A stretch of 64,000 nt of DNA. Origin: a virus. This document shows positions 1 through 64,000 of the stretch, one piece after another. Positions within the stretch are counted from its first letter, which is position 1. Every line of letters starts with the position of its first letter. The stretch covers positions 1-64,000 of the IMG/VR virus record IMGVR_UViG_3300046532_001046. The stretch is one strand, 5' to 3'. The notes below the pieces were generated by a model. That model made no database searches. It was given only the letters and a program-made list of their open reading frames with translations, and was not told where the DNA came from. The translations under genes were made by a program, and so were the position numbers.

Positions 1-367
1 CGCGCTTGATAAAGCGCATGAAGATAGTGCCCAGCCCAGCGTCAGTCATATCGTTGGGGTCGTTGGGCACGTAGCGATACCACGCTACACGGGTACTGTT
101 GAAGTCAACCCCGTTTACCTGTGGTGCGATAAACCCAGTTGGTTGCTCTTCTTCAGGGCCGAGTTCCTGTCGCTCCTTCTCCCGCTCAATGGAGAACGAG
201 TAGGTAGCAGATCCAGCCTGTTGTCTGTCGGCTGTCGTGGGCTCGTCACGAGCATCGAAGTGCTGCGGATCAAGAGGCCCAGACGTAGAAACTGATGACT
301 TGAAATCGTCAGTCAGGTAACTGTCAAAGCCCTTCCAGTTAGGACCTAAACCTTTATTCCTCGGCAT
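1..367 (-). CDS. Partial hypothetical protein, possible KTSC-like C-terminal domain
   Basis: The 3' end is cut by the window edge, leaving 122 codons. The ATG lies inside the last 14 bases of the upstream small gene (354..524), so the two are translationally coupled. The protein begins MPRNKGLGPNWKGFDSYL and has a charged middle. It ends in the visible part with STRVAWYRYVP and then GTIFMRFIKR. A serine followed by a short strand, a Y-x-P turn and a second strand is the layout of KTSC domains, small folds often seen in phage genes, but the diagnostic last strand is missing here. The family call is inference; the reading frame is well supported. Confidence 0.75.
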   Translation of the reverse strand, partial: MPRNKGLGPNWKGFDSYLTDDFKSSVSTSGPLDPQHFDARDEPTTADRQQAGSATYSFSIEREKERQELGPEEEQPTGFIAPQVNGVDFNSTRVAWYRYVPNDPNDMTDAGLGTIFMRFIKR

Positions 368-524
368 CCTCTGTAGACTCCTTGTCCTGTGACTCCACCA
401 GAAGGGACCGAAGTTCAGTGACCATCGACGCCAGCACGACGTTCTCGCCCTGCAAAGCATTCAGCCGTGACTGAAGTTCGTTGATGACCGTCTGGGGGTT
501 GAGTTGAATGTTGTCTACGTCCAC
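354..524 (-). CDS. Small coiled-coil-like hypothetical protein (56 aa)
   Basis: GTG start at 524, preceded by AAAGGG eight bases upstream. Regularly spaced Leu/Val (INELQSRLNALQ, then LASMVTELRSLL) predict one long amphipathic helix with an acidic tail (ESTEDAEE). Its stop overlaps the next start by 14 bases. No family is recognised. Short coiled-coil proteins beside fibre genes can be trimerisation or assembly helpers, but nothing here proves that. Confidence 0.7.
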   Translation of the reverse strand: MDVDNIQLNPQTVINELQSRLNALQGENVVLASMVTELRSLLVESQDKESTEDAEE

Positions 525-569
525 GTAGTGCCCTTTCGTTGGAACGGTTTGTAGGACTATTACAGTGTA

Positions 570-1379
570 TCAGGTGCCCTCTAACTCATCAGCCAACGCA
601 CGAAGACGGTCAGATACACTGGGTGGTTCAGGGCACAGGGCCTCAGATTCCTCAGTTTCCTTAGCAGCCGCTTCCTTATCAGCAATCATCTTGGCGATGG
701 CATCCCAGTCGATGCCGGGGGCGGCAATATCAACACCGAGATTCTCCAACTTGTAATCGGAGATGTCCCATGCCATGTTTTCGGGGGCTACGGCTGGTCC
801 GCCGTAGTAGGCATCCAGCCATGCCCAAGTAACAGCAGTTTTATCTGTTACAACTAGGTTATGTCGGACCCAGTCGCCTCCATCCAATCGGGCACGGATG
901 AAACCCTCATCGAAATCGGCCTCACACTCAAAGAGAACAGCAGTACCGCCCACCTTGAGTTGCCCAACCTTGACCGAATCGCCCCACTTTGGACCCTGAC
1001 CCAGATGGTAGAAGTACATGCCGATGGGCATGAATCCGTCTTTGGTCTTACCGAACCATGTGCGGAACGAGAAGCCGTCGGGGTTGGGCTGCCGGTTGCC
1101 GTGACCATAGGACTGGCCCCTCTTGTTCTTGTAGCGTAGATCAGCGAACCCCAGTGTCTTTCCCGTACTGTGGGAGTTCCAGTTGCCGAGTGCCCTAACC
1201 ATGTAGGACACCTTCACATGGCGGGAGGGAGGCACCTCCTTGTAGAGGGCGCATCCGTAATGGTTGCCCTCACGGAACATCAGCCGTAGCGAGTCGCCAC
1301 TCACATAGGCGTTCTTGATGTCGCCCTTCCACGAGTCTTGCCATCCTTCTTTAAAGGTTTCATGTACTAAGACAGTCAT
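570..1379 (-). CDS. Polysaccharide lyase 14-like beta-sandwich protein, possible depolymerase
   Basis: The 269-aa protein keeps the order of strands typical of PL14 alginate-lyase-type jelly rolls: YGCALYKEVP, then VKVSYMVR, TGKTLGFADLRY, DGFSFRTWFG, PIGMYFYHLG, FIRARLDGGDWV and finally WAWLDAYYGG with NMAWDISDYKLE. Such domains bind or cleave acidic polysaccharide and in phages usually sit on tail spikes. The last 50 residues form a charged helix. The start is placed at the ATG (1379), five bases after GGAGAAGTG, rather than the GTG one codon upstream. Catalytic residues cannot be assigned by eye, so it could be a binding module only. Confidence 0.6.
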   Translation of the reverse strand: MTVLVHETFKEGWQDSWKGDIKNAYVSGDSLRLMFREGNHYGCALYKEVPPSRHVKVSYMVRALGNWNSHSTGKTLGFADLRYKNKRGQSYGHGNRQPNPDGFSFRTWFGKTKDGFMPIGMYFYHLGQGPKWGDSVKVGQLKVGGTAVLFECEADFDEGFIRARLDGGDWVRHNLVVTDKTAVTWAWLDAYYGGPAVAPENMAWDISDYKLENLGVDIAAPGIDWDAIAKMIADKEAAAKETEESEALCPEPPSVSDRLRALADELEGT

Positions 1380-1396
1380 CACTTCTCCTTCTACCC

Positions 1397-1669
1397 CTAT
1401 TCTACCTCAATATAGATGCACTCACCGGGACACTCATCTGCCGATTCAATCACGGCTTCTAAATGCTCCTCAGGGACATCAGCCAAACCCGTAGCCATCT
1501 GGTAGACGGGTTCGCCCTTGGCTGCTCCGTCTGGTCCGTACATGGTCGGCCATCCAACTTCTTTGACGTAGGCCAACCCGTCGTCGTGCATCTCAAAGAT
1601 GTCCGGGCAAATCTCAGCACACAACCCATCACCGGTACACAGGTCTTGGTCGATCCAAACTTTCATCAT
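1397..1669 (-). CDS. Small iron-sulfur ferredoxin (auxiliary metabolic gene)
   Basis: A 90-aa ferredoxin. C11-x5-C17-x3-C21-P at the N-terminus and C80-P-x2-C84 at the C-terminus place the ligands as in the single-cluster ferredoxins of actinobacterial P450 systems. Spacing favours a [3Fe-4S] cluster held by C11, C17 and C80; the extra C21 leaves a [4Fe-4S] cluster possible. The opening VWIDQDLCTGDGLC and closing ECIYIEVE are typical of actinobacterial ferredoxins. The ATG overlaps the TGA of the lipoprotein gene (ATGA). It probably feeds electrons to a host or phage oxidoreductase; no partner gene is visible here. Confidence 0.9.
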   Translation of the reverse strand: MMKVWIDQDLCTGDGLCAEICPDIFEMHDDGLAYVKEVGWPTMYGPDGAAKGEPVYQMATGLADVPEEHLEAVIESADECPGECIYIEVE

Positions 1670-4600
1670 TCAACCTCTTCAATGGTCAGGCGGTACCAAC
1701 CGCTGTTCGTTGTGTTGTAAACCGAAGCCTGCACCACATAGTTACCCACAGCCATGTCCGTGCGGACAATGCGGGCATCCCACTGATCACTCACGTTGTC
1801 GATCACGGGGACACCATCAGAGCAAGCCCCTCCGGTGTCGCAGTAGGTGATCGTCGGTGTCTCATCAACATCCACCGCACTGCTAGGCGGGTTGGTGCAA
1901 GTGCTTCCACAGTCGCTCCCACCGTCATCGTCCGTTTCAATCGTGCCGCCGGGTGCGATGCTGTCCGTATCCCCTGAGTGGTCCCCCTGATCAGAGTCCG
2001 TATCTTCTCTGAGGTAGAGATACGGGTCGGCAGCCTCGTTACTTGTATTGAACTGGGCGCGAGTCAGATTTGTTTCAGCGTCGATGCGGACACTGGTCAC
2101 CTCGGTCAAAGAAAACTGGATATGGTCGCGGTCTTGGCGGCTAGAGGATTGCACGATGCACCAGTCCCCCATGCCTCTCCAGCCACCCTCAGCACAGCCC
2201 TCCTCGGTAGCCACCGTGGCATTCGTCGTAGAGGCTGACGTGTAGGCGTCGCCAGCGGTAGCCGTCGTCGTTGCGTCTTCCCATGTCCTCTGGGTAGAGC
2301 AGCCGCTCTGTATCCCATCTACGAGGAGGCAGGACACAAAGTCAGTTCCTGTCCGCGCTACCACGGTCGTCGTGTCTACATGAGTCGTCGTAACCGTTGT
2401 AGCGGTAGTGGTATCAAGATGCCAGTGACCGTCGTTGCTGTTGTGGGTCAGGATTCCCGAATCAGCGGTGGTGGTCGCCACCGTCGAAGCCGTGGACGAG
2501 GACGTAGAGATCGTTTCCTGTAACGCTACGGCAATGTTCGTATACGAATAGGTCGGAACATAGACCGGGGGGGGAGGAGGAATGTATGCCTCTTGGACAT
2601 CTTCGGGGAGGTATTCACCGGCTACCTCTGCGCTTACTTCCCCCGATTCCACAGCCTCCGTAAAGCCCGCCCACCCGACGTACCCGACTGGGGCTTCCCC
2701 CCAGTCTTCGTAGTAGCCGGGATCGTTGGCTTGGTCGTAGGCTTCCCACGTAGTGAAGCCCCCCGGTGCTGAGGAGCAGGCGTCTGTTCCCCGGCAGTCT
2801 GCGTAGGGGTCCCAACTGGGTTCGGGCTCTGGTTCCGGCTCTTCCACTGGGGGTTCTTCCCACGGATCGCCCTCATCTTCAGGTTGCTCTTCCGCCTCAG
2901 GTTCTTCTTCAACCGGTTCTGTCGTTGGCTCTTCTTCAGTTTCAGGAGAGTCCTCCGGCCACTCTTCGTCCCCTTCTTCAGTTTCCTGTTCTTCTTCATC
3001 TACTTCCTGTTCTTCTATCTCGGGCTCGGGCTCGGGCTCTTCCTCTATCTCGGGCTCTTCCCACTCTATCCCTTCCTCGTCCTCCTCTTCTACCCCACTT
3101 TCGTCTTCCCACTCTTCTTCAAGTGTCTCTTCCCACTCCTCTTCCTCTATTTCAGGCTCTTCCCACTCCTCTTCCTCTATTTCAGGCTCTTCCCACTCCT
3201 CTTCATCCCACGGACCCTCTTCGCACTCGTCGCACCACTCGGCATCCTCAGGCCAGAACTCCTCTTCCCAGTCTTCCCATTCCTCTTCGGTGTCTAGCCA
3301 GAACTCCTCTTCCCAGTCTTCCCATTCCTCTTCGGTGTCTAGCCAGAACTCCTCTTCCCAGTCTTCCTCTTCCTCGTCTACCTCTAAGAACTCCTCCTCC
3401 CACTCTTCCCACGTTGTGGGGTCTTCCCACTCTTCGGCAAACTCTTCTTCCTCCCACTCTTCCCACTCTTCTTCTTCCCACTCCCATGACTCCGTCGGAG
3501 AAGGACCCCAGTCCTCCGGCCACTCTTCTAGCCCCTCTTCCTCCAGAATCCACTGTTCCTCGTCCTCTCCACTCCATTCATCCCAGTAATCATCCTCCCA
3601 GTACTCGTCAATCTCCATCTCTTCTACGAACTCAAATACTTCTTCTAGTTCTATTTCCTCGTTAAAGAACTCTAGGAACTCCTCCTCCTCAGCCTCAAAC
3701 CACTCCTCGTCATAATCCACCTCTTCCCACTGCTCATCCTCCCAGTACTCAGCGTCCACGCTAAGTATGACCGCCACCAGATCGAAGTCATTGTCCGTCT
3801 CCAACGGTTCCCAGTCATCTATTTCCTCAATCTCTTCGACATACGTTTCCCCGAGAACCTCATCCAAGCGATCCTCGGCTACGGCTTGGAAGTACTCGGC
3901 GTCAGAAGCGACCCATGCTTCGATCTCCTCTTCCTCCTGCACCACCTCTGCCAGCACCTCGTCGTAGGTGATCTCTATTTGGACAGGTTGCATTACCGGT
4001 TCTGGGATAGGGCTATCTGGCTCATCCGATGATGGGGTAGTCGTCTCCACACGGTAAACAGACACGTCCACCGCCACCTCTGCCAGCACCTCCCCCTGTG
4101 CATCCTGAATAGACAGGTCCAACATCTCAGGCTCGGTGGCACTCACTGCCTCTGCGAACACCAGTTCGATCTGCTGTCCCTCGTCCAGTTCCACTTCAAC
4201 TGACAGGGCATCTATGGAGATAGCAACCGTGGCTTCCTCAATCTCCGCAACCTGCACCGACTCCTCGGAGAACGAGAGGAGTGACTGGGGCTCCTCCTCT
4301 ACGGCTACCTCCTCTGCTATGGGCTCCACCACAGCGGCTTCAATCTGAACTGACTTTTCTTCGTTAAGTACCAGTAGAGAGAACTTCTGTGGGGTAGGCT
4401 CTTCCTCTTCCTGTTCCTGCTCTGGAGGTTCCACCCCATTACCATCTGGAACTGGGCTGGGGGTTTCTCCTAAAATCGTGGCATCTGCCACAGCCTCCGG
4501 GGCTGGAACATCAATCTCCTCAACATCAGCGGTGAACGACTCCACGTCTGGTGGCAGGAACACCAGCACCGGGTCAGCCGTTGAGGGGCCAGATATCAGG

Positions 4601-5724
4601 TAGCGGTAGGTGGCACCGGGGATCTCATTGACGAAACCCTCGTCGTAATACCCCAATCTTTGACCACTCTCCGTGACTATCTTGAGGCTCATCTGCTTGC
4701 TTCCAGAGGCAGCAACCGTAAGCAGGGTTCCTGACTTGGCCGTCCCTTCCTGTGGGCAGAACCCACAGGTAAATGGGCCACTACGGACACTCATGGGTGT
4801 CAACTCCATAGTGCCCGTGCCACCAGACCACGCTGAGGCTTCCTCGGTGGGGTTCGTCGCTGCTAGGGCATACACCCAGCCGTCCTCATCCACATCAATC
4901 CATCGTTCTGCGGTAGGCCAGTTACTGTCGTAAATGTAGATTCGGTACCCGGTTGGGGTCTGTGACACCCGGTAAGGCGTGACGGCGTGGCCGCCCATTT
5001 CGCTGTAAATGCCGATTGTGAAACCGGTGTGGTTATTACCGGCCTCGGACTCAGCGAAGTCATACAGCAGTACTTCAGCAAGTTCCTTAGGAGACATCTT
5101 CAGGTAGGAGGACGCCTCCTGCTGAACCTCCACAGCGAACTGGGTGACGTACCAGTAGGCGATCTCCGACAGGAGCGCCGGGTCGGCCTGCACCAACTGG
5201 GAGACGGTGTCGGTCCCTTGGAAGGATGCCAACGTCTTCAGGTCCCCCGCCAAGCGGAGACTGAGAACGGCTAACCCCTCGCAGAGCCCTCCACGCATGG
5301 ACTTGTTGGCCTGCGAAATCAACTGGAGGATCACCGGATAGGGCGTACACCGGTTGTCCGTCACATCAGAGCAGACCTGATCGTCCCCATACAGGCGGCG
5401 GGCCATGTTAACTGTCAGGTCAGCAGGGGCTTCACCCCCACCGAAGTTCTCAAAGGAGAAGGAATCAACCTCTGGTGTGAACGAAAGAGCGTGCCCAACT
5501 GGGGTGGGCTCCGGGGTGGGGCTATCTATGGTGGTGGTAGGGGGTGGGGGTATGGTGGTGGTAGACGGGGTAGGGCTATCTGGGACCGTCGTAGGGGGGG
5601 TAGTAGTGGTCTCTACCACTTCTGGGAATAGTGTAGAAGTACTAACTTCTTCTGAAACCCCGCCGGAAGAACACCCTGCAAAGAGGAGTGCCCCGGCAGT
5701 GAGTACCGCCGAGAAACGCCTCAC
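1666..5724 (-). CDS. Giant acidic lipoprotein with papain-like and PPC-like domains
   Basis: 1352 residues. A lipoprotein signal (residues 1-18) ends in LLFAGC with lipobox Cys18, followed by a Thr/Pro linker (36-76). Residues about 100-290 look like a papain-like cysteine peptidase: Cys148 in GGLCEG, His246 in GGHAVTPY and Asp266/Asn268 in YDSNWP. Residues about 632-969 are almost only E, W, D, F and P, with 45-bp and 30-bp DNA repeats beneath. The C-terminus (about 1230-1352) reads like a bacterial pre-peptidase C-terminal domain (DPYLYLRED, MAVGNYVVQASVYN). Likely exported and lipid-anchored, or virion-borne; a role in surface binding or superinfection exclusion is only inference. It overlaps both neighbours by 4 bases. 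Confidence 0.8.
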   Translation of the reverse strand: MRRFSAVLTAGALLFAGCSSGGVSEEVSTSTLFPEVVETTTTPPTTVPDSPTPSTTTIPPPPTTTIDSPTPEPTPVGHALSFTPEVDSFSFENFGGGEAPADLTVNMARRLYGDDQVCSDVTDNRCTPYPVILQLISQANKSMRGGLCEGLAVLSLRLAGDLKTLASFQGTDTVSQLVQADPALLSEIAYWYVTQFAVEVQQEASSYLKMSPKELAEVLLYDFAESEAGNNHTGFTIGIYSEMGGHAVTPYRVSQTPTGYRIYIYDSNWPTAERWIDVDEDGWVYALAATNPTEEASAWSGGTGTMELTPMSVRSGPFTCGFCPQEGTAKSGTLLTVAASGSKQMSLKIVTESGQRLGYYDEGFVNEIPGATYRYLISGPSTADPVLVFLPPDVESFTADVEEIDVPAPEAVADATILGETPSPVPDGNGVEPPEQEQEEEEPTPQKFSLLVLNEEKSVQIEAAVVEPIAEEVAVEEEPQSLLSFSEESVQVAEIEEATVAISIDALSVEVELDEGQQIELVFAEAVSATEPEMLDLSIQDAQGEVLAEVAVDVSVYRVETTTPSSDEPDSPIPEPVMQPVQIEITYDEVLAEVVQEEEEIEAWVASDAEYFQAVAEDRLDEVLGETYVEEIEEIDDWEPLETDNDFDLVAVILSVDAEYWEDEQWEEVDYDEEWFEAEEEEFLEFFNEEIELEEVFEFVEEMEIDEYWEDDYWDEWSGEDEEQWILEEEGLEEWPEDWGPSPTESWEWEEEEWEEWEEEEFAEEWEDPTTWEEWEEEFLEVDEEEEDWEEEFWLDTEEEWEDWEEEFWLDTEEEWEDWEEEFWPEDAEWCDECEEGPWDEEEWEEPEIEEEEWEEPEIEEEEWEETLEEEWEDESGVEEEDEEGIEWEEPEIEEEPEPEPEIEEQEVDEEEQETEEGDEEWPEDSPETEEEPTTEPVEEEPEAEEQPEDEGDPWEEPPVEEPEPEPEPSWDPYADCRGTDACSSAPGGFTTWEAYDQANDPGYYEDWGEAPVGYVGWAGFTEAVESGEVSAEVAGEYLPEDVQEAYIPPPPPVYVPTYSYTNIAVALQETISTSSSTASTVATTTADSGILTHNSNDGHWHLDTTTATTVTTTHVDTTTVVARTGTDFVSCLLVDGIQSGCSTQRTWEDATTTATAGDAYTSASTTNATVATEEGCAEGGWRGMGDWCIVQSSSRQDRDHIQFSLTEVTSVRIDAETNLTRAQFNTSNEAADPYLYLREDTDSDQGDHSGDTDSIAPGGTIETDDDGGSDCGSTCTNPPSSAVDVDETPTITYCDTGGACSDGVPVIDNVSDQWDARIVRTDMAVGNYVVQASVYNTTNSGWYRLTIEEVE
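3127..3204 (-). repeat. 30-bp tandem repeat in the lipoprotein gene
   Basis: Two complete 30-bp units (3127-3156 and 3157-3186) and a partial third (3187-3204) encode EEEEWEEPEI repeats. The exact identity implies recent slippage or unequal exchange. Confidence 0.9.
3253..3367 (-). repeat. 45-bp tandem repeat in the lipoprotein gene
   Basis: Two identical 45-bp units (3253-3297 and 3298-3342) plus a 25-bp partial third. In frame they encode the 15-residue unit LDTEEEWEDWEEEFW. Length variation between isolates would be expected. Confidence 0.9.
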
Positions 5725-6149
5725 TGTCGTTGCTTACGCCTATTCTGATACCAGAATAGCAACCCCAGAAGTACTAGGATAACCATAGCCACTAGGATTG
5801 CCGTCAGAGAGCCACCGGGGGCGTCTGAGGGGCTCAGAGACCAGTTCTTAGCCCCACCCCCCAGAAGGTCTCCCTCGGCCTTCAGATCGGCTACAGCGGC
5901 CTCTAACTGGTCAACCTGATACTGGAGGGCAGCCTCATCCGAAGATGAGTCCCACAGGAAGCCGAAGGCTCCGGTGATAGCAGCAGGTAGGCCCAGAACA
6001 TAGGCGATGTTGTCCTTGGCCTTATCAAGCAAGGACTGTGCTGACTTTAACTGTTTACCTGCTGATGCCTTTGTTTCTGGGCCGGGGAGGTCTTGGAGGA
6101 CCTCGTCAATCTTTTGTTTAGCGGTTTGTAGGGATTCTTGGTGGCCCAT
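5721..6149 (-). CDS. Tail-anchored single-span membrane protein
   Basis: 142 aa. The N-terminal two thirds are helical and charged (a coiled coil around DEAALQYQVDQLEAAVADLKAE). A hydrophobic span follows (LTAILVAMVILVLLGLLFWY) and a basic tail, NRRKQRQ, giving N-out/C-in or tail-anchored topology. An upstream AAGGGGG motif precedes the ATG. The stop overlaps the lipoprotein start by 4 bases, so the two are probably made together. A holin or membrane partner of the lipoprotein is possible, but one TM segment is not diagnostic. Confidence 0.75.
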   Translation of the reverse strand: MGHQESLQTAKQKIDEVLQDLPGPETKASAGKQLKSAQSLLDKAKDNIAYVLGLPAAITGAFGFLWDSSSDEAALQYQVDQLEAAVADLKAEGDLLGGGAKNWSLSPSDAPGGSLTAILVAMVILVLLGLLFWYQNRRKQRQ

Positions 6150-6180
6150 CGGGCACCCCCTTCAAATGCTATGTAGGACC

Positions 6181-6549
6181 CTATTCTACCTCAACCCATG
6201 AGGTCGTGTCTTCGTCCCAGACGTAGAACGGTGCCTCACCAACTACGCCGGGGTACGGGACGGGTGATTGCCAGTTCGTGTTCTCATCCAGCGTCCACGA
6301 CGGGAACGGCTGGGGGACAAGAAACGCATCTGAACCAGCGTCGTAGATGAACCCGATACCAGCATATCGGTGACGCTGGTTACCGTGGTATGACGTTTGT
6401 ACCCATGTTCCCGAATCGGGAAACAGGTCGTTGAGGAAGTCGATGCCCCGCTGCTCGTCCTCCACACCGTCAACAGTTGTTACGTCATTGTGGACAACGG
6501 TTACCTGCACAACGGTATTCGTTTCATCCAGTTCTGCGAAGTGTGCCAT
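6181..6549 (-). CDS. Tail-fibre-associated structural protein (MAHFAEL family)
   Basis: 122 aa from MAHFAELDETN. Conserved tracts HRYAGIGFIYD, DAFLVPQPFPSW and LDENTNWQSPVPYP match a small structural protein family found in T4-like cyanophages and other marine phages, usually next to tail-fibre genes. The start at 6549 is chosen because it forms a TGATG junction with the glycine-rich gene and matches the family N-terminus; an ATG four codons upstream exists. Exact role in the virion is unknown. Confidence 0.75.
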   Translation of the reverse strand: MAHFAELDETNTVVQVTVVHNDVTTVDGVEDEQRGIDFLNDLFPDSGTWVQTSYHGNQRHRYAGIGFIYDAGSDAFLVPQPFPSWTLDENTNWQSPVPYPGVVGEAPFYVWDEDTTSWVEVE

Positions 6550-7439
6550 CAGGTAGTCCACCTGAGTATCACTATTCCAGAACCACCGTTACCAGTACCG
6601 TATCCCCAACCCCCTCCACCAGTTCCCGAACCGCTATTGGCGGCAGCGGACAGCGCCCCGGGACCCGACGATGCCGTGCCTCCACCGGCCCCACCGGCCC
6701 TATCCCGTGCAGATGCGGGTGTACCGTTGTTGCTCCACCCGCCACCACCACCACAACGTTGTACCGCTACACCTGTACCATAATCGTTTGTTGCCCCGTA
6801 ACCGCCATTCCCAGCGTTGTAGTCAGTGGCGCTATGGCCTACTTGACCCGTGCCACCGCCGCCACCACCCCAGTCGTACCCCGACGGGGTAGCGCCATCC
6901 CCGGCACCCCCTGCAAATCCAGTTCCCGAACCAGTGTGGGAACCCCCAGCGGGAGTGTTATTGTCTGAGCCTCCGCCACCGCCGCACCCACCGGGGCGGC
7001 CAGCGCTTGCGTCGTAACCCCCACCGCCACCACCATTTGATAGGATGTTAGAAGCCCCAGAAGGTGTGAATCTACTATACGTACCATCAAACCCGGAACC
7101 AGTGTCGTAGAATCCCGTTCCAAGGCCGTTCGCGCCCCCACCGACCGCCACCACATGTGTTCCAACTGTAAGGCCAGAGGCCGTGCCTACATACTGAGCA
7201 CCAGCACCACCGCCACCAGCACCACCGCCAGTTGGAACGGCTCCCGAGCCGCCCCCACCGATTATACAAAAGTCAATGTCTCGTGCGCCTGCGGTTATGA
7301 CAAAGTTCCCGCCACCCGTGTATGTGAGGGACGTGTATGCCCCGTAAGTGGTTACTGTAGGAGAGCCTGTAGTGGTGTACTCCATTACCCCACCAGCACT
7401 ACTAGCGACAACCCCGTGATCGGCTGGACGAATAACCAT
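6549..7439 (-). CDS. Glycine-rich tail-fibre tip, cassette copy 1
   Basis: 296 aa. An N-terminal strand region (VTTYGAYTSLTYTGGGNFVITAGARDIDFCIIGGGGSG, read with breaks) leads into a domain dominated by poly-glycine runs (GGGGGGYDA, GGCGGGGGSDN, GGGGGGTGQ). It ends in GGSGIVILRWTT. This is the glycine-rich receptor-binding domain class known from phage fibre tips and gp38-type adhesins, where poly-Gly helices pack into a sandwich with exposed variable loops. TAATG overlap with the upstream fibre gene. Paralogues: 10284..11114 and 13967..14854. Confidence 0.8.
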   Translation of the reverse strand: MVIRPADHGVVASSAGGVMEYTTTGSPTVTTYGAYTSLTYTGGGNFVITAGARDIDFCIIGGGGSGAVPTGGGAGGGGAGAQYVGTASGLTVGTHVVAVGGGANGLGTGFYDTGSGFDGTYSRFTPSGASNILSNGGGGGGYDASAGRPGGCGGGGGSDNNTPAGGSHTGSGTGFAGGAGDGATPSGYDWGGGGGGTGQVGHSATDYNAGNGGYGATNDYGTGVAVQRCGGGGGWSNNGTPASARDRAGGAGGGTASSGPGALSAAANSGSGTGGGGWGYGTGNGGSGIVILRWTT

Positions 7440-8209
7440 TAGGCCAAAGCCCCAATCAGCGACCAGACATCAGTCGCAGTCTTGACGAGTGTCACCGCCG
7501 CCCACTGACCGTCAATAGCCAAAGCAGCGTCCTTAGAATTGATTGTTACACCAGCACCCGCAACCAACGTCACGACACCAGCGAGAATACCCTGAAGAAT
7601 GATCTGTGTACCGACAGCGAAAGCCACCGACGAGTTCGGCGGCACCGTGATCGTCTGCGCTGAACCGTTCGATGAGGTGACCATCTTGCCTGCATCAGCC
7701 AGAACAAACGTGTATGTCGTACCGGTCTGGGCGTTGAACGCCAACGGGGCAACCAGACCCACGACCGCACCAGTCATAGTGCCACCAGCCTTAGGCAACG
7801 CTGCGCCAGCCGTGGTAGTCGTAGAAGTCAGGATTGCATCCCTTGTGGCAATATCAACGCCGTCAAAGGTACTGTTGGTCGTTATAGCGCCTGTCATGGC
7901 ACCACCCGCTTTGGGTAAAGCAGCGTCAGCCGTGGTGGTTGTAGAAGTCAGGATTGCGTCTCTTACTGCAATATCAACACCGTCAAAGGTGCTGTTGGTA
8001 GTTATTGCACCAGTCATTGCTCCACCAGTAAGAGGCAATACGTTGCTGGGCAGTGACGAGTACCCAAGCGAAGTCCACGCTGTCGACCCGTCACCAAACT
8101 TGTATTTGTCGGTGTCGGTTTCCATGGCGAACTCGCCTGCGGCAAGTGTCGGGTTGGCTGAGGTCCACGCTGCGGCAGTACCTCGTCTTATCTGAATCTG
8201 TACAGCCAT
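7439..8209 (-). CDS. Tail fibre with Mtd-like N-terminus and repeats, cassette copy 1
   Basis: 256 aa. It opens MAVQIQIRRGTAAAWTSANP and continues with LAAGEFAMETDTDKYKFGDG, the conserved N-terminal module of many phage fibres (Mtd_N-like). A tandem repeat follows: LTGGAMTGAITTNSTFDGVD / AILTSTTTT / ALPKAGG, about 45 residues, twice and a bit. The C-terminal domain (GKMVTSSNGSAQTITVPPN, then ILQGILAGVVTLVAGAG) resembles a fibre head common in T4-like phages. Paralogues at 11114..11815 and 14854..15759 carry the same repeat with different heads. Confidence 0.85.
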   Translation of the reverse strand: MAVQIQIRRGTAAAWTSANPTLAAGEFAMETDTDKYKFGDGSTAWTSLGYSSLPSNVLPLTGGAMTGAITTNSTFDGVDIAVRDAILTSTTTTADAALPKAGGAMTGAITTNSTFDGVDIATRDAILTSTTTTAGAALPKAGGTMTGAVVGLVAPLAFNAQTGTTYTFVLADAGKMVTSSNGSAQTITVPPNSSVAFAVGTQIILQGILAGVVTLVAGAGVTINSKDAALAIDGQWAAVTLVKTATDVWSLIGALA

Positions 8210-8218
8210 GTGTGAATC

Positions 8219-8617
8219 CTAATCTGTGGCGGCGTAAGCCGTGTCGTAGGCGGTTTGCGCTTCTTCAGCGGTACCGCCACTGTCGATGGATGCCTGTCGG
8301 GCAGCCTCACCAGCCGTGACCTTGCGTGTGATTTTGGCGGTGGGTGGGTCTTCGGGCCACACGACCTCAGATACACGCGAGTACACCGATGGCAGATCCC
8401 GCAGGGCCTGCCTGTAGGTTGCCCATTCCTCAGCGGTGTGGTCACCAAGGGCGGCGTCAGCGATCTGGGTCCAGTCTGCTGCGGACAGCATCCCGTTGCG
8501 TTGCGATCTGACCATGTTCATGTCCAGATCAGAGGCTTCAGCCCGTGCGACCAGTTCTGCTTCTTCAGCGTCTGTCAGGTCGTAGTAGACCCCGTTGACA
8601 ACCTTCTGTCTTGGCAT
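8219..8617 (-). CDS. Phage tail assembly chaperone-like protein, copy 1
   Basis: 132 aa. The segment RNGMLSAADWTQIADAALGD followed by HTAEEWATYRQALRDLP matches the core of the Phage_tail_APC-type family (PF16778-like), small proteins that help fold or attach tail fibres. N-terminus MPRQKVVNGVYYDLT; C-terminus an Ala/Thr-rich helix (AEEAQTAYDTAYAATD). Near-identical N- and C-termini are found in 11825..12223, so both descend from one duplication. Confidence 0.8.
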   Translation of the reverse strand: MPRQKVVNGVYYDLTDAEEAELVARAEASDLDMNMVRSQRNGMLSAADWTQIADAALGDHTAEEWATYRQALRDLPSVYSRVSEVVWPEDPPTAKITRKVTAGEAARQASIDSGGTAEEAQTAYDTAYAATD

Positions 8618-8619
8618 AA

Positions 8620-9150
8620 CTATGCTCCTGTAACTCCATATAGGGTGAACGTGCTGTATTGGATGTAGTCGCCGCCGCTCTTGGGGGTCAACGTGATCTG
8701 ATTTATGGCAGCCGTGCTATCCCACAACCCCGCCGTCGTAGCCAATTTCCATGTCGCGTCTACCGCTGAGGCGTTTTCCATCGCACATTGGGCTGACACC
8801 TGCTTGTAGCCCGTAGTGTTCGCATAGTTCGGAATCCACAACTTCATAGCGCAAAAGGTGTCTGCCGCAAGAGGCGCACCACCAACGATAAGATTTTCGA
8901 TCTTCGTTGCACCAGCGTTTCGGTTGCTGTAAACCGTCGCACTCACGGCATACAACTGTGTACTGGAATAGTTGGCGCCACTATCGCCGTTGATCGTAAG
9001 CCAATGATCGTCCCAAATGGATGCATTGTCTGTGCGGGCTGAGACTTCCAGCATCAGGTGGTCGTAGGACGACGCGATGCCTGTTTCGGACCATGACGCA
9101 GCGCCTCCGACACCGAGTTCGGTGTGGTCGATAACAGTGAAAGCAGCCAT
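8620..9150 (-). CDS. Virion beta-sandwich protein, paralogue family P, copy 1
   Basis: 176 aa, starting MAAFTVIDHTELGVGGAASW. Shared elements with its copy at 12233..12775: SSYDHLMLEVSART, NGDSGANYSS, LWIPNYA, TTAGLWDSTAAINQITL and YSTFTLYGV. The alternating hydrophobic pattern points to an all-beta jelly roll. It is weakly related to families Q and R next door, so the three adjacent genes look like ancient paralogues. Probably a fibre-associated head or decoration domain; no enzyme motif seen. Confidence 0.7.
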   Translation of the reverse strand: MAAFTVIDHTELGVGGAASWSETGIASSYDHLMLEVSARTDNASIWDDHWLTINGDSGANYSSTQLYAVSATVYSNRNAGATKIENLIVGGAPLAADTFCAMKLWIPNYANTTGYKQVSAQCAMENASAVDATWKLATTAGLWDSTAAINQITLTPKSGGDYIQYSTFTLYGVTGA

Positions 9151-9668
9151 CAGGCACTATTCAATCCGTAGAGGGTGAACTCGCAACCACGGCTGAAACT
9201 TCCAGCGTTAGGTGTGAACAAGATGGTGGTAATCGCCGCCGTGTTATCCCACAGCCCCGACCCGAACTGGACCCGCCTATCACTGTGAGGCAACGCACTC
9301 CCAGCCATAAGACTGCATGTCGTGTTCTTGTTCGTGTTCGCATAATCAAGGATGTCCATGATAAACGAGGCGTATTCGGCCGGAGGCAGCGACGACCCGT
9401 GCATACCGTCACTCGTCTGGATGTACGCCGCCCCCGTTTGGGCATACGCACCAGCGGACGAAGTTGATCCACGCATGTTGTGGTTGCTGTAGTTGGTTCC
9501 CGTGTCACCGTTGAGGTTGATTTTCAATCTCATCGCATACACCAGTTCGGTGCTGCGAAGCGACGCCCGCAGTTGCAGATGCTCATACGTCGCAGGGATA
9601 CCAGAGAACGTCACCGTCGCAGCATCAGCCTCCAAATACTGGGTGGCGATTGCCTCAATAACAGCCAT
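9150..9668 (-). CDS. Virion beta-sandwich protein, paralogue family Q, copy 1
   Basis: 172 aa from the ATG at 9668 (MAVIEAIATQYLEADAATV); a TTG one codon earlier is less likely because copy 2 (12775..13338) also begins MAVIEAIAT. Motifs YEHLQLRASLR, INLNGDTGTNYSNHNMRG, MDILDYANTNKNTT, GLWDNTAAITTILF and CEFTLYGLNSA recur in the family. The gene ends one base into the start of family P. Predicted all-beta structural protein. Confidence 0.7.
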   Translation of the reverse strand: MAVIEAIATQYLEADAATVTFSGIPATYEHLQLRASLRSTELVYAMRLKINLNGDTGTNYSNHNMRGSTSSAGAYAQTGAAYIQTSDGMHGSSLPPAEYASFIMDILDYANTNKNTTCSLMAGSALPHSDRRVQFGSGLWDNTAAITTILFTPNAGSFSRGCEFTLYGLNSA

Positions 9669-9705
9669 CAAGCCACCATCCTGAACCGAGGATTCGTATG
9701 GTGAC

Positions 9706-10284
9706 TCATGCGGTCACCATCCGAGGTAGAACACCGAACAGGTCGAACACGGAACCTGTCGGCCAGTTGCCCGTATTAGGCGACAACGTAACCTTGTTGA
9801 TCGCTGCTTGCGAGTTCCAAGTATTAGCACCAAGTCTTATAAACCCGTCACCGTCGGAGTCCGAAGCGGCCTGAGTAATAACCGACTTGTATTTCCCGCT
9901 GTTGATGTCGAATACATGACCTATCCATGCAGAAAACTCGTTGGCTCCCGCCGATGAACCCAGCGTCCGAACTGACACGCCAGTAGAAGTACCAGAACCA
10001 GCGGTGGCGGCACTACCGTCCCCTATCATATTCTGGTATGGGTAGTTGCTGCCCGAGTCATCGTTGAACCTCATATAACCGTTGTCGTATATCGCAACTT
10101 GGTTCCCGTGTGTGTACGCGATCACGACCAGATCCATGTACTGGGAGAAGTCACCCGTCTGACCGTCGTCGGTTGAGATCCAATTGACCGAGGCAGCGGG
10201 CAGCGACAGGGATGCGTGGGCGATACCGACCCATGCCTCACCGTCAGTGAGAACACCATCAACAATGTACGCTGGATCAGCCAT
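9706..10284 (-). CDS. Virion beta-sandwich protein, paralogue family R, copy 1
   Basis: 192 aa, starting MADPAYIVDGVLTDGEAWVG. Family signature: SQYMDLVVIAYTHG, FNDDSGSNYPYQNM, GHVFDINSGKYKS, TLSPNTGNWPTGSVFDLFG and the ending LPRMVTA. Copy 2 is 13338..13964. The DSGxNY turn is shared with families P and Q. Probably a tail-fibre-associated beta domain. The ATG overlaps the stop of the next upstream gene by one base. Confidence 0.7.
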   Translation of the reverse strand: MADPAYIVDGVLTDGEAWVGIAHASLSLPAASVNWISTDDGQTGDFSQYMDLVVIAYTHGNQVAIYDNGYMRFNDDSGSNYPYQNMIGDGSAATAGSGTSTGVSVRTLGSSAGANEFSAWIGHVFDINSGKYKSVITQAASDSDGDGFIRLGANTWNSQAAINKVTLSPNTGNWPTGSVFDLFGVLPRMVTA

Positions 10285-11114
10285 TATGCGGCCACCGCGT
10301 ATCGGATGATGACAATGCCCGTACCGCCGATGTAGTTGCCGCCACTATATACACCACCAGCGCCGCCACCACAGTTCGGGGTTGGCCCCATTTCGCTGTC
10401 GCCATCGCCGCCTCCACCTGTACCACCCGAAGCATCAACCAGACCTGCACCACCGCCACCACCACCGTACAGTGGGGTCGCTGCACCTATCCCGTATCCC
10501 GTGGCGCCGTTACCACCCGCCCCTGCCGTGCCAGCAACGGCATCCGCACCAGCGGCGCCGTAACCACCACCGCCGCCGCCTGAACGGTCTGGGTGCGATG
10601 TCCCAGCCCCCGCACCGCCAGCGTAGCCTTGGCTGCCAGTTCCAGCACCACCTGCGCCCGCCGCACTAGCCCCACCCGCAGGTCCACCACCGCCAGAACC
10701 ACCTGCTTGGCCCGCAGCGTCGTTGACTGCCCCGCCGTAACCACCATAGGCCGCCGTGACCCCCAACGCTGTGCTGTTCTCAGCGTAAGGCAGGGTTGCG
10801 TTGCCAGTCCCACCCGCACCGACAGCAATCGTATACGTTCCCGCACTCACAGCCATACCCGTGCCCGTCTGAACACCGCCAGCACCACCGCCAGCACCAA
10901 AGCCCGAACCGCCACCGCCACCTGCGACAATCAGATAATCCACATCAGCCGCACCAGCAGCAACATAGAACTTGCCTGAACCACGGAACGTATGCACACG
11001 GTACGTCGTACCAGAATCAACGTACTGCGTGATGATCCCACCAAACGCCGTCAAAGGGTCGCCGCCAGCACCGGCAGCCGCCATCAACCCGAACTTGGCG
11101 GAACCTACAGGCAT
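10284..11114 (-). CDS. Glycine-rich tail-fibre tip, cassette copy 2
   Basis: 276 aa. It starts MPVGSAKFGLMAAAGAGG. Strands GGIITQYVDSGTTYRVHTF and RGSGKFYVAAGAADVDYLIV are followed by runs such as GGGGGSGFGAGGGAGG and GGGGGGAGLVDASGG, ending GGTGIVIIRYAVAA. Same domain class as 6549..7439 and 13967..14854, but the loop sequences between glycine runs differ, as expected if they contact different receptors. Confidence 0.8.
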   Translation of the reverse strand: MPVGSAKFGLMAAAGAGGDPLTAFGGIITQYVDSGTTYRVHTFRGSGKFYVAAGAADVDYLIVAGGGGGSGFGAGGGAGGVQTGTGMAVSAGTYTIAVGAGGTGNATLPYAENSTALGVTAAYGGYGGAVNDAAGQAGGSGGGGPAGGASAAGAGGAGTGSQGYAGGAGAGTSHPDRSGGGGGGYGAAGADAVAGTAGAGGNGATGYGIGAATPLYGGGGGGAGLVDASGGTGGGGDGDSEMGPTPNCGGGAGGVYSGGNYIGGTGIVIIRYAVAA

Positions 11115-11815
11115 TAGGAGAAGTCCTGTCCTGACACTGCTCCGTACCAGAGCGTTCCAGCGTCGATGGTCGTAAAGACGAGGATGTCTGTACGACTAGC
11201 AGTAGTAGTAAGAGTAGGTGCGGTCCCGCCAGCCCACTTCACCGAACCCGGCCAAGTAGCCGTGCGTGAACCGGTCCCGTCCTGATTGAGGAACAGGGTG
11301 AACGAACCCGAGGTCCCTGTGGCGGGAGGATTTGAGAAAGTGAACGTGCAGTTCGCCGTCAGGGTCACGTTGTGGACGTTGCCGTCAGTCAAATCAATCG
11401 TGTCCGTCGCCCCAGATGTGGCGTTGGCGACACAGGTCTCCCCAACGTCCTTGAGGACCGGGGCGCTGATGATCTGGTCTGCGCCGACAATCGCCCCTGA
11501 AAGAGTGCCGCCAGCCTTCGGCAACGCTGCGGCAGCAGTAGTAGTCGTAGAAGTTAGGATTGCATCTCTTGTGGCTATGTCTACGCCATCAAAGGTACTA
11601 TTAGTCGTAATAGCACCGGTCATGGCTCCGCCAGCAAGTGACAGTACATTGCTGGGCAGGGAGGAGTAGGACAACGAGGTCCACGCCGTAGACCCGTCAC
11701 CAATCTTGTACTTATCCGTATCGGTTTCGATAGCGAACTCGCCCTGAGCCAGCGTGGGGTTGTTGGTCGTCCAGTTGCTGGCGGTGTCTCGCCTTAACTG
11801 TATTTGTACAGCCAT
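11114..11815 (-). CDS. Tail fibre with Mtd-like N-terminus, cassette copy 2
   Basis: 233 aa, N-terminus MAVQIQLRRDTASNWTTNNP, almost the same first 90 residues as 7439..8209, with one copy of the AITTNSTFDGVDIATRDAIL repeat instead of two. The C-terminal head is different (TCVANATSGATDTIDLTDG, then CTFTFSNPPATGTSGSFTL and GTLWYGAVSG) and is instead close to the head of 14854..15759. This mix shows that heads and shafts have recombined. Confidence 0.85.
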   Translation of the reverse strand: MAVQIQLRRDTASNWTTNNPTLAQGEFAIETDTDKYKIGDGSTAWTSLSYSSLPSNVLSLAGGAMTGAITTNSTFDGVDIATRDAILTSTTTTAAAALPKAGGTLSGAIVGADQIISAPVLKDVGETCVANATSGATDTIDLTDGNVHNVTLTANCTFTFSNPPATGTSGSFTLFLNQDGTGSRTATWPGSVKWAGGTAPTLTTTASRTDILVFTTIDAGTLWYGAVSGQDFS

Positions 11816-11824
11816 TACTTACTC

Positions 11825-12223
11825 CTAATCGGTAGCGGCGTAAGCCGTGTCGTAGGCGGTTTGCGCCTCTTCAGCGGTGCCGCCGCCATCCACTGACGCC
11901 TGACGGGCCGCCTCGCCTGCTGCTGCCTTGCGAGTGGCCTTCGCAGTGGGCGGGTCTTCGGGCCACACCACTTCAGACTGACGACTGTACGTTGCTGGTA
12001 AGTCTCTGAGAGCCTGCCTGTACGTCGCCCATTCTTCAGCAGTGTGGGCACCTAGAGAGGCATCATCCAGCCGTGTCCAGTCGGAAGCCGCTAGAGCGCT
12101 GTTACGCGGACTCTTGATGAAACTCATGTCAAGATCATATGACTCATGGGCAGCATCTATCTCAGACTCTTCTTCTGCCGTAAGGTCCATATAAACCCCA
12201 TCTACAACTTTTTGTCTTGGCAT
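11825..12223 (-). CDS. Phage tail assembly chaperone-like protein, copy 2
   Basis: 132 aa, the same length as 8219..8617. The middle (RNSALAASDWTRLDDASLG, then HTAEEWATYRQALRDLP) carries the tail-assembly-chaperone signature. The first 50 residues have diverged most, while the last 60 are nearly unchanged. Having one chaperone per fibre cassette suggests each recognises its own fibre. Confidence 0.8.
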   Translation of the reverse strand: MPRQKVVDGVYMDLTAEEESEIDAAHESYDLDMSFIKSPRNSALAASDWTRLDDASLGAHTAEEWATYRQALRDLPATYSRQSEVVWPEDPPTAKATRKAAAGEAARQASVDGGGTAEEAQTAYDTAYAATD

Positions 12224-12232
12224 TTCTAACTC

Positions 12233-12775
12233 CTAAGCGTCGTTAGTCACGCCGTACAGCGTGAACGATGAATACTGAGCAAAATCACTGCTTGCTCCCA
12301 GTATCTTGATTCGATTGATTGCAGCCGTGCTGCTCCACATTCCTGCGGTGTAGTAGACATACCATTCGTTGGTACTCGTTGTAAGCCCACCGGCTCCGTT
12401 ATTTATCACTACGGTTTTAAAGTTTGAAGTGCTCGCATAGTTGGGCACCCACATAGTGAATGTACCGAAGGCACTTGCAGTATTGGTGGCACCCGGCATT
12501 CGTGGATATGCAGCCACAGTTGGCTGACTACCATTTCGTTCCACCGATACGGAACCGGCGTGTTGTTGAGTGTAATAGTTGGCGTAATCGTAGTTGGTGG
12601 TTCCTGAATCGTTGTTGAACTGAACCTTGTACGAGGATATCTTTTCGGAGGCGCTACCTCGCGCTGAAGTGACAACGTAAAGGTGGTCATACGCGGAAGA
12701 TATACTCGTTATATCCACCAAGGTGGCATTACCGGAACTGAGTTCGGTGTGATTGATAACAGTGAAAGCAGCCAT
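12233..12775 (-). CDS. Virion beta-sandwich protein, paralogue family P, copy 2
   Basis: 180 aa, MAAFTVINHTELSSGNATL. Alignable along its whole length with 8620..9150 (SAYDHLYVVTSARG, LWSSTAAINRI-like GMWSSTAAINRIKI, YSSFTLYGV). More diverged than the chaperone copies, consistent with selection on exposed loops. Structural, no enzyme motif. Confidence 0.7.
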   Translation of the reverse strand: MAAFTVINHTELSSGNATLVDITSISSAYDHLYVVTSARGSASEKISSYKVQFNNDSGTTNYDYANYYTQQHAGSVSVERNGSQPTVAAYPRMPGATNTASAFGTFTMWVPNYASTSNFKTVVINNGAGGLTTSTNEWYVYYTAGMWSSTAAINRIKILGASSDFAQYSSFTLYGVTNDA

Positions 12776-13338
12776 TATGACGACTTCAATCCGTAGAGGC
12801 TAGCCGTAGTGCCTCGCTTGACATCGCCGCTACTCGTCTGGAACCAAATCCTGTCAACGGCACCCGTGTTATTCCACAGACCGTGATTGTTGAAGCCAAT
12901 GGCACTCACATCTGTGGCGTAATGATACTTTCCGCCAAATACTGCTCCACACATTATCTCTGTGGTGGTGATCTTGCTGGTATGGGCGTAGTCCATGATG
13001 GTCATACGGACAAAGCCGAAACAAGGTTCGCCTGTCCAGTTGCCACCCGACGGGGTGTACGTCGTACTAATGCCATAGTTGGCTGTGTACGCTGCTGGCC
13101 TCGGAACCGTGTCGTTGCTCTTTATCTTTATGTAGTGGTTCACATAGTTGCTACCCGTATCAACCGCTCCACCACCAGTGCCGAAACGCAACAATGTGTG
13201 TTCCATCGGGGTGCCTCCATCCCCTCGGTTGGTTATGTGCAACTCCAAATGCTGGTAAGTAGATGGGATGGATGTGAACTCAATACTGGAAGCATCATTC
13301 TCCAATATCACTGTGGCAATTGCTTCGATAACAGCCAT
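12775..13338 (-). CDS. Virion beta-sandwich protein, paralogue family Q, copy 2
   Basis: 187 aa, MAVIEAIATVILENDASSIEF. Family Q motifs TYQHLELHITNRG, GSNYVNHYIKIKS, MTIMDYAHTSKITT and GLWNNTGAVDRIWF are present, with a longer central loop (GISTTYTPSGGNWTG) than copy 1. One-base overlap with the family P gene downstream. Confidence 0.7.
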   Translation of the reverse strand: MAVIEAIATVILENDASSIEFTSIPSTYQHLELHITNRGDGGTPMEHTLLRFGTGGGAVDTGSNYVNHYIKIKSNDTVPRPAAYTANYGISTTYTPSGGNWTGEPCFGFVRMTIMDYAHTSKITTTEIMCGAVFGGKYHYATDVSAIGFNNHGLWNNTGAVDRIWFQTSSGDVKRGTTASLYGLKSS

Positions 13339-13964
13339 TATGCGTTCACCATTCTTGGCAGGATACCGAATAGGTCGAAAGTAGAACCTGTCTTGAAGTT
13401 GTTAGTGGAAAGGGAAAGAACTATTGAAGAGAGATTGAGGTCATGTCCTCCGTATAGACCACGCCACCCAGAAAAGATTGTGGCAACATAGTCACTGCCT
13501 CCTGAGGCACCCAGATTTCCGACTCGGGACGATGCGTTTTTGAACTTGGTATTACAGTTGATGTCATAGAAATAACAGACCGTGGTGGCGAAGGCATTAG
13601 TCGGCTGACCATCTGCGGCAATCGCTCCGACGAACATCAAACTAGTCTTAAAGTTCTGCCCAGTGGCACTTCCCGACCCGGTGTAGTACAAGCGGTGACT
13701 TTCGTAACTGCCCCCATCTGTGGAAGTGTTTGAATCACTGTTCAACTTCGCGTACATTGTCACTCCCCCAGTGCCCGTATAAGTACCCCGTCCTGAGACT
13801 ATGAGAACTAGGTCCATGAACTGGGACCAGTCCTTGGAACTTCCGTCGTTGGGTGATGTAAACGTGACTGTTGAAACGTCCGACGCCAACGTCTGTTTAC
13901 TGAGGCCAATCCAAGCCTCTCCATCTTCCAAAACTCCACCTGAGATATAACTGGGGTCAGCCAT
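13338..13964 (-). CDS. Virion beta-sandwich protein, paralogue family R, copy 2
   Basis: 208 aa, MADPSYISGGVLEDGEAWIG, against MADPAYIVDGVLTDGEAWVG in copy 1. Shared WSQFMDLVLIVSGRG, CYFYDINCNTKFKN, SLSTNNFKTGSTFDLFGI and the ending LPRMVNA. The insert around LYYTGSGSATGQNFKTSLMF is specific to this copy. Confidence 0.7.
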   Translation of the reverse strand: MADPSYISGGVLEDGEAWIGLSKQTLASDVSTVTFTSPNDGSSKDWSQFMDLVLIVSGRGTYTGTGGVTMYAKLNSDSNTSTDGGSYESHRLYYTGSGSATGQNFKTSLMFVGAIAADGQPTNAFATTVCYFYDINCNTKFKNASSRVGNLGASGGSDYVATIFSGWRGLYGGHDLNLSSIVLSLSTNNFKTGSTFDLFGILPRMVNA

Positions 13965-13966
13965 GA

Positions 13967-14854
13967 CTACACCTCATACCTGATGACGACAATGCCTGAA
14001 CCGCCATAACCACTATCCCGAATATAAGTGTCGGTGCCACCATAAGCCCCACCACCACCACCTGAACTTGGTCTGCCCCCTTCTCCGGGCATTGCAGTCT
14101 GCCTCGCAGCACCGCCACCGCCTGAACCACCAACGCCATGCGTATCACCAGTTTGGTATGACGCTCCACCACCCCCACCCGCATAGGTCGGGTTAGTAGC
14201 GGTGCGACCAATGCCGGTTGCTCCTGCACCACCGGCACCACCCGTGTCCGATGATGCGTCGACTCCAGCAGCGCTCTTGCCTCCACCACCACCGCTTGCA
14301 CCAGTGTTTTGGTAAGTGCCTCCTCTGTACCCATCGCCACCATCATTGCCTTGACCGGATGTACCAGATCCACCAGTGGGCGTCCCGCCCGAATAGCCAG
14401 AACCGGCACCGCCACCGGAACCACCACTACTAGCATTGTTGTTAGAGATAGATCCAGCCCCACCACCAGTTGCGGTCAAACCAAAGGCAGAACTGTTGGA
14501 GCCACTAGCACCGTTGTAGTTCATAGTGCCACCCCAGCCTCCCTTTCCGACAACAATCGTGTACGTCTGAGCGGTCACGGTGTGGCCTGTGCCTGACAAC
14601 ATGCCACCGGCACCGCCACCACCGGCTGATCCGGCATAGGTGCCTTGGGCGTTACCCCCACCGGCAACAATCAAGTAATCCACATCAACCTCGTTATTTA
14701 CCACATAAAACTTCCCCGAACCTCTGAAGGTATGAACCCGGTATGTCGTTCCAGAATCGGTGTATTGCGAGATAATCCCACCGAACGCCGTCATGCCACC
14801 ACCGGCTGATCCGGCTGCTCCTAATAGGGCTACTCGCCCAGCACCAAGAGGCAT
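13967..14854 (-). CDS. Glycine-rich tail-fibre tip, copy 3
   Basis: 295 aa, MPLGAGRVALLGAAGSAGGG. The first 80 residues (GGIISQYTDSGTTYRVHTF, RGSGKFYVVNNEVDVDYLIV) are very close to 10284..11114. After that come glycine runs with different loops (SNNNASSGGSGGGAGSGYS, GGGGGASYQTGDTHGVGG), ending YGGSGIVVIRYEV. It pairs with fibre 14854..15759 but lacks the chaperone and P/Q/R genes of a full cassette. Confidence 0.8.
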   Translation of the reverse strand: MPLGAGRVALLGAAGSAGGGMTAFGGIISQYTDSGTTYRVHTFRGSGKFYVVNNEVDVDYLIVAGGGNAQGTYAGSAGGGGAGGMLSGTGHTVTAQTYTIVVGKGGWGGTMNYNGASGSNSSAFGLTATGGGAGSISNNNASSGGSGGGAGSGYSGGTPTGGSGTSGQGNDGGDGYRGGTYQNTGASGGGGGKSAAGVDASSDTGGAGGAGATGIGRTATNPTYAGGGGGASYQTGDTHGVGGSGGGGAARQTAMPGEGGRPSSGGGGGAYGGTDTYIRDSGYGGSGIVVIRYEV

Positions 14855-15759
14855 TAGGCCATCGCCAACCCGGCGGCAAAGCCGTACCAGATGACGCCAC
14901 CATCAACGGTCAGGAACGTCAGAATGTCCACGCCTGAAGCAGTCAGAGTGGGTGCCGTTCCACCAGCCCAATCAACAGAGGTGGGCCAAGTCAGGGTGGC
15001 GCTCGCCCCATTGGTGACGATCAAAGTGAACGACCCGGCACTACCCGTCGCCGGAGGGTTGGTGAAAGTCAACGTCTGGGCACCGGACAGCGTGTAGGTC
15101 TGCACGTTCCCCAGAGAAAGGTCCACGGCATGTGCTGCCATAGCCACCTTGGTTTCGGCGTAATCCTTCATCACCGGGCGTTGGAGAATCTGATCGGCAG
15201 CGTCAACTGTGCCTGACAGGGTTCCACCAGCCTTCGGCAACGCTGCACCAGCCGTGGTGGTTGTAGAAGTCAGTATTGCGTCTCTTACTGCGATATCAAC
15301 ACCGTCAAAGGTGCTGTTGGTTGTGATCGCACCGGTCATTGCCCCACCAGCAAGTGGCAGTACGGTGCTAGTCAGAGCAACCGTTCCTGTGCTGTCGGGC
15401 AGGGTGAGTGTGCGGTCTGCGGTCGGGTCGGTAACCAGAAGGGTGGTCTCATAAGCATCGGCAGTGGCACCCTCAAAGACTATCCTGTCCTTCGCCAGAA
15501 TACTGGCAGCGTCAACTGTAACGGTGGTACCAGAGACAGTCAGGTCTCCGGTGATGCGGGCAGAACCTGTCACATCAAGGGCGACAGTGGGCGTGGTCTG
15601 GTTGATACCTACCCGGCTATTGCCAGAGTCGACCTTCAGCACACCGGGATTGAGGGACACGCCATAGGCGGTCCACTTCTCGCTATCCCACTGCCACTGC
15701 TTACCGCTTACGGTATGTATGTCACCCGTGGTTGGGCTGTTTGGAAAGTCAATTGCCAT
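14854..15759 (-). CDS. Long tail fibre, copy 3 (hybrid N-terminus)
   Basis: 301 aa. The N-terminus (MAIDFPNSPTTGDIHTVSGK, WQWDSEKWTAYG) matches the next upstream gene 15759..16367 rather than the Mtd-like start of the other two fibres. Next is a chaperone-free shaft typical of T4-like fibres (VDSGNSRVGINQTTPTVALD, VTGSARITGDLTVSGTTVTV). The AITTNSTFDGVDIAVRDAIL repeat and a head shared with 11114..11815 follow. So it is a fusion of two fibre lineages. Confidence 0.8.
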   Translation of the reverse strand: MAIDFPNSPTTGDIHTVSGKQWQWDSEKWTAYGVSLNPGVLKVDSGNSRVGINQTTPTVALDVTGSARITGDLTVSGTTVTVDAASILAKDRIVFEGATADAYETTLLVTDPTADRTLTLPDSTGTVALTSTVLPLAGGAMTGAITTNSTFDGVDIAVRDAILTSTTTTAGAALPKAGGTLSGTVDAADQILQRPVMKDYAETKVAMAAHAVDLSLGNVQTYTLSGAQTLTFTNPPATGSAGSFTLIVTNGASATLTWPTSVDWAGGTAPTLTASGVDILTFLTVDGGVIWYGFAAGLAMA

Positions 15760-16367
15760 TACGCTGAGGCTCCTCCGTCAAGAGCGGTTAGGCCACCGAA
15801 TACAGTGCCCGATTGCCCTCCGTCGATATTGAATACTAAACTGAAGTTTGGTTCTTCTATGGCGTGACCCATTTCTACCCAAGTACCATCGTACCTGATG
15901 AATGTCCTGCCTGTATCAGACTCAAACCAGAACTGTCCGGGGTCCGGGGAGGTGGGTGCAGTATCAGAGGCTGTTAGTAGCAGATTCTCTGCTGCGTGAC
16001 CGAGTTCAACCCACTGAGACGAGTTGGCGTCCGTGTAGTATATGAACGTCTTACCAGTATCCGACTCAAACCAAACGTCTCCAACGGTGGCACTAGCGGG
16101 AAGAGTGTCACCGACCTTGAATGACTGTCCATCGCTGGCGTGTCCTAGTTCAACCCAAGTGCTGTCGTAGTAGATGAAAGCCTTGCCGGAATCGGACTCG
16201 TACCACAGGTCCCCCAGTGTGGGGCTTGACGGGGCAGCATCGGCAGCGGTGAACTTGTTGGTGTTGGCGCTACGAGCCCAGTAGGTGCCATTCCAAACCC
16301 AAACGGTATCCCCAACGGTCTTGGTATCGTTGACAGATGGGGAGGCAGGAAAGTCGATAGCCGCCAT
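15759..16367 (-). CDS. Repeat tail-fibre/attachment protein
   Basis: 202 aa. After MAAIDFPASPSVNDTKTVGD it contains three copies of a 40-50-residue unit of the form APTSPDPGQFWFESDTGRTF / IRYDGTWVELGHA. Each W/Y-rich unit probably forms a small beta hairpin, as in phage collar or fibre stalk proteins. The Gly-rich end (DGGQSGTVFGGLTALDGGA) resembles the end of 16367..16948. It shares the unit with that gene (NLWFESDTGNTLVYYTDANT). Confidence 0.7.
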   Translation of the reverse strand: MAAIDFPASPSVNDTKTVGDTVWVWNGTYWARSANTNKFTAADAAPSSPTLGDLWYESDSGKAFIYYDSTWVELGHASDGQSFKVGDTLPASATVGDVWFESDTGKTFIYYTDANSSQWVELGHAAENLLLTASDTAPTSPDPGQFWFESDTGRTFIRYDGTWVEMGHAIEEPNFSLVFNIDGGQSGTVFGGLTALDGGASA

Positions 16368-16948
16368 TAGACGCCGCCTCCGTCAAGGGTGGGCGTCCCG
16401 CCATAAGAACTGCCGGGGACACCCCCATCCATGTTGATGAAGAACTCATGTGAGGAATCGACACTCTGGCCGAGTTCCACCCACTGCGAAGTGTTTGCAT
16501 CCGTGTAATACACGAGAGTGTTGCCGGTGTCTGACTCAAACCACAGGTTGCCTGCGTCAGGAGCGGCGGGGGGCGTCTCGGAAACGGTCAGGCTTGCCCC
16601 ACCGCCAGACACTTCCTGCCATGCACCACTGGACCGGAAATAGAACGTGTCGTTCGTGGTGTCTACAGCAAGAGCACCATTGGCTAAGGCTGTGGAGGGA
16701 GCACCGTTGGTAGCCAATGTGACTACCCCGAGGGCGGCTTCAAAGGTGTCGTCGGTCTTTAGGACATTTGCCGCAGAGCGGTAAAGGGTTGCATCACCAC
16801 TAGCAGACCCCGTACCCCATGTAATCTTGCCGCCAGCATCCATTGACATACGGGCATTGGAGTCTCCAGCAACTTTGGTGCGGAGGGCCTCCGAAGACGC
16901 TGACGCTTGGTCATCAACAGATACAACGGTCTTGAATGATCTAGCCAC
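16367..16948 (-). CDS. Tail-fibre protein with one W/Y repeat unit
   Basis: 193 aa from a GTG start (MARSFKTVVSVDDQASASSE) preceded by TTGAGG. The first 110 residues are a beta-rich shaft (MSMDAGGKITWGTGSASGD, TFYFRSSGAWQEVSGGG). One copy of the ESDTG...YYTDANTSQWVELG unit follows, then GGVPGSSYGGTPTLDGGGV. Related to 15759..16367 by the shared unit and ending. Confidence 0.7.
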   Translation of the reverse strand: MARSFKTVVSVDDQASASSEALRTKVAGDSNARMSMDAGGKITWGTGSASGDATLYRSAANVLKTDDTFEAALGVVTLATNGAPSTALANGALAVDTTNDTFYFRSSGAWQEVSGGGASLTVSETPPAAPDAGNLWFESDTGNTLVYYTDANTSQWVELGQSVDSSHEFFINMDGGVPGSSYGGTPTLDGGGV

Positions 16949-16987
16949 GGCCTCAACCGATCCTATGTACTTGGTAGCCCCTCAGGA

Positions 16988-18175
16988 CTAACCTATAATA
17001 ACAACCTTGTAAGCGTTGGACGCTGGTGCGGACGCAAAGGTCAGGGTCACTGCGTTCGTGCTCGTGCGGTCCACGTCACAAACCACTGTTTCCTTGGTGG
17101 AAGCGTCGTAAACCTCAACCACGACATCATCTGTAGCAAGGCTGTGTGTTACAGCGATTGCTGTAGCGCTGCCGTCCCCAATGGTTCCCGTGACCTTAGT
17201 GGTCGCTCCGAGATTGGTTCTGGCTGCTGCTGCGGTAGAGGCCCCGGTACCACCGTGGGCGACTGCAACATCTGTTGCCGCCCACGTACCGGTGGCGATT
17301 GTGCCAACCGTCGTAAGAGAGGAAGTAACGATTGTGCTGCCCAGAGTGGAACCAGACAGGACGGTGTTGGCCCCGATGTTGTAGGCGAGCACACTGACGG
17401 TGCCCTGCGTGCCACTGAAGACCTCTGAGGTGTTAGTGGCATCGGGGATGTAGGTGAAGAATCCGGTGGAATCGTCGTATCCGAAGTAACCGACCTTGGC
17501 AGCCGAGCCAGTGTGGTAGCGGAACTCAATACCACGATCCTTGTCGTCGTCCGACGACGGGGCGACATCCCCACCCAGAGTGAAGATCGGATCGTCAACC
17601 GTGATGGTGCTGGAGTTGACGGTAGTAGTTGTACCATTGACTACGAGGTTGCCTGTAACGGTAAGAATGCCACCGACAGTGACATCATCTGGCTGCCCAA
17701 TGGTCAGGGTGCCAGCGGCGTCATCGTAGGAGACGCTAACCTCGTTAGCGGTACCGGCAACAAGGGCACCTGCTACGTCCTGAACGGCCTCGGTGAAGTC
17801 GGTTACAGCCGTTGAGGGAATGGCTATGGTCGTAGTAGCAGCGGCGGTTAGGCGTCCCTGAGCGTCAACAGTGAATGTGGCTACTGCGGTGGCGCTGCCA
17901 TAGGCAGCAGCGGTCACAGCAGTATCAGCAAGAGCAATACTAACTACCCCGCTGGTTCCCCCACCACTCAGCCCAGTTGATGCAGTGACGCCAGAGATAT
18001 CACCGGCAATGTTTACCCAAGCCGTTGCGTTTCGGAAGTAGACAGTGTCATCGACAGTGTCATAGTAAATCTGGCCTTCAACCGGGCTACCGGGAGCCGT
18101 TGCCAGATTCTGGACACGGGCGTTCTGGAGTTCGTTCTTGTTGAGATCAAGATTGGTAACGAACTTCATTGCCAT
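16988..18175 (-). CDS. Long tail fibre, T4-like/cyanophage type
   Basis: 395 aa. It begins MAMKFVTNLDLNKNELQNAR, the standard opening of fibre proteins in T4-like cyanophages, then ATAPGSPVEGQIYYDT. The shaft is Val/Thr-rich with trimeric-fibre motifs (DVTVGGILTVTGNLVVNGTT, SSTITVDDPIFTLGGD, GGTGASTAAAARTNLG). The last 70 residues (TGTIGDGSATAIAVTHSLA, VVEVYDASTKETVVCDVDRT) form a separate beta head found at many phage fibre ends. AGAGG lies nine bases before the ATG. Confidence 0.85.
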   Translation of the reverse strand: MAMKFVTNLDLNKNELQNARVQNLATAPGSPVEGQIYYDTVDDTVYFRNATAWVNIAGDISGVTASTGLSGGGTSGVVSIALADTAVTAAAYGSATAVATFTVDAQGRLTAAATTTIAIPSTAVTDFTEAVQDVAGALVAGTANEVSVSYDDAAGTLTIGQPDDVTVGGILTVTGNLVVNGTTTTVNSSTITVDDPIFTLGGDVAPSSDDDKDRGIEFRYHTGSAAKVGYFGYDDSTGFFTYIPDATNTSEVFSGTQGTVSVLAYNIGANTVLSGSTLGSTIVTSSLTTVGTIATGTWAATDVAVAHGGTGASTAAAARTNLGATTKVTGTIGDGSATAIAVTHSLATDDVVVEVYDASTKETVVCDVDRTSTNAVTLTFASAPASNAYKVVIIG

Positions 18176-18187
18176 TGTTGGAAACCT

Positions 18188-18595
18188 CTAAGAGAAATAT
18201 GCCTTCCCGGCGAAGGCACTACTAAAGGATACCACGATTTGATCTACGCTAGAGTAGGTAACTGTACCCACAACTATGGTTCCAGCACTGTCCACAACCG
18301 ACACACCTCCGGGCTCATATCCCAAGTTATGGGTAATGGTCCATGTAGCGGAGGCACTGCCTTGAGTGTGCTTATACCGTCCACCTATTGGTATGGTCAG
18401 GTTTAGAGTCTGTGTGGGAGCAGTCCCAGTGATTGTTGCTGCCGCTGGTCCCGTGCCCACTGTTCCTATTGCCAAAGTGTTTGCAGGACCGGGCTTGCCG
18501 GTGGCTGCTACCGAAACTACGCTTGTTTTCCCCTCAGTGACAACAGAGGCTGTCTTGGTCTTGGTGACCGTGACTGTTTCGGAGTTATGGGGCAT
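18188..18595 (-). CDS. Small tail-fibre-type protein
   Basis: 135 aa. Thr/Val-rich N-terminus (TVTVTKTKTASVVTEGKTSV), a short collagen-like GKPGPANT, and a C-terminal beta domain (ATWTITHNLGYEPGGVSVVD, GKAYFS). The THNLGY...P...V pattern is the same head fold type as the end of 16988..18175 (VTHSLAT...VVVEVYD). Likely a short fibre or fibre tip. Confidence 0.65.
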   Translation of the reverse strand: MPHNSETVTVTKTKTASVVTEGKTSVVSVAATGKPGPANTLAIGTVGTGPAAATITGTAPTQTLNLTIPIGGRYKHTQGSASATWTITHNLGYEPGGVSVVDSAGTIVVGTVTYSSVDQIVVSFSSAFAGKAYFS

Positions 18596-18597
18596 GA

Positions 18598-19326
18598 CTA
18601 ATAGGGATTACTGGAAGTTGCGGCTTCAACTACTAGGCTCCCGGCGGCTAGGACATCCCAGTCCCCGGCAGAATCCTGTATAAACAGATCATAGGAGTAG
18701 GTGCCTGCGGCCACGTCATTCTTGTCAGAGATATGCAGGTCCAGTGTGGCCGTAGCAGTCTCCGAAACAATCAGGTAGCCCCTAGTGTTCGCAGGAGTTA
18801 ATGCAACAACCGTTGCCTCTGTGGGCTTAGACGCATACCACCGGAGGTCCACGACGGTGGCGCCCGCAGCGGTCTTGGCCTGCATGTAGGCAGACTGCAC
18901 AGCCTGAACCGCATCGTCTGAATCCTTCCAAGTGAAGGTACGATAGAAATCTGTTTTCTGTGTGTATCTGAGTTCCAAGGCTTTAGAGTCCTCCTCCGGT
19001 GTCACCCGGTCTTCGTTAGAAACATTGACCAGACCTTTGCTGACCTGCTTTTCAACGTCTGCCCCATACAGTTTACACGTTGCGTATACGTCGTATGCGA
19101 GTTCCCCCGTAGGGAGATCCTTGGTCTGAGCGGCGGTAAGCGACAACGACACGCCGTTCTCACCCGTGACCACTGCCGTAACTTCCAGTACTGAAGTCGT
19201 GCTCGTCTGGATGTACGCACGGGCCGTAGCGGGAGTCACAACCCGATGGGACCTTCTGTCCTTGATAATGAGCAGCCTCTCCCACGGAAGGCCACGGACA
19301 ATGTCGTAGTTTACGTACCAGACCAT
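18598..19326 (-). CDS. Baseplate upper-protein-like (BppU-type) duplicated beta domain
   Basis: 242 aa with two similar halves of about 110 residues. Each half runs from an R-G or T-F-x-x opening through SLSLTAAQTKDLPTGELAYD (first) or HISDKNDVAAGTYSYDLFIQ (second) to a strand ending in a 'G-S/L-V' turn. That is the pattern of BppU N-terminal domains that anchor receptor-binding proteins to the baseplate. No Shine-Dalgarno is present. An extended -10 (TGA-TAAACT) ends six bases before the ATG, so the transcript is probably leaderless and this is the first gene of the fibre operon. Confidence 0.65.
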   Translation of the reverse strand: MVWYVNYDIVRGLPWERLLIIKDRRSHRVVTPATARAYIQTSTTSVLEVTAVVTGENGVSLSLTAAQTKDLPTGELAYDVYATCKLYGADVEKQVSKGLVNVSNEDRVTPEEDSKALELRYTQKTDFYRTFTWKDSDDAVQAVQSAYMQAKTAAGATVVDLRWYASKPTEATVVALTPANTRGYLIVSETATATLDLHISDKNDVAAGTYSYDLFIQDSAGDWDVLAAGSLVVEAATSSNPY

Positions 19327-19332
19327 AGTATT

Positions 19333-19341
19333 AGTTTATCA
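19333..19341 (-). promoter_or_regulatory. Extended -10 promoter, leaderless start of fibre operon
   Basis: Minus-strand TGA-TAAACT, hexamer 19333-19338, six bases before the ATG at 19326. Same layout as twelve other starts in the window. Confidence 0.6.
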
Positions 19342-19527
19342 CTCCTCGGCGTCATCCTCGTAAAGTTGGCTTTCGGGGGTACCCTCAATGTCTAGCAAGA
19401 GGCGGTCCACGTCATAGTCTTCAATCTCTTGTGAGAATCTTTCCGCCAGCACGTTCTCCTGCCACATGGGGTCCTTCCCCACTGTCACATTTATCGTTTC
19501 CCACTGGGGTCCGTCTGGTGCTGGCAT
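19339..19527 (-). CDS. Small acidic hypothetical protein (62 aa)
   Basis: MPAPDGPQWETINVTVGKD then a strongly acidic C-terminal half (QEIEDYDVDRLLLDIEG, YEDDAEE). It starts five bases after the stop of the 53-aa gene upstream, with GAGG in range. Its end overlaps the -10 of the fibre operon. No family recognised. Confidence 0.65.
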   Translation of the reverse strand: MPAPDGPQWETINVTVGKDPMWQENVLAERFSQEIEDYDVDRLLLDIEGTPESQLYEDDAEE

Positions 19528-19531
19528 ATGC

Positions 19532-19693
19532 TTACCTCATCACCTGTAGTTTTACTTCCCATTGGCCTCCAGAGCCAACTTTCAGTATGGACAGGACCGT
19601 AATACGTTTGTAACCTTGAGCCTGAGCCAGACGGACGGCCTGCTCCCGAGCATCATGGAGCATCGGCGTGTCCACCGTGAACGTAACGATCAT
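19532..19693 (-). CDS. Small hypothetical protein (53 aa)
   Basis: MIVTFTVDTPMLHDAREQAV, RLAQAQGYKRITVLSILKVG, ending WEVKLQVMR. The beta-alpha-beta-beta pattern suggests a compact mixed fold. A TACAAT hexamer lies six bases before the ATG, so the gene probably starts its own leaderless transcript together with 19339..19527. Confidence 0.65.
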   Translation of the reverse strand: MIVTFTVDTPMLHDAREQAVRLAQAQGYKRITVLSILKVGSGGQWEVKLQVMR

Positions 19694-19699
19694 GTCCCC

Positions 19700-19705
19700 A
19701 TTGTA
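19700..19705 (-). promoter_or_regulatory. -10 hexamer TACAAT, leaderless promoter
   Basis: TACAAT on the minus strand, five of six consensus bases, then GGGGAC and the ATG at 19693. Preceded by TAG rather than TGn. Confidence 0.55.
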
Positions 19706-19875
19706 CTACTATATGTAAGTGCAGTTGCCCAGTATCGTGGTCTGTGGTCTACCAATGCTGACCGTACCGTGGGGATGCTGGGAATGTGAGGTCTTCTGGG
19801 TGGCCCCCAGAACTGCTAGGACTTCCGATTGTTGGATGTGCAATAGTCTAGGGCACAAATACACGAAGAATCGCT

Positions 19876-21795
19876 CTACCGGATGGGGCAGGACCCACTA
19901 ACGCAGTCGTCGTCCAGCAGTTCACTCGTACCCCCCTGAAGGCCCACACGATCATCCGTCAGGTGGCTCCTCATCTCCAGATACTCCCCTTCGGTGATCT
20001 CCTCCAGCGGAGCCTGAACGAACCCGTGTTCGGAGTGCAGCAAGAAAGAAACAGACTTCATGGTAGACCAGTTCTCCCTCAGGTACTCCTTGACGTGTTC
20101 AAGTTCCCCCGGACGGATGTAGATGGTGACTGACACGGCATTATCAGCCCACACCTCCTGAAGATTGCGCTGTAGGTCCATCTGCTCAATGGCCGAAACG
20201 TGTTCAGCCAAGACGGTCCCGGTTGGAAACTCACACGGGAACTCCACCAGTTTGGTGCGATCAGACACCGTGCCATCTAGGTTCTTTACCCACTCCACGT
20301 TGTACCCCTTATCGGCACAGTACTGTAGCAGTGGGTCACCAACAGACATCCTGACACGCCGAATGTGGTGGCGGCTGTAGCCGGGATGCACCCCCGGAGT
20401 TACCCCAGCGAGAAGTGACAGTGTCCCACTGGGCTTGACCGTGGTGAGGCGCTTGGACACAGGCCACCCATTCTGCTCAGACCATTCCTGATCAAGCCTA
20501 CGAAGGTTCTCGTAGGCGGGCGACAGCCATCCAAGTTTACCAGCGGACTGTGCAATGCCTGTGACACCCAGCCCCAACCTCATATTCTTACTGGTGATCT
20601 CATCTGATTCTCGGTCAAGGTAGGACATCGCTGCGATAGCCTTCTGGACCTTATATAGCAATCCTGTGATGTCCATGAACTCTGCTTTAGATTCCACGTT
20701 CGGAAGAAAGACCTCGCAGAGATTGCAAGATTCACGATTCGCCAGACCAATCTCCGCGCATGGGTTGGTTCCAACAATGCTTTGATCGGGCAGTACCTCT
20801 GGCACACGACCGAACATGCGACTGGCCGTAAGGTTAAACAGTCCGTAGGGTTCACCATTTCCGCTGTATCCCTCCCAGAACTCCTCAGAGAGTTCATTGA
20901 TGTCATCAACAACTACAGAGTTGTTTGACATTGCTCGGTGCATGGGGATCGTTCCCAGATCCCACCGCTTGGCGTTCAGGTAGTCTACATCATTCGGACG
21001 CCCGAGGGCAATCTCGGCTGATCTCCTCACGTTACCAGCGACTACCACGGACCCAATGATGTTGCCGATGTCCAAGACCTCCACAGAGGTCAAGTGTCGG
21101 CCAACCGCCCCATTGAGCACAGCCGTGATCTTCTCAATGCCCTCCACCAAGATGCCGGGGCCGGACGCCTTTCCCCCGAATGTCCGTATGGGGGCTCCTG
21201 TGGGCCGTATGAGGCTCGTGTTGTAAGTCAGGTAGGTCGGGTCGTCTTCACCACCCAGATACGTCCTGAGGGCCTGTAGGAGGGCCTGAGACCATCCCTC
21301 GCGCTTGTCGGGCACTATGTAGTCGGCATCAGACTCATTGAGGTGCTGTACGGTCCCCTGACGAACCCTTCCCAGAACCTCCGGGGCTGACACTGAGAAC
21401 CCAACGCCCCCACCCAGCATGAGCCTCTCAAACATCCATGAGAAGTCCTCAGGCTTGGTGAGGTCCACGAACCAACAGTTGACGAGGGAATCCCCCCCTA
21501 GACGTTCGTTGTTGGGGGTTCCCAACTGCCAGAGCATCCGGCCACCGACGCTGGCCTTCAGGTTGAACATATAATCGAACAGGCGTTCGGACTCACCCTC
21601 CGTCAATCCAGCCCCGATACCCTCGGCACCATCCACCACCCTGCGGAGGGTTTGCCACCACTCTTCCGTGGTGTTCTCCTTCTCGTCCAAGGACCGGGCG
21701 TAGGTCCGCTTGAACACGATATATCCAAGGCCGTCGAAACCCCACGGAGGTGTTTTGGAGATGTAGGGGGTCAGGAAGTCTTCAGAGAGTGTCAT
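19876..21795 (-). CDS. nrdJ: Adenosylcobalamin-dependent ribonucleotide reductase, class II, monomeric
   Basis: 639 aa, similar throughout to monomeric RTPR of the Lactobacillus leichmannii type, which reduces ribonucleotides to deoxyribonucleotides using a B12 radical and dithiol chemistry. It opens SKTPPWGFDGLGYIVFKRTY. Visible active-site parts are Cys107 in SLVNCWFV, the NPCAE loop (N344, Cys346, E348), Cys357 in ESCNLC, and the C-terminal shuttle pair Cys631-x4-Cys636 (CVSGSCPIR). About 100 residues shorter than the classic enzyme, as in other phage versions. It supplies dNTPs independently of oxygen but depends on host B12. TAGAGT lies six bases before the ATG; the palindrome array starts 150 bases further upstream. 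Confidence 0.95.
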   Translation of the reverse strand: MTLSEDFLTPYISKTPPWGFDGLGYIVFKRTYARSLDEKENTTEEWWQTLRRVVDGAEGIGAGLTEGESERLFDYMFNLKASVGGRMLWQLGTPNNERLGGDSLVNCWFVDLTKPEDFSWMFERLMLGGGVGFSVSAPEVLGRVRQGTVQHLNESDADYIVPDKREGWSQALLQALRTYLGGEDDPTYLTYNTSLIRPTGAPIRTFGGKASGPGILVEGIEKITAVLNGAVGRHLTSVEVLDIGNIIGSVVVAGNVRRSAEIALGRPNDVDYLNAKRWDLGTIPMHRAMSNNSVVVDDINELSEEFWEGYSGNGEPYGLFNLTASRMFGRVPEVLPDQSIVGTNPCAEIGLANRESCNLCEVFLPNVESKAEFMDITGLLYKVQKAIAAMSYLDRESDEITSKNMRLGLGVTGIAQSAGKLGWLSPAYENLRRLDQEWSEQNGWPVSKRLTTVKPSGTLSLLAGVTPGVHPGYSRHHIRRVRMSVGDPLLQYCADKGYNVEWVKNLDGTVSDRTKLVEFPCEFPTGTVLAEHVSAIEQMDLQRNLQEVWADNAVSVTIYIRPGELEHVKEYLRENWSTMKSVSFLLHSEHGFVQAPLEEITEGEYLEMRSHLTDDRVGLQGGTSELLDDDCVSGSCPIR

Positions 21796-22113
21796 TCATC
21801 TACTCTACTAGAGGGGGGGTTGGGAGGGGGTCAGTCTACACCACGACCCCGTCAGTTTCTGAGGTCCTTACTATCTCTCGGACACGCCCGGCAGGGCGTA
21901 CTTACTTAGTCTAGTTAGGAAGTCTAGTATAGAGTCTCTACTACAAGTCACTGGTGACTAGGTTGGTAGTCATGGGTGACTAGGTTGGTAGTCATGGGTG
22001 ACTATAGGGTGGTAGTCATGGGTGACTAGGTTGGTAGTCACCAGTGACTAGGTTGGTAGTCACCAGTGACTAGGTTGGTAGTCACCAGTGACTAGGTTGG
22101 TAGTCATGGGTGA
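21796..22113. other. Gene-free region between reductase and zincin operons
   Basis: 318 bases without a supported gene. Holds the reductase promoter, a G-rich tract (21812-21835), a TAG/CTA-rich stretch (21905-21943) and the eight-palindrome array (21945-22116). Likely a replication origin, partition site or operator block. Confidence 0.7.
21802..21807 (-). promoter_or_regulatory. -10 hexamer TAGAGT before the reductase gene
   Basis: Six bases before the ATG at 21795 and no Shine-Dalgarno in between. Only a moderate match to consensus. Confidence 0.4.
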
Positions 22114-22116
22114 CTA
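21945..22116. repeat. Iteron-like array of eight 16-bp palindromes at 22-bp spacing
   Basis: Eight sites at 21945, 21967, 21989, 22013, 22035, 22057, 22079 and 22101. Each is TAGTCAC-CA-GTGACTA or the variant TAGTCA-TGGG-TGACTA (the first begins AAG), separated by GGTTGG. Spacing is 22 bp, except 24 bp between the third and fourth (spacer TAGGGTGG). Near two helical turns, so all sites face one side of the helix. The last site contains the stop codon of the 42-aa gene. Arrays like this bind replication initiators, partition proteins or repressors. Confidence 0.95.
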
Positions 22117-22242
22117 CCCTAAGAAGCCACGTTCTCCCCAATACAACTCTTCATCAGTCTCATAGAGTTTCCAGAGGTACTGGTTTAGAGTCGCCTGTGT
22201 GTGCTCTTCACGGCGCTCGTCGGGGTAGATTGGTTCATTCAT
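22114..22242 (-). CDS. Small acidic hypothetical protein (42 aa)
   Basis: MNEPIYPDERREEHTQATLN, QYLWKLYETDEELYWGERGF. The ATG overlaps the end of the zincin gene by eight bases and is preceded by GAGGG five bases upstream within that gene. Its TAG falls in the last palindrome of the array. No family recognised; context suggests it belongs to the operon running from 26.1 kb. Confidence 0.65.
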   Translation of the reverse strand: MNEPIYPDERREEHTQATLNQYLWKLYETDEELYWGERGFLG

Positions 22243-24532
22243 TAACGCCCTCACGGGGCCAGAAGGACAGTTGTGTTTCGTCTGGTTTGGCTTCCTCCGC
22301 TAACAACGCTGCATCACTCAAGCGCTGAACATGCTTCTCTGCGGCCTGCATTCCAACCCGCCCAAAGCCGAGGTCTCTTAGGCCGTCTCGGACGTGCTCG
22401 TTTTCATGGTACAACTTGCCCAAAAGCGTGTTGTTGGCTATGTCAGTATTGCGTTCGCTGTGGATGTTAAGGTCACTAGAGGTGCTACTAGAGCGAGCCA
22501 CCGTCGTGGCGGTCCCCCCGTTCGCTAACTTATGGACCGTAGGTCTTACCGGGTGTTCATTGCCATCTGCGTTGAATCCCCTCAGGCCAAACTGCTCCTT
22601 GACCAGATCCACACGGTCTGGGATGTTGGGTTCATCGGACATAGCACTGTGGATACGGGTTGCGGCGTAGACTGCACGTTGGTGATCCGTCTTCCACGAT
22701 GAGTTCTTGGTTCCGTAACCTCGTATCGACTTCTGGTCTTCGATCTCAACGGAGCGTGTGGGGTTGAGAGAGGGGTTGAGAGCATCCTCGTGTTTGTTTG
22801 CGTAGCCGATGGTTCGGTCTGAGGCAGCATCCGCAACACCCTCCATAACCGGGTCTATATGGTATTGACGGGTGTCCCCACGATTTACGGTACGTAGTCC
22901 GATGTTGGGGTCAATGGCGTGTTCCCGCTCATGGAAGGCGGTGCTGGCGTCGGGCCATTCCGTAACCTGCTTCGATTGCCTCTCTACGGTCTCTGTCTCT
23001 GACGGGATGCGGCGCTTGTGGAAGGCAGTGCTGTAGTCAACTCCTGATCGCCATTCGCCCGCTGGCAATCTCTCACCACCGTGTACCCGTTTGGTCAGAA
23101 ACCCCTCAGCCTCCGGGGTAGGCAACATGACGGGCAAGGGACCCTTTCTTGGCTCCCGGTCCTCAGTCATTGGGTGGTACTCTTTCGTAGGTATGTCTGA
23201 CTGAGAAGCCCAGTTCTTGGGCCTATCTGGATTATCCTTCTGTGCTTCTGATTCGACTCCGGGCGGTAGATAGGACTGGTCTCCGGTGTGGCCCGTCCCC
23301 TTGTGCAACTCAGACTGGAATCCGGCCTCGTGGAGGTGTTTCAGAGCATTAGCAGTATCCCAAGACTGCACGTAGCCTGTGTCATTGAACGTGGCCGGGT
23401 TGAACCTCCCTAAGTGCTTAAACTCATCTGCTTTTCCTGTAGTGCCCGTTACCTTCTTGCGCCCAACGTAGGGCCAGTTGCTGTCACCGGGAGCGCTTGG
23501 CTTGTCCACATAAAGATTGTTATCGTGCTTGCTCATCTTACCGTCTTCATCTGGCTCATCCCACGGCAAGGACACAGGTTCGTTTGGACCAGTATGTGGG
23601 TTTAGCGTTTCCCCGGTCTCCGGGTTGTGGAAGGCGTGCTTTAGTATATTCTCCGTGATGTACGGCTCGCCTGCTTCATCTTCCACCTTGCTCCCCTTGG
23701 GCATAATCTCCTTACTCTTTCTACCTTTTCCCCCGGTGTACCAGTCGGGGTTCCACGCAGTTCCAGTACTGGTGGAGTCCTTGGTTGGGCGGTTCATACT
23801 TCTCGTCTGGTATTCAGTGGTCTTTTGGGCGTAGAACTTGTTTACCGAGGCCGTGTTTGTCCTCGTTTGGTACACCCCACCGCCACGCTGGCCTCGCCCC
23901 TGTACTACCTTCGGCCTATCTGCCACCAGTCGCTCGTCACCGTCCCCCTCATAGAACTCGGCTGCCTTCATCGTGGAAGATCCAGCCCTCTCCCCATGCT
24001 GAGACCTCCGAATAGGCCGGTCAAACTCGGAAACGGGGGTGTCCCCCATAGCGTAGGTCTCATGCAGTTGTGGTGCCCCCTTACCCCGGAGGTCCAGTTG
24101 CCGGTCTACCGCTGCTAAACGCTGTTCCTTGCTGACCGTCGGGTCTCGGGGCAGGCCGGTCCCGGTGTAAGGGTCAAACAGCATCCCCTGACGTTGGGTA
24201 CCGGGGGCGGTTGTGGGAGCCGGGGTCCTGTCGTGGTTTACATCAAGTGCTCCAGTCTTATCCCGAACATCAAATGTTGTGATTTCAGAGTCTGTGCCGG
24301 GTCTTATCTCACCGGGCTCACGAGGCGCATGGAAGGCGGTTCCCCCAGACGGCAAGGGGGTCTGGGTACCCGAGTCACCATCCACGACCCTACGACCGTC
24401 CGTGATCACGTTATTAATATTGTGCAGTTTTGTGAGGTGATCAGGTCCCTGATTGGTGTGGTGCTCTGGAGACAGCCAGTCTGGTCGACCCGGCATGTAG
24501 GTGTTCTTGAACTGTTCTCCCTTTAGAGACAT
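22235..24532 (-). CDS. Large hydrophilic protein with zincin-like metallopeptidase motifs
   Basis: 765 aa, rich in G, P, H, D and charged residues. The first 500 residues look disordered and carry no recognised domain. Residues 534-538 are HEREH (HExxH) and E564-GVA-D568 gives the ExxxD third-ligand motif 26 residues later, the gluzincin arrangement. A second HExxH, HENEH, sits at 709-713 in KLYHENEHVRDGLRDLGF. Two TAFH segments (503, 532) hint at an internal duplication. The peptidase role is inferred from motifs only. Composition and operon resemble the other virion-type proteins downstream of 31.7 kb. Confidence 0.7.
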   Translation of the reverse strand: MSLKGEQFKNTYMPGRPDWLSPEHHTNQGPDHLTKLHNINNVITDGRRVVDGDSGTQTPLPSGGTAFHAPREPGEIRPGTDSEITTFDVRDKTGALDVNHDRTPAPTTAPGTQRQGMLFDPYTGTGLPRDPTVSKEQRLAAVDRQLDLRGKGAPQLHETYAMGDTPVSEFDRPIRRSQHGERAGSSTMKAAEFYEGDGDERLVADRPKVVQGRGQRGGGVYQTRTNTASVNKFYAQKTTEYQTRSMNRPTKDSTSTGTAWNPDWYTGGKGRKSKEIMPKGSKVEDEAGEPYITENILKHAFHNPETGETLNPHTGPNEPVSLPWDEPDEDGKMSKHDNNLYVDKPSAPGDSNWPYVGRKKVTGTTGKADEFKHLGRFNPATFNDTGYVQSWDTANALKHLHEAGFQSELHKGTGHTGDQSYLPPGVESEAQKDNPDRPKNWASQSDIPTKEYHPMTEDREPRKGPLPVMLPTPEAEGFLTKRVHGGERLPAGEWRSGVDYSTAFHKRRIPSETETVERQSKQVTEWPDASTAFHEREHAIDPNIGLRTVNRGDTRQYHIDPVMEGVADAASDRTIGYANKHEDALNPSLNPTRSVEIEDQKSIRGYGTKNSSWKTDHQRAVYAATRIHSAMSDEPNIPDRVDLVKEQFGLRGFNADGNEHPVRPTVHKLANGGTATTVARSSSTSSDLNIHSERNTDIANNTLLGKLYHENEHVRDGLRDLGFGRVGMQAAEKHVQRLSDAALLAEEAKPDETQLSFWPREGVNE

Positions 24533-24533
24533 A

Positions 24534-25181
24534 TCAGCACCCCGGCTTGTTGGAGGGCTTATAGAGGGGGCCTTCTGAAGTGAAGGAGGCCGTTTCGATA
24601 CAATCGTCTTCCAAGCGGGCTAGCCCCTTGTTGGACTCGGTGTACGACCCTCGCCAGCCTTCGACCTCAAACTGGGCAATGTCCCTATCAGACTTGTCGA
24701 AGACAACGCCGTGCTGTTCCTTGTTTAGTTGGAAGAGACGACCGGGGTTAGCGCCGAACCCGCGCTGACCATCTTCCCGTAGGTGCTCAGGGTCACGAGA
24801 AGGTCCTAGGAGGTTGCCCTGCATGTGCAGGAATACACCTCTACCTTTGCCGGTTTCCCCTACACTCTTTATGACCCTGTACGCCTGCTCTACGTTTCCG
24901 AAGTGCTGGGTTACATTGCCTAGAGCGAACTCATTGTCATGCCCGATAAGGGTACCAATACCTCCTTGAGGGCCAGTCTCCTTGATGGACGTGGTCCTCT
25001 GAAGGTCTTGGTTTCTTACCTTACGAATATCAGGATGGACCGACAGTCTCTTTCCTAGATCCCCATCAGGGGGATGCACTGGGCTCCCCTCAGGCCAGTG
25101 GTTAAGACCCCGTGTCGGGCCTTCCGGTTCTGACGGGTCTTGAGGGGTATTAGGAAGGTCGGAGCGCCAACGGTAACCCAT
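24534..25181 (-). CDS. Hydrophilic hypothetical protein (215 aa)
   Basis: MGYRWRSDLPNTPQDPSEPE followed by about 60 low-complexity residues. A folded-looking part (FALGNVTQHFGNVEQAYRVI, GRGVFLHMQGNLLG, FEVEGWRGSYTESN) and the end KPSNKPGC follow. No catalytic motif identified. It sits between two other G/H/D-rich proteins with 1-3-base gaps, so it is probably co-expressed and may be part of the virion interior. Confidence 0.7.
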   Translation of the reverse strand: MGYRWRSDLPNTPQDPSEPEGPTRGLNHWPEGSPVHPPDGDLGKRLSVHPDIRKVRNQDLQRTTSIKETGPQGGIGTLIGHDNEFALGNVTQHFGNVEQAYRVIKSVGETGKGRGVFLHMQGNLLGPSRDPEHLREDGQRGFGANPGRLFQLNKEQHGVVFDKSDRDIAQFEVEGWRGSYTESNKGLARLEDDCIETASFTSEGPLYKPSNKPGC

Positions 25182-25184
25182 TGG

Positions 25185-25922
25185 TTACCTCGCGTCGGGG
25201 TGCATGTTCCATTGCATGTTGCCCGTGTGCTTGTTACGCTTACCCTCAGCCCGCCACTTACCTTCCTTTAGCATCCCAATGTTATCTGGGGTGCTTGTGA
25301 AGGGAATCATGTGACTATCACTCTCGCCTCCACCGGTAGAAGAGGCATCAATCATAAGTTGCTGATGGTTGTCATGCCCTAGAACCTTAGAGGCAGGTAC
25401 TGACAAGCGATCTGGGTCACCGGTTTGCCATGACTCGGGGTAACTTTCACCCGCACGAGCCTTCTTCACTGCACCCTCTGACTGACGGCGCTTTCCTTCA
25501 GCATTTCCCTCCGGGGAGCCCATTCCCAAGTACTCATTGGCCCCTACGTGCCCCTCAAAGTCCTGACCGTACATGGCCTTCTTGGCGAAGGCTTGGTCCT
25601 CTTCCCCCTCAACCATGTCAACCATCTCGTCGCCTCCTACGGTGTAGCCCCCCTTTTCCCACGGGCCTGCTTCAACAGCATCGCGTTCAACCTTCCCGAA
25701 GGCCGACACGCGCTGGCCGTAGTTGGCGCTTTCATCGAAGACTTCGTGGCCTTCAGGTTGGAGTTCACCTGATCCCAGACTGGCGAGTATGCGAGCGTCG
25801 ACCTCCTGCTCCCTCCACAGGGACCCCCGTGGGTAGGCCCCATTCGTTACACCATGTGGGTCGTCGGGACGGTGACCGTCCTTGGAGGCAGCGTGCTTGT
25901 CGTGGTGGTGCATTCGGCCCAT
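25185..25922 (-). CDS. Hydrophilic hypothetical protein (245 aa)
   Basis: Begins MGRMHHHDKHAASKDGHRPD (His-rich, could bind metal). Very charged, with few hydrophobic stretches (VLGHDNHQQLMIDASSTGGG, SHMIPFTSTPDNIGMLKEGK). Overlaps the 65-aa gene upstream by one base. No family recognised. Confidence 0.65.
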   Translation of the reverse strand: MGRMHHHDKHAASKDGHRPDDPHGVTNGAYPRGSLWREQEVDARILASLGSGELQPEGHEVFDESANYGQRVSAFGKVERDAVEAGPWEKGGYTVGGDEMVDMVEGEEDQAFAKKAMYGQDFEGHVGANEYLGMGSPEGNAEGKRRQSEGAVKKARAGESYPESWQTGDPDRLSVPASKVLGHDNHQQLMIDASSTGGGESDSHMIPFTSTPDNIGMLKEGKWRAEGKRNKHTGNMQWNMHPDAR

Positions 25923-26119
25923 TACTCTGAACCCTCCATGAGATCGGTCATAACTGATTCCTGTTCTGCGTCAGATGCCCCTGAGTCCTCGGCCCATGCC
26001 ATCGCACCGGGATCTCCCCAGACGTTGAGGTTGCCTAGATGGGGCTGTGGGACAGATCGGTGCGGACGATCCTGCTGGGCCTGATGTGCCCTTGCATAAC
26101 TATCTGTTGGCTGTGGCAT
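25922..26119 (-). CDS. Small hypothetical protein (65 aa)
   Basis: MPQPTDSYARAHQAQQDRPH with an acidic C-terminus (AEQESVMTDLMEGSE). No Shine-Dalgarno; an extended -10 (TGG-TAAACT) ends six bases before the ATG, so this is probably the leaderless first gene of a four- or five-gene operon ending at 22114. Confidence 0.65.
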   Translation of the reverse strand: MPQPTDSYARAHQAQQDRPHRSVPQPHLGNLNVWGDPGAMAWAEDSGASDAEQESVMTDLMEGSE

Positions 26120-26125
26120 GTCTCA

Positions 26126-26134
26126 AGTTTACCA
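26126..26134 (-). promoter_or_regulatory. Extended -10 promoter, leaderless
   Basis: TGG-TAAACT (hexamer 26126-26131), TGAGAC, then the ATG at 26119. The nine bases are identical to the plus-strand site at 30814-30822. Confidence 0.65.
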
Positions 26135-26153
26135 TCTTTACACAATAGAGATA

Positions 26154-26558
26154 CTAGACACCCTCTGGGTGTAGGTCCACATCATCATCCGTGAAATCTC
26201 TACTATGCTCATCCCACGGGGTCAAGTCACTCTGGGGCACCCTGCCACTGACAGTTAACTTGTCGGCTCGTACATCTGTGCCGTACCATTCCCCATGTGG
26301 ATCGTTCTCTAGTTTGGTACCGGTGTGTTCCACGCTATACACCAGTGGTTCTGGGTTAACCGGAAACCCGGAGTTCTCTGATGCTACTTTGGCATAAAAT
26401 TGGGCAGCGTTGAGGTTCCGGGTGGCGAAGACACTCCCCCCGTATTCCCCGACGACCCCCTGATCATAGTTTCGTAGAGGTGCGGCCTCGTAGGTGAGGT
26501 CCTCGCCCTCCTTGAGAGGCCAAGCAGTACCGTGGTAGAGGGGGTCTGAACTACTCAT
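26154..26558 (-). CDS. Arr-like mono-ADP-ribosyltransferase
   Basis: 134 aa. The order of motifs follows rifampin ADP-ribosyltransferase (Arr): LYHGTAWPLKEGE (Arr has FYHGT..LK.GD), a short loop with NYDQG, then SVFATRNLNAAQFYAKVASE (Arr: VYFT..LDAA..GAELA). VYSVEHTGTKLENDPHG (Arr: Y.VEPTG..EDDPN) and VSGRVPQSDLTPW follow. His9 in YHGT is the expected NAD-binding residue. It probably transfers ADP-ribose from NAD to a host protein or to RNA; the target is unknown. It starts MSSSD like its neighbours and overlaps the next gene by 4 bases. Confidence 0.7.
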   Translation of the reverse strand: MSSSDPLYHGTAWPLKEGEDLTYEAAPLRNYDQGVVGEYGGSVFATRNLNAAQFYAKVASENSGFPVNPEPLVYSVEHTGTKLENDPHGEWYGTDVRADKLTVSGRVPQSDLTPWDEHSRDFTDDDVDLHPEGV

Positions 26559-27298
26559 CGTCCCTGAGACCTCAAGAACTCAACTGAGGCCGGTTGGCTC
26601 ATACCCCTGTTGTACTCTGTATCTGGATTCGTGGGGTATGAGGTCCATGTCACATCTTCCCCGGTGTCCGGGTCCGGCTTTATCTCAACTTCTGGCTCTG
26701 GTTGTTCTGCCCTGTGTGCTATTTCCATGTTCCGCATGGCACCCAAGGCTTCCATAGCAGGACCGAACTGGTGGTTACCCAGATGGATGGCTGATTGGTT
26801 CGCTAACTGCTGTACTGGGGTGTACACGGGCAGTTTTGCGTGGGCTTTAGAGTAACCTTCCCCCCATTCACGCTGTTCCTCAGAAGGAGGGTTGAGCCAT
26901 TCAGAGTCGCTACTGGCTTGATCTAGGTGCCTTACTGCCTGAGCCGTCTTGCTTGAGTAGGGCGTCCACACATCCCATGCCCCCGTAGGAGGTGAAGGGG
27001 CGGCTGTCATTCGGTGGTATACATCTCCGACGTTCTCCAACGCCGAGCCGTAGTCCCTGTTGATCCAGTTATCGTTTCCCAGTTTCTCACCGTGCCGTTG
27101 CTGCCCCGAGAGGGCATAGGCTTCAGGACGGCTCCGCTGCATGGCCCCAGCGTGCCCCATAACGGTGGTGAACTGGTCTGAGGTCATTGAGGACACTTCC
27201 TCGGAGGAGAAGGTGCCTCCCGACCGATGCCTATCCCGAACATCGTCCTCAAACTGGCCCTCAGTACCGGCCTTGACGTATTCATCTGAACTACTCAT
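26555..27298 (-). CDS. Hypothetical protein with MSSSD start and xEGTEGQF motif
   Basis: 247 aa, beginning MSSSDEYVKAGTEGQFEDDV. Helical middle (FTTVMGHAGAMQRSRPEAYA, TPVQQLANQSAIHLGNHQFG, PAMEALGAMRNMEIAHRAE). The YVKAGTEGQF segment belongs to the EEGTHG-type motif seen in three more genes. ATG overlaps the upstream TGA (ATGA). Function unknown; probably packaged or virion-associated by company. Confidence 0.7.
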   Translation of the reverse strand: MSSSDEYVKAGTEGQFEDDVRDRHRSGGTFSSEEVSSMTSDQFTTVMGHAGAMQRSRPEAYALSGQQRHGEKLGNDNWINRDYGSALENVGDVYHRMTAAPSPPTGAWDVWTPYSSKTAQAVRHLDQASSDSEWLNPPSEEQREWGEGYSKAHAKLPVYTPVQQLANQSAIHLGNHQFGPAMEALGAMRNMEIAHRAEQPEPEVEIKPDPDTGEDVTWTSYPTNPDTEYNRGMSQPASVEFLRSQGR

Positions 27299-27750
27299 CT
27301 AGCCCACGGTCCATAGTTGTGCTCTACCGGTATTTCCATATCGGGGTCGATGCTGTAGGCGGCTGCCACCCGGTGGTGCCCCTGAAGCAGAGTGTTAGGG
27401 TCCTGTAGCGTGACCGGGGTGGTGATACCCTCACTAGAGATGCTTTCGTAGAGAGACTCTTCGTTGTTCTGGTACCACGGGTGCTGTGGGTCGGCTTCCC
27501 CCAGTTCAGGACGCCACCCCTCTGGGTCAAGGGTTTCGTTCAACTTCCTATCTTTCAACTGCTGCATACCCTCCATGCGCCAGTCCTCATCGTTAGCATC
27601 CTCCCAAGTACTGGAGAAATCGTTGTACTCTTTCCCTCCATCGACCTCCATGTAGTCCATCGCCTCATTGATATTGAACTTGTCCATGAGTTCCCGCGCT
27701 GGCATGAACATCTGAAGTTGCTGCGGATTGAGACGGTCTGAACTACTCAT
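27295..27750 (-). CDS. ParB/sulfiredoxin-fold protein with NPQQL tag, member 1
   Basis: 151 aa from the ATG at 27750, inside the ATGAGTAG junction with the upstream gene; a GTG six codons earlier is possible. Residues 7-21 are the tag LNPQQLQMFMPAREL. The C-terminal part (LYESISSEGITTPVTLQDPN, then LLQGHHRVAAA with GHHR at 124-127, and DMEIPVEH) is a ParB-fold core. Its GxxR motif binds nucleotide, or DNA in nuclease members. The family includes CTP switches and DNases; which applies here is unknown. Related to 27743..28423 and to 30394..30807 on the other strand. Confidence 0.75.
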   Translation of the reverse strand: MSSSDRLNPQQLQMFMPARELMDKFNINEAMDYMEVDGGKEYNDFSSTWEDANDEDWRMEGMQQLKDRKLNETLDPEGWRPELGEADPQHPWYQNNEESLYESISSEGITTPVTLQDPNTLLQGHHRVAAAYSIDPDMEIPVEHNYGPWAR

Positions 27751-28423
27751 TAGGGAAGTGATCTTCACGATCTACGAGGAACTTCCTAGTCTCGCCGTCG
27801 GACATGCCATGCTCTTGTTTTACCCAGTTGTCGGCCCCTCGGTCGTAGTGATGCTGATGCCAAAGGTTGGTGTCATCCTCTCGCTGTACTTTGTAGGGAC
27901 CACCGGGTATTTCACTCAGGGACCAGCGTAAGCCCCCTTCCAAGGGGTCTTCCTCCGGCTCTGGCGGTGGTGGGTCGTTTGGCCTGCCTAACCTGTCGTG
28001 TTCCCAATGTACGTTACGTTCCCACTGAACAGGTACTTCCATCTTGGGGTCAACACCGGCAGCCGCAGCAATGCGGTGCATACCATCACGTACTAGCGCC
28101 TGTGGATTAACACCTTTACGCATACGTATAATGCCCTCGTCGTGCTGCTCCTTTAGATCCGCTTGGCCCACCAGTCTGATGGGCTTCTGTATCTGAGCCC
28201 CGGAACTAAGGCTGTTCCAGATGCCCCCTCCGTGTGGCTGTTCCCCCGTGTCAGTCGCATACGGTTGCTTGGATTCCTCCAACTTGCGTGTTTGTACATC
28301 TTTAGTAGATTCTCCCTCAAAGTGCTCAAAGGCATGAACACCGTACTGCTTAGGGTCCATGAGTTCACCAGCGGGAATAAACATACGCAACTGCTGCGGA
28401 TTGAGGCGGTCTGAACTACTCAT
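27743..28423 (-). CDS. ParB/sulfiredoxin-fold protein with NPQQL tag, member 2
   Basis: 226 aa. Start taken at the ATG (28423) that overlaps the upstream TGA, giving MSSSDRLNPQQLRMFIPAGE, the same opening as member 1. QTRKLEESKQ is a second shared element. The ParB core reads IIRMRKGVNPQALVRDGMHR (DGMHR at 113-117) then MEVPVQW. A proline-rich linker (DPPPPEPEEDPLEGG) leads to a C-terminal region with YKVQREDDTNLWHQHHY, absent from the others, probably an added domain. Virion-type company; molecular role unknown. Confidence 0.75.
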   Translation of the reverse strand: MSSSDRLNPQQLRMFIPAGELMDPKQYGVHAFEHFEGESTKDVQTRKLEESKQPYATDTGEQPHGGGIWNSLSSGAQIQKPIRLVGQADLKEQHDEGIIRMRKGVNPQALVRDGMHRIAAAAGVDPKMEVPVQWERNVHWEHDRLGRPNDPPPPEPEEDPLEGGLRWSLSEIPGGPYKVQREDDTNLWHQHHYDRGADNWVKQEHGMSDGETRKFLVDREDHFPNE

Positions 28424-29163
28424 AGCAGTTCCAGTTGCTTGGACGTGTCTTTGGCCGGTTCTGGCTGTGGGGGCAGTTCTCCCCGCCTCGTGGCCCAATC
28501 AGCGACGTTTCGGGGCTTGTTTTCGGGGTGTTCGCCGCTTGGGCCGTGAATCATGGTCGCATTTGCCAAACGGGTCTCGGCTGCGAGCGCCGGAAGGGCG
28601 TCATCGGTGAACATTCGGGAGTGGGACTCGTAGGAAGCCTCCTCGCCGTGCCTTGAGAAGGACCTACCGGTCGACAAATGACCGAAAGAGTCGTGAACGG
28701 CCCTAAACTCGTCATTTTCCTCGTCCGACCAGAGGGCATGGCCCCCCGTGGAGGCTGTTGAGAGCACCTTTAGGCGTCGATTGTCCTCAACGTCCCTAGC
28801 AGCGGCTCCGGGGTCGTCGGGGTATGGGTCCTTGTCAGTGACCTCAACAGACACTCCGAGTCCCCCGGACTCCGTAGGGCCGGTTAAATGCTGATACTGC
28901 TGCTGAACCTGAGTCCTCAGGGAGCCATAACTCTTGAGAGTTTCTGGCGAGGGGTCCTCATGGTCCCGATGACGGTGCTCGGTGAAGGTTGCTAAGTGTG
29001 AACTGTCAGCAGTAATGTTGGAGAACTGATCAGACGTGTGGTGTTTACCCATCTTCTCGGCCCAGCGCCCAGCGGCGTCAGCAAGGAGCCCCACAGGCTT
29101 GAAGGTACGCAGGGTACCGCCACCGTGACCAAAGTCTAAGGGCAGTTCCTGCTGTTCTTCCAC
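28420..29163 (-). CDS. Conserved phage protein with HDxFGH / RHGEEA motif
   Basis: 247 aa from a GTG start. N-terminus EEQQELPLDFGHGGG. The core FRAVHDSFGHLSTGRSFSRH, then GEEASYESHSRMFTDDALPA and LAAETRLANATMIHG, has regularly spaced His and Glu residues (HD..GH, RHGEE, SH) that could bind metal. I recall similar tracts in other actinophage proteins but cannot name the family. A leaderless extended -10 sits six bases before the GTG. It is the first gene of the operon that continues through the ParB-fold genes and the Arr-like gene. Confidence 0.65.
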   Translation of the reverse strand: MEEQQELPLDFGHGGGTLRTFKPVGLLADAAGRWAEKMGKHHTSDQFSNITADSSHLATFTEHRHRDHEDPSPETLKSYGSLRTQVQQQYQHLTGPTESGGLGVSVEVTDKDPYPDDPGAAARDVEDNRRLKVLSTASTGGHALWSDEENDEFRAVHDSFGHLSTGRSFSRHGEEASYESHSRMFTDDALPALAAETRLANATMIHGPSGEHPENKPRNVADWATRRGELPPQPEPAKDTSKQLELL

Positions 29164-29169
29164 AGTACA

Positions 29170-29178
29170 AGAATACCA
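29170..29178 (-). promoter_or_regulatory. Extended -10 promoter, leaderless
   Basis: TGG-TATTCT (hexamer 29170-29175), TGTACT, then GTG at 29163. Would drive the operon of tagged ParB-fold and Arr-like genes. Confidence 0.6.
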
Positions 29179-29192
29179 GAATAAAGAGACAT

Positions 29193-29345
29193 CTAGAAGC
29201 GTTGTCTTCTTCCTCTGACGCCGGTACCCATGTACGCCTTCATCAGTTCCCGCTCCAACTCATCGGTCATAGCCTGATTAGGGTAGTAGTGGCCCCTCGG
29301 CGGACGATTCCATCGTTGCTTTAACAAGTTTGCTATTTTCTTCAT
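29193..29345 (-). CDS. Small basic hypothetical protein (50 aa)
   Basis: MKKIANLLKQRWNRPPRGHY, then MTDELERELMKAYMG and a basic end VRGRRQRF. AAAGGC lies six bases before the ATG. The charge pattern would suit nucleic-acid or membrane binding. No family recognised. Confidence 0.65.
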   Translation of the reverse strand: MKKIANLLKQRWNRPPRGHYYPNQAMTDELERELMKAYMGTGVRGRRQRF

Positions 29346-29391
29346 TTCGCCTTTCAAGGCTGGTTTGGCATTAAGAATCTATCGTACTGTC

Positions 29392-29419
29392 TTGACAGGG
29401 AGATGCGGTGTGGTACGCT
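29392..29419 (+). promoter_or_regulatory. Plus-strand promoter with TTGACA and TACGCT
   Basis: Perfect -35 TTGACA (29392-29397), 16-bp spacer ending TGG, then TACGCT (29414-29419), seven bases before the ATG at 29427. Points to a leaderless mRNA. Confidence 0.6.
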
Positions 29420-29426
29420 TGGTCAT

Positions 29427-29576
29427 ATGACCGATACACATGCACCGGAACTCATTGCAGAGATTGAGACCTTCTTGGCAATCACCGCCAAACGTGAGAT
29501 ATTCACGTCTGCCGAGATTCAGGACCTACTACTGGATCTTCGTGGTCTCCTAAGCGAGCGGGTCGTCACTCTCTGA
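29427..29576 (+). CDS. Small plus-strand hypothetical protein (49 aa)
   Basis: MTDTHAPELIAEIETFLAIT, AKREIFTSAEIQDLLLDLRG, LLSERVVTL. Helical and leucine-rich, like a small dimerising or regulatory protein. One of only three plus-strand genes. It has its own promoter, no Shine-Dalgarno, and its end overlaps antisense with the last 27 bases of 29550..30059. Confidence 0.65.
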   Translation: MTDTHAPELIAEIETFLAITAKREIFTSAEIQDLLLDLRGLLSERVVTL

Positions 29577-30059
29577 GGCGGGAGAGGCCAATCCGGCCCC
29601 TCCTTTGCCCTTCAGTTCACTATTTTGTGAACCAGCCCCCCACTTTTCCTTACCCTTAGCAATCGCCTGCCCGACCAACTCTTTACCCTTTTCCTTAACA
29701 GCCGCTTCCCCAGCCTTGACTAGGGGTCCTGTCTTCGGATTCGACCGTGCCGCCATGTACCCCTTAGCGGCTGCTTTACCGACTGTTCCAACGGCCAACG
29801 CTAGGCCGTGCGTGCCTTCTTCTTCGTAGGTGTCATTCTGGGGGTCTACTAGGTCCCCCAAGTCGTTTGCTTCCATATCTTCGATGGCACTGGGCACGAA
29901 GGTGGAAGCCTCGTCAAACGAGATCCCCTCGTCGCGTGCCACGTCAGAGATTACTTCCCGCTGCCCGTGGAACAAGTTGTGCATCACGTCGAAGTCCAGA
30001 TTGAACCCAGAGGTGTGCCCAGCGTTCTGGTGACCGTCGTCAAACGACTTACGTGACAT
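29550..30059 (-). CDS. Hydrophilic virion-type protein with DLGDLVDPQND / EEGTHG motif
   Basis: 169 aa, MSRKSFDDGHQNAGHTSGFN. The tract DLGDLVDPQNDTYEEEGTHG is identical to one in 52802..53167, 23 kb away. After it comes an Ala/Gly/Lys helix (VGTVGKAAAKGYMAARSN, KEKGKELVGQAIAKGKEKWG). Upstream neighbour 30059..30358 overlaps by one base. The conserved acidic tract in otherwise unrelated proteins looks like a docking or processing signal. Confidence 0.7.
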   Translation of the reverse strand: MSRKSFDDGHQNAGHTSGFNLDFDVMHNLFHGQREVISDVARDEGISFDEASTFVPSAIEDMEANDLGDLVDPQNDTYEEEGTHGLALAVGTVGKAAAKGYMAARSNPKTGPLVKAGEAAVKEKGKELVGQAIAKGKEKWGAGSQNSELKGKGGAGLASPASESDDPLA

Positions 30060-30358
30060 TAGTTAGTCCAACTCTGGTGGCCTGCATCGAAGTGTGAGCC
30101 ACGTCCCTGCTGTTCACCACGGTAATACTTCTGTGGCTCGGCCACAGGGTTGTTTGGATTGACGTACTTAGCGGGACTGTCAGGGTGTCCGGGGGACGTA
30201 CCACAGGTTGGGCAGGAGTCATCCTTGTTAGGGGTGTCGGTGGGGCCTTCTGAGCCCTGTCCCGGTATATCCCCTATCCAACCCTTGCTAGGCTTGGTCT
30301 TGCCGGGGTAGTCACCGGGCACGCCACCGTCGGGGGTTGGCTGGGTGTTGAACTCCAT
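30059..30358 (-). CDS. Small hydrophilic protein with CxxCG and HFDAGH motifs
   Basis: 99 aa, Pro/Gly-rich (PTPDGGVPGDYPGKTKPSKG). One CPTCG knuckle, then AKYVNPNNPVAEPQKYYRGE. That resembles the N-terminus of 49738..50469 (ARYVNPENVAAQGQSFYTG). Ends SHFDAGHQSWTN; 31260..31730 ends GHFDAGHT. Leaderless extended -10 six bases before the ATG, arranged divergently with the plus-strand gene 30394. Confidence 0.65.
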   Translation of the reverse strand: MEFNTQPTPDGGVPGDYPGKTKPSKGWIGDIPGQGSEGPTDTPNKDDSCPTCGTSPGHPDSPAKYVNPNNPVAEPQKYYRGEQQGRGSHFDAGHQSWTN

Positions 30359-30364
30359 ACGTAT

Positions 30365-30373
30365 ATGATACCA
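30365..30373 (-). promoter_or_regulatory. Extended -10 promoter, leaderless (divergent pair, minus)
   Basis: TGG-TATCAT (hexamer 30365-30370), ATACGT, ATG at 30358. Lies back to back with the plus promoter at 30382. Confidence 0.6.
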
Positions 30374-30381
30374 GATTACTG

Positions 30382-30387
30382 TACAAT
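30382..30387 (+). promoter_or_regulatory. -10 hexamer TACAAT, leaderless (divergent pair, plus)
   Basis: TACAAT directly preceded by TG, six bases before the ATG at 30394. The 35 bases between the two start codons hold both promoters. Confidence 0.55.
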
Positions 30388-30393
30388 AGGGGT

Positions 30394-30807
30394 ATGACTG
30401 CTTCAGATCATGTACACCCGCAGCAGTTGCGAATGTTCATCCCCGCCAAGGAACTCCATACTACTGAGATGGTAGCCTTAACGGAAATGCAATGGGTAGA
30501 CGAGAACGCTGGAGAGCACAAAGACTGGCAGGAGGCGTTCGTTAACGCTAAGTTTTCACGTCAAGAGGGACCAGAGCAGGTGTGGGACCGTAAGTTGACC
30601 GAATCCAAGCGTAGTGAGCCCTTAGACATCAGCCGCCACGCACAGATTTCCCGGCACGGCATCCTGCGCCCTGTTGTTCTAACTGAAGGTGGAACCAAGA
30701 TCAGGGACGGGCACCACCGTGTCGCCATCGCCAATGACCTAAATCCCGACACAGAAGTACCTGTAGAGTACAAAGAGCGGTCGGAAGCACATGACTTTGT
30801 GGGCTAG
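30394..30807 (+). CDS. ParB/sulfiredoxin-fold protein with NPQQL-type tag, member 3 (plus strand)
   Basis: 137 aa, MTASDHVHPQQLRMFIPAKE, so it carries the tag of members 1 and 2 despite facing the other way. VWDRKLTESKRSE parallels QTRKLEESKQ of member 2. ParB core: ISRHGILRPVVLTEGGTKIR, then DGHHRVAIANDL with GHHR at 106-109, and TEVPVEYKER. It is the most compact member: tag plus core only. It is transcribed alone from a leaderless promoter, so expression probably differs from members 1 and 2. Confidence 0.75.
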   Translation: MTASDHVHPQQLRMFIPAKELHTTEMVALTEMQWVDENAGEHKDWQEAFVNAKFSRQEGPEQVWDRKLTESKRSEPLDISRHAQISRHGILRPVVLTEGGTKIRDGHHRVAIANDLNPDTEVPVEYKERSEAHDFVG

Positions 30808-30813
30808 CCTCCA

Positions 30814-30822
30814 TGGTAAACT
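30814..30822 (+). promoter_or_regulatory. Extended -10 promoter, leaderless
   Basis: TGG-TAAACT, GTTGAC, then ATG at 30829. Starts seven bases after the stop of the ParB-fold gene. Confidence 0.65.
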
Positions 30823-30828
30823 GTTGAC

Positions 30829-31191
30829 ATGCCTCATCGCCTAGGAGACCAGTGGAATAGGGTACAGGCTATGACGCCTTACCAGAAGGGGACGCTTGGT
30901 CAGGTTGGTGCCAAGCCGGGTCTAGCCCGTAAGGTACTTGGTACCCCGTCTGCTCGTCAGGCTGCTGCCAATAGGGATTATCAGGTCGCTGACGACACTC
31001 TGAGTGTGCTTGACGACGCTATTGGGGGGACACCTTTGGGAAAGACCGTGGGGTGGGCTAAACCCAGAGTCGAACGTGGACCAAGGTTGCGGGACACAGC
31101 ATCTAGTCTCTGGTTCAGGGACGAGAAGCGCCTTAAAGAAGGCAAGCCTGCTGCTCCTAGGACCAACGAACAGCCACAGGGCACCCCCTGA
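30829..31191 (+). CDS. Basic hypothetical protein, plus strand (120 aa)
   Basis: MPHRLGDQWNRVQAMTPYQK, GTLGQVGAKPGLARKVLGTP, SARQAAANRDYQVADDTLSV. Basic overall, small hydrophobic helix in the middle and a Lys/Pro-rich tail (LKEGKPAAPRTNEQPQGTP). No family recognised. It has its own leaderless promoter and ends facing 31260..31730 across a palindrome. Confidence 0.65.
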   Translation: MPHRLGDQWNRVQAMTPYQKGTLGQVGAKPGLARKVLGTPSARQAAANRDYQVADDTLSVLDDAIGGTPLGKTVGWAKPRVERGPRLRDTASSLWFRDEKRLKEGKPAAPRTNEQPQGTP

Positions 31192-31210
31192 GCCGTTTTT
31201 CGCCCTCTAT

Positions 31211-31226
31211 CCGCTAGACCTAGCGG
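31211..31226. terminator. Possible bidirectional terminator hairpin
   Basis: Perfect inverted repeat CCGCTAG-AC-CTAGCGG in the 68-bp gap between convergent genes. No long T-run follows on either strand (TTTTT occurs 12 bases before it on plus), so intrinsic termination is uncertain. Confidence 0.4.
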
Positions 31227-31259
31227 GCCTCAGTGTGGAGAGACACCGAGTCCATCCGG

Positions 31260-31730
31260 TCAGGTGTGACCCGCATCGAAGTGTCCACGAGAGCCATTTG
31301 CCCGCTCCTGCTTCGACCGTTCCTGATCCCGTGCGTCCATCCCCATGCGAATCAGGCCCCATTTCTGGTCGTTTTCGCCCCACTGCCCTTCCGTGCCCTC
31401 TTCGACGTAATCTAACGTACCGTCGGGGTCCTCCGGGTCGGAATCCTCGCCTTGGGGCTTCCGGTTGGCGTAAGCCGCAGCCGGGTGTGTGTCACTGTGC
31501 ATGGCCCAGTGGTTGAACTGCCCGTGGGTGCCCTCTTCGACGTAGTCATCGCGGGATTTCATCGGTAGTACGGGTCGCTCCTGCTGTGGAGCGGCTGGCT
31601 TCTCTGAGAATAGTGCCGCCAACCCCTGCCCGAGGCCGTCAAACGCACCTGTGATCTGCTTGCCGGTTTCCGTCTGCTCGCCGGGGCTCTTGGGTGTTAG
31701 CGATTTCGTTGGGGGTCGTTGCTTTGGCAT
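31260..31730 (-). CDS. Hydrophilic virion-type protein with two EEGTxGQ repeats
   Basis: 156 aa, MPKQRPPTKSLTPKSPGEQT. Contains DDYVEEGTHGQFNHWAM and later DYVEEGTEGQWGENDQKWG, two copies of the motif shared with 26555..27298, 29550..30059 and 52802..53167. Ends GSRGHFDAGHT. Mostly disordered in appearance. Leaderless extended -10 (TGG-TATTAT) six bases before the ATG. The repeats suggest binding to a repetitive virion lattice, which is inference. Confidence 0.7.
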   Translation of the reverse strand: MPKQRPPTKSLTPKSPGEQTETGKQITGAFDGLGQGLAALFSEKPAAPQQERPVLPMKSRDDYVEEGTHGQFNHWAMHSDTHPAAAYANRKPQGEDSDPEDPDGTLDYVEEGTEGQWGENDQKWGLIRMGMDARDQERSKQERANGSRGHFDAGHT

Positions 31731-32433
31731 ACCTCAATAATACCAGATTTAGGGCTATATAGCGAAATGGCTGTCTGTGGGGATTCGACCCTACCCACGC
31801 TCTTCCACAGTAAGGCCCATTAACTATGGGGGGGGTCAAATCTATAAAGAAATAGGGCAGTTGCTCGCCATAAAGTATCGGATAAGCCGACAGCATTATG
31901 GCTGAAAGAATGACGCTAAACCGGAGGTTTGTCTGCCTATCTTTGGGCCTATTGGCTGCGGGCGCACAGCGATGCGCTGATGTAGGTAGGAACCACCTCT
32001 ATTCCCCGTGGTGGGTCGTTGGTATCCACATGGATCGCATGGACTTCTCAATCACATGGTGACTCCCCCCACCTACCCACCCTCTCTCCTCCCTCCTCCT
32101 CTCTCCCTGTTGTTGATGCTCTTGGTCTGGGCCGACTGGGTTGGCCGTGTCACCTGCTGGCTGGTGAGATATCAGAAGACTGCCGCACCCGGTAGGTTTC
32201 TGCTATGTCACCTCCTCCCTCCTCCCCTGTGCTCCTCGTGGTGGAGAGGTGGGTGTGTGTCCCTCTTGGGCCTCGTGGGCTCTCTGAGGGCCTGTGAGGG
32301 GGCCTGAGGGTACGTCTAGTTGCCCCCATCACCACGAGAGCCCCCTAGGAGCCTCTGTGAGGGCCTTGGGGGCTGTCATGCGGTTATCCCCCTCTGGGGG
32401 GGTGGAGGGCTCTCAGGTGCCCTGTGTGTCCCT
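31731..32433. other. 703-bp gene-free region with structured and polypyrimidine segments
   Basis: No convincing reading frame on either strand. From left to right it holds the promoter at 31737; possible RNA stems at 31769-31895 (outer GCTGTC/GACAGC, inner CTGTGG/CCACAG and CCCAT/ATGGG); hairpins GCGCA/TGCGC near 31965 and ACCAC/GTGGT near 31995; a pyrimidine tract (32070-32110); and several GAGGGCC-type repeats (32280-32420) with CCCCC-TCT-GGGGG at 32390-32402. It divides the virion-type operons from the early-type GC-rich block. An origin, packaging site or ncRNA are all possible. Confidence 0.6.
31737..31745 (-). promoter_or_regulatory. Extended -10 promoter, leaderless
   Basis: TGG-TATTAT (hexamer 31737-31742), TGAGGT, ATG at 31730. 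The same nine bases occur at 45535-45543. Confidence 0.6.
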
Positions 32434-32718
32434 CTACTGGAACTCGGACACGTCCACCTCGGCTAGTTCCTTGTACTCGTCGTTGGTGACCCAGATCCTG
32501 CCCACCGTGAGGAACTCGGCGGGGCTCTCCAGTGTCTGGGCGTAGGTCTGGCGGGTCTCCATCTGGCAGCCCCACATGAGTCCGTCCCACGGGTGGGTGT
32601 CGTCCTCAGTCCAGAGGGACGCATCCAGTTCGGTGCAGTCCTCGCCGTCGGTCTCGCCGTCGTTGTTCTCCTCCCAGATCAGGCTGAAGATCCGGTCGTA
32701 GGTCAGGTTGGTCATCAT
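32434..32718 (-). CDS. Small acidic hypothetical protein (94 aa)
   Basis: MMTNLTYDRIFSLIWEENND, very acidic (GETDGEDCTELDASLWTEDD) with a folded-looking end (FLTVGRIWVTNDEYKELAEV). ATGA overlap with the upstream gene. Such small acidic early proteins often bind and inhibit host enzymes, but there is no direct evidence here. Confidence 0.7.
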   Translation of the reverse strand: MMTNLTYDRIFSLIWEENNDGETDGEDCTELDASLWTEDDTHPWDGLMWGCQMETRQTYAQTLESPAEFLTVGRIWVTNDEYKELAEVDVSEFQ

Positions 32719-33482
32719 GCACCCAGCCCGAGGTCTAGGTGGACGAGGGCCGGGTGGTCCTCGGTCAGGGTCGGGCTGGTGTTGAGGAGGTCCTGTAGTT
32801 GCTCGGCCTCCTCCTCGGTCATCACCACGACTACCGTGCCGTGCTCCTCCAGTAGGTCCTGCCGTTCTTCCTCGTCAATCGCTTCATGGATCTCTTCAAG
32901 GCACAGAGCGTCCCTCTCGGTCTTGCCGGGGCCGTCCCACGATTCCCAGAGGGGGCACCAGTGACCCTTGCCGCAGTCGCACAGCCGGGGGTCTTCGGTG
33001 GACTCATCGACTGACTCAAACGCCTCCCGGCGTGCGTCGTACTCGTCGCTGTCGTAGTCAAAGCCAGCCGCAGCACGCTCGTCCTCACCGTGGCCTTGGC
33101 AGTAGTCGATCACGTCGCCGCAGTAGCCACAGCGACTGACGTGCTCCTCATCCTGGAGATCACCAGTACTCTCACTGTCGGTGGTCTCGCCGGGGGGTAC
33201 GTCACTGTCTGTTGACCACGTCTGGTGGTCGAACTCCCCGGAGACCACCCGTGCGATGACCTCGTCCCACGTCAGGCTGAACCCCTTGCTCCGGGGCCGG
33301 TCACGCCACCCTGCTGACTGGTCGTCCAGCACGAGGTCCAGCCCGGTGTCGGAGACCGTCAGCAGTACGGCGGTGTCGGCTGGCTTCGGGCCGAACGCCT
33401 CGGACACGATGAACAGGTGGTCGACCCGGTCACCTCGTGAGTAGTCAATGTGCTTGGTCGTGTGGATGGTGTGGATGGTCAT
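32715..33482 (-). CDS. Acidic hypothetical protein with zinc-binding cysteines (255 aa)
   Basis: MTIHTIHTTKHIDYSRGDRV. Cysteine pairs in SRCGYCGDVIDYCQGHGEDE and PRLCDCGKGHWCPLWESW suggest one or two zinc sites. C-terminal half is Glu-rich (IHEAIDEEERQDLLEEHG). Joined to 33479..33610 by an ATGA overlap. Unknown family. Confidence 0.7.
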   Translation of the reverse strand: MTIHTIHTTKHIDYSRGDRVDHLFIVSEAFGPKPADTAVLLTVSDTGLDLVLDDQSAGWRDRPRSKGFSLTWDEVIARVVSGEFDHQTWSTDSDVPPGETTDSESTGDLQDEEHVSRCGYCGDVIDYCQGHGEDERAAAGFDYDSDEYDARREAFESVDESTEDPRLCDCGKGHWCPLWESWDGPGKTERDALCLEEIHEAIDEEERQDLLEEHGTVVVVMTEEEAEQLQDLLNTSPTLTEDHPALVHLDLGLGA

Positions 33483-33610
33483 GCTGTCTCCTCAGGGATC
33501 GGGTAGCGGCAGTTCAGGCAGAGTTGGTTCTCGTCGTCGGCTGGCTGGTGCATCACGGCCTCACACTCGGCGCAGGCAAACGCCACGATCCGGCTAATGG
33601 GGTAGGTCAT
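33479..33610 (-). CDS. Zinc-ribbon microprotein (43 aa)
   Basis: MTYPISRIVAFACAECEAVM, HQPADDENQLCLNCRYPIPE. Two CxxC pairs 18 residues apart form a minimal zinc ribbon. GGAGG five bases before the ATG and four-base overlaps with both neighbours make it a secure gene. Confidence 0.75.
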   Translation of the reverse strand: MTYPISRIVAFACAECEAVMHQPADDENQLCLNCRYPIPEETA

Positions 33611-34050
33611 GCTGCCTCCTCGGCATCGTTGGTGAGTGCGGTCAGGATGACCCACGTCAGGCGGTGGGCCACCTCGTAGAGGATGCTCGTGGCCTGAGCG
33701 GTCATGTCCACGACCGCAGCGTGTGGCCCTGACTCGGTCAGCACCGGGATGTCGTCAGCGGCCTCGTCCTGCCAGAGGCAGAGGTCAGTGAACACCTGCC
33801 AGAGGTGGTAGGTGGCGATGGGGATGGACTCGTCGGCCAGACGGTGGGTGGCCTCGTGCCACCAGTCGTCGTCACCGGCCTCCACGGTCCCCCTGCGCTC
33901 CTCGGTGGCCTCTACCCACCAGTTAGCCACGGCGTCCCTCACGTCCAGCAGCCAGAGCGCTCCGGGGGACTCACGGTTGTCCGGGCTCTGCACCCCGGCC
34001 ACGCCGGAGAGGTTGTAGGCGGTCCAGTCTTGGGGGGTCAGGTCAATCAT
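33607..34050 (-). CDS. Hypothetical protein (147 aa)
   Basis: Start placed at MIDLTPQDWTAYN (34050) because AAAGAGACCACAC precedes it, the same leader found before 35961..37109 (AAGGAGACCACAC). The open frame upstream encodes only low-complexity NDQRPTTRKRPHD. Helical, Trp-rich (VANWWVEATEERRGTVEAGD, DDWWHEATHRLADESIP). Four-base overlap with the zinc-ribbon gene. Unknown family. Confidence 0.7.
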   Translation of the reverse strand: MIDLTPQDWTAYNLSGVAGVQSPDNRESPGALWLLDVRDAVANWWVEATEERRGTVEAGDDDWWHEATHRLADESIPIATYHLWQVFTDLCLWQDEAADDIPVLTESGPHAAVVDMTAQATSILYEVAHRLTWVILTALTNDAEEAA

Positions 34051-34070
34051 GTCGTGTGGTCTCTTTCGTG

Positions 34071-34091
34071 TCGTTGGTCGTTGGTCGTTGG
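34071..34091. repeat. Three tandem TCGTTGG heptamers in a leader
   Basis: 34071-34077, 34078-34084 and 34085-34091. On the minus (sense) strand this is CCAACGA repeated just upstream of the 34050 start. Related copies occur in the leader region at 37139-37156 and at 44421-44427. Confidence 0.8.
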
Positions 34092-34157
34092 TTGTGTGGG
34101 TGTGGTTGGGAGGGCCGACCGGGGGGGCCACACACTCCCCCGGCCAGCCGATCTGGG

Positions 34158-35771
34158 TCAGCCGCCGTAGTACTCCATCAGGGCGTCTGCGATGCTCTGG
34201 TCGTCCACGAGGCCGTCCGACTCCACGCCATCGTGGATCATGCTGGTGGCCTCAGCCTTGGCCCGGAGGAGGCCGAAGACCTGAGCGTCGATGGAGTCTC
34301 GCCCGTCTGGGTGAGCGGCGATGGCGATGGTGCTGTGGACGGTCCTCGTCTGGCCGATGCGGCAGAGGCGATCCTCCACCTGAGCGAGGTCGCTGGGCGT
34401 CCACGGGAGGCTGCCCACGATGATGGTCCGGCACTTGCCAGAGCCGTGGAGGGTGAGGCCGGTACCGGCTGCAATGATGTTCCCGACCAAGACCTGAGCC
34501 TCGTCGTCACAGTCGGTCGTGAACCGGCGCTGGGCCTCGGCCTTGGCGTTGTCACTCATGCCGCCGACGATCCTGACGGCCTTGTCGCCCAGAGCCGCCA
34601 CGATGGCCTCGGCCTCGGCCTTGTACCACGTCGCCACGAAGACTCGCTCGCCCTCGGCCAGCAGTTCCTTCGTGCGCTCCACGATGGTCTGCACCTTGCC
34701 CATGCCAGCCTGCTTGCGGAGTTCCATCAGGAGGCGAAGACCCTCGGTCCTCATGCCCTTCTCCACTCGTGCCCACGGGAGGCCGAGGTCGTTGGTCAGG
34801 TAGGCCCTCAGGTCGTCCTCGGCGCTGGCGTAGAGGCGGGCCTGCTTGGGGGCCATCTCGGCGTACCAGACGTTGCGGGCCTTGCTCAGGTCCTGAAGTT
34901 CCGGCACGTCGGAGCGGAGCCGACGGTACATGCCCACGTTGTCCACGAGGTTGCGGTGGAGCACGTCCAGATCCGCTGCTGCCCGACGCCCAAACCGATC
35001 ACCATGCACGCGAGGGGCGAACGTGTTGAGGAAGCGGAAAATGTTGGCGTCGGCCAAGGTCTTCGGGTTGATCTTGCCGAACCCGAAGGAGCCATCCTGC
35101 TGGGGGACAGCCTCGCCCAGACGGTCCAGAATCGACAGGGGCTGGGACAACTCGGTGGGCCGACCGTTGGTCGTCAGCGTGCCCGTGAGGAGCAGGCGCA
35201 GGCCGTCCTGCGGGAGCGAGCGTGCGACCTTCAGGACGGCAGCGGAGCGCTGGGAGAGGCTCTTGGTGCGCTGGCACTCATCGACCACGAGGCCGGAGCA
35301 CTTGCCCTCCAACTCGTCGGCCCATGCGGCCATGACGGAGTCACCCACGAGGAGGACCTCCACGTCGGTGGGCAACTCGTAGACCCGGCGACCGGTGATC
35401 TTGTGGACGGTGGTGCCCGGACGGAACTTGTCGAACTCGTCCAGCCACGTCCGGCGAAGGGTCGGCGGCACGACCACGAGGACCGGGCCTGCGTCGGGCA
35501 CCTCCACGAGGCTGGCGGCGATGGCGTGGATGGCGGTGGGCGTCTTCCCCATGCCCATCTCCAGCGAGAGGAAGGTCCGACGCCCCACCGGGGAGGTCAG
35601 GATGTGGTCCAGAGCCAACTGCTGGAAGTCGTAGAGCGGCAGCCCACCGGGGCAGGCGACAGCAGCCCACGGGGCGAGCGTGGGGTGGGGGCGACCGACC
35701 ACCGTGGCGTCAGCCGGGCGGGGGGCCGTGGTCGTCTCCAGCGAGGAGAGGAAGGAAGTCAGGTCGGTCAT
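34158..35771 (-). CDS. SNF2-family DNA helicase/translocase, first of two
   Basis: 537 aa. Motif I EMGMGKT (residues 71-77), motif Ia LVVVPPTLRRTWLDEF, motif II VVDECQ (164-167, DECQ where most have DEAH), motif III LLTGTLTTN. The second RecA lobe ends in IIVGSLPWTPSDLAQVEDRL and CRIGQTRTVHS, the motif V-VI signature of SNF2 enzymes. Lacks extra accessory domains. Such enzymes move on duplex DNA to remodel protein complexes or forks. AGGAG precedes the ATG, and promoter cassette copy 1 lies about 60 bases upstream. Confidence 0.85.
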   Translation of the reverse strand: MTDLTSFLSSLETTTAPRPADATVVGRPHPTLAPWAAVACPGGLPLYDFQQLALDHILTSPVGRRTFLSLEMGMGKTPTAIHAIAASLVEVPDAGPVLVVVPPTLRRTWLDEFDKFRPGTTVHKITGRRVYELPTDVEVLLVGDSVMAAWADELEGKCSGLVVDECQRTKSLSQRSAAVLKVARSLPQDGLRLLLTGTLTTNGRPTELSQPLSILDRLGEAVPQQDGSFGFGKINPKTLADANIFRFLNTFAPRVHGDRFGRRAAADLDVLHRNLVDNVGMYRRLRSDVPELQDLSKARNVWYAEMAPKQARLYASAEDDLRAYLTNDLGLPWARVEKGMRTEGLRLLMELRKQAGMGKVQTIVERTKELLAEGERVFVATWYKAEAEAIVAALGDKAVRIVGGMSDNAKAEAQRRFTTDCDDEAQVLVGNIIAAGTGLTLHGSGKCRTIIVGSLPWTPSDLAQVEDRLCRIGQTRTVHSTIAIAAHPDGRDSIDAQVFGLLRAKAEATSMIHDGVESDGLVDDQSIADALMEYYGG

Positions 35772-35800
35772 GTGTGGCGCTCCTGTGTGGGGGGCTGGGG

Positions 35801-35824
35801 GCGGGGGGGAGGGTTCCCCCCCGC
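35801..35824 (-). promoter_or_regulatory. GC-only leader hairpin, copy 1
   Basis: Nine-base stem GCGGGGGGG / CCCCCCCGC with loop AACCCT in the 5' leader of the helicase gene, between promoter and ribosome site. Could stabilise the mRNA or pause transcription. Confidence 0.6.
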
Positions 35825-35832
35825 TGTGCTCA

Positions 35833-35862
35833 ATACTACAACCAGTGCAGGGAGATTAGCAA
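35833..35862 (-). promoter_or_regulatory. Promoter/operator cassette copy 1
   Basis: -35 TTGCTA (35857-35862), 18-bp spacer ATCTCCCTGCACTGGTTG, -10 TAGTAT (35833-35838). The spacer and about 25 bases upstream of -35 are conserved in other copies, so a regulator probably binds here. Drives the SNF2 gene. Confidence 0.75.
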
Positions 35863-35890
35863 TGGCTGGGGCAAGATTCCTGTACTGCTC

Positions 35891-35942
35891 ACTCCCAGTG
35901 GTCAGGCCCTTCGGACGTGTCTGTCCGTTGACCACTGGGAGT
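35891..35942 (-). terminator. Long palindrome, probable terminator
   Basis: Perfect 14-bp inverted repeat ACTCCCAGTGGTCA / TGACCACTGGGAGT around a 24-base loop that itself holds GGAC/GTCC. Lies just after the stop of 35961..37109 and before promoter copy 1. A 24-base piece of it recurs at 39169-39192. Confidence 0.55.
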
Positions 35943-35960
35943 GCTGCTGTACTGCTGTCG

Positions 35961-37109
35961 TCAGGCGGTGACGGCCTTGCGGCTGAGGCTGTCCACCGTG
36001 GCGGTCAGGAGCCCGGAGGCGAGCCTCGGGAGCACGTAGCCGTCGGCAGTCCAGCCAGCCCGGTCGGTGCCCTTCACGAAGACGACAGAGCGTGTCCGGT
36101 AGGTCTCGTGGCCGACGACCACGTAGTTGGCCGGGAGGTAGGCGGCGACCCTCTCAGCGGTGGCCTCCACGTCGTCCACGGAGGGCACGTTGACCGTGAT
36201 GTGCTTCACCTCTTCGGAGGCGTGGTGGCGCTCGTAGACACCAGCGGCGATGTCCTCCCACGAGGCGTCGCCGTAGACCTGCTGCCATGCGTAGGTGATG
36301 GCTGCGAGGGTCGACGCCTTCAGGCCGACGAGGCTGTCGCCATCCGGGGTCTCAGTGTCGACCTCTCCTGAGTAGCCGCCCTCGTAGTCCAGCGACCAGT
36401 CGCTCACGCCGAACTTCTGGGCACGCTCCACCGTGTTCCCCAGACCGTTGGAGGTGTTCTCCACGAGGGCGTCGGGCACGTTGGCGAGGGTCGTCACGAG
36501 GAACGACTTGGCCTCGGTGCGGAGGACCTCACGGGCCGCAGACTTCTCAGCGGAGTGAGCATTGCGCTCGGCCACCTCGGCCCGGTGGACGAGTTGCTCG
36601 GCAGCCTTCTCGGTCTCGTCAAAGGGACCCTCCACCCCGGACAGCGGGACGGTGCCGACGTGGTCGCCAAGGCTGACGAGGGAGGGACGGCCAGTCGTGT
36701 CCCAGTAGTACTCGGTGCCCCACTCAGCGATCAGGGCGTCACGCTCGCCGTCCAGCCACCGCTCGTCGGAGAACGGGTTGGAGTACGTCAGCAGGTGCTG
36801 ACTGTGCTGCTGGAAGGGCTGGGGCTGGAAGGTGAGGTCCAGAGTCTGGTCACCGTGGTGGACGACGCTGCCACGAGCGTTGTCGATCCAGCGGAGGACC
36901 TCCACATGGTCGATCCACCTCGTCCCCACGGTGATGTCCCAACCCTCACTGGTCTGGACGAGCAGGTGGTTGTTGGGGGCCTTGTCGGACTCCGACCGGG
37001 GGGACTGCACAGCGGTCACCGTGTCACCGGTTCGGAACCAGAACGCATCACGCTTGGTGTTTCCTGCGTAGCGGTAGATCGTGTTCGGATGGATGTCTTT
37101 GATCTTCAT
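35961..37109 (-). CDS. Conserved hypothetical early protein (382 aa)
   Basis: MKIKDIHPNTIYRYAGNTKR. An N-terminal beta domain (FRTGDTVTAVQSPRSES), a charged helical middle (EKAAEQLVHRAEVAERNAHS) and a C-terminal mixed domain (KHITVNVPSVDDVEATAERV, AAYLPANYVVVGHETYRTRS) are visible. No catalytic motif recognised. AAGGAG lies ten bases before the ATG. Confidence 0.7.
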   Translation of the reverse strand: MKIKDIHPNTIYRYAGNTKRDAFWFRTGDTVTAVQSPRSESDKAPNNHLLVQTSEGWDITVGTRWIDHVEVLRWIDNARGSVVHHGDQTLDLTFQPQPFQQHSQHLLTYSNPFSDERWLDGERDALIAEWGTEYYWDTTGRPSLVSLGDHVGTVPLSGVEGPFDETEKAAEQLVHRAEVAERNAHSAEKSAAREVLRTEAKSFLVTTLANVPDALVENTSNGLGNTVERAQKFGVSDWSLDYEGGYSGEVDTETPDGDSLVGLKASTLAAITYAWQQVYGDASWEDIAAGVYERHHASEEVKHITVNVPSVDDVEATAERVAAYLPANYVVVGHETYRTRSVVFVKGTDRAGWTADGYVLPRLASGLLTATVDSLSRKAVTA

Positions 37110-37158
37110 ATTGGTGTGGTCTCCTTGTGTGGTTTATTGGTCGTTGGTTGGTCGTTGA

Positions 37159-37920
37159 TTAGTTGAACTTTGCCCAGCAGATTGGTCCGATTCCTCGGGC
37201 CACCGACTGCTCGTCTTCCAGTGCCCGGAAGCAGCAGCCGCAGGTGGACGTGATCTGGCCGTAGGCCGCTGCACTGGCCTGCACGTCGGCCAGCATCCGG
37301 GCGAGGGTGGTGGCGGCGTCGCCCACGTACTCCGCACCGGGGCGCTGGGAGCCGTACTGGGTGCCGTGGCCGTAGGCGGCGTCATCGCTCACGTTGACCC
37401 AGCCGGTGGTCTGGTTGTACGACACCTTGACCTTCAGGCGGGTCTCACCGGAGACCTGCCCATCGACGTGGACAGGGTCGGCCAGCCGGAGGGTGTACGA
37501 GTCCTTGCCGTTCCAGTTGGAGTGCCGACCGAAGGTCTCACAGGCCACCCGGAAGTCGATGCCAGAGGTCTGGACCTCGCCCTCCGGGCACTCCCCGGCG
37601 AAGTGGTACGAGGACCAGACCTTGGCGACCACAGAGGCGTGGGCCTGACCGGCGAAGGTCGGGTGGGCGCACAGGGCGCACTTGGCATGGCGCTTGCTGA
37701 CCATGACGTGGTCGGCCTCCGGGCCTTGGTAGGCGTCCGGGGTCGGAGCCGGGAGGGCCAGCAGGTGGTCGATGAGTTCGCTGGCCGACTTGGTCGTCAG
37801 GGTCGGGATAACTGCCCCATACTGGGCAACCTCGGCAAGGTCGGTGACACGCTCGGCAATGAGTTTGCCGAGGAATGCCAACTGCTTGTCGCTGGCTGGG
37901 TTGGCGGTGGTCTGGGTCAT
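37159..37920 (-). CDS. DUF6011-like zinc-binding protein
   Basis: 253 aa. N-terminal helical part SDKQLAFLGKLIAERVTD, a zinc knuckle HAKCALCAHPT, a beta middle, and the C-terminal CGCCFRALEDEQSVARGIGP with ICWAKF. The last is the signature of DUF6011, a zinc-binding tail common in actinophage and actinobacterial proteins. Function of the family is not known. Overlaps 37917..38174 by 4 bases. Confidence 0.75.
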   Translation of the reverse strand: MTQTTANPASDKQLAFLGKLIAERVTDLAEVAQYGAVIPTLTTKSASELIDHLLALPAPTPDAYQGPEADHVMVSKRHAKCALCAHPTFAGQAHASVVAKVWSSYHFAGECPEGEVQTSGIDFRVACETFGRHSNWNGKDSYTLRLADPVHVDGQVSGETRLKVKVSYNQTTGWVNVSDDAAYGHGTQYGSQRPGAEYVGDAATTLARMLADVQASAAAYGQITSTCGCCFRALEDEQSVARGIGPICWAKFN

Positions 37921-38174
37921 GCCGTCACCGACAGGCCACAGCGGAGGAGGAACAGGTCACGGGAGAACGAGGGCGAGTCTGCGAAGAACTCGTCAGCGAT
38001 CAACTCCATCACCCACCGGGGGACATCAGCCGACGGGCGGTCACCAGTACCCCAGAGCGCATCGGACAGGCGCAGGGCGATCAGGGGGGACACCGTCAGG
38101 TGCTCCCAAGAGTGGCAATCGCTCCGGGTCTCCATCGTGCAGTGCTGGCAAGGTGTGTGTACTGGCTGGGTCAT
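37917..38174 (-). CDS. Small Cys-containing hypothetical protein (85 aa)
   Basis: MTQPVHTPCQHCTMETRSDC: a CxxC followed by another Cys, then a helical body (LTVSPLIALRLSDALWG, WVMELIADEFFADSPSF). First gene under promoter copy 2; its start codon lies in the 118-bp repeat. Confidence 0.7.
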   Translation of the reverse strand: MTQPVHTPCQHCTMETRSDCHSWEHLTVSPLIALRLSDALWGTGDRPSADVPRWVMELIADEFFADSPSFSRDLFLLRCGLSVTA

Positions 38175-38287
38175 GTGTGGCGCTCCTGTGTGGGGGGCTG
38201 GGGGCGGGGGGGAGGGTTCCCCCCCGCTGTGCTCAATACTACAACCAGTGCAGGGAGATTAGCAATGGCTGGGGCAAGATTCCTGTA
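38170..38287. repeat. 118-bp exact repeat, copy 2
   Basis: Same sequence as 35767-35884, including the 24-base leader hairpin at 38204-38227. It diverges after the shared CCTGTA, next to the stop of 38291..38632. Confidence 0.9.
38236..38265 (-). promoter_or_regulatory. Promoter/operator cassette copy 2
   Basis: -35 TTGCTA (38260-38265), 18-bp conserved spacer, -10 TAGTAT (38236-38241). Identical to copy 1. Drives 37917 and 37159. Confidence 0.75.
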
Positions 38288-38290
38288 TTG

Positions 38291-38632
38291 TCATCCGTAG
38301 ACCGGCACACCGAAGAGGGCGAACTGGACGACCATGTCTGCCGTGTCGGCGTCCTGCACGTCCTCCCACGCCTCGGTGTCCTTGCCACCGGAGTACAGGA
38401 GGCTGCGGGCTGCGGACCTGACCTCGGCCAGTACTTCTCCACAGCCGCTGTCGGCCAGCCGTCGGAAGCCCCGCCTGATCGTGTCCTCGGTGATCCGGTG
38501 CTGGTCGCCTTCGATGTCTTCGATGACAGCGAACCAGTCGGCCCGGTCCCAGTCGTACTGGATGACCTCGGACCAGTATCCGATGCCACCTTCGATGGCC
38601 GTCACGAACTCGTCGTGGTAGGTGGGGGTCAT
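38291..38632 (-). CDS. Hypothetical protein (113 aa)
   Basis: Start at MTPTYHDEFVTAIEGGIGYW (38632), which overlaps the upstream TGA; the longer frame upstream is a shadow of the neighbour. Acidic, Trp-rich (EVIQYDWDRADWFAVIEDIE) with a helical end (TADMVVQFALFGVPVYG). No family recognised. Confidence 0.7.
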   Translation of the reverse strand: MTPTYHDEFVTAIEGGIGYWSEVIQYDWDRADWFAVIEDIEGDQHRITEDTIRRGFRRLADSGCGEVLAEVRSAARSLLYSGGKDTEAWEDVQDADTADMVVQFALFGVPVYG

Positions 38633-39033
38633 GCCGTCACCTCTGCGCCCGTGAGGTTCACCACGGTCTCCTCGGTGCCAGCGTCGGCCTGACGCTTCTG
38701 CTCGGTAAGGGCAGCCAGCAGGGCGTCCAGCACACGATGCTCGTGGCCCTCTGGGAGGTCGACCGACACGTCGCCAATGTCGATGCTGACGATGCCGTCG
38801 ACCACGTTGCCGTGGATGCCGAAGGCGTGGTCGGCAAAGGGCTGGTTCTCCGGCGGGAGAGCCCACTCACCACGAGGGTGGATGGTCAGGTTGATCCGGT
38901 TGCATGGCTCGCCAAGGTCACCGAACTCGGTGGCGTGGGCCCTGTACGTCCGACCCGCCACGTCTGTGTGTCGGGACCAGTGGGAGCCGGGGAACTCGGT
39001 CGTCACGGTGGCGGTGATGGTGGGGGTTCGCAT
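38629..39033 (-). CDS. Hypothetical beta-rich protein (134 aa)
   Basis: MRTPTITATVTTEFPGSHWS. Alternating strands (RINLTIHPRGEWALP, GNVVDGIVSIDIGDVSVDLP) then a helix (HRVLDALLAALTEQKRQADA). It is the first gene under promoter copy 3. Confidence 0.7.
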   Translation of the reverse strand: MRTPTITATVTTEFPGSHWSRHTDVAGRTYRAHATEFGDLGEPCNRINLTIHPRGEWALPPENQPFADHAFGIHGNVVDGIVSIDIGDVSVDLPEGHEHRVLDALLAALTEQKRQADAGTEETVVNLTGAEVTA

Positions 39034-39090
39034 GTTGGGTGGGGCTCCTGTGTGGTTGGGCGGGGGGAGGGTTCCCTCCCGCTGTGCTCC

Positions 39091-39120
39091 ACCTTACGCC
39101 CAGTGCAGGGAGATTAGCAA
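39091..39120 (-). promoter_or_regulatory. Promoter/operator cassette copy 3
   Basis: -35 TTGCTA (39115-39120), 18-bp spacer ATCTCCCTGCACTGGGCG, -10 TAAGGT (39091-39096). A variant GC-rich leader hairpin follows it. Confidence 0.7.
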
Positions 39121-39201
39121 TGGCTGGGGCAAGATTCCTGTACTGCCACTGTCGGCGGTCGACCTCGGCGGACGTGTCTGTCCGTTGACCACCCGCCGTG
39201 G

Positions 39202-39336
39202 TCAGCGTGTGCGCCCGCCGTAGGGGAGGTGCCCGTCGACCACGGCCCGGAGGGTGTCGGAGTCCGGAGTCATCGGTCCCGGCGGAGAGGTGGGGGCAGG
39301 TCCCGGTCCCTGCTTCGGTGTGTCTGGTGTACCCAT
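39202..39336 (-). CDS. Small Pro-rich hypothetical protein (44 aa)
   Basis: MGTPDTPKQGPGPAPTSPPG then a small ordered end (SDTLRAVVDGHLPYGGRTR). No good Shine-Dalgarno or -10 seen, so the gene is less certain than its neighbours. Sits in the gap before promoter copy 3, downstream of the CTTAAAGCGACC repeats. Confidence 0.4.
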   Translation of the reverse strand: MGTPDTPKQGPGPAPTSPPGPMTPDSDTLRAVVDGHLPYGGRTR

Positions 39337-39355
39337 GTGCGTATGTAATCTTTCT

Positions 39356-39403
39356 CTTAAAGCGACCCTTAAAGCGACCCTTAAAGAGACCCTTAAAGAA
39401 GTC
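39356..39403. repeat. Four tandem 12-bp CTTAAAGCGACC units
   Basis: Units at 39356, 39368, 39380 and 39392. The first two are identical, the third reads CTTAAAGAGACC and the fourth CTTAAAGAAGTC. The nonamer CTTAAAGCG recurs singly at 44850, 45593, 48125, 54948 and 55323, always in this orientation. Confidence 0.85.
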
Positions 39404-39428
39404 GACTGTACAGTGTGTTCCTGTACTG

Positions 39429-39791
39429 CTACTTGCGACTAACTTTGATCTGCCGGTAGGGGACAGTCTTGGAGACCGATGCAGCGAGGTCCACGTTGAT
39501 TATTCCAGCGGTGATTCCTGCACGCCACAGAGAGAGGTCGACTTTTAAGGCACGGACTTTCTCTGCGGTTTCTGGATCGGACTCCTCCAGAGCCCCATAG
39601 TCAACGTCCAGACGCTCGCCGTTGATGAGAGTAATGGTGGCCTTGCCAGACGAGGTGGGGACCTTCACTACGTCGGCCTCATCCATTGCCGCCATCATCT
39701 TCTCCTTGGCCTCGTCCAGCCTGTCCTTGGCTGTCTTGGCTGTCCGATCCAAGCGGGCTAGTTCCTGTGCTAGTTCATCCAATGATGACAT
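39429..39791 (-). CDS. Coiled-coil hypothetical protein (120 aa)
   Basis: MSSLDELAQELARLDRTAKT, AKDRLDEAKEKMMAAMDEAD is a coiled coil. After it comes a beta hairpin (VPTSSGKATITLINGERLDV) and helices. The layout resembles small phage Gp157-like or host-nuclease-inhibitor-like proteins, but I see no diagnostic motif. Confidence 0.65.
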   Translation of the reverse strand: MSSLDELAQELARLDRTAKTAKDRLDEAKEKMMAAMDEADVVKVPTSSGKATITLINGERLDVDYGALEESDPETAEKVRALKVDLSLWRAGITAGIINVDLAASVSKTVPYRQIKVSRK

Positions 39792-39978
39792 TGCTGGTGA
39801 CCTTCTCTCCGTCGATTGGCGTCCGTCGTGCGTACTCCAGCGCCTCCTTGTGGCGACGCTTCTTATCCTCGGCAGCGATGGCCCACTGGACCCTCAGTCG
39901 CTGCGCTTCAGTCTCTCGGAGCGCCATGACCCTCTGCCTCGTGCCCGTGGTGTCCGTGTGTTGTCCGATGTTAGCCAT
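39775..39978 (-). CDS. Small basic helical protein (67 aa)
   Basis: MANIGQHTDTTGTRQRVMAL, RETEAQRLRVQWAIAAEDKK, RRHKEALEYARRTP. A single long charged helix. Overlaps the coiled-coil gene by 17 bases. Unknown. Confidence 0.65.
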   Translation of the reverse strand: MANIGQHTDTTGTRQRVMALRETEAQRLRVQWAIAAEDKKRRHKEALEYARRTPIDGEKVTSNVIIG

Positions 39979-39979
39979 G

Positions 39980-40165
39980 TCAGTTCCCCCTCCTCAATGA
40001 CAGTTCACTCAGGGCGTGGCGGTACTCGCTCCGCAGTTCCGTGATGAAGGCGATGGCGGCAGTACGCTCGTCGTCGTCGTCGGCGTCGCCCACCAAGCCA
40101 CGGCCCAGCAGAAAGTCACAGTGGTAGATGCGGTCGTGGAGGGTGGCCCGGTAGCGCTCGGTCAC
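39980..40165 (-). CDS. Small hypothetical protein (61 aa)
   Basis: MTERYRATLHDRIYHCDFLL, GRGLVGDADDDDERTAAIAF, ITELRSEYRHALSELSLR. Helix-acidic loop-helix. Four-base overlap with 40162..40755. Confidence 0.65.
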   Translation of the reverse strand: MTERYRATLHDRIYHCDFLLGRGLVGDADDDDERTAAIAFITELRSEYRHALSELSLRRGN

Positions 40166-40755
40166 GACGGGTCCTCAATCTGGAGCATGTCGTCTTCGGA
40201 CAGGCGGAAGGGTGACTCGTACCGTTCAGTCACCGGCCACTGGTCACGCTGGGTCACACCAGAGCCGTACTCATCCCACGCCTCGTCCTCTCCACAGTCA
40301 GAGCAGACGTAGACAGGAATATCGGTAGCCTCACGAGTCGTGCGGCTCAGGGCGTTGTGGGTCACTGGCACCACGAGGCTCTGGGACTCGCACCGGGGAC
40401 ACAGGCCACCGTCCCCAGCGTACTCGTTGTTGATGATGGAGAGGCCCACGTCGATCTCATCGACCTGAGCCCAGCCCATACGGAGGATCGTCCAGTAGGT
40501 GTTGTCGGGAAGCCCGACCACGTCACCCACTGAGAGGGAGCGCTTGCCCTTCTGGACGTTGATCTCAGTACCGTCAACAGCGTTGTTGTCGCGGTACACG
40601 TCGGACAGGAAGGGGAGGGGGTCGACGCCGTCGGCCTCCTCGTCCCATTCTTCGTCAACGTATGCGTAGGCAGTCTCCAGCGTGTCTCCGGCTGAGAACT
40701 CGTCCCAGCCAATGCCTTCGTCGGCCACCCGATGGTAGATAGAGATGATGTTCAA
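40162..40755 (-). CDS. Zinc-ribbon hypothetical protein (197 aa)
   Basis: TTG start (MNIISIYHRVADEGIGWDEF) preceded by GGAAGGG seven bases upstream. Acidic N-terminal half. The C-terminal half has a zinc ribbon, CPRC about 40 residues before CSDCGEDEAWDEYG. YWTILRMGWAQVDEIDV is a beta-rich segment. First gene under promoter copy 4. Unknown family. Confidence 0.7.
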   Translation of the reverse strand: MNIISIYHRVADEGIGWDEFSAGDTLETAYAYVDEEWDEEADGVDPLPFLSDVYRDNNAVDGTEINVQKGKRSLSVGDVVGLPDNTYWTILRMGWAQVDEIDVGLSIINNEYAGDGGLCPRCESQSLVVPVTHNALSRTTREATDIPVYVCSDCGEDEAWDEYGSGVTQRDQWPVTERYESPFRLSEDDMLQIEDPS

Positions 40756-40794
40756 GGTATTCCCTTCCCTTGTTAGTTGTTCCCTCTGCGCTCC

Positions 40795-40824
40795 ACCTTA
40801 CGTCCAGTGCAGGGAGATTGTCAA
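40795..40824 (-). promoter_or_regulatory. Promoter/operator cassette copy 4
   Basis: Perfect -35 TTGACA (40819-40824), spacer ATCTCCCTGCACTGGACG, -10 TAAGGT (40795-40800). The -35 overlaps the end of 40821..41186. Confidence 0.75.
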
Positions 40825-41186
40825 GACCCAGTACCAGAATCTTTGTCTTGGTCATACGGGTGCGGACGCTGCTTGAACGGATTGCGGTACGGCTCACGGT
40901 ACTTGTCCTCTGCCCACCCAGCCCACCTGTCGTCCTCGTGGCCTCGCTGTGTCCTGTGCTTAAAGGGGTCGTACATCCCGTAGGACGAACGACGGTGCTC
41001 GCCCCCCCGGCGCTTCTCCTCGTCCTCAATCCACTTCAGTATGGTGTCGATGAGAAAGCCAAGGCTGTTGTTCACCTTCTTCAACTCGTCCTCTACACGA
41101 GAGAGTCCACGGCCCTCAGTCTGGTAGTACTCTTGGAGTCGCTTCTGCTTCTCGTTGAACTCCTGAGCCCCTTGGTCTAACCCCAT
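40821..41186 (-). CDS. Charged helical hypothetical protein (121 aa)
   Basis: MGLDQGAQEFNEKQKRLQEY, then VEDELKKVNNSLGFLIDTIL forms a coiled coil. The C-terminal half is Arg/Asp/Tyr-rich and probably disordered (DDRWAGWAEDKYREPYRNPF). Unknown. Confidence 0.65.
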   Translation of the reverse strand: MGLDQGAQEFNEKQKRLQEYYQTEGRGLSRVEDELKKVNNSLGFLIDTILKWIEDEEKRRGGEHRRSSYGMYDPFKHRTQRGHEDDRWAGWAEDKYREPYRNPFKQRPHPYDQDKDSGTGS

Positions 41187-41190
41187 GTCC

Positions 41191-42714
41191 TCACTCCTTC
41201 TGTACTGTTGGTTTGCGAACCCGAAGCACCTTGTGCTTCACGACCAACTCACCGTCGTCGGGTCCCTTCATGTATGCCTTCACCCTAACTCGTTTGACCA
41301 CCGTCCCGTTCCCGTCTCGGAGCCGCCTCCAATGTGAAGCAACTGGGAACCGGTAGGTGAGCACCCCCTTGAACTCGGGATCACTCTCGGCGGTTGGCCT
41401 GTATGCCTTGGGCAGGTCAACAACGATGACGTTGGAGACAGTCCGTTCCTTGCCAGACTTGTTCCTCTTCTTGCCGTACACCGGGACGGTCTCCACTACT
41501 GCGATCTCCTGCATGATCGACCACAGGGCATGGAACGCTTGGGTGAGAAACAGGAAGCCGTCTCCATGACGACGCAGCACCTCCTCCTCGCTAACGTCAA
41601 GGAAGGTGAGCACGTCCCAGACGAGGTTTGCCTCACCCTGTGCGCTGAAGTCCGACCACCCCAACTGATTGACAGGGTCAGTGAGGACGGACAAGTTTCG
41701 TAGGGCTAAACGAACACTGTCCAAGAAAGGGAAGTGGAAGTCGTAGGCGCTGCCCTCGTCCCAGTCGCCAAGAGTCTCCACGCCGTCAGTAATCTCGTCG
41801 GGGAGTACACCGATCAGCCCGGTCTCCCGTGGGTCTGAGTACAACGATAGAACGACGGCCAGCGGCTCGGCATGGTCAGGACGTTCAACGTCCCTAACAA
41901 TCATCCCCGGATCGTCCACGCCTTTACCGGAGATCGTGTGCCACGACATCGCTCGGATGGGTCGGTGGCTGAACCCGGCCCTCGCTTGGTTCATGTCGGG
42001 ATCGCAGGGTAGTACCAGAGGCTTCTCCAGATACATCCAGCCACTCTGCGTCGGCAAGTCGTCAAACGTCAGAGGTACTATGGGAATGTCCGCCCACTCA
42101 TTCGCCAGCAACTCAACCATGTCCGTGGTACACGACCCAGCGGTGGTGTTCTTCCACTCGTGTTCCAGTGCTTCGGTAATCGTAGCGGGGAAGGGGCTCT
42201 GACCGGGGTGAGCAGAGGTGTGTTCAACCAGTCGTCGGTAGTTGCTGCGAGACGAAGGATGGATGGATCGAACGTAGGACTGCTTGGCGTTCACCAAGTC
42301 CTTTGACGACAGGTGTCGGTTGGGGTAGTTGGACGTGCCAGTAAGTGTGGCGTACAGCGAGGTAAACAATGGAAGTGTCTTGTCGGAGGACAGATAATCT
42401 CGGACCATGTTCCGGTGGTCCCTGTGGAACACATCCCGATCACCAAGGTCCTCTCGGAGAGTGATGTTGGAGTTCTCGTCATCGCCCAGCCGTGTGCCAT
42501 CCAGTTCCATGTCCAGTTCCATGTCCAGTTCCATGTCACGTTCCAAAGCCCACACGTCGTCCTCGTCAGCGAGGCGCTCCATAATCTCTGTGGCAAACGT
42601 GTGGGGGTTCCACTCGTCGCTGAACACGTTGATGTTGCGTCCCTCTCGGAGCACCATGTCGTACAGCACCAGTACGGTGCAGCGCACCAGAAAGTCTGAA
42701 CCGTGTTTAGCCAT
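41191..42714 (-). CDS. Conserved hypothetical protein (507 aa)
   Basis: Start taken at ATG 42714 (MAKHGSDFLVRCTVLVLYDM) because GAGGGA lies in range; a TTG at 42804 would add 30 residues but has no usable ribosome site. Segment LERDMELDMELDMELDGTRL contains a perfect 12-bp DNA triplication. The centre (SGWMYLEKPLVLPCDPDMNQ, PIRAMSWHTISGKGVDDPGM) and the beta-rich end are well ordered. No motif I can assign. Confidence 0.7.
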   Translation of the reverse strand: MAKHGSDFLVRCTVLVLYDMVLREGRNINVFSDEWNPHTFATEIMERLADEDDVWALERDMELDMELDMELDGTRLGDDENSNITLREDLGDRDVFHRDHRNMVRDYLSSDKTLPLFTSLYATLTGTSNYPNRHLSSKDLVNAKQSYVRSIHPSSRSNYRRLVEHTSAHPGQSPFPATITEALEHEWKNTTAGSCTTDMVELLANEWADIPIVPLTFDDLPTQSGWMYLEKPLVLPCDPDMNQARAGFSHRPIRAMSWHTISGKGVDDPGMIVRDVERPDHAEPLAVVLSLYSDPRETGLIGVLPDEITDGVETLGDWDEGSAYDFHFPFLDSVRLALRNLSVLTDPVNQLGWSDFSAQGEANLVWDVLTFLDVSEEEVLRRHGDGFLFLTQAFHALWSIMQEIAVVETVPVYGKKRNKSGKERTVSNVIVVDLPKAYRPTAESDPEFKGVLTYRFPVASHWRRLRDGNGTVVKRVRVKAYMKGPDDGELVVKHKVLRVRKPTVQKE

Positions 42715-42850
42715 CGTTCGTCCCTCGTTGTCGTCTGGGAGCAGTTTCAAGTCATGCTCAGGACTGACGCGACAGTCTTCGACCGTGAAGTCTCTAACTG
42801 CCAACTCCCCTGTTATTTAGTTGTGTTGGTACCAATGGCACCGGGAAGGA

Positions 42851-42875
42851 CTGGGGCGGCTTACGGACGCCCCAG
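42851..42875 (-). terminator. Hairpin after the DUF932 gene, probable terminator
   Basis: Perfect 8-bp stem CTGGGGCG / CGCCCCAG with a nine-base loop, 16 bases after the stop of 42891..43955. Followed by only short T runs. Confidence 0.5.
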
Positions 42876-42890
42876 CCCAACCCGCTGGCA

Positions 42891-43955
42891 TCAGACCCCG
42901 ACGGTCTCCAGCACAGCGTCAAGGACGAACTTGTCGGCCTTGGAGGTGGACCCATTGAGGGCGTTCACCATGTTGCGCTCGGCACGCTTCTCAGCCTTGC
43001 CGGTGTAGTGGTGGCTGTAGGTGTTCCACGCCTGCACCACACCAAGCGCCGTGCCCTTCCAAGGGGCCACACGGGGGTCTGAGGTCCAGAGGGACCGGAG
43101 ACGCTCCGTCTTGTTTTCGGCTCGGGTCACCCCAGCCTGATTGCTGGACTCCAGCGTGGGGACCGGGACCAGACGCTGGATGATCCGGTCGAACTGGAAG
43201 TTGTCCACCTTGATGTTGGACAGCCTCTCAATCTCGGCCATCATCTCGTCACCGGCCACATGGACGATGTCCAATGCCTCCCGTACTGACTGGAGACGGA
43301 ACCCGGAGTTGGTGGTGTGTCGGGTACGACTCACCTGCCCCTGATCCTGAAGGCCCCACGACAGGGTGTTGTCACACACGACCGCTGTGGCCGTCTGCTT
43401 GAACGTCGTGGCGAGGGTCCCGTTGTGGCTCGTGGTAGCGAGCAACTGGGGACGGATGGTGAACCCCTGTGGGGTCTCAAGGTTCTCGGGGAGTTCGACA
43501 CTCACCCAAGCAACTCCACCGTTCTGGAGGAGGCCAGCGCTGGCGACGGCGAGTTCATCGTCGTCAATCAGGTTGGCAACCGTGTTCAAGAGCCATTCAC
43601 GGTACTGGTGGATGGCGTAGGAGGTCTTGAACATGCGGAACACCTCGTTGGTGTCCGACCGTCCAATGGCCTTGTAGTCACCGACCGGGACGTGCTTGTA
43701 GGCAGCCCCCGTGAGGGCGTCCAGACCAGCGATGTCCACATCCGACGTGGAAGTCGGAACGGTGATGGTGACGGGGAACTCTTTGGCCTCCCAGAAGAAG
43801 AGGCGACGTTCCACGTCTTCAACCGGGATGGCGAGTTCGTAGTGGTTGGGCTCGTCGCCCTGATCGCTGGCACGGTAGTGCCATGCGTTACCACGCTTGG
43901 AAGTGAAACCGACCAGAACATTCTGGTTCAGCCACTCGCTGGATTCTTGACTCAT
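42891..43955 (-). CDS. DUF932 phage/plasmid-like protein
   Basis: 354 aa. YKHVPVGDYKAIGRSDTNEV, GLLQNGGVAWVSVELPEN, TTSHNGTLATTFKQTATAVV and CDNTLSWGL are the standard landmarks of DUF932 (TIGR03299) proteins. These are frequent in actinophages and plasmids and often lie near DNA-metabolism genes. The family's biochemical role is not established. First and only gene between promoter copy 5 and the hairpin at 42851, so it is transcribed alone. Confidence 0.85.
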   Translation of the reverse strand: MSQESSEWLNQNVLVGFTSKRGNAWHYRASDQGDEPNHYELAIPVEDVERRLFFWEAKEFPVTITVPTSTSDVDIAGLDALTGAAYKHVPVGDYKAIGRSDTNEVFRMFKTSYAIHQYREWLLNTVANLIDDDELAVASAGLLQNGGVAWVSVELPENLETPQGFTIRPQLLATTSHNGTLATTFKQTATAVVCDNTLSWGLQDQGQVSRTRHTTNSGFRLQSVREALDIVHVAGDEMMAEIERLSNIKVDNFQFDRIIQRLVPVPTLESSNQAGVTRAENKTERLRSLWTSDPRVAPWKGTALGVVQAWNTYSHHYTGKAEKRAERNMVNALNGSTSKADKFVLDAVLETVGV

Positions 43956-43994
43956 TATTCCCCTCCTTGTGGGGTAGGTGTTTCGCTAATGAAG

Positions 43995-44024
43995 ATACTA
44001 CTGGCAGTGCAGGGAGATTAGCAA
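43995..44024 (-). promoter_or_regulatory. Promoter/operator cassette copy 5
   Basis: -35 TTGCTA (44019-44024), spacer ATCTCCCTGCACTGCCAG, -10 TAGTAT (43995-44000). The upstream block GAATCTTGCCCCAGCC is also conserved. Drives the DUF932 gene. Confidence 0.75.
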
Positions 44025-44043
44025 GGGCTGGGGCAAGATTCTT

Positions 44044-44412
44044 TTACCACCGGTTCTGGGAGAGCAGCGGACCACGCCCATCACGAACGTCTGGCTCCAT
44101 CTCGTTCATAGTCATCGTCTGGATTGGAGCGGTGGCATTCTGTACTCCGACGGCCATCATACTGTGGCGCTTCACCAACGTGCGGACGAGCGACATGATG
44201 CCCTCAGCCTTCCGGTCGTAGACACCCATGTCCACTAGGTTGGTAATGAGAGACAGACTGGGGTACGTGGGTTTGACCGGGGCGGGCATGTCGGCCTCCA
44301 CCCTATCCAGTACACGGGTCGCTGCTACCTTGGCAGCGTCGACCTCCTTCTTGGTGTGGAACTTCCCAAGGTGGTACTCCTTACCCTTGCGCTCCACTCG
44401 TGCTCGGATCAT
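44044..44412 (-). CDS. AP2-type DNA-binding protein
   Basis: 122 aa from MIRARVERKGKEYHLGKFHT (44412), with GAGGAAGC before the ATG. RARVERKGKEYHLGKFHTKK then EVDAAKVAATRVLDRVE fits the three-strand-plus-helix AP2-like fold found in phage integrase arms and homing nucleases. The rest is helical (MGVYDRKAEGIMSLVRTLVK). No nuclease or recombinase domain is attached, so it may be a free regulator. Confidence 0.6.
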   Translation of the reverse strand: MIRARVERKGKEYHLGKFHTKKEVDAAKVAATRVLDRVEADMPAPVKPTYPSLSLITNLVDMGVYDRKAEGIMSLVRTLVKRHSMMAVGVQNATAPIQTMTMNEMEPDVRDGRGPLLSQNRW

Positions 44413-44461
44413 GCTTCCTCGTTTCGTAGTCGTTGGTTTCGTAGTGTGGGGGGCCGGGGAT

Positions 44462-44491
44462 GGGGATGCTGTGGGAAGTAGCAACATCCCC
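44462..44491 (-). terminator. Hairpin after 44508..44846, possible terminator
   Basis: Seven-base stem GGGGATG / CATCCCC with a 16-base loop, 17 bases past the stop. No T-run. Confidence 0.4.
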
Positions 44492-44507
44492 GACCCTCCA
44501 CGGTCTG

Positions 44508-44846
44508 TTAGAACGGTTCGTCCTGCGGGGTGTACCTCTCTGCGAGGGTGACAGCCCGAACGTCGTTCACGATCACTCGTCCCTTGCGGAGGGCCAGCCC
44601 GAAGCCATCGCTGTCGATGAACGACTGAGTCAGGAAGCCTTCCATGATCTGCTGTGCGATGAATGCCACCTCATCCATGAATGGGCGTTGCTCATCGAAC
44701 TGATGCTGATGGATCTGGCGGATGTACTCATCGTGTTCTCGTGCGAGGTCCACGTCGAAGGCGATGGTCAGGTTGTGACCACCTCCCTCTCGGGGTGCCT
44801 CAGGCACCATCCTGATGATTGGTCGTTCGGCTTGTGCTTCGTTCAT
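44508..44846 (-). CDS. Hypothetical protein (112 aa)
   Basis: MNEAQAERPIIRMVPEAPRE. Mixed fold (HNLTIAFDVDLAREHDEYIR, FIDSDGFGLALRKGRVIVND). Its leader carries the CTTAAAGCG motif (44850-44858), and GGGACG lies just upstream. Unknown. Confidence 0.65.
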   Translation of the reverse strand: MNEAQAERPIIRMVPEAPREGGGHNLTIAFDVDLAREHDEYIRQIHQHQFDEQRPFMDEVAFIAQQIMEGFLTQSFIDSDGFGLALRKGRVIVNDVRAVTLAERYTPQDEPF

Positions 44847-44894
44847 ACTCTTAAAGCGTCCCTTCGTGTTGTGTTACGTGTTTGGTCAAGATGC

Positions 44895-45068
44895 TCAGCG
44901 GTGCTTCTTCTTCAACTTCATGGGGCGAGGTGGCGGGTCCTTATACACCATCTTGGTGGTGCCAGCCTTGTGTCCCGCAGCCCCCGGCTCGTCCTTGGTG
45001 TAGACGGTGACCAGCCCCATGGCTGTCTCGTAGGTCTTGTACCCGATGGTATCTTCATCTTCGTTCAT
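44895..45068 (-). CDS. Small basic-tailed hypothetical protein (57 aa)
   Basis: Start at MNEDEDTIGYKTYETAMGLV (45068), after GGGAGAACC; the longer frame has no ribosome site. Ends PPPRPMKLKKKHR, a strongly basic tail. Under promoter copy 6. Confidence 0.65.
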   Translation of the reverse strand: MNEDEDTIGYKTYETAMGLVTVYTKDEPGAAGHKAGTTKMVYKDPPPRPMKLKKKHR

Positions 45069-45088
45069 GGTTCTCCCTTCCACTGGGA

Positions 45089-45118
45089 ACCGTACTACCA
45101 ACGCAGGGAGAATAGCAA
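45089..45118 (-). promoter_or_regulatory. Promoter/operator cassette copy 6 (most diverged)
   Basis: -35 TTGCTA (45113-45118), spacer TTCTCCCTGCGTTGGTAG, -10 TACGGT (45089-45094). Spacing is kept at 18 although several spacer bases changed. Confidence 0.65.
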
Positions 45119-45138
45119 GGGATATTAGAAGAAAGTTA

Positions 45139-45528
45139 CTATCGGGGTGGAGGATTACCCGGAGTCTGCATCAGTCCCTTGACAAACCGTACTGGATTGA
45201 GCGCTTGCTTGACCGACATTCGATCTGGATTAGCCCGCATAGAAGCGAGGTGCTCCGCACCTTGACGAGCGAACGGCAGGATGGGAGAACTGGCCGCAAT
45301 CATCAGACCAGTGTCTGCGGGCAACGCTCCAGTAGCGGCTCCAATAACTCCAGCGGAGTACGTAGCCAGCGTGGCTGCCTGAGTGCTCCTACTGGCTGAG
45401 TCAAAGCCCTTCCTTGCTATGGTCGCACCCGTCTGTGCAGCCCCCTTGACACCCTCACGCACACCTACAGGGATCTGGTCCTCCATAGGGCTGAAGTCAG
45501 ACCATTGAGGTCCAGTGGGCGTGGGCAC
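45139..45528 (-). CDS. Amphipathic/hydrophobic small protein (129 aa)
   Basis: GTG start with a leaderless extended -10 six bases upstream. MPTPTGPQWSDFSPMEDQIP, then small-residue-rich helices (TQAATLATYSAGVIGAATGA, GLMIAASSPILPFARQGAEH). Could insert in a membrane weakly. It sits downstream of the lysis genes, so a lysis role is possible but unproven. Confidence 0.6.
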   Translation of the reverse strand: MPTPTGPQWSDFSPMEDQIPVGVREGVKGAAQTGATIARKGFDSASRSTQAATLATYSAGVIGAATGALPADTGLMIAASSPILPFARQGAEHLASMRANPDRMSVKQALNPVRFVKGLMQTPGNPPPR

Positions 45529-45534
45529 ACCACA

Positions 45535-45543
45535 ATAATACCA
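45535..45543 (-). promoter_or_regulatory. Extended -10 promoter, leaderless
   Basis: TGG-TATTAT (hexamer 45535-45540), TGTGGT, then GTG at 45528. Confidence 0.6.
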
Positions 45544-45546
45544 CGA

Positions 45547-45738
45547 TCACCCTGACACCTTAGTGTACAGGATCAAGTATCCCATAAAGATACTTAAAGC
45601 GAGGATGATTGACAATGGAATGAGTGTCACGTACCAGTTTCTTAGAAACTTAAGCAACCGAACCTTCCCAACATTTCTTTGACGGATTCCAGTGATGTAC
45701 GCCACTGCTGTAGTATAGCCATGCGGCGGTGGCGACAT
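45547..45738 (-). CDS. Candidate holin: small single-span membrane protein overlapping the lysin
   Basis: 63 aa if it starts at ATG 45738; a TTG at 45657, next to the lysin stop, would give 36 aa. Either way it has a basic lead (KFLRNW) and one strong transmembrane segment (YVTLIPLSIILALSIFMGYL) with a short outside tail. Position directly after (or overlapping the end of) the lysin gene, with its size and topology, suggests a holin. The start is unresolved. Confidence 0.5.
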   Translation of the reverse strand: MSPPPHGYTTAVAYITGIRQRNVGKVRLLKFLRNWYVTLIPLSIILALSIFMGYLILYTKVSG

Positions 45739-46441
45739 TGGCTCGCCCGTGGAACGGGGGGTAGTCCTTAAAGCCCGCCTTACCGGAACGCTCAACCCAG
45801 TACTTCGCCAAGTGTTGAAACCAGCCGATGGCTAGAGCCGATGACACCGAGGTAGACCCTATGTCCCAACTCCGTCCACTGGACTCACAGAAGGCGATCC
45901 TCTGAGCGAGTGCCCTGTCCTCGGGCAGGAAGTATTCGTTTATCAGTTCTCCCAGAGTCGGAAGTTCATAGTGCTCGTCACCCGACAAGCACCCGTGTGA
46001 ACAGGGCGTCGGTGATTGCATGACCTCAGGGTAGAAGTACAGGATGGCAGACATGGGATTACCGAACGATTTGATGTGTGCCTTGCGGGTCTGTGGTCCG
46101 TAGACGCCATCGACGTAGTCCATCCCCAGTTCCTCTTGGAGGGCCACAATCTGTGGGCCTTTGTCGTAGTAGTTATAGCGCTCAGTAAGCGGACTACGAG
46201 TATTGCTGGGTGACGATGAAGTGGTGGTAGACGACGGGGAGGTGGTTGAGGTGGTGGGGGGATCAACAACGACCCCGCCGTCTACCGGGTGGAGGTGCGG
46301 GGAATCGAACCCCGGTGCAGCAATCGTCCGCGTGCGGGTTTCCTTGCTATCGAAGCCATCCTCACCCCCTAGGTCACTAGCATACCACCCTAGTTGCATG
46401 ACTGTGAGTATTCCTAAGGTTAGTACTCGTGCCAGAAACAT
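45650..46441 (-). CDS. Secreted cell-wall lytic protein: PG-binding plus transglycosylase/Rpf-like domain
   Basis: 263 aa. Signal peptide or anchor (MFLARVLTLGILTVMQLGWY), linker, Ser/Thr/Pro stretch, peptidoglycan-binding_1 repeat (YYDKGPQIVALQEELG, DYVDGVYGPQT; 91-120). The lysozyme-like catalytic domain has Glu186 in RIAFCESSGRSW, then ALAIGWFQHLAKYW and ANVATAAWLYYSSGVHHW. That layout matches lytic transglycosylase or Rpf-like enzymes, which cut glycan strands. GGGGGA precedes the ATG. Residues 25-51 of the linker are encoded by a tRNA/tmRNA-like sequence. Confidence 0.85.
   Translation of the reverse strand: MFLARVLTLGILTVMQLGWYASDLGGEDGFDSKETRTRTIAAPGFDSPHLHPVDGGVVVDPPTTSTTSPSSTTTSSSPSNTRSPLTERYNYYDKGPQIVALQEELGMDYVDGVYGPQTRKAHIKSFGNPMSAILYFYPEVMQSPTPCSHGCLSGDEHYELPTLGELINEYFLPEDRALAQRIAFCESSGRSWDIGSTSVSSALAIGWFQHLAKYWVERSGKAGFKDYPPFHGRANVATAAWLYYSSGVHHWNPSKKCWEGSVA
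46290..46369 (-). ncRNA. tRNA/tmRNA-like fold inside the lysin coding sequence
   Basis: On the min strand: acceptor GGGGGTG (46363-46369) pairs with CACCTCC (46291-46297), followed by A. The T-arm is perfect: CGGGG-TTCGATT-CCCCG. There is no normal D-arm; instead GG-CTTCGAT follows the acceptor after five bases, the spacing of tmRNA 5' ends. AGCAA/TTGCT forms a further stem around CCGC/GCGG. About 80 nt, with no room for a tag reading frame. A decayed or minimal tRNA-like domain, or an attachment-site fossil. Confidence 0.5.
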
Positions 46442-46464
46442 AGTTCCCCCTACACTGTTGGTGG

Positions 46465-46851
46465 CTACAGAATGTCAAAGAGCATCCTGCTTGGTTCATC
46501 ATACTCGGGGTCACCTTGGTTTGGCAAGAGGTCCGGGTCGATTGGTTCCGAAAGCATACGTTCCTCGTGTGCTAACCAACACTTACCACACCGGCAGCCA
46601 CGTCTGTAGTCCTCCCACTTTCCATGAGCCGTGGATGACTTCTTACGCTCCTTGGGAGTCAGCCCACCGAACATTCCCCACTTCTCGTCCTGTCCCACCT
46701 TTAAGCATGTCTCCCACACGGGACAGGTTGAGCACACGACTCGGCCCATCTCGTACCACTGGTTAGGGTCCTTGGCCTCCATCGGGGGGTACCACATAAA
46801 CTGGGCTTTCCCCCGGCAGGGGGCCTCTTTTATCCAATCGGGTGTTTCCAT
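46465..46851 (-). CDS. WhiB-like iron-sulfur transcription factor
   Basis: 128 aa. Four cluster ligands Cys12, Cys40, Cys43 and Cys49 (APCRGKA, VVCSTCPVWETCL) and the GMFGGLT turn at 59-65 followed by PKERKK define a Wbl protein. Wbl proteins occur only in Actinobacteria and their phages, where they bind the sigma factor and change promoter choice. An added C-terminal segment, YRRGCRCGKCWLAHEER with Cys86, 88 and 91, resembles a small zinc finger seen after some phage WhiB domains. It may control the early/late switch or block host Wbl function. Confidence 0.95.
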   Translation of the reverse strand: METPDWIKEAPCRGKAQFMWYPPMEAKDPNQWYEMGRVVCSTCPVWETCLKVGQDEKWGMFGGLTPKERKKSSTAHGKWEDYRRGCRCGKCWLAHEERMLSEPIDPDLLPNQGDPEYDEPSRMLFDIL

Positions 46852-46874
46852 CCAACCATCCCATGTTGTCCCGG

Positions 46875-47048
46875 CTAGTCATCATCGCATATCTCACACT
46901 TTCTGCACACACCATCCCACGTAAGGTCAGAGAGTGGTACTGCTGTCTGTCCTTTGATGCAGTACCCATACTCAACTCCTGAGGAGTCAACCAACGTAGG
47001 ATCGTCGTCGCTGTCGTCGCTGTCGTAGTATTCGATTACAGGGCTCAC
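46875..47048 (-). CDS. Small acidic zinc-binding protein (57 aa)
   Basis: GTG start four bases after the stop of 47053..48483. Acidic N-terminus (IEYYDSDDSDDDP) and cysteines at YGYC and VCRKCEICDDD, enough for one zinc site. No ATG alternative; the start is somewhat uncertain. Confidence 0.6.
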   Translation of the reverse strand: MSPVIEYYDSDDSDDDPTLVDSSGVEYGYCIKGQTAVPLSDLTWDGVCRKCEICDDD

Positions 47049-47052
47049 CTTA

Positions 47053-48483
47053 TCAGTCCACTACCTCGGCGTCATGGATCTCTTCTAACAGCCGATTACT
47101 CTGCTCTGCGTTAAAGCCACCGCCGGGGAGGGTTTGTGCAGCCCTCCCTGCCTCGGCTCCAAACAGGCGGGACAGCACCCCGCTAGTTCCTCTGGTCTCC
47201 ATTGAGATGGACAGCATCTCACGAGATTCGTTCACGGTCTTCATCTTGTCGATGAGTGTGAACAGCCGATCCATCTCGGCAGAGAGGGCCGGGTCCAACC
47301 CCTGCCCCTCCAGTTCTTCGGCAAAGCGAGCGAACAACACACGACTCGCCTGAATCTCAATCATCACCCGCATGGCTGCATTCAGTTGGTCCTTGGTGCG
47401 TATCTCCACGGGCAACTTAAAGCCACACTCGGAATGTTCCTTGAATGCCGGACACCTCGCCGCCAGATAGCAACTATCGCACTGTCTCAGGAGGGTGTCG
47501 CCGGTAACTAAAGTGTTTACGACGTTGGGAGCGATTTCGGTGTATTGTCCCTGCTCATCAGTGGTTTGTTCCCCCAATGACGTGATGGCCTCAATACCGA
47601 TACCCGGTAACAACACCTTCTCATCTTCGTGCCGCTTTAACACAACACCGATAGCAAGATCAGATGTGTGTGAAACCCCAGCATGTCCATCAGGGTCTCC
47701 TCCCCCGATAGCAACTATCTGGGGGTCATCTGTACCCCCATCACCGTCTGCGTTGTAGTCACGGGAAGGGTCATAGCCCGACGAACCCGACCATGCTTGC
47801 CACGACCGGATCGCCAATAGTCCCATCGCTGACACTGAGTCTTCCATGACCTCCCCGAAGTCCACACCCAGCCTCAGGATGTCAGCCCGGTGGCGCTTGC
47901 GTGCGCTCTCCTTCTGCTGGGCAGGGTACCGACGCAGACCATGCCCGTCCCACACCTGTGTCTCTCCGTACCGTATTACTGAGGTCCATGACCCAACCAC
48001 CACTGAGTCCCACGGTCCAGCGTCGATGGAGTCCACCTTGGACGTGAGGGCAATCATCTTGGTGCCCCACCTCTGGTGGAGTTGGTTGATGCGGGGCAGG
48101 GTCTTACCAGTAATGGCTTTGTCACTTAAAGCGACCCTTCCATGCTTCTGGCACAGCCACGCCAGACGCTCTAGGTCCTCTTTATCGTTCCAGATCGGTA
48201 CGTACTTTTCGCCCAGCCAGTCCCCCTCATAGTTGGGTGGACAGATGACTACGTCTAGGTCCTCCTCATGCTGGCGAATGAACGAGTCAAACCTATGGAG
48301 ATCCTCGTCGGTTTCTGAGGTGTACACGAGGATGTCTCCACCCTCAAACTTATCGCTGAGGATGAGTTCCTTACGTTTGGGGATGGACAACTGAGTGAGG
48401 TTGACACCGAACGACGTGACTCCAGCGGACAGGAGAATGGATAGATAAGAACCCTTCTCAGCGCCACCAAAGTAGACCTTCAA
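47053..48483 (-). CDS. Conserved actinophage protein, TIM-barrel-like with Cys cluster (476 aa)
   Basis: MKVYFGGAEKGSYLSILLSA opens a series of alternating strands and helices (DILVYTSETDEDLHRF, YVPIWNDKEDLERLAWL, MIALTSKVDSIDAGPWDSVV, VGSWTSVIRYGETQVW) that reads like an alpha/beta barrel. A cysteine cluster follows (CDSCYLAARCPAFKEHSECG), then a long helical tail. I recall related proteins in other actinophages but not their function. ATG/TGA overlap with the next upstream gene. Confidence 0.7.
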   Translation of the reverse strand: MKVYFGGAEKGSYLSILLSAGVTSFGVNLTQLSIPKRKELILSDKFEGGDILVYTSETDEDLHRFDSFIRQHEEDLDVVICPPNYEGDWLGEKYVPIWNDKEDLERLAWLCQKHGRVALSDKAITGKTLPRINQLHQRWGTKMIALTSKVDSIDAGPWDSVVVGSWTSVIRYGETQVWDGHGLRRYPAQQKESARKRHRADILRLGVDFGEVMEDSVSAMGLLAIRSWQAWSGSSGYDPSRDYNADGDGGTDDPQIVAIGGGDPDGHAGVSHTSDLAIGVVLKRHEDEKVLLPGIGIEAITSLGEQTTDEQGQYTEIAPNVVNTLVTGDTLLRQCDSCYLAARCPAFKEHSECGFKLPVEIRTKDQLNAAMRVMIEIQASRVLFARFAEELEGQGLDPALSAEMDRLFTLIDKMKTVNESREMLSISMETRGTSGVLSRLFGAEAGRAAQTLPGGGFNAEQSNRLLEEIHDAEVVD

Positions 48484-48962
48484 TCCCTCTCTCCCCAGTT
48501 AGCCTCAGCCCGCATGATCCTCTGTCGGTCAATCTCTGCCACCAGATCGTCCCACGGCTTGTTCCCACCAACCAGATCGCTCCGCCACTCAACACGAGGA
48601 ACAGAAGGAGCAACGGCTATTAACGTGGGTAGTCCGTCCTCCAGCGCCAACTGTGCTGTGTACGGGTCAATGTCCACGAACCAGCGGACATTACCGAAGG
48701 CATTACGCAACTGTGTGGCCCGGCGGACCTTCTCTTTCGGGGTGCTGTCCTTGGAGAAGTCAATCATGCTGGGCTTATAGCCCTCGGCCTTCAACCAGTG
48801 CTCTAAGTGGTCCTTGTCGTCCCTAATATCAGCAATGAGGACAATACTGCCGTTGTACTGCTGAAACAGCATGTTCCAGAGTCCACGACCTTCCACGCTG
48901 GGCTTCCGGGTACCGACCGTCTCGGAGGGTAGAGCCAAGGTATCCATCGTGATGAGGATCAT
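48480..48962 (-). CDS. HAD-like/Rossmann-type hypothetical protein (160 aa)
   Basis: MILITMDTLALPSETVGTRK with a 'hhhhMDTLAL' first strand, a second strand SIVLIADIRDD and WFVDIDPYTAQLALEDG give the look of a small HAD-type phosphatase or kinase-phosphatase domain. The usual first DxD is replaced by MDT, so activity is doubtful. Overlaps 47053..48483 by 4 bases. Confidence 0.55.
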   Translation of the reverse strand: MILITMDTLALPSETVGTRKPSVEGRGLWNMLFQQYNGSIVLIADIRDDKDHLEHWLKAEGYKPSMIDFSKDSTPKEKVRRATQLRNAFGNVRWFVDIDPYTAQLALEDGLPTLIAVAPSVPRVEWRSDLVGGNKPWDDLVAEIDRQRIMRAEANWGERD

Positions 48963-49499
48963 TTAGGACCCCGGTGTCCACAACTTCTTACCACCGACTC
49001 CATCGTTCGTGACTGTCCTATTGCGATTCACCGTGTCACCCTTTGTGCTATAAAGGCCCTTAGCACTACGGATCTTATACTGGTAGTACTCCTGCACCGG
49101 ACAGAACATGCAGAGATACATACGCTTATCCTTGGGTACCCCCATCTTTCGCCCGACAGTCTTTTCCTCACTGCAATAGTCCAAGCAGTCGGCCTTGGGT
49201 CGACCATGATTGGAGAAGCACTTGAGAGCGTCCTCTTTGAGGTCGTTACGCATCTCCCGCACTTCAACTTCATTCTTCATCAACTCCTTCTTGACCTCTG
49301 TCTCCATGTCAAGTTTGGAGGCTGTGTCGTCATCACAGCGGAAGATTTGAGACATATGGGACTCAGGGCGGGGGTCGTTGGCCTGATGCAGATGCTTCTT
49401 GATGATCTCCTGTAGTTCCATGTCGTACTCAGGAGGACCATCGTAGTCCAGCATGTTGTAGAGGGTGCCGCAAGGCTTACACACCAGTAGGCGTGGCAT
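48963..49499 (-). CDS. Cysteine-rich hypothetical protein (178 aa)
   Basis: MPRLLVCKPCGTLYNMLDYD. Three cysteine groups: CKPC near the start, KCFSN/DCLDYCSEE in the middle and YLCMFCPVQEYYQY near the end. This could ligate zinc or an iron-sulfur cluster. Charged helix between (TEVKKELMKNEVEVREMRND). GGAG sits eight bases before the ATG. Unknown. Confidence 0.65.
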   Translation of the reverse strand: MPRLLVCKPCGTLYNMLDYDGPPEYDMELQEIIKKHLHQANDPRPESHMSQIFRCDDDTASKLDMETEVKKELMKNEVEVREMRNDLKEDALKCFSNHGRPKADCLDYCSEEKTVGRKMGVPKDKRMYLCMFCPVQEYYQYKIRSAKGLYSTKGDTVNRNRTVTNDGVGGKKLWTPGS

Positions 49500-49539
49500 A
49501 TGTTGTACTCCGGGTTGTGGTTACTTGTTTAGAAACCTA

Positions 49540-49725
49540 TCAAACGATCTTAACAGGAAACCCATCTGGGTCTAGGCCATAGTGCCACGGTAGTTCACGG
49601 GCACGAGTGGAGACGTTAGTCATGTCCACCTCACCACCACGATCAGGGGCGAGGTACTTACGTACACCATCGTTCTTCCCCTGAGCCATGTCCTGATTCA
49701 TTGAGCGAGATTCGTTAACTGCCAT
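49540..49725 (-). CDS. Small hypothetical protein (61 aa)
   Basis: MAVNESRSMNQDMAQGKNDG, ending WHYGLDPDGFPVKIV. An extended -10 (TGA-TAGGAT) lies six bases before the ATG; the AGGA in it could also act as a weak ribosome site. Confidence 0.65.
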   Translation of the reverse strand: MAVNESRSMNQDMAQGKNDGVRKYLAPDRGGEVDMTNVSTRARELPWHYGLDPDGFPVKIV

Positions 49726-49731
49726 GTCTAT

Positions 49732-49740
49732 ATCCTATCA
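49732..49740 (-). promoter_or_regulatory. Extended -10 promoter, possibly leaderless
   Basis: TGA-TAGGAT (hexamer 49732-49737), ATAGAC, ATG at 49725. The TGA is the stop codon of 49738..50469. Confidence 0.5.
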
Positions 49741-50469
49741 GAAGTTGAGGGAGCGATTTGTACTATTAGGCATGTTGGGGAACGGAGTAGACTGCTGTGT
49801 AGCAGACTGCTGTACCCCAGACTGGCGGGTATGCGAACGTGATGAGGCTATTGACTGCACTGGTCCATGCTGTGGCTTCTGCCCAGTACCCAACCCCTGC
49901 TGGGGTCTGGTGCCCTGACCTGCTCCCCCGTAAGGGGCACCGGGAATCATGGAACCCAGACCCTGTGCTCCGGGGTTTAGGGCCTTTGGAGCGGGGTTGA
50001 GGGCCTTAGGAGAACTGCCAGTGGTGATCTCCTTAGAATCTGCGTCAACCGTGTTACCACGGGATGATGGGGTATAACGTGGTGGGGGCTTTCCCTGTTC
50101 ACCACCGGCCCATCCGCCTTGACCGCCTGCTCCCGGTGACGGGATTGGTCCGCCTTGGTTCCCAGTACCGCCTTGACCGCCTTGGTTCCCAGTGTTGTCA
50201 ACGAAGACATTGGCCGTGAACCGGTCGTCCTCCTTCTTCTTCTTTCCAAGGATGGACTCACCCTTGTCTGGGTATCCCGTGATGGACTGTTGTGCAGCAT
50301 CGCTACCTGTACGGTCAGCAGATACTCCTGCGCTCCCACCGGAGCCCTTGCCCATGACGTTGGTGCCCCCGCCACCGCCGCCCTTCTCGTAGGAGCCGGG
50401 CTGGAGGCCAGTATAGAAAGACTGGCCCTGAGCGGCCACATTCTCTGGGTTTACATAACGTGCTGCCAT
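49738..50469 (-). CDS. Gly/Gln/Pro-rich low-complexity protein (243 aa)
   Basis: Start at MAARYVNPENVAAQGQSFYT (50469), five bases after the upstream stop; a longer frame from 50529 would add a CNRCG knuckle and overlap the upstream gene. The longer form would mirror 30059..30358, which has CPTCG before AKYVNPNNP. Body: NTGNQGGQGGTGNQGGP, KALNPAPKALNPGAQG, QSGVQQSATQQSTPF. Probably disordered virion component. Confidence 0.65.
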   Translation of the reverse strand: MAARYVNPENVAAQGQSFYTGLQPGSYEKGGGGGGTNVMGKGSGGSAGVSADRTGSDAAQQSITGYPDKGESILGKKKKEDDRFTANVFVDNTGNQGGQGGTGNQGGPIPSPGAGGQGGWAGGEQGKPPPRYTPSSRGNTVDADSKEITTGSSPKALNPAPKALNPGAQGLGSMIPGAPYGGAGQGTRPQQGLGTGQKPQHGPVQSIASSRSHTRQSGVQQSATQQSTPFPNMPNSTNRSLNF

Positions 50470-50473
50470 CGCT

Positions 50474-50845
50474 CTACGCCCACATCGGTTGCATTGTGTA
50501 CCGGTCGGAACCGGAGAATGTATCGTCAACTAGAGAACCATTGTGAAGCATTACTGGTGCTCCAGACACCCACGAGCGGTAAGCCGGTACCTCTCGTGAT
50601 GTGTTTAGTACACTCATTATGCCATGTTCCATCTTGACGAAGCCTCGTACCTCAGGAAACAACTCCATGGGAACGACGGGACGTGTATTCCTGATGGTCT
50701 CGGGGTCGGAGATTGCCGACTCCAGAGCGATGTCAACCAAGAACTCTTGACGGGTCTGCCAAGGCCGCTTCGTCTGCCGATACTGCTGCATCGGGAAGGA
50801 CTGGGCAACGGGGCTCCCACCGGGAGTGATCTGTTCGTTACTCAT
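50474..50845 (-). CDS. Hypothetical protein (123 aa)
   Basis: MSNEQITPGGSPVAQSFPMQ, then PWQTRQEFLVDIALESAISD and VPMELFPEVRGFVKMEHGIM. Ends TMQPMWA. Four-base overlap with the upstream gene. No family recognised. Confidence 0.65.
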   Translation of the reverse strand: MSNEQITPGGSPVAQSFPMQQYRQTKRPWQTRQEFLVDIALESAISDPETIRNTRPVVPMELFPEVRGFVKMEHGIMSVLNTSREVPAYRSWVSGAPVMLHNGSLVDDTFSGSDRYTMQPMWA

Positions 50846-51375
50846 GTAGCCCGCCGTATCTGCCGTCTCTGTGCGAAAGCCGCTGTGATGACTCTGGTAC
50901 TATGTTCCCCAGCCAGTCTGGTGCCCTCGGCACGCTGTTGGCGGTCCTTTCGCATGTCTTCGTCAGTCTCGCCTGCGTCCCACTGATCACGCACGGGCTC
51001 ATGCTCACCGCCGACATACTCGGGGTGATTCATCCACGTAAACTGGTCGGGGGATACGTTGTAGTACGCCCGTGTGTGCGTTGCGGTTATGTAGTTGCCT
51101 CCGACGTTGGAGGTCGCATGGGTGCTCAGATCAGCACGGACGTTGGTTTCTAACTTGCCCTGCTTGACTAGGGCCTGTAGGTCTGTCCGTCGGGGGTGCT
51201 TCTCACCGTGACCGGGCGGGATAGGGCTAGGGGCAGGAGCACGTTGTGGCCGGAGTTCTACCTCACTGACTGCCTGACTACGACCCTTGGCGGCGCGGTG
51301 TTGACCAATCATGGCTACCCGATTGAGGATGTCTCCCTGATCCTGCTCTATGGTTTCTGGAGACCTACGTGCCAT
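50842..51375 (-). CDS. Hydrophilic hypothetical protein (177 aa)
   Basis: MARRSPETIEQDQGDILNRV. Basic, disordered N-terminal third, central THATSNVGGNYITATHTRAY and FTWMNHPEYVGGEHEPVRDQ, charged helical end. Same composition as other proteins of this block. Confidence 0.65.
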   Translation of the reverse strand: MARRSPETIEQDQGDILNRVAMIGQHRAAKGRSQAVSEVELRPQRAPAPSPIPPGHGEKHPRRTDLQALVKQGKLETNVRADLSTHATSNVGGNYITATHTRAYYNVSPDQFTWMNHPEYVGGEHEPVRDQWDAGETDEDMRKDRQQRAEGTRLAGEHSTRVITAAFAQRRQIRRAT

Positions 51376-51854
51376 TAGGCGATCCAGTCGTCGTTCTCGT
51401 CCAGCCCAAGATGCTGGTCCACCTCATCATTAGATCCGGGCTGCATCAGCCTTGAGATACGATCAAACTTGATCTCTTTAATCACCTCTGGGTGATCCGG
51501 TGGCAGGGGCGTGGCCTTATAGGGATCTAAAGCCCTAGCGATAGTGTCGGGGTGCTCACCCTCCTGCCCACGCCCACGCCCAAGAATCTCTTGAGCGTGT
51601 AGGGAGATGGCCTGCGTAGCACGTCCTCTGCCACGGCTGCTGTCGGTTATTCCTTGCTGCCTTGCAGCAGTACGGCCACCGTGTACCTCGTGCTCCTGCC
51701 CCTTGTGGTGGGAGAGGGAGTTCTTGCGACCGTGTGACTTAGGCCGTTGTTGTGCGGCCCAACCCTCGGTGTCACCCTTGCCACCGGGACGATAGGCCCC
51801 CTCTGCGGCACGGGCACGAGCGTCATCTTCAGAGAAGTTGGACTGGGAACTCAT
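51375..51854 (-). CDS. Hydrophilic hypothetical protein (159 aa)
   Basis: MSSQSNFSEDDARARAAEGA. Gly/Arg/His-rich first half (SHGRKNSLSHHKGQEHEVHG), then a more ordered end (VIKEIKFDRISRLMQPGSND). Shares one base with 50842..51375. Confidence 0.65.
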   Translation of the reverse strand: MSSQSNFSEDDARARAAEGAYRPGGKGDTEGWAAQQRPKSHGRKNSLSHHKGQEHEVHGGRTAARQQGITDSSRGRGRATQAISLHAQEILGRGRGQEGEHPDTIARALDPYKATPLPPDHPEVIKEIKFDRISRLMQPGSNDEVDQHLGLDENDDWIA

Positions 51855-51856
51855 GG

Positions 51857-52090
51857 CTATCGTTCCCTCTGCCAGCGACCTGTCGGGCCTGTGTCAGGGC
51901 CTGTCAAGGCTGCGAACTCAATGTCCCCCAAGGCACCCTGATCCTCTCTTTCACCGTAGATGCCCTGCATGTACAGGTACTGCCGAAGTCGGGCAGCCTG
52001 AACTGGGTCCTTCTCACGAATGTTCTTAGGCCGACGTGGAGTGTCTGCCTTAGTACTATCGTCTGGTTGCTGTCCTCGGTGTGTTTGCAT
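51857..52090 (-). CDS. Small hydrophilic protein (77 aa)
   Basis: MQTHRGQQPDDSTKADTPRR, one helix (DPVQAARLRQYLYMQGIYG) and an acidic to neutral end. One-base overlap with 52090..52602. Confidence 0.65.
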   Translation of the reverse strand: MQTHRGQQPDDSTKADTPRRPKNIREKDPVQAARLRQYLYMQGIYGEREDQGALGDIEFAALTGPDTGPTGRWQRER

Positions 52091-52602
52091 TATCGGTAAA
52101 GCGGCATCAGGTGACGGAGGCGAGACTGCCTCTCGGGGTTAATCGGTGTCTGTTCTGATCCCGGCTGATTCCTCCTCAACGCTTCGGCTCCACTTATTTT
52201 ACCATCATTTGTGAGTCTCTTCGCTTCCGTCCCCACCGGAGCGAACCTCAAACCCTGTGACTCCAACTGGAGACTGGTGAACTTGTTGAACTCGTTGGGC
52301 CAGATGTAGTCAGTAGGGTTAATACGTTCACCCTTGTGAACACCACGGCTGTACTGCCGCAGGTTCATGCGTTCGATGTGGCCCAGTATCTTGTCGGCCC
52401 GCCTGTTGCCCTCCATGTTCCCCAGATAGCCATCTGGGAACTGGGTCTCTACGCCTGTGCGGTAGCCGGAGAGCAGGTAGTCCTTGGAACTACGGAAGTT
52501 CGGGGCCGGTCCTAGGGACGCAGTGGTAGCAGCCCCCGGTGGTTCGTTGGGGCTATTCCAGTTAGCGAATACTGCTGCGTTAGCAGAGGTGCCCTCAGAC
52601 AC
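52090..52602 (-). CDS. Hypothetical protein (170 aa)
   Basis: MSEGTSANAAVFANWNSPNE. Middle: YLLSGYRTGVETQFPDGYLG, NRRADKILGHIERMNLRQYS. End: RQSRLRHLMPLYR. Unknown; part of the second tagged block. Confidence 0.65.
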   Translation of the reverse strand: MSEGTSANAAVFANWNSPNEPPGAATTASLGPAPNFRSSKDYLLSGYRTGVETQFPDGYLGNMEGNRRADKILGHIERMNLRQYSRGVHKGERINPTDYIWPNEFNKFTSLQLESQGLRFAPVGTEAKRLTNDGKISGAEALRRNQPGSEQTPINPERQSRLRHLMPLYR

Positions 52603-52802
52603 TACTTACCTCCGTCACTGCTCAGTTTGGCGTCCGGCGCTTCATAGGTGCCCTTCCAAATGTTCTTCAGGTCACGGCCTGTCTGGACCATCCCTCCATT
52701 GGGTCCGTCGAACTGGGGGTCCTTCTCTAGTTCTGCGAAGAATCCTTTAAACCGGGAAGCACGGGGTGATCCCTGTCGGTCGGTGTCTCGTCCTAGTGGC
52801 AT
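52602..52802 (-). CDS. MPxGxDTDRQG-tagged protein, member 1 (66 aa)
   Basis: MPLGRDTDRQGSPRASRFKG, then FFAELEKDPQFDGPNGG and a helical end. TAATG junction with the upstream tagged gene. Shares its first eleven residues with the next two genes. The long upstream frame is a shadow. Confidence 0.7.
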   Translation of the reverse strand: MPLGRDTDRQGSPRASRFKGFFAELEKDPQFDGPNGGMVQTGRDLKNIWKGTYEAPDAKLSSDGGK

Positions 52803-53167
52803 TAGTACCCCGTACTCCCGCCAGTTGCCTTGTCGGCTAGATTGGAACCGGCTTTCATACCGAAGGACGTGGCCGCAGCCCCAGCCATCTTGCCCAGCAG
52901 GGGGCGGGCTGCGGCGGCGAGCAGTGGGAGGCCGTGAGTGCCCTCTTCCTCGTAAGTGTCGTTCTGAGGATCTACGAGGTCCCCCAAGTCGTCCCGGAGC
53001 CAACCGTGGGCAGGGTCGTGTTCCTGTATTGACCCATCATCGTAAATGATAGGGGCCGGGTTGCCTGCTTCAGCGGCCTGCTCCTCGGCCCAAGCGTATT
53101 GGACCGGGTCAAAGTCACGGTGGGCTCGGCCACTGCCCTGTCGGTCGGTATCTGGTCCTATTGGCAT
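52802..53167 (-). CDS. MPxGxDTDRQG-tagged protein, member 2, with EEGTHG motif (121 aa)
   Basis: MPIGPDTDRQGSGRAHRDFD from the ATG in the TAATG junction at 53167. DLGDLVDPQNDTYEEEGTHG is identical to the tract in 29550..30059. A small-residue helix follows (LLAAAARPLLGKMAGAAATS), which could be membrane-active. So this gene carries both the tag of its operon and the motif of the distant block. Confidence 0.7.
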   Translation of the reverse strand: MPIGPDTDRQGSGRAHRDFDPVQYAWAEEQAAEAGNPAPIIYDDGSIQEHDPAHGWLRDDLGDLVDPQNDTYEEEGTHGLPLLAAAARPLLGKMAGAAATSFGMKAGSNLADKATGGSTGY

Positions 53168-53469
53168 TAGAGAGGGTTGTCCTGCTTCCACTGCTCATGG
53201 CCGGGGAAGTGCTGTTCGTGATCGGGGTCGGCAGCCTGCTTGGTGTATGTGTTGGAGTGCATGTACCGGTGTACATCGGCCTTTCCCGCTTCCCAATCCT
53301 CATGGCCCTTATCACCGGGCTTGGGGCCTCCGGCTTTGGAGAAGTAGTTGTGCATACGGGCCCAGTTCGGCGTCATTTCTATGGCCTCACCGGAGTGTAA
53401 GTCATCCTCCAACTGTTGACGGTCGGAGCGGGACACGCCCTGTCGGTCGGTATCAGGTCCTATTGGCAT
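53167..53469 (-). CDS. MPxGxDTDRQG-tagged protein, member 3 (100 aa)
   Basis: MPIGPDTDRQGVSRSDRQQL, helical centre (LHSGEAIEMTPNWARMHNYF) and His/Asp-rich end (DPDHEQHFPGHEQWKQDNPL). First of the three tagged genes in transcription order. Confidence 0.7.
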   Translation of the reverse strand: MPIGPDTDRQGVSRSDRQQLEDDLHSGEAIEMTPNWARMHNYFSKAGGPKPGDKGHEDWEAGKADVHRYMHSNTYTKQAADPDHEQHFPGHEQWKQDNPL

Positions 53470-53497
53470 ATTAGTTACGCTCTCTCATCGCTTGGCA

Positions 53498-53710
53498 TTA
53501 CGTACCTGCTACTTGGCTGCCAGTGCCGCCAAAGTCTGGACTCGTCGGAGGACTGCTGACGTGACCAGCAATCGTAATATGGCGTGGGCGACCAGTGCCA
53601 GCCTTGATCTTTCCACCCGGACCAGAGCGCTCGGGCAGTAGTCGGTTAGGCCCACGGTACCCGTGGGGCTTGAGTTCCTCTAGGGCCTGCTTCTGATTCG
53701 GTATTATCAT
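53498..53710 (-). CDS. Small hypothetical protein (70 aa)
   Basis: MIIPNQKQALEELKPHGYRG, basic middle (PGGKIKAGTGRPRHITIAGH). A leaderless extended -10 (TGG-TAAGAT) ends six bases before the ATG and lies inside the end of the SpoVS-like gene. Unknown. Confidence 0.65.
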   Translation of the reverse strand: MIIPNQKQALEELKPHGYRGPNRLLPERSGPGGKIKAGTGRPRHITIAGHVSSPPTSPDFGGTGSQVAGT

Positions 53711-53714
53711 ACTA

Positions 53715-54017
53715 CTATCTTACCACGGGCTTGAAGAACATGGCTGAGATTTGGTCCCCGTTGTCCCCTATAATGTCATCAAACCCAATAATATAGGAGA
53801 CATCCAGACCTCTCGGGGCTACGAATCCTCGGGCGATGGCGCACGCCTTCACCGCCTGATTCACGGCACTTGCCCCGATGGCACGCATCTTGGGGATATG
53901 CCCAGCGGTGATCGCTCGGGCGAGAATGGAACCGACACTCTGTGGGTTGCTGGAACCAGAAACCTTGATTATCGAATCGGTATTGACGCTGCTTGTAGAC
54001 CTCACTTCATCAGCCAT
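53715..54017 (-). CDS. SpoVS-like (stage V sporulation protein S family) protein
   Basis: 100 aa from MADEVRSTSSVNTDS (54017), with GGAG seven bases upstream. The body IIKVSGSSNPQSVGSILARA, then MRAIGASAVNQAVKACAIAR and GFVAPRGLDVSYI, aligns with SpoVS landmarks (KVS..S.P.SVAGALA, IQAIGAGALNQAVKAVAIAR, GFVAPSGVDL). SpoVS is a small Alba-like DNA-binding protein of Bacillus and relatives. Here it lies at the head of the virion-type operon and next to the resolvase, suggesting nucleoid or DNA-binding work. Confidence 0.8.
   Translation of the reverse strand: MADEVRSTSSVNTDSIIKVSGSSNPQSVGSILARAITAGHIPKMRAIGASAVNQAVKACAIARGFVAPRGLDVSYIIGFDDIIGDNGDQISAMFFKPVVR
53717..53725 (-). promoter_or_regulatory. 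Extended -10 promoter, leaderless
   Basis: TGG-TAAGAT (hexamer 53717-53722), AGTAGT, ATG at 53710. Begins the second hydrophilic-protein operon. Confidence 0.6.
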
Positions 54018-54060
54018 TTGACTACTCCAATAATGTAGAACGATTGTTACTGTTCTAAGT

Positions 54061-54426
54061 TTAGAGGTAGTCGGCCTCTTGAAGTAGACAGACCAGATCA
54101 CACAACCGCATCATGGCGTAGGTGTCATCTAGGGAGTGCGCTCCCTTTCCGGGGCGCTTGACCACGAGTAGTGGTACCGCATTATCCAGCCTCTCAGCCT
54201 GCTCCACAGTGGCGTCCAGCCAGCCACTGAAGTTAAACTTCTTCTGGTTCTTACACTGGACAGCAACTTCCCGACCTGTCTCAGTGTTAGCAATACCGTT
54301 GATGTCTCCAGTGTCATATGCACCAGACAGGGCGGTACGTTTGGCGGAAGTGAATCCTTTGGAGACCAAGTACTCTCGTATCAGCGTCTCAAAGGCCGTA
54401 CCCTTCTGCTTAGACGGGTTGCTCAT
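54061..54426 (-). CDS. Holliday-junction-resolvase-like PD-(D/E)xK nuclease, first of two
   Basis: 121 aa from MSNPSKQKGTAFETLIREYL (54426, ATGA overlap). Glu13, Asp38/Asp41 in YDTGDI, and VAVQCKN (Gln57, Lys59) follow the resolvase order E...GD...(E/Q)xK. FSGWLDATVEQAERLDNAVP, then LLVVKRPGKG is the typical follow-on. The usual Glu is Gln, known in some active members. Probably resolves branched DNA before packaging. Confidence 0.7.
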   Translation of the reverse strand: MSNPSKQKGTAFETLIREYLVSKGFTSAKRTALSGAYDTGDINGIANTETGREVAVQCKNQKKFNFSGWLDATVEQAERLDNAVPLLVVKRPGKGAHSLDDTYAMMRLCDLVCLLQEADYL

Positions 54427-54701
54427 GCAAGGTAACCATGCGACAAACTGAAGCCCGGACACTTGTTTACGTCACTCGGTTCGACAGTCTCAACCACCTT
54501 AAACATATCGGCTCCGACGAGGAGGGCTTGGAGGTCCGCTTTGGAGTCAAGCATTCCGGGGGTGATCTTGTTACCATCAGTTGGAAGGGCGTTGGCGATG
54601 TTCTCCATCGCTACCTGTGTTTCCTTTTCTCTGCTTCTGTCGGTAATGCCCTGAGGGGAGTTTCGCAGTATGGCATCACAAATAACTGGTCTGGTGTCCA
54701 T
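54423..54701 (-). CDS. Hypothetical protein in replication block (92 aa)
   Basis: MDTRPVICDAILRNSPQGIT, then MLDSKADLQALLVGADMFKV. ATG in a TGATG junction with the zinc-ribbon gene upstream. Small helical protein, unknown. Confidence 0.65.
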   Translation of the reverse strand: MDTRPVICDAILRNSPQGITDRSREKETQVAMENIANALPTDGNKITPGMLDSKADLQALLVGADMFKVVETVEPSDVNKCPGFSLSHGYLA

Positions 54702-54847
54702 CACTTCACCCTATCCTCGTCAGAACTGATTTCAGAGTCACACTTGTTACAACGGCCATCATAGCGACCCAACGCCAAGCCTCCAATGAAGTGGCGGGGG
54801 CAGTATGGGCACTTGTACAGGGAGTCCTTGGGGTACTTCAGCATCAT
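54701..54847 (-). CDS. Zinc-ribbon microprotein (48 aa)
   Basis: MMLKYPKDSLYKCPYCPRHF and RCNKCDSEISSDE: two CxxC pairs 17 residues apart. ATGA overlap with the upstream gene and TGATG with the next one. Confidence 0.75.
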   Translation of the reverse strand: MMLKYPKDSLYKCPYCPRHFIGGLALGRYDGRCNKCDSEISSDEDRVK

Positions 54848-55065
54848 GCTGGCCTGTCCATGAACAGATCCCGACTGCTTGGATACGTCCCGGTGGGCTT
54901 CTGCTTAACCTCGTCCTCGTACCCACAGTGCGGGCACGACAGCGTGCTTAAAGCGTCGGGCACCTTTAGGGAATACTTCACCTGAGCGTGTGCGTAGGAC
55001 CACCAGTTTTCGCACTGACCACAGGTGAAGTGGTAGATGGTCTCTGCTGTGAAGGCGTGACTCAT
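54844..55065 (-). CDS. Zinc-ribbon protein (73 aa)
   Basis: MSHAFTAETIYHFTCGQCEN and LSCPHCGYEDEVKQKPTG. Start at 55065 forms ATGA with the upstream stop. Two adjacent zinc-ribbon genes beside the resolvase suggest DNA-binding or assembly roles. Confidence 0.7.
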   Translation of the reverse strand: MSHAFTAETIYHFTCGQCENWWSYAHAQVKYSLKVPDALSTLSCPHCGYEDEVKQKPTGTYPSSRDLFMDRPA

Positions 55066-55535
55066 GCACCTGTCCACTGTAGTTTGCGCTCGTTGGGGGT
55101 GAGACTGATACGACGGCTCAGTTCACGAGACAGCACTGTGGCGTTACGCTCTCCACGGTCAAACACTGTGTCCACCAACTTACGGTAGGCCCGTGACTCG
55201 TGGTGACGTTGATGGTACTCCCTCACCGTTGGGTCGACATCTCGTCGGGCCTTAGCCATCGTCACGGTGTCCCCCTTGCTATCCGCCTCCCACTGCTCCA
55301 GCAGTGCCAGCGCCTCGCCATGCCTTAAAGCGCTCAAGGCGTTCTCTTCAATGATCTCTGCGTGAACCAACTCGGACTTGGCGTAGTTGACCCACGACAC
55401 CATCTCGGCGTACTGGCTCATCAAATCACCGTCGGACAACACGTCCAGTTCCTCCGGCAGGGTCGGCATAGCGTCCCCCGGCTTCCTCGGACTGTCGAAC
55501 TTCAGATTGAACTTCGCTTGGGCCTTTGCCATCAT
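55062..55535 (-). CDS. Helical hypothetical protein in recombination block (157 aa)
   Basis: MMAKAQAKFNLKFDSPRKPG. Mostly charged helix (MVSWVNYAKSELVHAEIIEE, HQRHHESRAYRKLVDTVFDR). GGAG five bases before the ATG. It overlaps the end of the Cas4-like gene by 110 bases in another frame; both frames look real. Could be a recombination mediator by position only. Confidence 0.65.
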   Translation of the reverse strand: MMAKAQAKFNLKFDSPRKPGDAMPTLPEELDVLSDGDLMSQYAEMVSWVNYAKSELVHAEIIEENALSALRHGEALALLEQWEADSKGDTVTMAKARRDVDPTVREYHQRHHESRAYRKLVDTVFDRGERNATVLSRELSRRISLTPNERKLQWTGA

Positions 55536-56406
55536 CGTTACTCCAGCATGTCTTCTTGTACGTGCAGTACTTACACGCTTGGTGGTCCTTAGTGTCTATC
55601 CATTCTGGTCGTGGTGCTATCCTACCCTCACATATGGAGTGTAGTCCAGCACTACAGTTGACTAGAATATCGCTGATAACCTCAGGCTGGTAGGACACCA
55701 CGAACTCCTTGATGTCCTGAGAGGCTTTCCACTCATAAATGAATATCATCTTCTTAATGCCAGTGCAGTGCATGTAGAGGGTGCCCTGCTTCAGATGTGA
55801 CAGGAACGGGCGGTTCACCTCACCCCACATCTGATCAGCCGTGATGTCCCTCTTTGCGTACCTATTGAACAGGGGAAAGTTCTCGTACCGGAAAGTACCA
55901 ATACCTACACTCTTAATCTCAATCAGGTAGTCCTCTCCGTGCAGGTTCACATGGCCGTCAGCGTGCCCGATGATGTGGTGGTCTTCATCATAGAGTGGAA
56001 CCTCTTGGTAGTCCACCTGTTTGGAGTGGCACTCCTCACACACTGGCTTTCCGTACCAGACGTGGGAGCACTCCCTACAGTACCACTGCCCTTGAAGAAG
56101 CCCGATGTCTTGAAGCCACCCCTGCCACTTCCGGTGTATTCGGTTGCCCTCTTCAAAGATGTTGAGGGTCTTAAACTGCTTGGGCTTCTCCGGGTTGGAC
56201 TCCTCATACCCCATCATCCGGTAAGACGACTGACGTACACACCAGTCACGCTTGCAGACTTCACTGGGATGGAAGTGTTCGGTGTCCCGAAGTAGATTCT
56301 TAGCGGTGTAGTCCTCCAGCAAATGGGGATGTATCAGAGACACCAACTTGGCCTTATTCTTCATTGACGCCTTCATGGCCTCAATCTTCCAAGCATCATC
56401 AGTCAT
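55426..56406 (-). CDS. Cas4/RecB-like PD-(D/E)xK exonuclease with inserted zinc ribbon
   Basis: 326 aa. N-terminal Cys51 and Cys56 (SEVCKRDWC) and C-terminal CKYCTYKKTCW give the four-Cys iron-sulfur arrangement of Cas4-like nucleases. The catalytic core shows GHADG (Asp150) and LIEIKS (Glu163, Lys165). A zinc ribbon (Cys110, 113, 123, 126: YCREC, PVCEEC) is inserted before the core, an unusual feature. Phage Cas4-like enzymes resect DNA ends for RecA. No CRISPR genes nearby. The tail after residue 290 overlaps the next gene. Confidence 0.8.
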   Translation of the reverse strand: MTDDAWKIEAMKASMKNKAKLVSLIHPHLLEDYTAKNLLRDTEHFHPSEVCKRDWCVRQSSYRMMGYEESNPEKPKQFKTLNIFEEGNRIHRKWQGWLQDIGLLQGQWYCRECSHVWYGKPVCEECHSKQVDYQEVPLYDEDHHIIGHADGHVNLHGEDYLIEIKSVGIGTFRYENFPLFNRYAKRDITADQMWGEVNRPFLSHLKQGTLYMHCTGIKKMIFIYEWKASQDIKEFVVSYQPEVISDILVNCSAGLHSICEGRIAPRPEWIDTKDHQACKYCTYKKTCWSNDDGKGPSEVQSEVRQSEEAGGRYADPAGGTGRVVRR

Positions 56407-56704
56407 CGTGTATCATCTCCAAGAAGTCGTTTTCCAGTAGTACTACATAGGACCGTCCGCCAAGATCAACCTGTAACACAGGAATACGATCCTCCAAAAT
56501 GGCTGTCCTTGACAGTTTAACCATCTCCTGTGACACTATGGAATATGACTTCTTATCCGTAAACTTGTTCTCTACGAGAAGATCAATAGTGCGAACATCA
56601 TTCTTACGCACCCAACCAGCGCCAGACATGACGTTTCTACTGCCATTGTACTTCTCCGCAGTACGCTCCTCCTGCTTCTTAGAGCGCCTGTGGATGTCAG
56701 TCAC
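56399..56704 (-). CDS. Holliday-junction-resolvase-like endonuclease, second of two
   Basis: 101 aa. SGAGWVRKNDVRTIDLLVEN has the KxDvr...DxxxExK order of small phage and archaeal resolvase-type nucleases (Asp36/Asp41, Glu45, Lys47), followed by SIVSQEMVKLSRTAIL and a strand pair. A second branched-DNA nuclease 2 kb from the first suggests division of labour, for example resolvase and nicking enzyme. Confidence 0.7.
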   Translation of the reverse strand: MTDIHRRSKKQEERTAEKYNGSRNVMSGAGWVRKNDVRTIDLLVENKFTDKKSYSIVSQEMVKLSRTAILEDRIPVLQVDLGGRSYVVLLENDFLEMIHDD

Positions 56705-57719
56705 TGAGAGTACCCATTAGTTCTACTCGGAGGGCCTCCTGAGCCCCCAGATCGGCTCTGAGAGCCTCTAGGACTTTCTCCTTGCCCTGCCATTTCTCAC
56801 CCTTGTAGGAGTAGAACGCACCGGCTCTGGTAATCACCTCGTAAGCGATGGCAATGTTGACCATGTCCTTAACTGTATCGAAGTCTCCTACGTGGAATCC
56901 TCCAGAGTCAGCGAAATAGAAGTCCACCACGGCTTGCTGCTGAGGTCGGTACGTCTTATTCTTAATAGTACGTCCCTTGATGGTCTGGCCGACGGCGACC
57001 TTCCCGTCCTTGAGCCACTCATCCTTCTTCACTTCTACACGGGTGAAGTAGGAGAAGTTCTTAGCCAACCCGCCGGGGGTGGTGCGTGGGTCTCCCCACA
57101 TCACCCCGATCTTCTGTCGCCACTGGTTGATGATGAGCCCGGTACAGCCTCGGTCCTCAGAAACCAGAGAACGCCTCTGAGCCTTAGCAGACTTCCTAAA
57201 GAACTTACCAGTGAGGCGAGCACCCAGACCAACGGTGAACTCATCCATACTCTTCTCGTACTCGGTCTCCGGCACTAATGCAGGCAGGGAGTCCAGCACA
57301 ACACAGTCCACGGCTCGGTTGTCCATAGCCCTGACGATTAGGTCGTATGCCTGTTCCATGAGGTTGGTCTCAACCACCCACAGGCGGTCTAGGTCCACAC
57401 CAATTGACTCGGCGTACTCTGGCACGTACTCCTCTGCTGCCACCCACATGGCAGTCCAGTTGGGGTCCAGTGCTTGGTTTGCAGCAATGGTCTTGTAGGC
57501 AACAGCGGTCTTGCCGGATGACTCATCCCCTACGATCTCTGACCACTGGTTGACAGGCCAGCCGCCACCCAACATCAGATCAAAGGCCAGCATACCAGTC
57601 GTGATGCGTGGGAGAGCCTCCTGTATCCGGCTCCCCTGTACTATTACTTCGCTACCTAACTTCTTGTTAACCTCTCGTGCAATCTCTTCTAACGTCTCGT
57701 ATCTCGTAGTACCCGTCAC
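56697..57719 (-). CDS. RecA/UvsX-like recombinase
   Basis: 340 aa, GTG start with AAGGG upstream. Walker A GDESSGKT (64-71), Walker B CVVLDSLPAL, and DRGCTGLIINQWRQKIGV, then DPRTTPGGLAKNFSYFTRVE correspond to the RecA L1/L2 region. Shorter than bacterial RecA and without its C-terminal domain, as in phage forms. It would pair strands for recombination-dependent replication together with the Cas4-like nuclease and resolvases. Confidence 0.9.
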   Translation of the reverse strand: MTGTTRYETLEEIAREVNKKLGSEVIVQGSRIQEALPRITTGMLAFDLMLGGGWPVNQWSEIVGDESSGKTAVAYKTIAANQALDPNWTAMWVAAEEYVPEYAESIGVDLDRLWVVETNLMEQAYDLIVRAMDNRAVDCVVLDSLPALVPETEYEKSMDEFTVGLGARLTGKFFRKSAKAQRRSLVSEDRGCTGLIINQWRQKIGVMWGDPRTTPGGLAKNFSYFTRVEVKKDEWLKDGKVAVGQTIKGRTIKNKTYRPQQQAVVDFYFADSGGFHVGDFDTVKDMVNIAIAYEVITRAGAFYSYKGEKWQGKEKVLEALRADLGAQEALRVELMGTLSD

Positions 57720-57737
57720 CTAGTACCCTTCTTGTTG

Positions 57738-58160
57738 TTACGCTATCCAGTTTGCTTCCGACCCCTGATTGTATATGCCGTTCCAACCGCACTCATAGCA
57801 GCGTGGAGCGGGGGCATTACCGTTGATACCAGCACCTGCCCCCTTAGCCATACGAGAGAACACGTTACCACTCCCACACTCCGGGCAGGTGTTATTCCCT
57901 TCCTTGCGAGCCGCTTCCCCACCCTGCCAGTTGCGTATTGCTTCACCAATAGTCGTCTGACCGGTGGGGTCTGACCTCTGTTCAGTATTAACCGCCGCCG
58001 CCTGAGCCATGTACTGAGCCTGCGGCGTGGGCTGGGTCGTCAGAGGGACGCCCAGCACCCCCGGAGGGGTAAAACGCAAAGTAGGGGTGCTGCCCTCACG
58101 GGCAGGGGCTTTAGGGGCTACTGCCTTACCAGCCAGCCGATCTGACCACCAATCGCTCAT
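57738..58160 (-). CDS. Zinc-ribbon hypothetical protein (140 aa)
   Basis: Disordered Pro/Ala N-terminus (VAPKAPAREGSTPTLRF), then TIGEAIRNWQGGEAARKEGN and a zinc ribbon, CPECGSGNVFSRM, and CYECGWNGIYNQG. GAGGAG before the ATG. Adjacent to recA and the polymerase, so perhaps a primase-like or accessory zinc protein; no catalytic domain seen. Confidence 0.7.
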   Translation of the reverse strand: MSDWWSDRLAGKAVAPKAPAREGSTPTLRFTPPGVLGVPLTTQPTPQAQYMAQAAAVNTEQRSDPTGQTTIGEAIRNWQGGEAARKEGNNTCPECGSGNVFSRMAKGAGAGINGNAPAPRCYECGWNGIYNQGSEANWIA

Positions 58161-58170
58161 GTACTACTCC

Positions 58171-58647
58171 TCAGTCAACTTGTAGGTTAGACAATGTGAT
58201 CAAGTCTTCATCCAACAACTTAGAAACCGAGGCTACCAGACAACCGAGTACGGTGTTATAGGTTGAATCCTTGATATGGCGGTGCATCTTGCGAAGTTCC
58301 CCTAGTGGTACGTAGTTCAAAGCCATAAAGTCGTCTTCATCCTCGGTGTTACTAGGGTCGAACCCAACACCAACCATCTCGTCATCGTCCAACCCATCAG
58401 GCAGCATGTTGTCGTCCACCATGATGTCTGACATCCAATCAGCAGTGTCTGACAAAGATTCAACGATTCCCGCCATGGTCAAGTACGACCAACTGCGGAG
58501 GATGTCTCTCTCCTCCTCCTCAAACACGTCATCAGACGAAGGAAGAATACCAGCGTTAGACGCTATGTCCTGCTTGTCAGGGGGCGACAGCATGTTGTAG
58601 AAGTTACGCTTCGCTGAGTCCGTTACTTGGCTGTACACGTCGCTCAT
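58171..58647 (-). CDS. Acidic helical hypothetical protein (158 aa)
   Basis: MSDVYSQVTDSAKRNFYNML, SYLTMAGIVESLSDTADWMS, acidic loop (DGLDDDEMVGVGFDPSNTED), then a long helix. TAATG coupling with polA. Unknown; conserved position suggests a replication accessory. Confidence 0.65.
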   Translation of the reverse strand: MSDVYSQVTDSAKRNFYNMLSPPDKQDIASNAGILPSSDDVFEEEERDILRSWSYLTMAGIVESLSDTADWMSDIMVDDNMLPDGLDDDEMVGVGFDPSNTEDEDDFMALNYVPLGELRKMHRHIKDSTYNTVLGCLVASVSKLLDEDLITLSNLQVD

Positions 58648-60767
58648 TAGCCCTTAGCCTCATACCAAGTCACACCAGAATGGGAGGAAACTATCAACGG
58701 AACGTCCTTTATGGACTTGCAGTGGCCCATCGCTTCTCTCAGAGCCTCTGCCTTTAAGTCTACATCACCAGTATCGGGTACGTTGACAACTAACTCATCG
58801 TGCACCTGAACGAGCAACTTACCACCGAAGGCAGTCACCACTGGGAACGCCTTTATCATGGCTTTCTTGCAGATATCGGAGGCACTTCCCTGTACTACAG
58901 CGTTGACTGCCTGTCTTTCCGCCCTAGCACGTAACTCCTCCTTTGAAGAGTTTATGTCGGGCAATCTACGGCGGCGCCCGGAGATCGTAGTCACAAACCC
59001 ATCTCGCTGGGCTTGGGCAACAATCTTACGCTTCCACTTGGTCAATCCAGAGAACTGTGCGTAGTACTGGTTGATAACGAACTTAGCCCGTGTCTGGGTA
59101 ATACCTGCCGTAGCCGCTAGTTTCGCAGAGCCACCCCCGTAGGCAGTGAGGAAGTTGGCAGCCTTTCCCAGTTGTCTTTCCTCAGGGGTAACGTCCTCTA
59201 CAGCCTTATCGAAGACCAATGCCGCAGCACCTGAGTGGATGTCAATACCTTTGAGGAAAATGTCCATCATGTTGGGGTCCCGGCTGAACATCGCCATGAC
59301 CCTGAGTTCAATCTGATCGTAGTCAGCCACGATTAGAGTACAGTCAGGGTCTGCCTTGAACAGCCCACGGATGCTGGAGTCACGGGGAATGTTCTGAAGG
59401 TTAGGATTGGAGGAAGAAAGCCGCCCTGTGGCAGTCCGGTGGAGGTGAAAGTTGGGGTGCAGCCTCTCCTTGTTGATCTTCTCCAAAAGACCATCCACGT
59501 AGGTGCTTTTCAGTTTCTTGTATTCCGACCACGCTAAGAACAACGGTATTACTGGGTGCTTGGATTCTAGGGCCTTCAGGGACTCATGGTCTACTGATGC
59601 CTGACCTTTCTCGGTCTCCTTGTTAGGCTTTAGTCCCAATCCACCGTCGGCCTTCTTATCAAACAGAAACAAGCGCTTGTCTTTAACAGAGTCAGGGTTG
59701 AATCCGGGGTAGGTCAGGGCAGTGATCTCTAAGTGAGTTTCCTGCATCTTCCCATCCAGTTCCTTACCCAGTGCCGCCATACCGGAGCGGTTGACGCACA
59801 TACCATTGTGCTCCATAGCCATGAGCACCTCTAATACCTCTGAGTCCTGTGTGAACACATCCATCAGTTTGTCGATGCCCTTTACAGAGCGGACCAGCCG
59901 CTGGTACAACAGCCATGTCCAACGGGCGTCAAGGTGAACGTAATCACAGGCTATTGAGAACGGGGTACGTCCAATAACTGCTCCCACCTTCCCATGTCTT
60001 GCATAGGGATCATGTCCGTGGAAGTTGTTGGATAGCAGAGAGGTCAGCCGGAAGGACGGTAGGTTTTCGTCCAGAGTGTGCTGTAGCAGCATGGTGTCAT
60101 GGAACGGTCCCACCGGTAGTTCTCCGTAGTACTTCGCTATGGTGCGAGCATCGAACTTGACGTTGTGTCCCACCTTGATAATGGCCGGATCAAAGAACAA
60201 AGGTTTCAATGCTGCAAAGACCTCTGTACGGGACAACTGCTCCGGGGGGTCGGAGTACACGGCAGGCTTCAGGTACCTAGCCTTAGCCATAGACCCAGTG
60301 CCGTCCTTTAGTATCTTTCGGTAGTTCGCTGGAGGTACCGTCTTACCATCCCCCCGCTCCTCCTCCTCTATGATTTCCCCCTTAGGGTGACCCATAGGTA
60401 TGGCCCAAGAGTGACCATGCGTAGCAATACCCATCCAGATAACCTCATTCCGATGAGGGTCCAGAGCGATGCTCTTGGTGGTGGCATCCACTTTGGTTGT
60501 CCTAGTCCGCGCAATGACGGACTCAGAGGTGGTCTTAAGCCCCAGTACATGACTACGTACCTGTTGCTCTACGAACTCCCCCAGATCCGGGTGGTGCTCA
60601 AGAACCCCTAGAGTCTCCACATCGAAAGCAAATGCTCCCGCCTGAGTAACGGTAGCAACTACCTCGTGGATTTCCGAGAGGGTTAGTAAATAGCGGGGGC
60701 CGGGCAGCAAGGAAGGGGAACTACTCCGACCCCCGCTAAACTTGTTAGACGAGTCCAACGTCTTCAT
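58647..60767 (-). CDS. polA: DNA polymerase, family A, with 3'-5' exonuclease domain
   Basis: 706 aa from MKTLDSSNKFSGG (60767); a start 18 codons further up would overlap the upstream gene more. Exonuclease motifs: FAFDVETLG, GHNVKFDARTI and HLDARWTWLLY. Polymerase motif A VADYDQIELRVMAMFSRDP, the O-helix RQLGKAANFLTAYGGG (Arg, Lys, Phe and Tyr spaced by four; the Phe excludes dideoxy preference) and motif C VQVHDELVV are all present. No 5' nuclease domain. This is the phage replicase. Confidence 0.95.
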   Translation of the reverse strand: MKTLDSSNKFSGGRSSSPSLLPGPRYLLTLSEIHEVVATVTQAGAFAFDVETLGVLEHHPDLGEFVEQQVRSHVLGLKTTSESVIARTRTTKVDATTKSIALDPHRNEVIWMGIATHGHSWAIPMGHPKGEIIEEEERGDGKTVPPANYRKILKDGTGSMAKARYLKPAVYSDPPEQLSRTEVFAALKPLFFDPAIIKVGHNVKFDARTIAKYYGELPVGPFHDTMLLQHTLDENLPSFRLTSLLSNNFHGHDPYARHGKVGAVIGRTPFSIACDYVHLDARWTWLLYQRLVRSVKGIDKLMDVFTQDSEVLEVLMAMEHNGMCVNRSGMAALGKELDGKMQETHLEITALTYPGFNPDSVKDKRLFLFDKKADGGLGLKPNKETEKGQASVDHESLKALESKHPVIPLFLAWSEYKKLKSTYVDGLLEKINKERLHPNFHLHRTATGRLSSSNPNLQNIPRDSSIRGLFKADPDCTLIVADYDQIELRVMAMFSRDPNMMDIFLKGIDIHSGAAALVFDKAVEDVTPEERQLGKAANFLTAYGGGSAKLAATAGITQTRAKFVINQYYAQFSGLTKWKRKIVAQAQRDGFVTTISGRRRRLPDINSSKEELRARAERQAVNAVVQGSASDICKKAMIKAFPVVTAFGGKLLVQVHDELVVNVPDTGDVDLKAEALREAMGHCKSIKDVPLIVSSHSGVTWYEAKG

Positions 60768-61395
60768 TGACGATGGTGACCATCTCAGCGTGAGTAGAGA
60801 TACGCATGATGTCAGCGTCATACGCCTTTTCTGTGGCCTGTGTCAGAGCCTCTGCGGACAAGGGCTCTACGTTCCACTCTTCCTTCAAGTCCCGCTCCTT
60901 GATGAGCAGGTGGTTGTACTGGGTCTGTGGGCCAGTGCCGTTGCGGCTAACCGCCCAGTAGTGCTTGGACAAGGGTCCCTGACGCTCATCCTCACTGAAG
61001 TTGCGAAGGGTGGCAATCACACGAGTGCCTGCCTCATAGGAGCGCAATGATGGCTCCTCGCCACGAGCCAACACCAGCACGTTAAAGCCGAACAAGGGGC
61101 GGGGGCGGTTTCCGGCGTCGCACAGGGGACAGCCATTGCTGTCCATGCCGTCCCTACACACAAAGGACTTCTGACCGGTCCTGCTGACCCAGTGCTGCTT
61201 CCACGCGGCGTAGGGCTCGTCCTGTATGAACTTGATCAGCACAGCGTCTGGTCCAGTCTTTAAGCGAACGGCATAGTTGGCGTCGTCCTGCTTCATACTG
61301 TCCACGGCAGCCCAGCCCGAGCGGATCACCTTTCGGACATTCTCAGTTTCAGTTGGTGTGGCAGAATCCTCTGTCACGGCATATTCAATAGGCAT
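60745..61395 (-). CDS. ssDNA-binding-like protein with zinc motif
   Basis: 216 aa. AAWKQHWVSRTGQKSFVCRD, then DSNGCPLCDAGNRPRPLFGF has the Trp-rich strand and C-x7-C-x2-C zinc knuckle of phage gp32-like ssDNA-binding proteins. The beta core (VLVLARGEEPSLRSYEAGT, RVIATLRNF) and an acidic end fit too. Placed just upstream of polA, where such proteins coat the template. The family call is by eye. Confidence 0.65.
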   Translation of the reverse strand: MPIEYAVTEDSATPTETENVRKVIRSGWAAVDSMKQDDANYAVRLKTGPDAVLIKFIQDEPYAAWKQHWVSRTGQKSFVCRDGMDSNGCPLCDAGNRPRPLFGFNVLVLARGEEPSLRSYEAGTRVIATLRNFSEDERQGPLSKHYWAVSRNGTGPQTQYNHLLIKERDLKEEWNVEPLSAEALTQATEKAYDADIMRISTHAEMVTIVNEDVGLV

Positions 61396-61416
61396 AATCG
61401 TCTCTCGTTTCTGTCG

Positions 61417-61902
61417 TTACACCGGCCACTGCGTGGAGGTGTGTTTCTTAAAGCCAGTCCAATCGGCTTTCTTGTGTTCGTTAAGGCGATAAGCCTCAAC
61501 GGCGGTAAGCAGAAAGACTACCTGCTCCCGACTGTAGAGACGGCGACCCTTAGGTTCACCGCCCTGAACCCCTACACCCCTCGGGGCTGGGGTGCGATAG
61601 TTGGCGTGTGGAATCCACCCGCTGCTTTCCCACTTGCGAATAGTCACAGCCTTGCGGTGCAGCAACTTCGCTAACTCACCGATGGAATAGAACTCCCTCA
61701 GTTCTCCTCCCACCTTGTATCTTGTGAACTTGGCTGCGTCTAACACCTCATCCATAATCGTCTTTGATTTAGGGCTATCTTCTCGATTTCGTGGGGGGGT
61801 ACTACCCGGATAGTCACTTTCCTCAGAATCTACATCTTCCATAAGATCAGAATGATCACGCTTCATCAAGTGCTGGAAGTACGTGTTGGACTTGGTGCTC
61901 AT
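61417..61902 (-). CDS. MerR-type helix-turn-helix protein
   Basis: 161 aa from MSTKSNTYFQHLMKRDHSDL (ATGA overlap at 61902). A disordered acidic N-terminus precedes FYSIGELAKLLHRKAVTIRK, then WESSGWIPHANYRTPAPRG and RLYSREQVVFLLTAVE: the winged helix-turn-helix of MerR family proteins. No effector domain. It could be a regulator of the replication operon or an excisionase-like protein. Confidence 0.75.
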   Translation of the reverse strand: MSTKSNTYFQHLMKRDHSDLMEDVDSEESDYPGSTPPRNREDSPKSKTIMDEVLDAAKFTRYKVGGELREFYSIGELAKLLHRKAVTIRKWESSGWIPHANYRTPAPRGVGVQGGEPKGRRLYSREQVVFLLTAVEAYRLNEHKKADWTGFKKHTSTQWPV

Positions 61903-62303
61903 AGTTTGAAAGCCCACGTCTCACGCTCTACATAGAAAGCCTCAATCTCTGATCTGATAGCAGGATCATCCCACGCTAAGGCGAGGACCTTGTCCTCACT
62001 CAGCCTCTCAATCACTTCACTAACAGCATCCCACAGACCAGTTGCCTTGGCCCACTCCGCACATGCCGCTGCGTCAAACGACTTACTGACTCGGCGCTCG
62101 CGCTTGAGTTTGTGCTCCCCCACCTCAAACCAGCGGTGCCCATTCTCCCCTTCGTACCCACGTTCGTCCACTAGTTCTATCAGTTTGACCTTTAGTCCGT
62201 CGGCTCGCTTCTTTGATGTATCCGCCATATCCTTGGCAGCCTTGTACTCCTGCACGAGCCTCAGATTGAAGACAGCGTCGTCATAATCGTCATAATCGTC
62301 CAT
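61899..62303 (-). CDS. Charged helical hypothetical protein (134 aa)
   Basis: MDDYDDYDDAVFNLRLVQEY, coiled coil (AKDMADTSKKRADGLKVKLI), then HKLKRERRVSKSFDAAACAE. TGATG junction with the helicase gene. Similar small proteins accompany phage recombination genes; function unknown. Confidence 0.65.
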   Translation of the reverse strand: MDDYDDYDDAVFNLRLVQEYKAAKDMADTSKKRADGLKVKLIELVDERGYEGENGHRWFEVGEHKLKRERRVSKSFDAAACAEWAKATGLWDAVSEVIERLSEDKVLALAWDDPAIRSEIEAFYVERETWAFKL

Positions 62304-63841
62304 CACACCTCCGATGATGATAGGAAGTCGGACAACGAGCCCAGTGTTATCTCGTACCGACCTTGGGAATCATAGCCCTTGTCAATGAAGGCCCTGTTAA
62401 TCAGGCGCTTCTCTTGTAGCATCTCGTACTGTCGCTCCTCAATGCTCCCACGCATGACAAACGAGGTCACAGTGACGTGCGGAAACTCTGAGGACAACCT
62501 GATGATACGTGACTCACGTTGATCCAACTTCCCTGCCGACCACGGTAGGTCGTAACTTATCAGATGGTTAGCCATCGGGAGGTCAACTCCGTAGCCCCCC
62601 GCATCCGACGACAGGAACAAGCGGGTGTCGGGGTCGTTGGCGAACTTCTGCTTGGCAGCATCCTTCTCTTGCGAAGACATACCCCCCATGAACACGACAC
62701 TCCCAACCTTTCCGTGAAAGGCCAGTCGCAGAAGTTCAAGGTTCATCCTAAAGAACGAGAAGAGCACGACCTTGTTGTTGGCATCTTCGTCCAGAATGTT
62801 GGTCACGTACTCAACAACAGCATCCAACTTAGGTGAACGGGTAGCAGCCTTAACCCAACCCGCCTTGACTATTGCACTGGCATAAGCACTACCCTTACCT
62901 GAGGATTCGTCATACTGTCTGGCCGAAGTACGAACCAACTCCGGGTTGTCGCAGAGCATCCTAAGGACGGTGAGGCGGGCCATGATTTCCCCTTGGGCCT
63001 CCCCTCCAGCAGAGTTGTAATGCCTCCAAAGATCGAAACCTCTACCTGACTTACCTATGGCCTCGTGTATCTTCTTGAGCAGATCATTGGCAATGTTCTT
63101 GTATGCCTTAGCCCCGGAGACATCAAAGGGGACCGGCACTACTGTGCTGATGACCTCAGGCAACTGGTCCTGAATGTCCTCACGGGTCTTGCGAATCATT
63201 ATGTCGGACAGGCTGTCGTGGAGAGTGTTCAGGTTCCTGTACTTCACCGCTTTCCCCCATGAGTCCCTGACGATGAAGGTCCGATCAAACAGAGCGAAGC
63301 CTCCAAGGACTGACGGGTCAACGAACTCCATGATGGAGAACAGTTCCTCGGGTCGGTTCTCAATGGGCTGGCCGGTGAGGGCGTAGCGATATGGCACTGT
63401 CTTGCCCAGCCGCTTGAGGAAGCGTGAGCGCTTCGCAGACGGGGATTTGATCATCGTGGCCTCGTCTATGACCATAGCGTCAATACGAATACGGTCAAGG
63501 TAATACAGGTCTCGTTGCAGCATCTCCACGTTCACGATCACGTACTTGCATGAGATGGCTGCACGCCACAGAGTCTCACGGGCCTTGGGGGCTCCGTCTA
63601 TGACGATGGCACGGGAGGTGGAGAAGCGGTTGATTTCAGACAACCACTGGTACTTCAACGATGATGGTACAACTATCAACGCCCTAGAGATGTCGTCCCG
63701 CTCAAACATGGTCTCTAAGGTGGCTATGGTGGTAGGAGTCTTACCGGCTCCCATGACCATGCAGAGCATCATCTGCCCACGATCACACATGGTCTCGTAG
63801 GCTTCTTCTTGGAAGGGGTACAGGGTACCTGTGAAGGGCAT
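62303..63841 (-). CDS. SNF2-family DNA helicase/translocase, second of two
   Basis: 512 aa from MPFTGTLYPFQEEAYETMCD (63841). Walker A MGAGKT (30-35), Ia LIVVPSSLKYQWLSEI, motif II VIDEAT (126-129), motif III ALTGQPIENRPEEL. The second lobe has VVLFSFFRMNLELL, LFLSSDAGGYGVDLPMANHL and LDQRESRIIRLS. Different from 34158..35771 in motif II and length, so the two are not recent copies. Probably acts at forks with polA and RecA. Confidence 0.85.
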   Translation of the reverse strand: MPFTGTLYPFQEEAYETMCDRGQMMLCMVMGAGKTPTTIATLETMFERDDISRALIVVPSSLKYQWLSEINRFSTSRAIVIDGAPKARETLWRAAISCKYVIVNVEMLQRDLYYLDRIRIDAMVIDEATMIKSPSAKRSRFLKRLGKTVPYRYALTGQPIENRPEELFSIMEFVDPSVLGGFALFDRTFIVRDSWGKAVKYRNLNTLHDSLSDIMIRKTREDIQDQLPEVISTVVPVPFDVSGAKAYKNIANDLLKKIHEAIGKSGRGFDLWRHYNSAGGEAQGEIMARLTVLRMLCDNPELVRTSARQYDESSGKGSAYASAIVKAGWVKAATRSPKLDAVVEYVTNILDEDANNKVVLFSFFRMNLELLRLAFHGKVGSVVFMGGMSSQEKDAAKQKFANDPDTRLFLSSDAGGYGVDLPMANHLISYDLPWSAGKLDQRESRIIRLSSEFPHVTVTSFVMRGSIEERQYEMLQEKRLINRAFIDKGYDSQGRYEITLGSLSDFLSSSEV

Positions 63842-64000
63842 CACAACCACCAAGGGAGGGCTGACGCACCGGTCAGTGCCTCTTCTAGTTCATCATTCGT
63901 CATGTCGCCAATATCTTTTGCGTTCGTATGTTCATAGCGCAGGAAGTTGATGCCACCCCGTGGCCTCGGGCAATCCCGAGCAACCCTCTCGGCAGCACAG
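63841..64000 (-). CDS. Partial hypothetical protein, C-terminal 52 residues
   Basis: 5' end lies beyond the window. Visible: CAAERVARDCPRPRGGINFL, RYEHTNAKDIGDMTNDELEE, ALTGASALPWWL. TGATG coupling with the helicase gene. Unknown family. Confidence 0.65.
   Translation of the reverse strand, partial: CAAERVARDCPRPRGGINFLRYEHTNAKDIGDMTNDELEEALTGASALPWWL

Follow-up and report, generated by a model that had tools for sequence, protein, structure and literature searches.

Why should neighbouring proteins of different kinds, encoded in a single viral gene cluster, begin with the same few residues? The question is raised by a 64,000-nucleotide stretch of viral DNA (positions 1 to 64,000 of IMG/VR record IMGVR_UViG_3300046532_001046, here termed 'the window'), in which three ParB-fold proteins display related openings: MSSSDRLNPQQLQMFMPARELM (ATG at 27750, minus strand), MSSSDRLNPQQLRMFIPAGELM (ATG at 28423, minus strand) and MTASDHVHPQQLRMFIPAKELH (30394, plus strand). 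The three also have a C-terminal G(H/M)HR...P(K/D)xE(I/V)PV block in common. Two nearby genes, encoding an Arr-like ADP-ribosyltransferase (ART; 26558, minus strand) and a protein with a GTEGQF motif (27298, minus strand), likewise start with MSSSD. A first-pass annotation of this DNA had described both sets of openings, and both descriptions hold; it had also proposed that the shared opening is a targeting signal placed on unrelated domains. The features concerned are collected in Table 1.

Table 1. Features of the tagged gene cluster and its surroundings, in window coordinates
Feature	Coordinates	Strand	Remarks
ParB-fold protein, 151 aa, ATG at 27750	27295..27750	-	Opening MSSSDRLNPQQLQMFMPAREL; weak ParB PHROG matches; homologous to 30394, the protein that was modelled
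ParB-fold protein with C-terminal extension, 226 aa, ATG at 28423	27743..28423	-	Opening MSSSDRLNPQQLRMFIPAGEL
ParB-fold protein, 137 aa, on the strand opposite to the other two	30394..30807	+	Opening MTASDHVHPQQLRMFIPAKEL; AlphaFold2 model
Tag proper of the 27750 gene, residues 1-12, MSSSDRLNPQQL	27715..27750	-	Positions match MAAHExLxxxQ[FL] of homologues and of relatives' unrelated proteins
Tag proper of the 28423 gene, residues 1-12	28388..28423	-	
Tag proper of the 30394 gene, residues 1-12	30394..30429	+	
Arr-like (rifampin ADP-ribosyltransferase-type) ART, 134 aa	26154..26558	-	Start MSSSDPLYHGT: shortened tag without Q[FL]
GTEGQF protein, 247 aa, fold unassigned	26555..27298	-	Start MSSSDEYVKAGTEGQF
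phrog_3170-domain protein, 247 aa	28420..29163	-	N-terminal QQELPLDF, C-terminal QLELL
Presumed zincin-type metallopeptidase, 765 aa, variant tag	22235..24532	-	Start MSLKGEQFKNTY; two HExxH motifs
Conserved 215-aa protein	24534..25181	-	Also in relative G002
245-aa protein	25185..25922	-	Start region in common with G002 (MHHHDKHAASKDGHRPDDPHGVT)
120-aa protein, start MPHRLGDQW	30829..31191	+	Variant of the LGxQF opening of G002 and relatives
156-aa protein	31260..31730	-	Two internal DYVEEGT[HE]GQ[FW] copies and C-terminal HFDAGH
ATGAGTAGTTCA start cassette	26547..26558, 27287-27298, 27739-27750, 28412-28423	all -	

Taken on its own, the window appears to offer thin grounds for a single tag on unrelated domains. 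The full tag is found there on ParB-fold proteins only, and the Arr-like ART and the GTEGQF protein have five residues in common with them. Those five residues are encoded by identical DNA (ATGAGTAGTTCAGAC/T), and the MSSSD-coding sequence ATGAGTAGTTCAGAY is seen within the cluster at gene starts only. The longer 12-mer ATGAGTAGTTCA occurs four times in the 100-kb record, always at the MSSSD gene starts, so that the MSSSD part may in the window represent a nucleotide-level start cassette; because it contains stop codons in both other frames, this cassette closes the upstream gene. A regular expression for the tag gave no further match among the chosen ORF set of the record, and 0.000 matches are expected from shuffled N-termini. 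A PSSM built from the non-ParB tags ranks the three ParB proteins of the window 2nd, 5th and 6th of 473 ORFs, a result that is suggestive only as support for a tag in the window.

The same claim is strong in related uncultured phages. There, the pattern M[AS]A[HS][ED]x[LI]x(2-3)Q[FL] opens 17 sequence-dissimilar families (ParB, GNAT, Arr ART and others without assignment; 18 were counted, one of which was a wrong-frame artefact), in a set that includes loci recruited solely via the ParB core motif. This spread within one phage lineage strongly supports the proposal that a short N-terminal sequence serves as a targeting signal on unrelated proteins; a single N-terminal sequence on sequence-unrelated proteins, as expected for cargo of the T4 internal protein/Alt type, is thus found via the relatives, and weakly in the window. 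Since most of the families display no recognisable domain, many can be called enzymes only presumptively. In one relative (L046), about ten consecutive tagged genes from different families are followed by a homologue of the 28420 gene and then by tail-fibre genes homologous to the gene at 18598 of the window; another (G002) carries MSSSSLGKQF on a non-ParB protein. The codons of the tag change freely at synonymous positions in the relatives while the residues are kept, and this variation, together with the conservation of the same positions on unrelated families, places the constraint in the relatives on the protein.

The tag is restricted to one phage lineage, which consists of uncultured contractile-tailed phages, probably with actinobacterial hosts. 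A capsid protein 62-80% identical to that of the window's own record is encoded on 10 of the 20 tagged contigs, the longest ones included; in that record the capsid protein lies at 89289-90398, followed by a scaffold-like protein (90438-91277) and the portal (91333-93000). A search of 257 Gb of cellular genomes returned 30 pattern matches, none with tagged neighbours; all were taken as chance, and the presence of the tag in cellular genomes or prophages was rejected. Among cultured phages, DNA or protein searches found, one insignificant match apart, no homologues of the tagged ParB proteins, of the zincin-like protein or of the tag alone; the tagged Arr protein produced three insignificant matches only, and Streptomyces phage BRock (the nearest cultured relative, as judged by its capsid protein) has no matching tag. 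In the literature searched, this tag was nowhere described.

Structural models indicate where the tag ends and the folds begin. The AlphaFold2 model of the 30394 protein (mean pLDDT 75) finds its best PDB match in the ParB/Noc/KorB/Srx superfamily (prob 1.00, E 7e-3), ParB, Noc, KorB and sulfiredoxin structures account for nearly all of its top 50 PDB matches, and the G, H and R of the GxHR-type phosphate-binding motif of the ParB/Srx superfamily are invariant in 21 sequences. This model confidently predicts a strand and a helix for MFIPAxEL (pLDDT 87, residues 11-20), and residues 14-21 (MFIPAKEL) make up strand 1/helix in the predicted ParB fold; the segment is consistent with beta-1 of that fold, and the separable tag is predicted to comprise residues 1-12 only. 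The suspicion that the tag, which the first-pass annotation had extended to residue 21, is a mere part of the ParB fold was on the models accepted for residues 13-21 and rejected for residues 1-12, which are predicted to lie outside it. For the Arr-like ART, the Pfam Arr-ms profile gives E 5e-5 (23.8 bits, just under the gathering cut-off of 25) and the Arr structures 2hw2/9iaf are matches (prob 1.00) for the model of L037, a tagged homologue, so that family profile and fold both place it among the Arr-type ADP-ribosyltransferases; in the tagged ART model, residues 1-10 are disordered (pLDDT 48) and the fold runs from residue 11. The 22235 protein is presumed to be a zincin-type metallopeptidase: its HExxH motif is kept in homologues, three relatives (L025, L029 and L038) start with M..LG.QF.NT and contain HE.GH, and for the L025 homologue Pfam M43 gives only E 0.038. 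A second effector domain, of the kind that would mark a polyvalent protein, was found in none of the tagged proteins by Pfam or PHROGs.

The reading that we favour, with moderate confidence, is that the cluster constitutes an operon of small effectors in which residues 1-12 would be a packaging signal for virion delivery, like the capsid-targeting sequences of T4 and P1. Those residues (M-small-small-H/S-E/D-x-L/I-x(2-3)-Q-F/L) would serve as an address label, modular and in part disordered, for proteins that are in other respects unrelated and for the most part single-domain: ParB-fold, Arr-like ART, GNAT, probably zincin peptidase and others. In the late phase of infection, this label would dock each protein to a component of head (or tail) assembly; the docked set would be co-packaged in the virion, enter the next cell along with the DNA, and there disarm host defence or modify host macromolecules. 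The operon would then correspond to a polyvalent protein in un-fused form, with a separate packaging signal on every domain.

The sequences and models show the tag with its modularity, its confinement to one phage lineage and its position outside the predicted ART fold, as well as the ParB and Arr folds and the place of the genes in the genome. Packaging, docking partner, injection and targets are steps that we infer, and delivery in the virion now appears better grounded through three observations. First, the tagged cluster adjoins tail-fibre genes. Second, the neighbouring 28420 gene has homologues in Rhodococcus phage E3 (gp205), Sebata (gp107) and Skog (gp166), the first of which is annotated in its sequence record as a structural protein. 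Third, phrog_3170 and DUF7178 are fused within E3 gp205 and form separate neighbouring genes in mycobacteriophage Sebata (gp106/107) and Gordonia phage Skog (165/166), where the N-termini have their own common tag, AR[ED]QxxxLxPW (weaker on Skog 165). E3 gp205 carries neither this Sebata/Skog tag nor that of the window, and the phrog_3170 homologues of many other phages have other tags in common, again not the window's. No description of the AR[ED]QxxxLxPW tag was found in the literature searched. Trimming of the T4 kind is unsupported, because a scan of a subset of the morphogenesis proteins brought up no recognisable prohead protease; prohead-protease-type AxE cleavage at AGE-L, ARE-L and AKE-L was likewise dropped, as the site falls in ParB strand 1, one member has AKH and no protease was recognised.

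A rather unlikely alternative is that the tag docks these proteins to some other partner that they share (a host complex or an early hub protein of the phage), and that they act unpackaged in the infected cell. Any docking function would be suited by a linear motif that is short, conserved and situated outside the fold, and one protein has several internal copies of the GTHGQF type that resemble generic docking motifs; the tail-fibre adjacency, kept in relatives, argues instead for the virion, as do the structural annotation of the neighbour's E3 homologue and the comparison of fused and split genes in E3, Sebata and Skog. Still more doubtful is the suggestion that no targeting is involved, and that three ParB paralogues retain an ancestral N-terminus while a DNA-level cassette was copied to neighbouring starts for translational coupling. 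This would account for the DNA of the four MSSSD starts, which is identical, overlaps the gene upstream by 4 to 8 bases and has stops in the other frames, as well as for the limitation of the full tag to ParB-fold members in the window and for the predicted place of MFIPAxEL within that fold; it already seems weakened by the relatives, which keep the tag positions on unrelated families despite free synonymous variation and, in G002, place MSSSSLGKQF on a non-ParB protein. The first-pass annotation had also noted that the core QL(R/Q)MF resembles sliding-clamp-binding peptides, and QLRMF is indeed similar to the bacterial clamp-binding consensus QLxLF. That it is such a peptide and brings the proteins to replication forks is very improbable: QLxMF is confined to ParB-fold members, no accessible QLxLF is common to all members, the non-ParB tagged proteins have unrelated residues in place of xLF after Q[FL], the MF lies within a predicted strand, and the motif is absent from all replication proteins called in the record (G000).

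Should the tag prove to be a packaging signal, one could tell by a simple sequence rule which unannotated phage proteins travel in the virion and are injected, proteins that can otherwise be recognised only through mass spectrometry on phages in culture, and the rule would provide a handle on the anti-defence proteins of uncultured actinobacterial phages. It would also raise the general question of how many phage lineages own a packaging 'dialect'. We give even odds to a broader proposal, in which actinobacterial myophages would possess a previously undescribed packaging code: an exchangeable 12-residue tag, single-domain effectors added gene by gene, and lineage-specific dialects such as MAAHExLxxxQF, AR[ED]QxxxLxPW (cluster C and Skog) and KHGxHDQxTHGNWA (another group).

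Among cultured phages, the tag of the cluster C mycobacteriophage and Skog is comparable in being a short N-terminal sequence on non-homologous neighbours (Sebata gp106/gp107; Skog 166/173), and differs in its sequence and in that only two exact copies were found per genome. Rhodococcus phage E3 encodes the domain of the 28420 protein in gp205 and a phrog_2579 protein with a weak GNAT match in gp206; in contrast to the proteins described here, these are multidomain and without such a tag. The diverse internal proteins of T-even phages have only a capsid-targeting sequence in common (PMC3012670). The T4 internal proteins and Alt resemble the present set as diverse small effectors of a contractile-tailed phage that share a short N-terminal sequence only, and T4 likewise packages an ART (Alt); here, however, the tag sequence is another, no prohead protease is recognised among the proteins scanned, the families are many more and packaging is presumptive. 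For P1 DarB, the first 30 residues suffice for packaging (PMC9024508), and P1 cargo is anti-restriction; the Dar proteins have no common N-terminal consensus, whereas the consensus here is explicit. Finally, ARTs and ParB domains are found within virion-packaged polyvalent proteins (PMC5512222, PMC9503650), and these proteins and MuF-fused effectors offer the same association of ParB-like, ART and (here presumed) metallopeptidase domains adjoining late genes; their domains are fused in one polypeptide, whereas the proteins of the present lineage are mostly single-domain, each with its own tag.

The first-pass annotation had proposed that one short N-terminal sequence is carried by unrelated domains, and relatives of this phage bear that out. 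Three stretches (L025, L029 and L033) recruited by a ParB family search of viral contigs, with no use of the tag pattern, encode ParB homologues that open with MAAHESLNHEQLQMFMPAREL and similar sequences; at the same loci GNAT proteins open with MAAHESLSDYQF and MAAHENLGGQF, an Arr-like ADP-ribosyltransferase (ART) with MAAHESINDKQFFHGT, a candidate cysteine-protease-like protein with MAAHEHLNPDQL, and further unrelated genes alike. A pattern scan returned 27 stretches. With redundancy removed, the tag (M[AS]A[HS][ED]x[LI]x(2-3)Q[FL]) is carried by 43 proteins, which fall into 18 body clusters, including one wrong-frame artefact; this family count hinges on a BLASTP cut-off of 1e-3, and several clusters have one fold in common (several GNAT, several ParB-like), so that distinct folds are fewer than clusters. 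Among these 43 proteins, A occupies position 3 in 35, H position 4 in 27, E position 5 in 35 and L or I position 7 in 37, followed by a spacer of two or three residues and then QF (24/43) or QL (14/43); the set recruited last, by the tag pattern, is biased, which does not apply to L025-L033 or to tag variants lying beside each match. Pfam names GNAT and Arr among the tagged proteins and leaves most of the rest without a family. At one locus (L046), about ten consecutive tagged genes of different families are followed by a homologue of window gene 28420 and then by tail-fibre genes. A closely similar pattern matched 257 Gb of cellular genomes 30 times; most of these matches read in a wrong frame or lie inside a gene, and no tagged gene adjoins any of them, so all 30 are taken as chance.

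The virus record itself (G000; 100,418 bases, of which the window covers 1-64000) is that of a contractile-tailed phage: it has genes for a tail sheath, a portal and a terminase, and its capsid protein shares 58-60% identity with the capsid proteins of BRock, GiJojo and LuckySocke, which are Streptomyces phages. Its host is probably an actinobacterium; a cysteine-patterned window protein reads as a WhiB-type regulator look-alike, and such an identity, if true, would indicate an actinobacterial host. Searching with the tag DNA pattern recovered two further contigs, G001, which is near-identical to the record, and G002, which is related to it. Capsid proteins 62-80% identical to that of G000 are present in 10 of 20 tagged contigs, all uncultured; this is one phage lineage. 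Two of these contigs (G010 and G019, bearing L043 and L059; 62-73% identity) encode capsid proteins with about 70 additional residues in the interval from query position 275 to 304.

Structural models divide the shared opening. ParB, Noc, KorB or sulfiredoxin structures make up nearly all of the top matches to the AlphaFold2 model of ParB-fold protein 30394. In this model mean pLDDT is 61 over residues 1-10 and 87 over residues 11-20, with a strand at residues 15-17 and a helix at 18-22. The model of a tagged ART (L037), which matches Arr structures 2hw2 and 9iaf, has pLDDT below 50 at residues 1-6 and a mean of 48 over residues 1-10, and its first strand starts at QFFHGT. From these values and strand starts, residues 1-10 are predicted to lie outside the ART fold and ahead of the first ParB strand. 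The separable tag is residues 1-12; the remainder of the opening once proposed as a tag, MFIPAxEL, corresponds in the 30394 model to the first ParB strand (pattern IPxxxL).

The tag is probably best read as a capsid-targeting or other virion-packaging signal. Window protein 28420 contains a phrog_3170 domain. Rhodococcus phage E3 has a homologue of it, gp205, that carries the annotation structural protein; the adjoining gp206 belongs to phrog_2579 ('ParB C-terminal domain') and also matches GNAT weakly. The phrog_3170 domain and DUF7178 form one fused protein in E3. Mycobacteriophage Sebata and Gordonia phage Skog encode them in separate adjacent genes, whose products share an N-terminal tag peculiar to them (in Sebata, MRITSAREQVEMLSPW and RIVTAREQFEMLQPW; in Skog, VSARDQFETLAPW on 166 and RTAREQVATLAPW on 173, with a shorter VTAREQ on 165). 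From annotation and sequence we infer that a virion protein has been split and that both halves bear the same N-terminal sequence, as would be expected of a packaging signal acting on each polypeptide. That these residues instead dock the proteins to a partner outside the virion is conceivable, if rather unlikely.

Other short sequences recur in these clusters (see table). Window protein 28420 has QQELPLDF near its N-terminus and QLELL at its C-terminus, and a 50% identical homologue (L144/L145) keeps these motifs as QEQLPLDY and QPELPF. PHROG 30890 (142 positions, a family without known function) matches only residues 1-20 of Sebata gp106, which is why one more protein family probably carries the cluster C tag. 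Downstream of the portal in L089, L093, L095 and L099, two to four consecutive genes for proteins of differing lengths have KHG[TSE]HDQ[KS][ST]HGNWA in common, possibly a third tag dialect; one of these proteins has the domain of 28420. Protein 22235 and its homologues in L025, L029, L038 and L060 keep an internal QGMLFxPxTG alongside the QF opening and HExxH, and it is a candidate zincin by its conserved HExxH motifs only.

Coordinates of individual genes and of recurring short motifs
Sequence	Coordinates	Feature
Window	22235-24532	gene 22235
Window	28420-29163	gene 28420
Window	29550-30059	DYVEEGT[HE]GQ[FW] / [HS]F[DN][AD]GH
Window	30059-30358	DYVEEGT[HE]GQ[FW] / [HS]F[DN][AD]GH
Window	31260-31730	DYVEEGT[HE]GQ[FW] / [HS]F[DN][AD]GH
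Window	46465-46851	cysteine-patterned protein
L015	5807-7609	Sebata gp106
L021	598-2139	DYVEEGT[HE]GQ[FW] / [HS]F[DN][AD]GH
L052	13302-13793	DYVEEGT[HE]GQ[FW] / [HS]F[DN][AD]GH

Within the window, the three ParB-fold openings and two MSSSD starts stand as reported earlier, with start codons picked by sequence context. Both MSSSD starts are encoded by one identical DNA stretch, ATGAGTAGTTCA. G000 has four copies of it and the 38 kb of G002 have three, every one of them where a gene of this cluster begins; the copies overlap the upstream gene's end, and their other frames hold stop codons. The MSSSD of the Arr-like ART and the GTEGQF protein could therefore be a coupled-start cassette. Farther along the tag, codons vary synonymously between copies (4 to 7 of 22), a pattern as for protein-level constraint. 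Such a cassette, together with paralogy of the ParB-fold proteins, is an improbable source of the shared openings. A clamp-binding peptide, the other reading first offered for the tag, is very unlikely.

The packaging-signal reading has known precedents. In T4, a targeting sequence is the sole feature common to diverse internal proteins (PMC3012670); in P1, 30 N-terminal residues of DarB are enough for packaging, but a search for a consensus shared by the Dar proteins found none (PMC9024508). The tagged lineage also matches virion-packaged polyvalent proteins (PMC5512222, PMC9503650) in its domain set, but unlike in those proteins its domains lie mostly on separate polypeptides.
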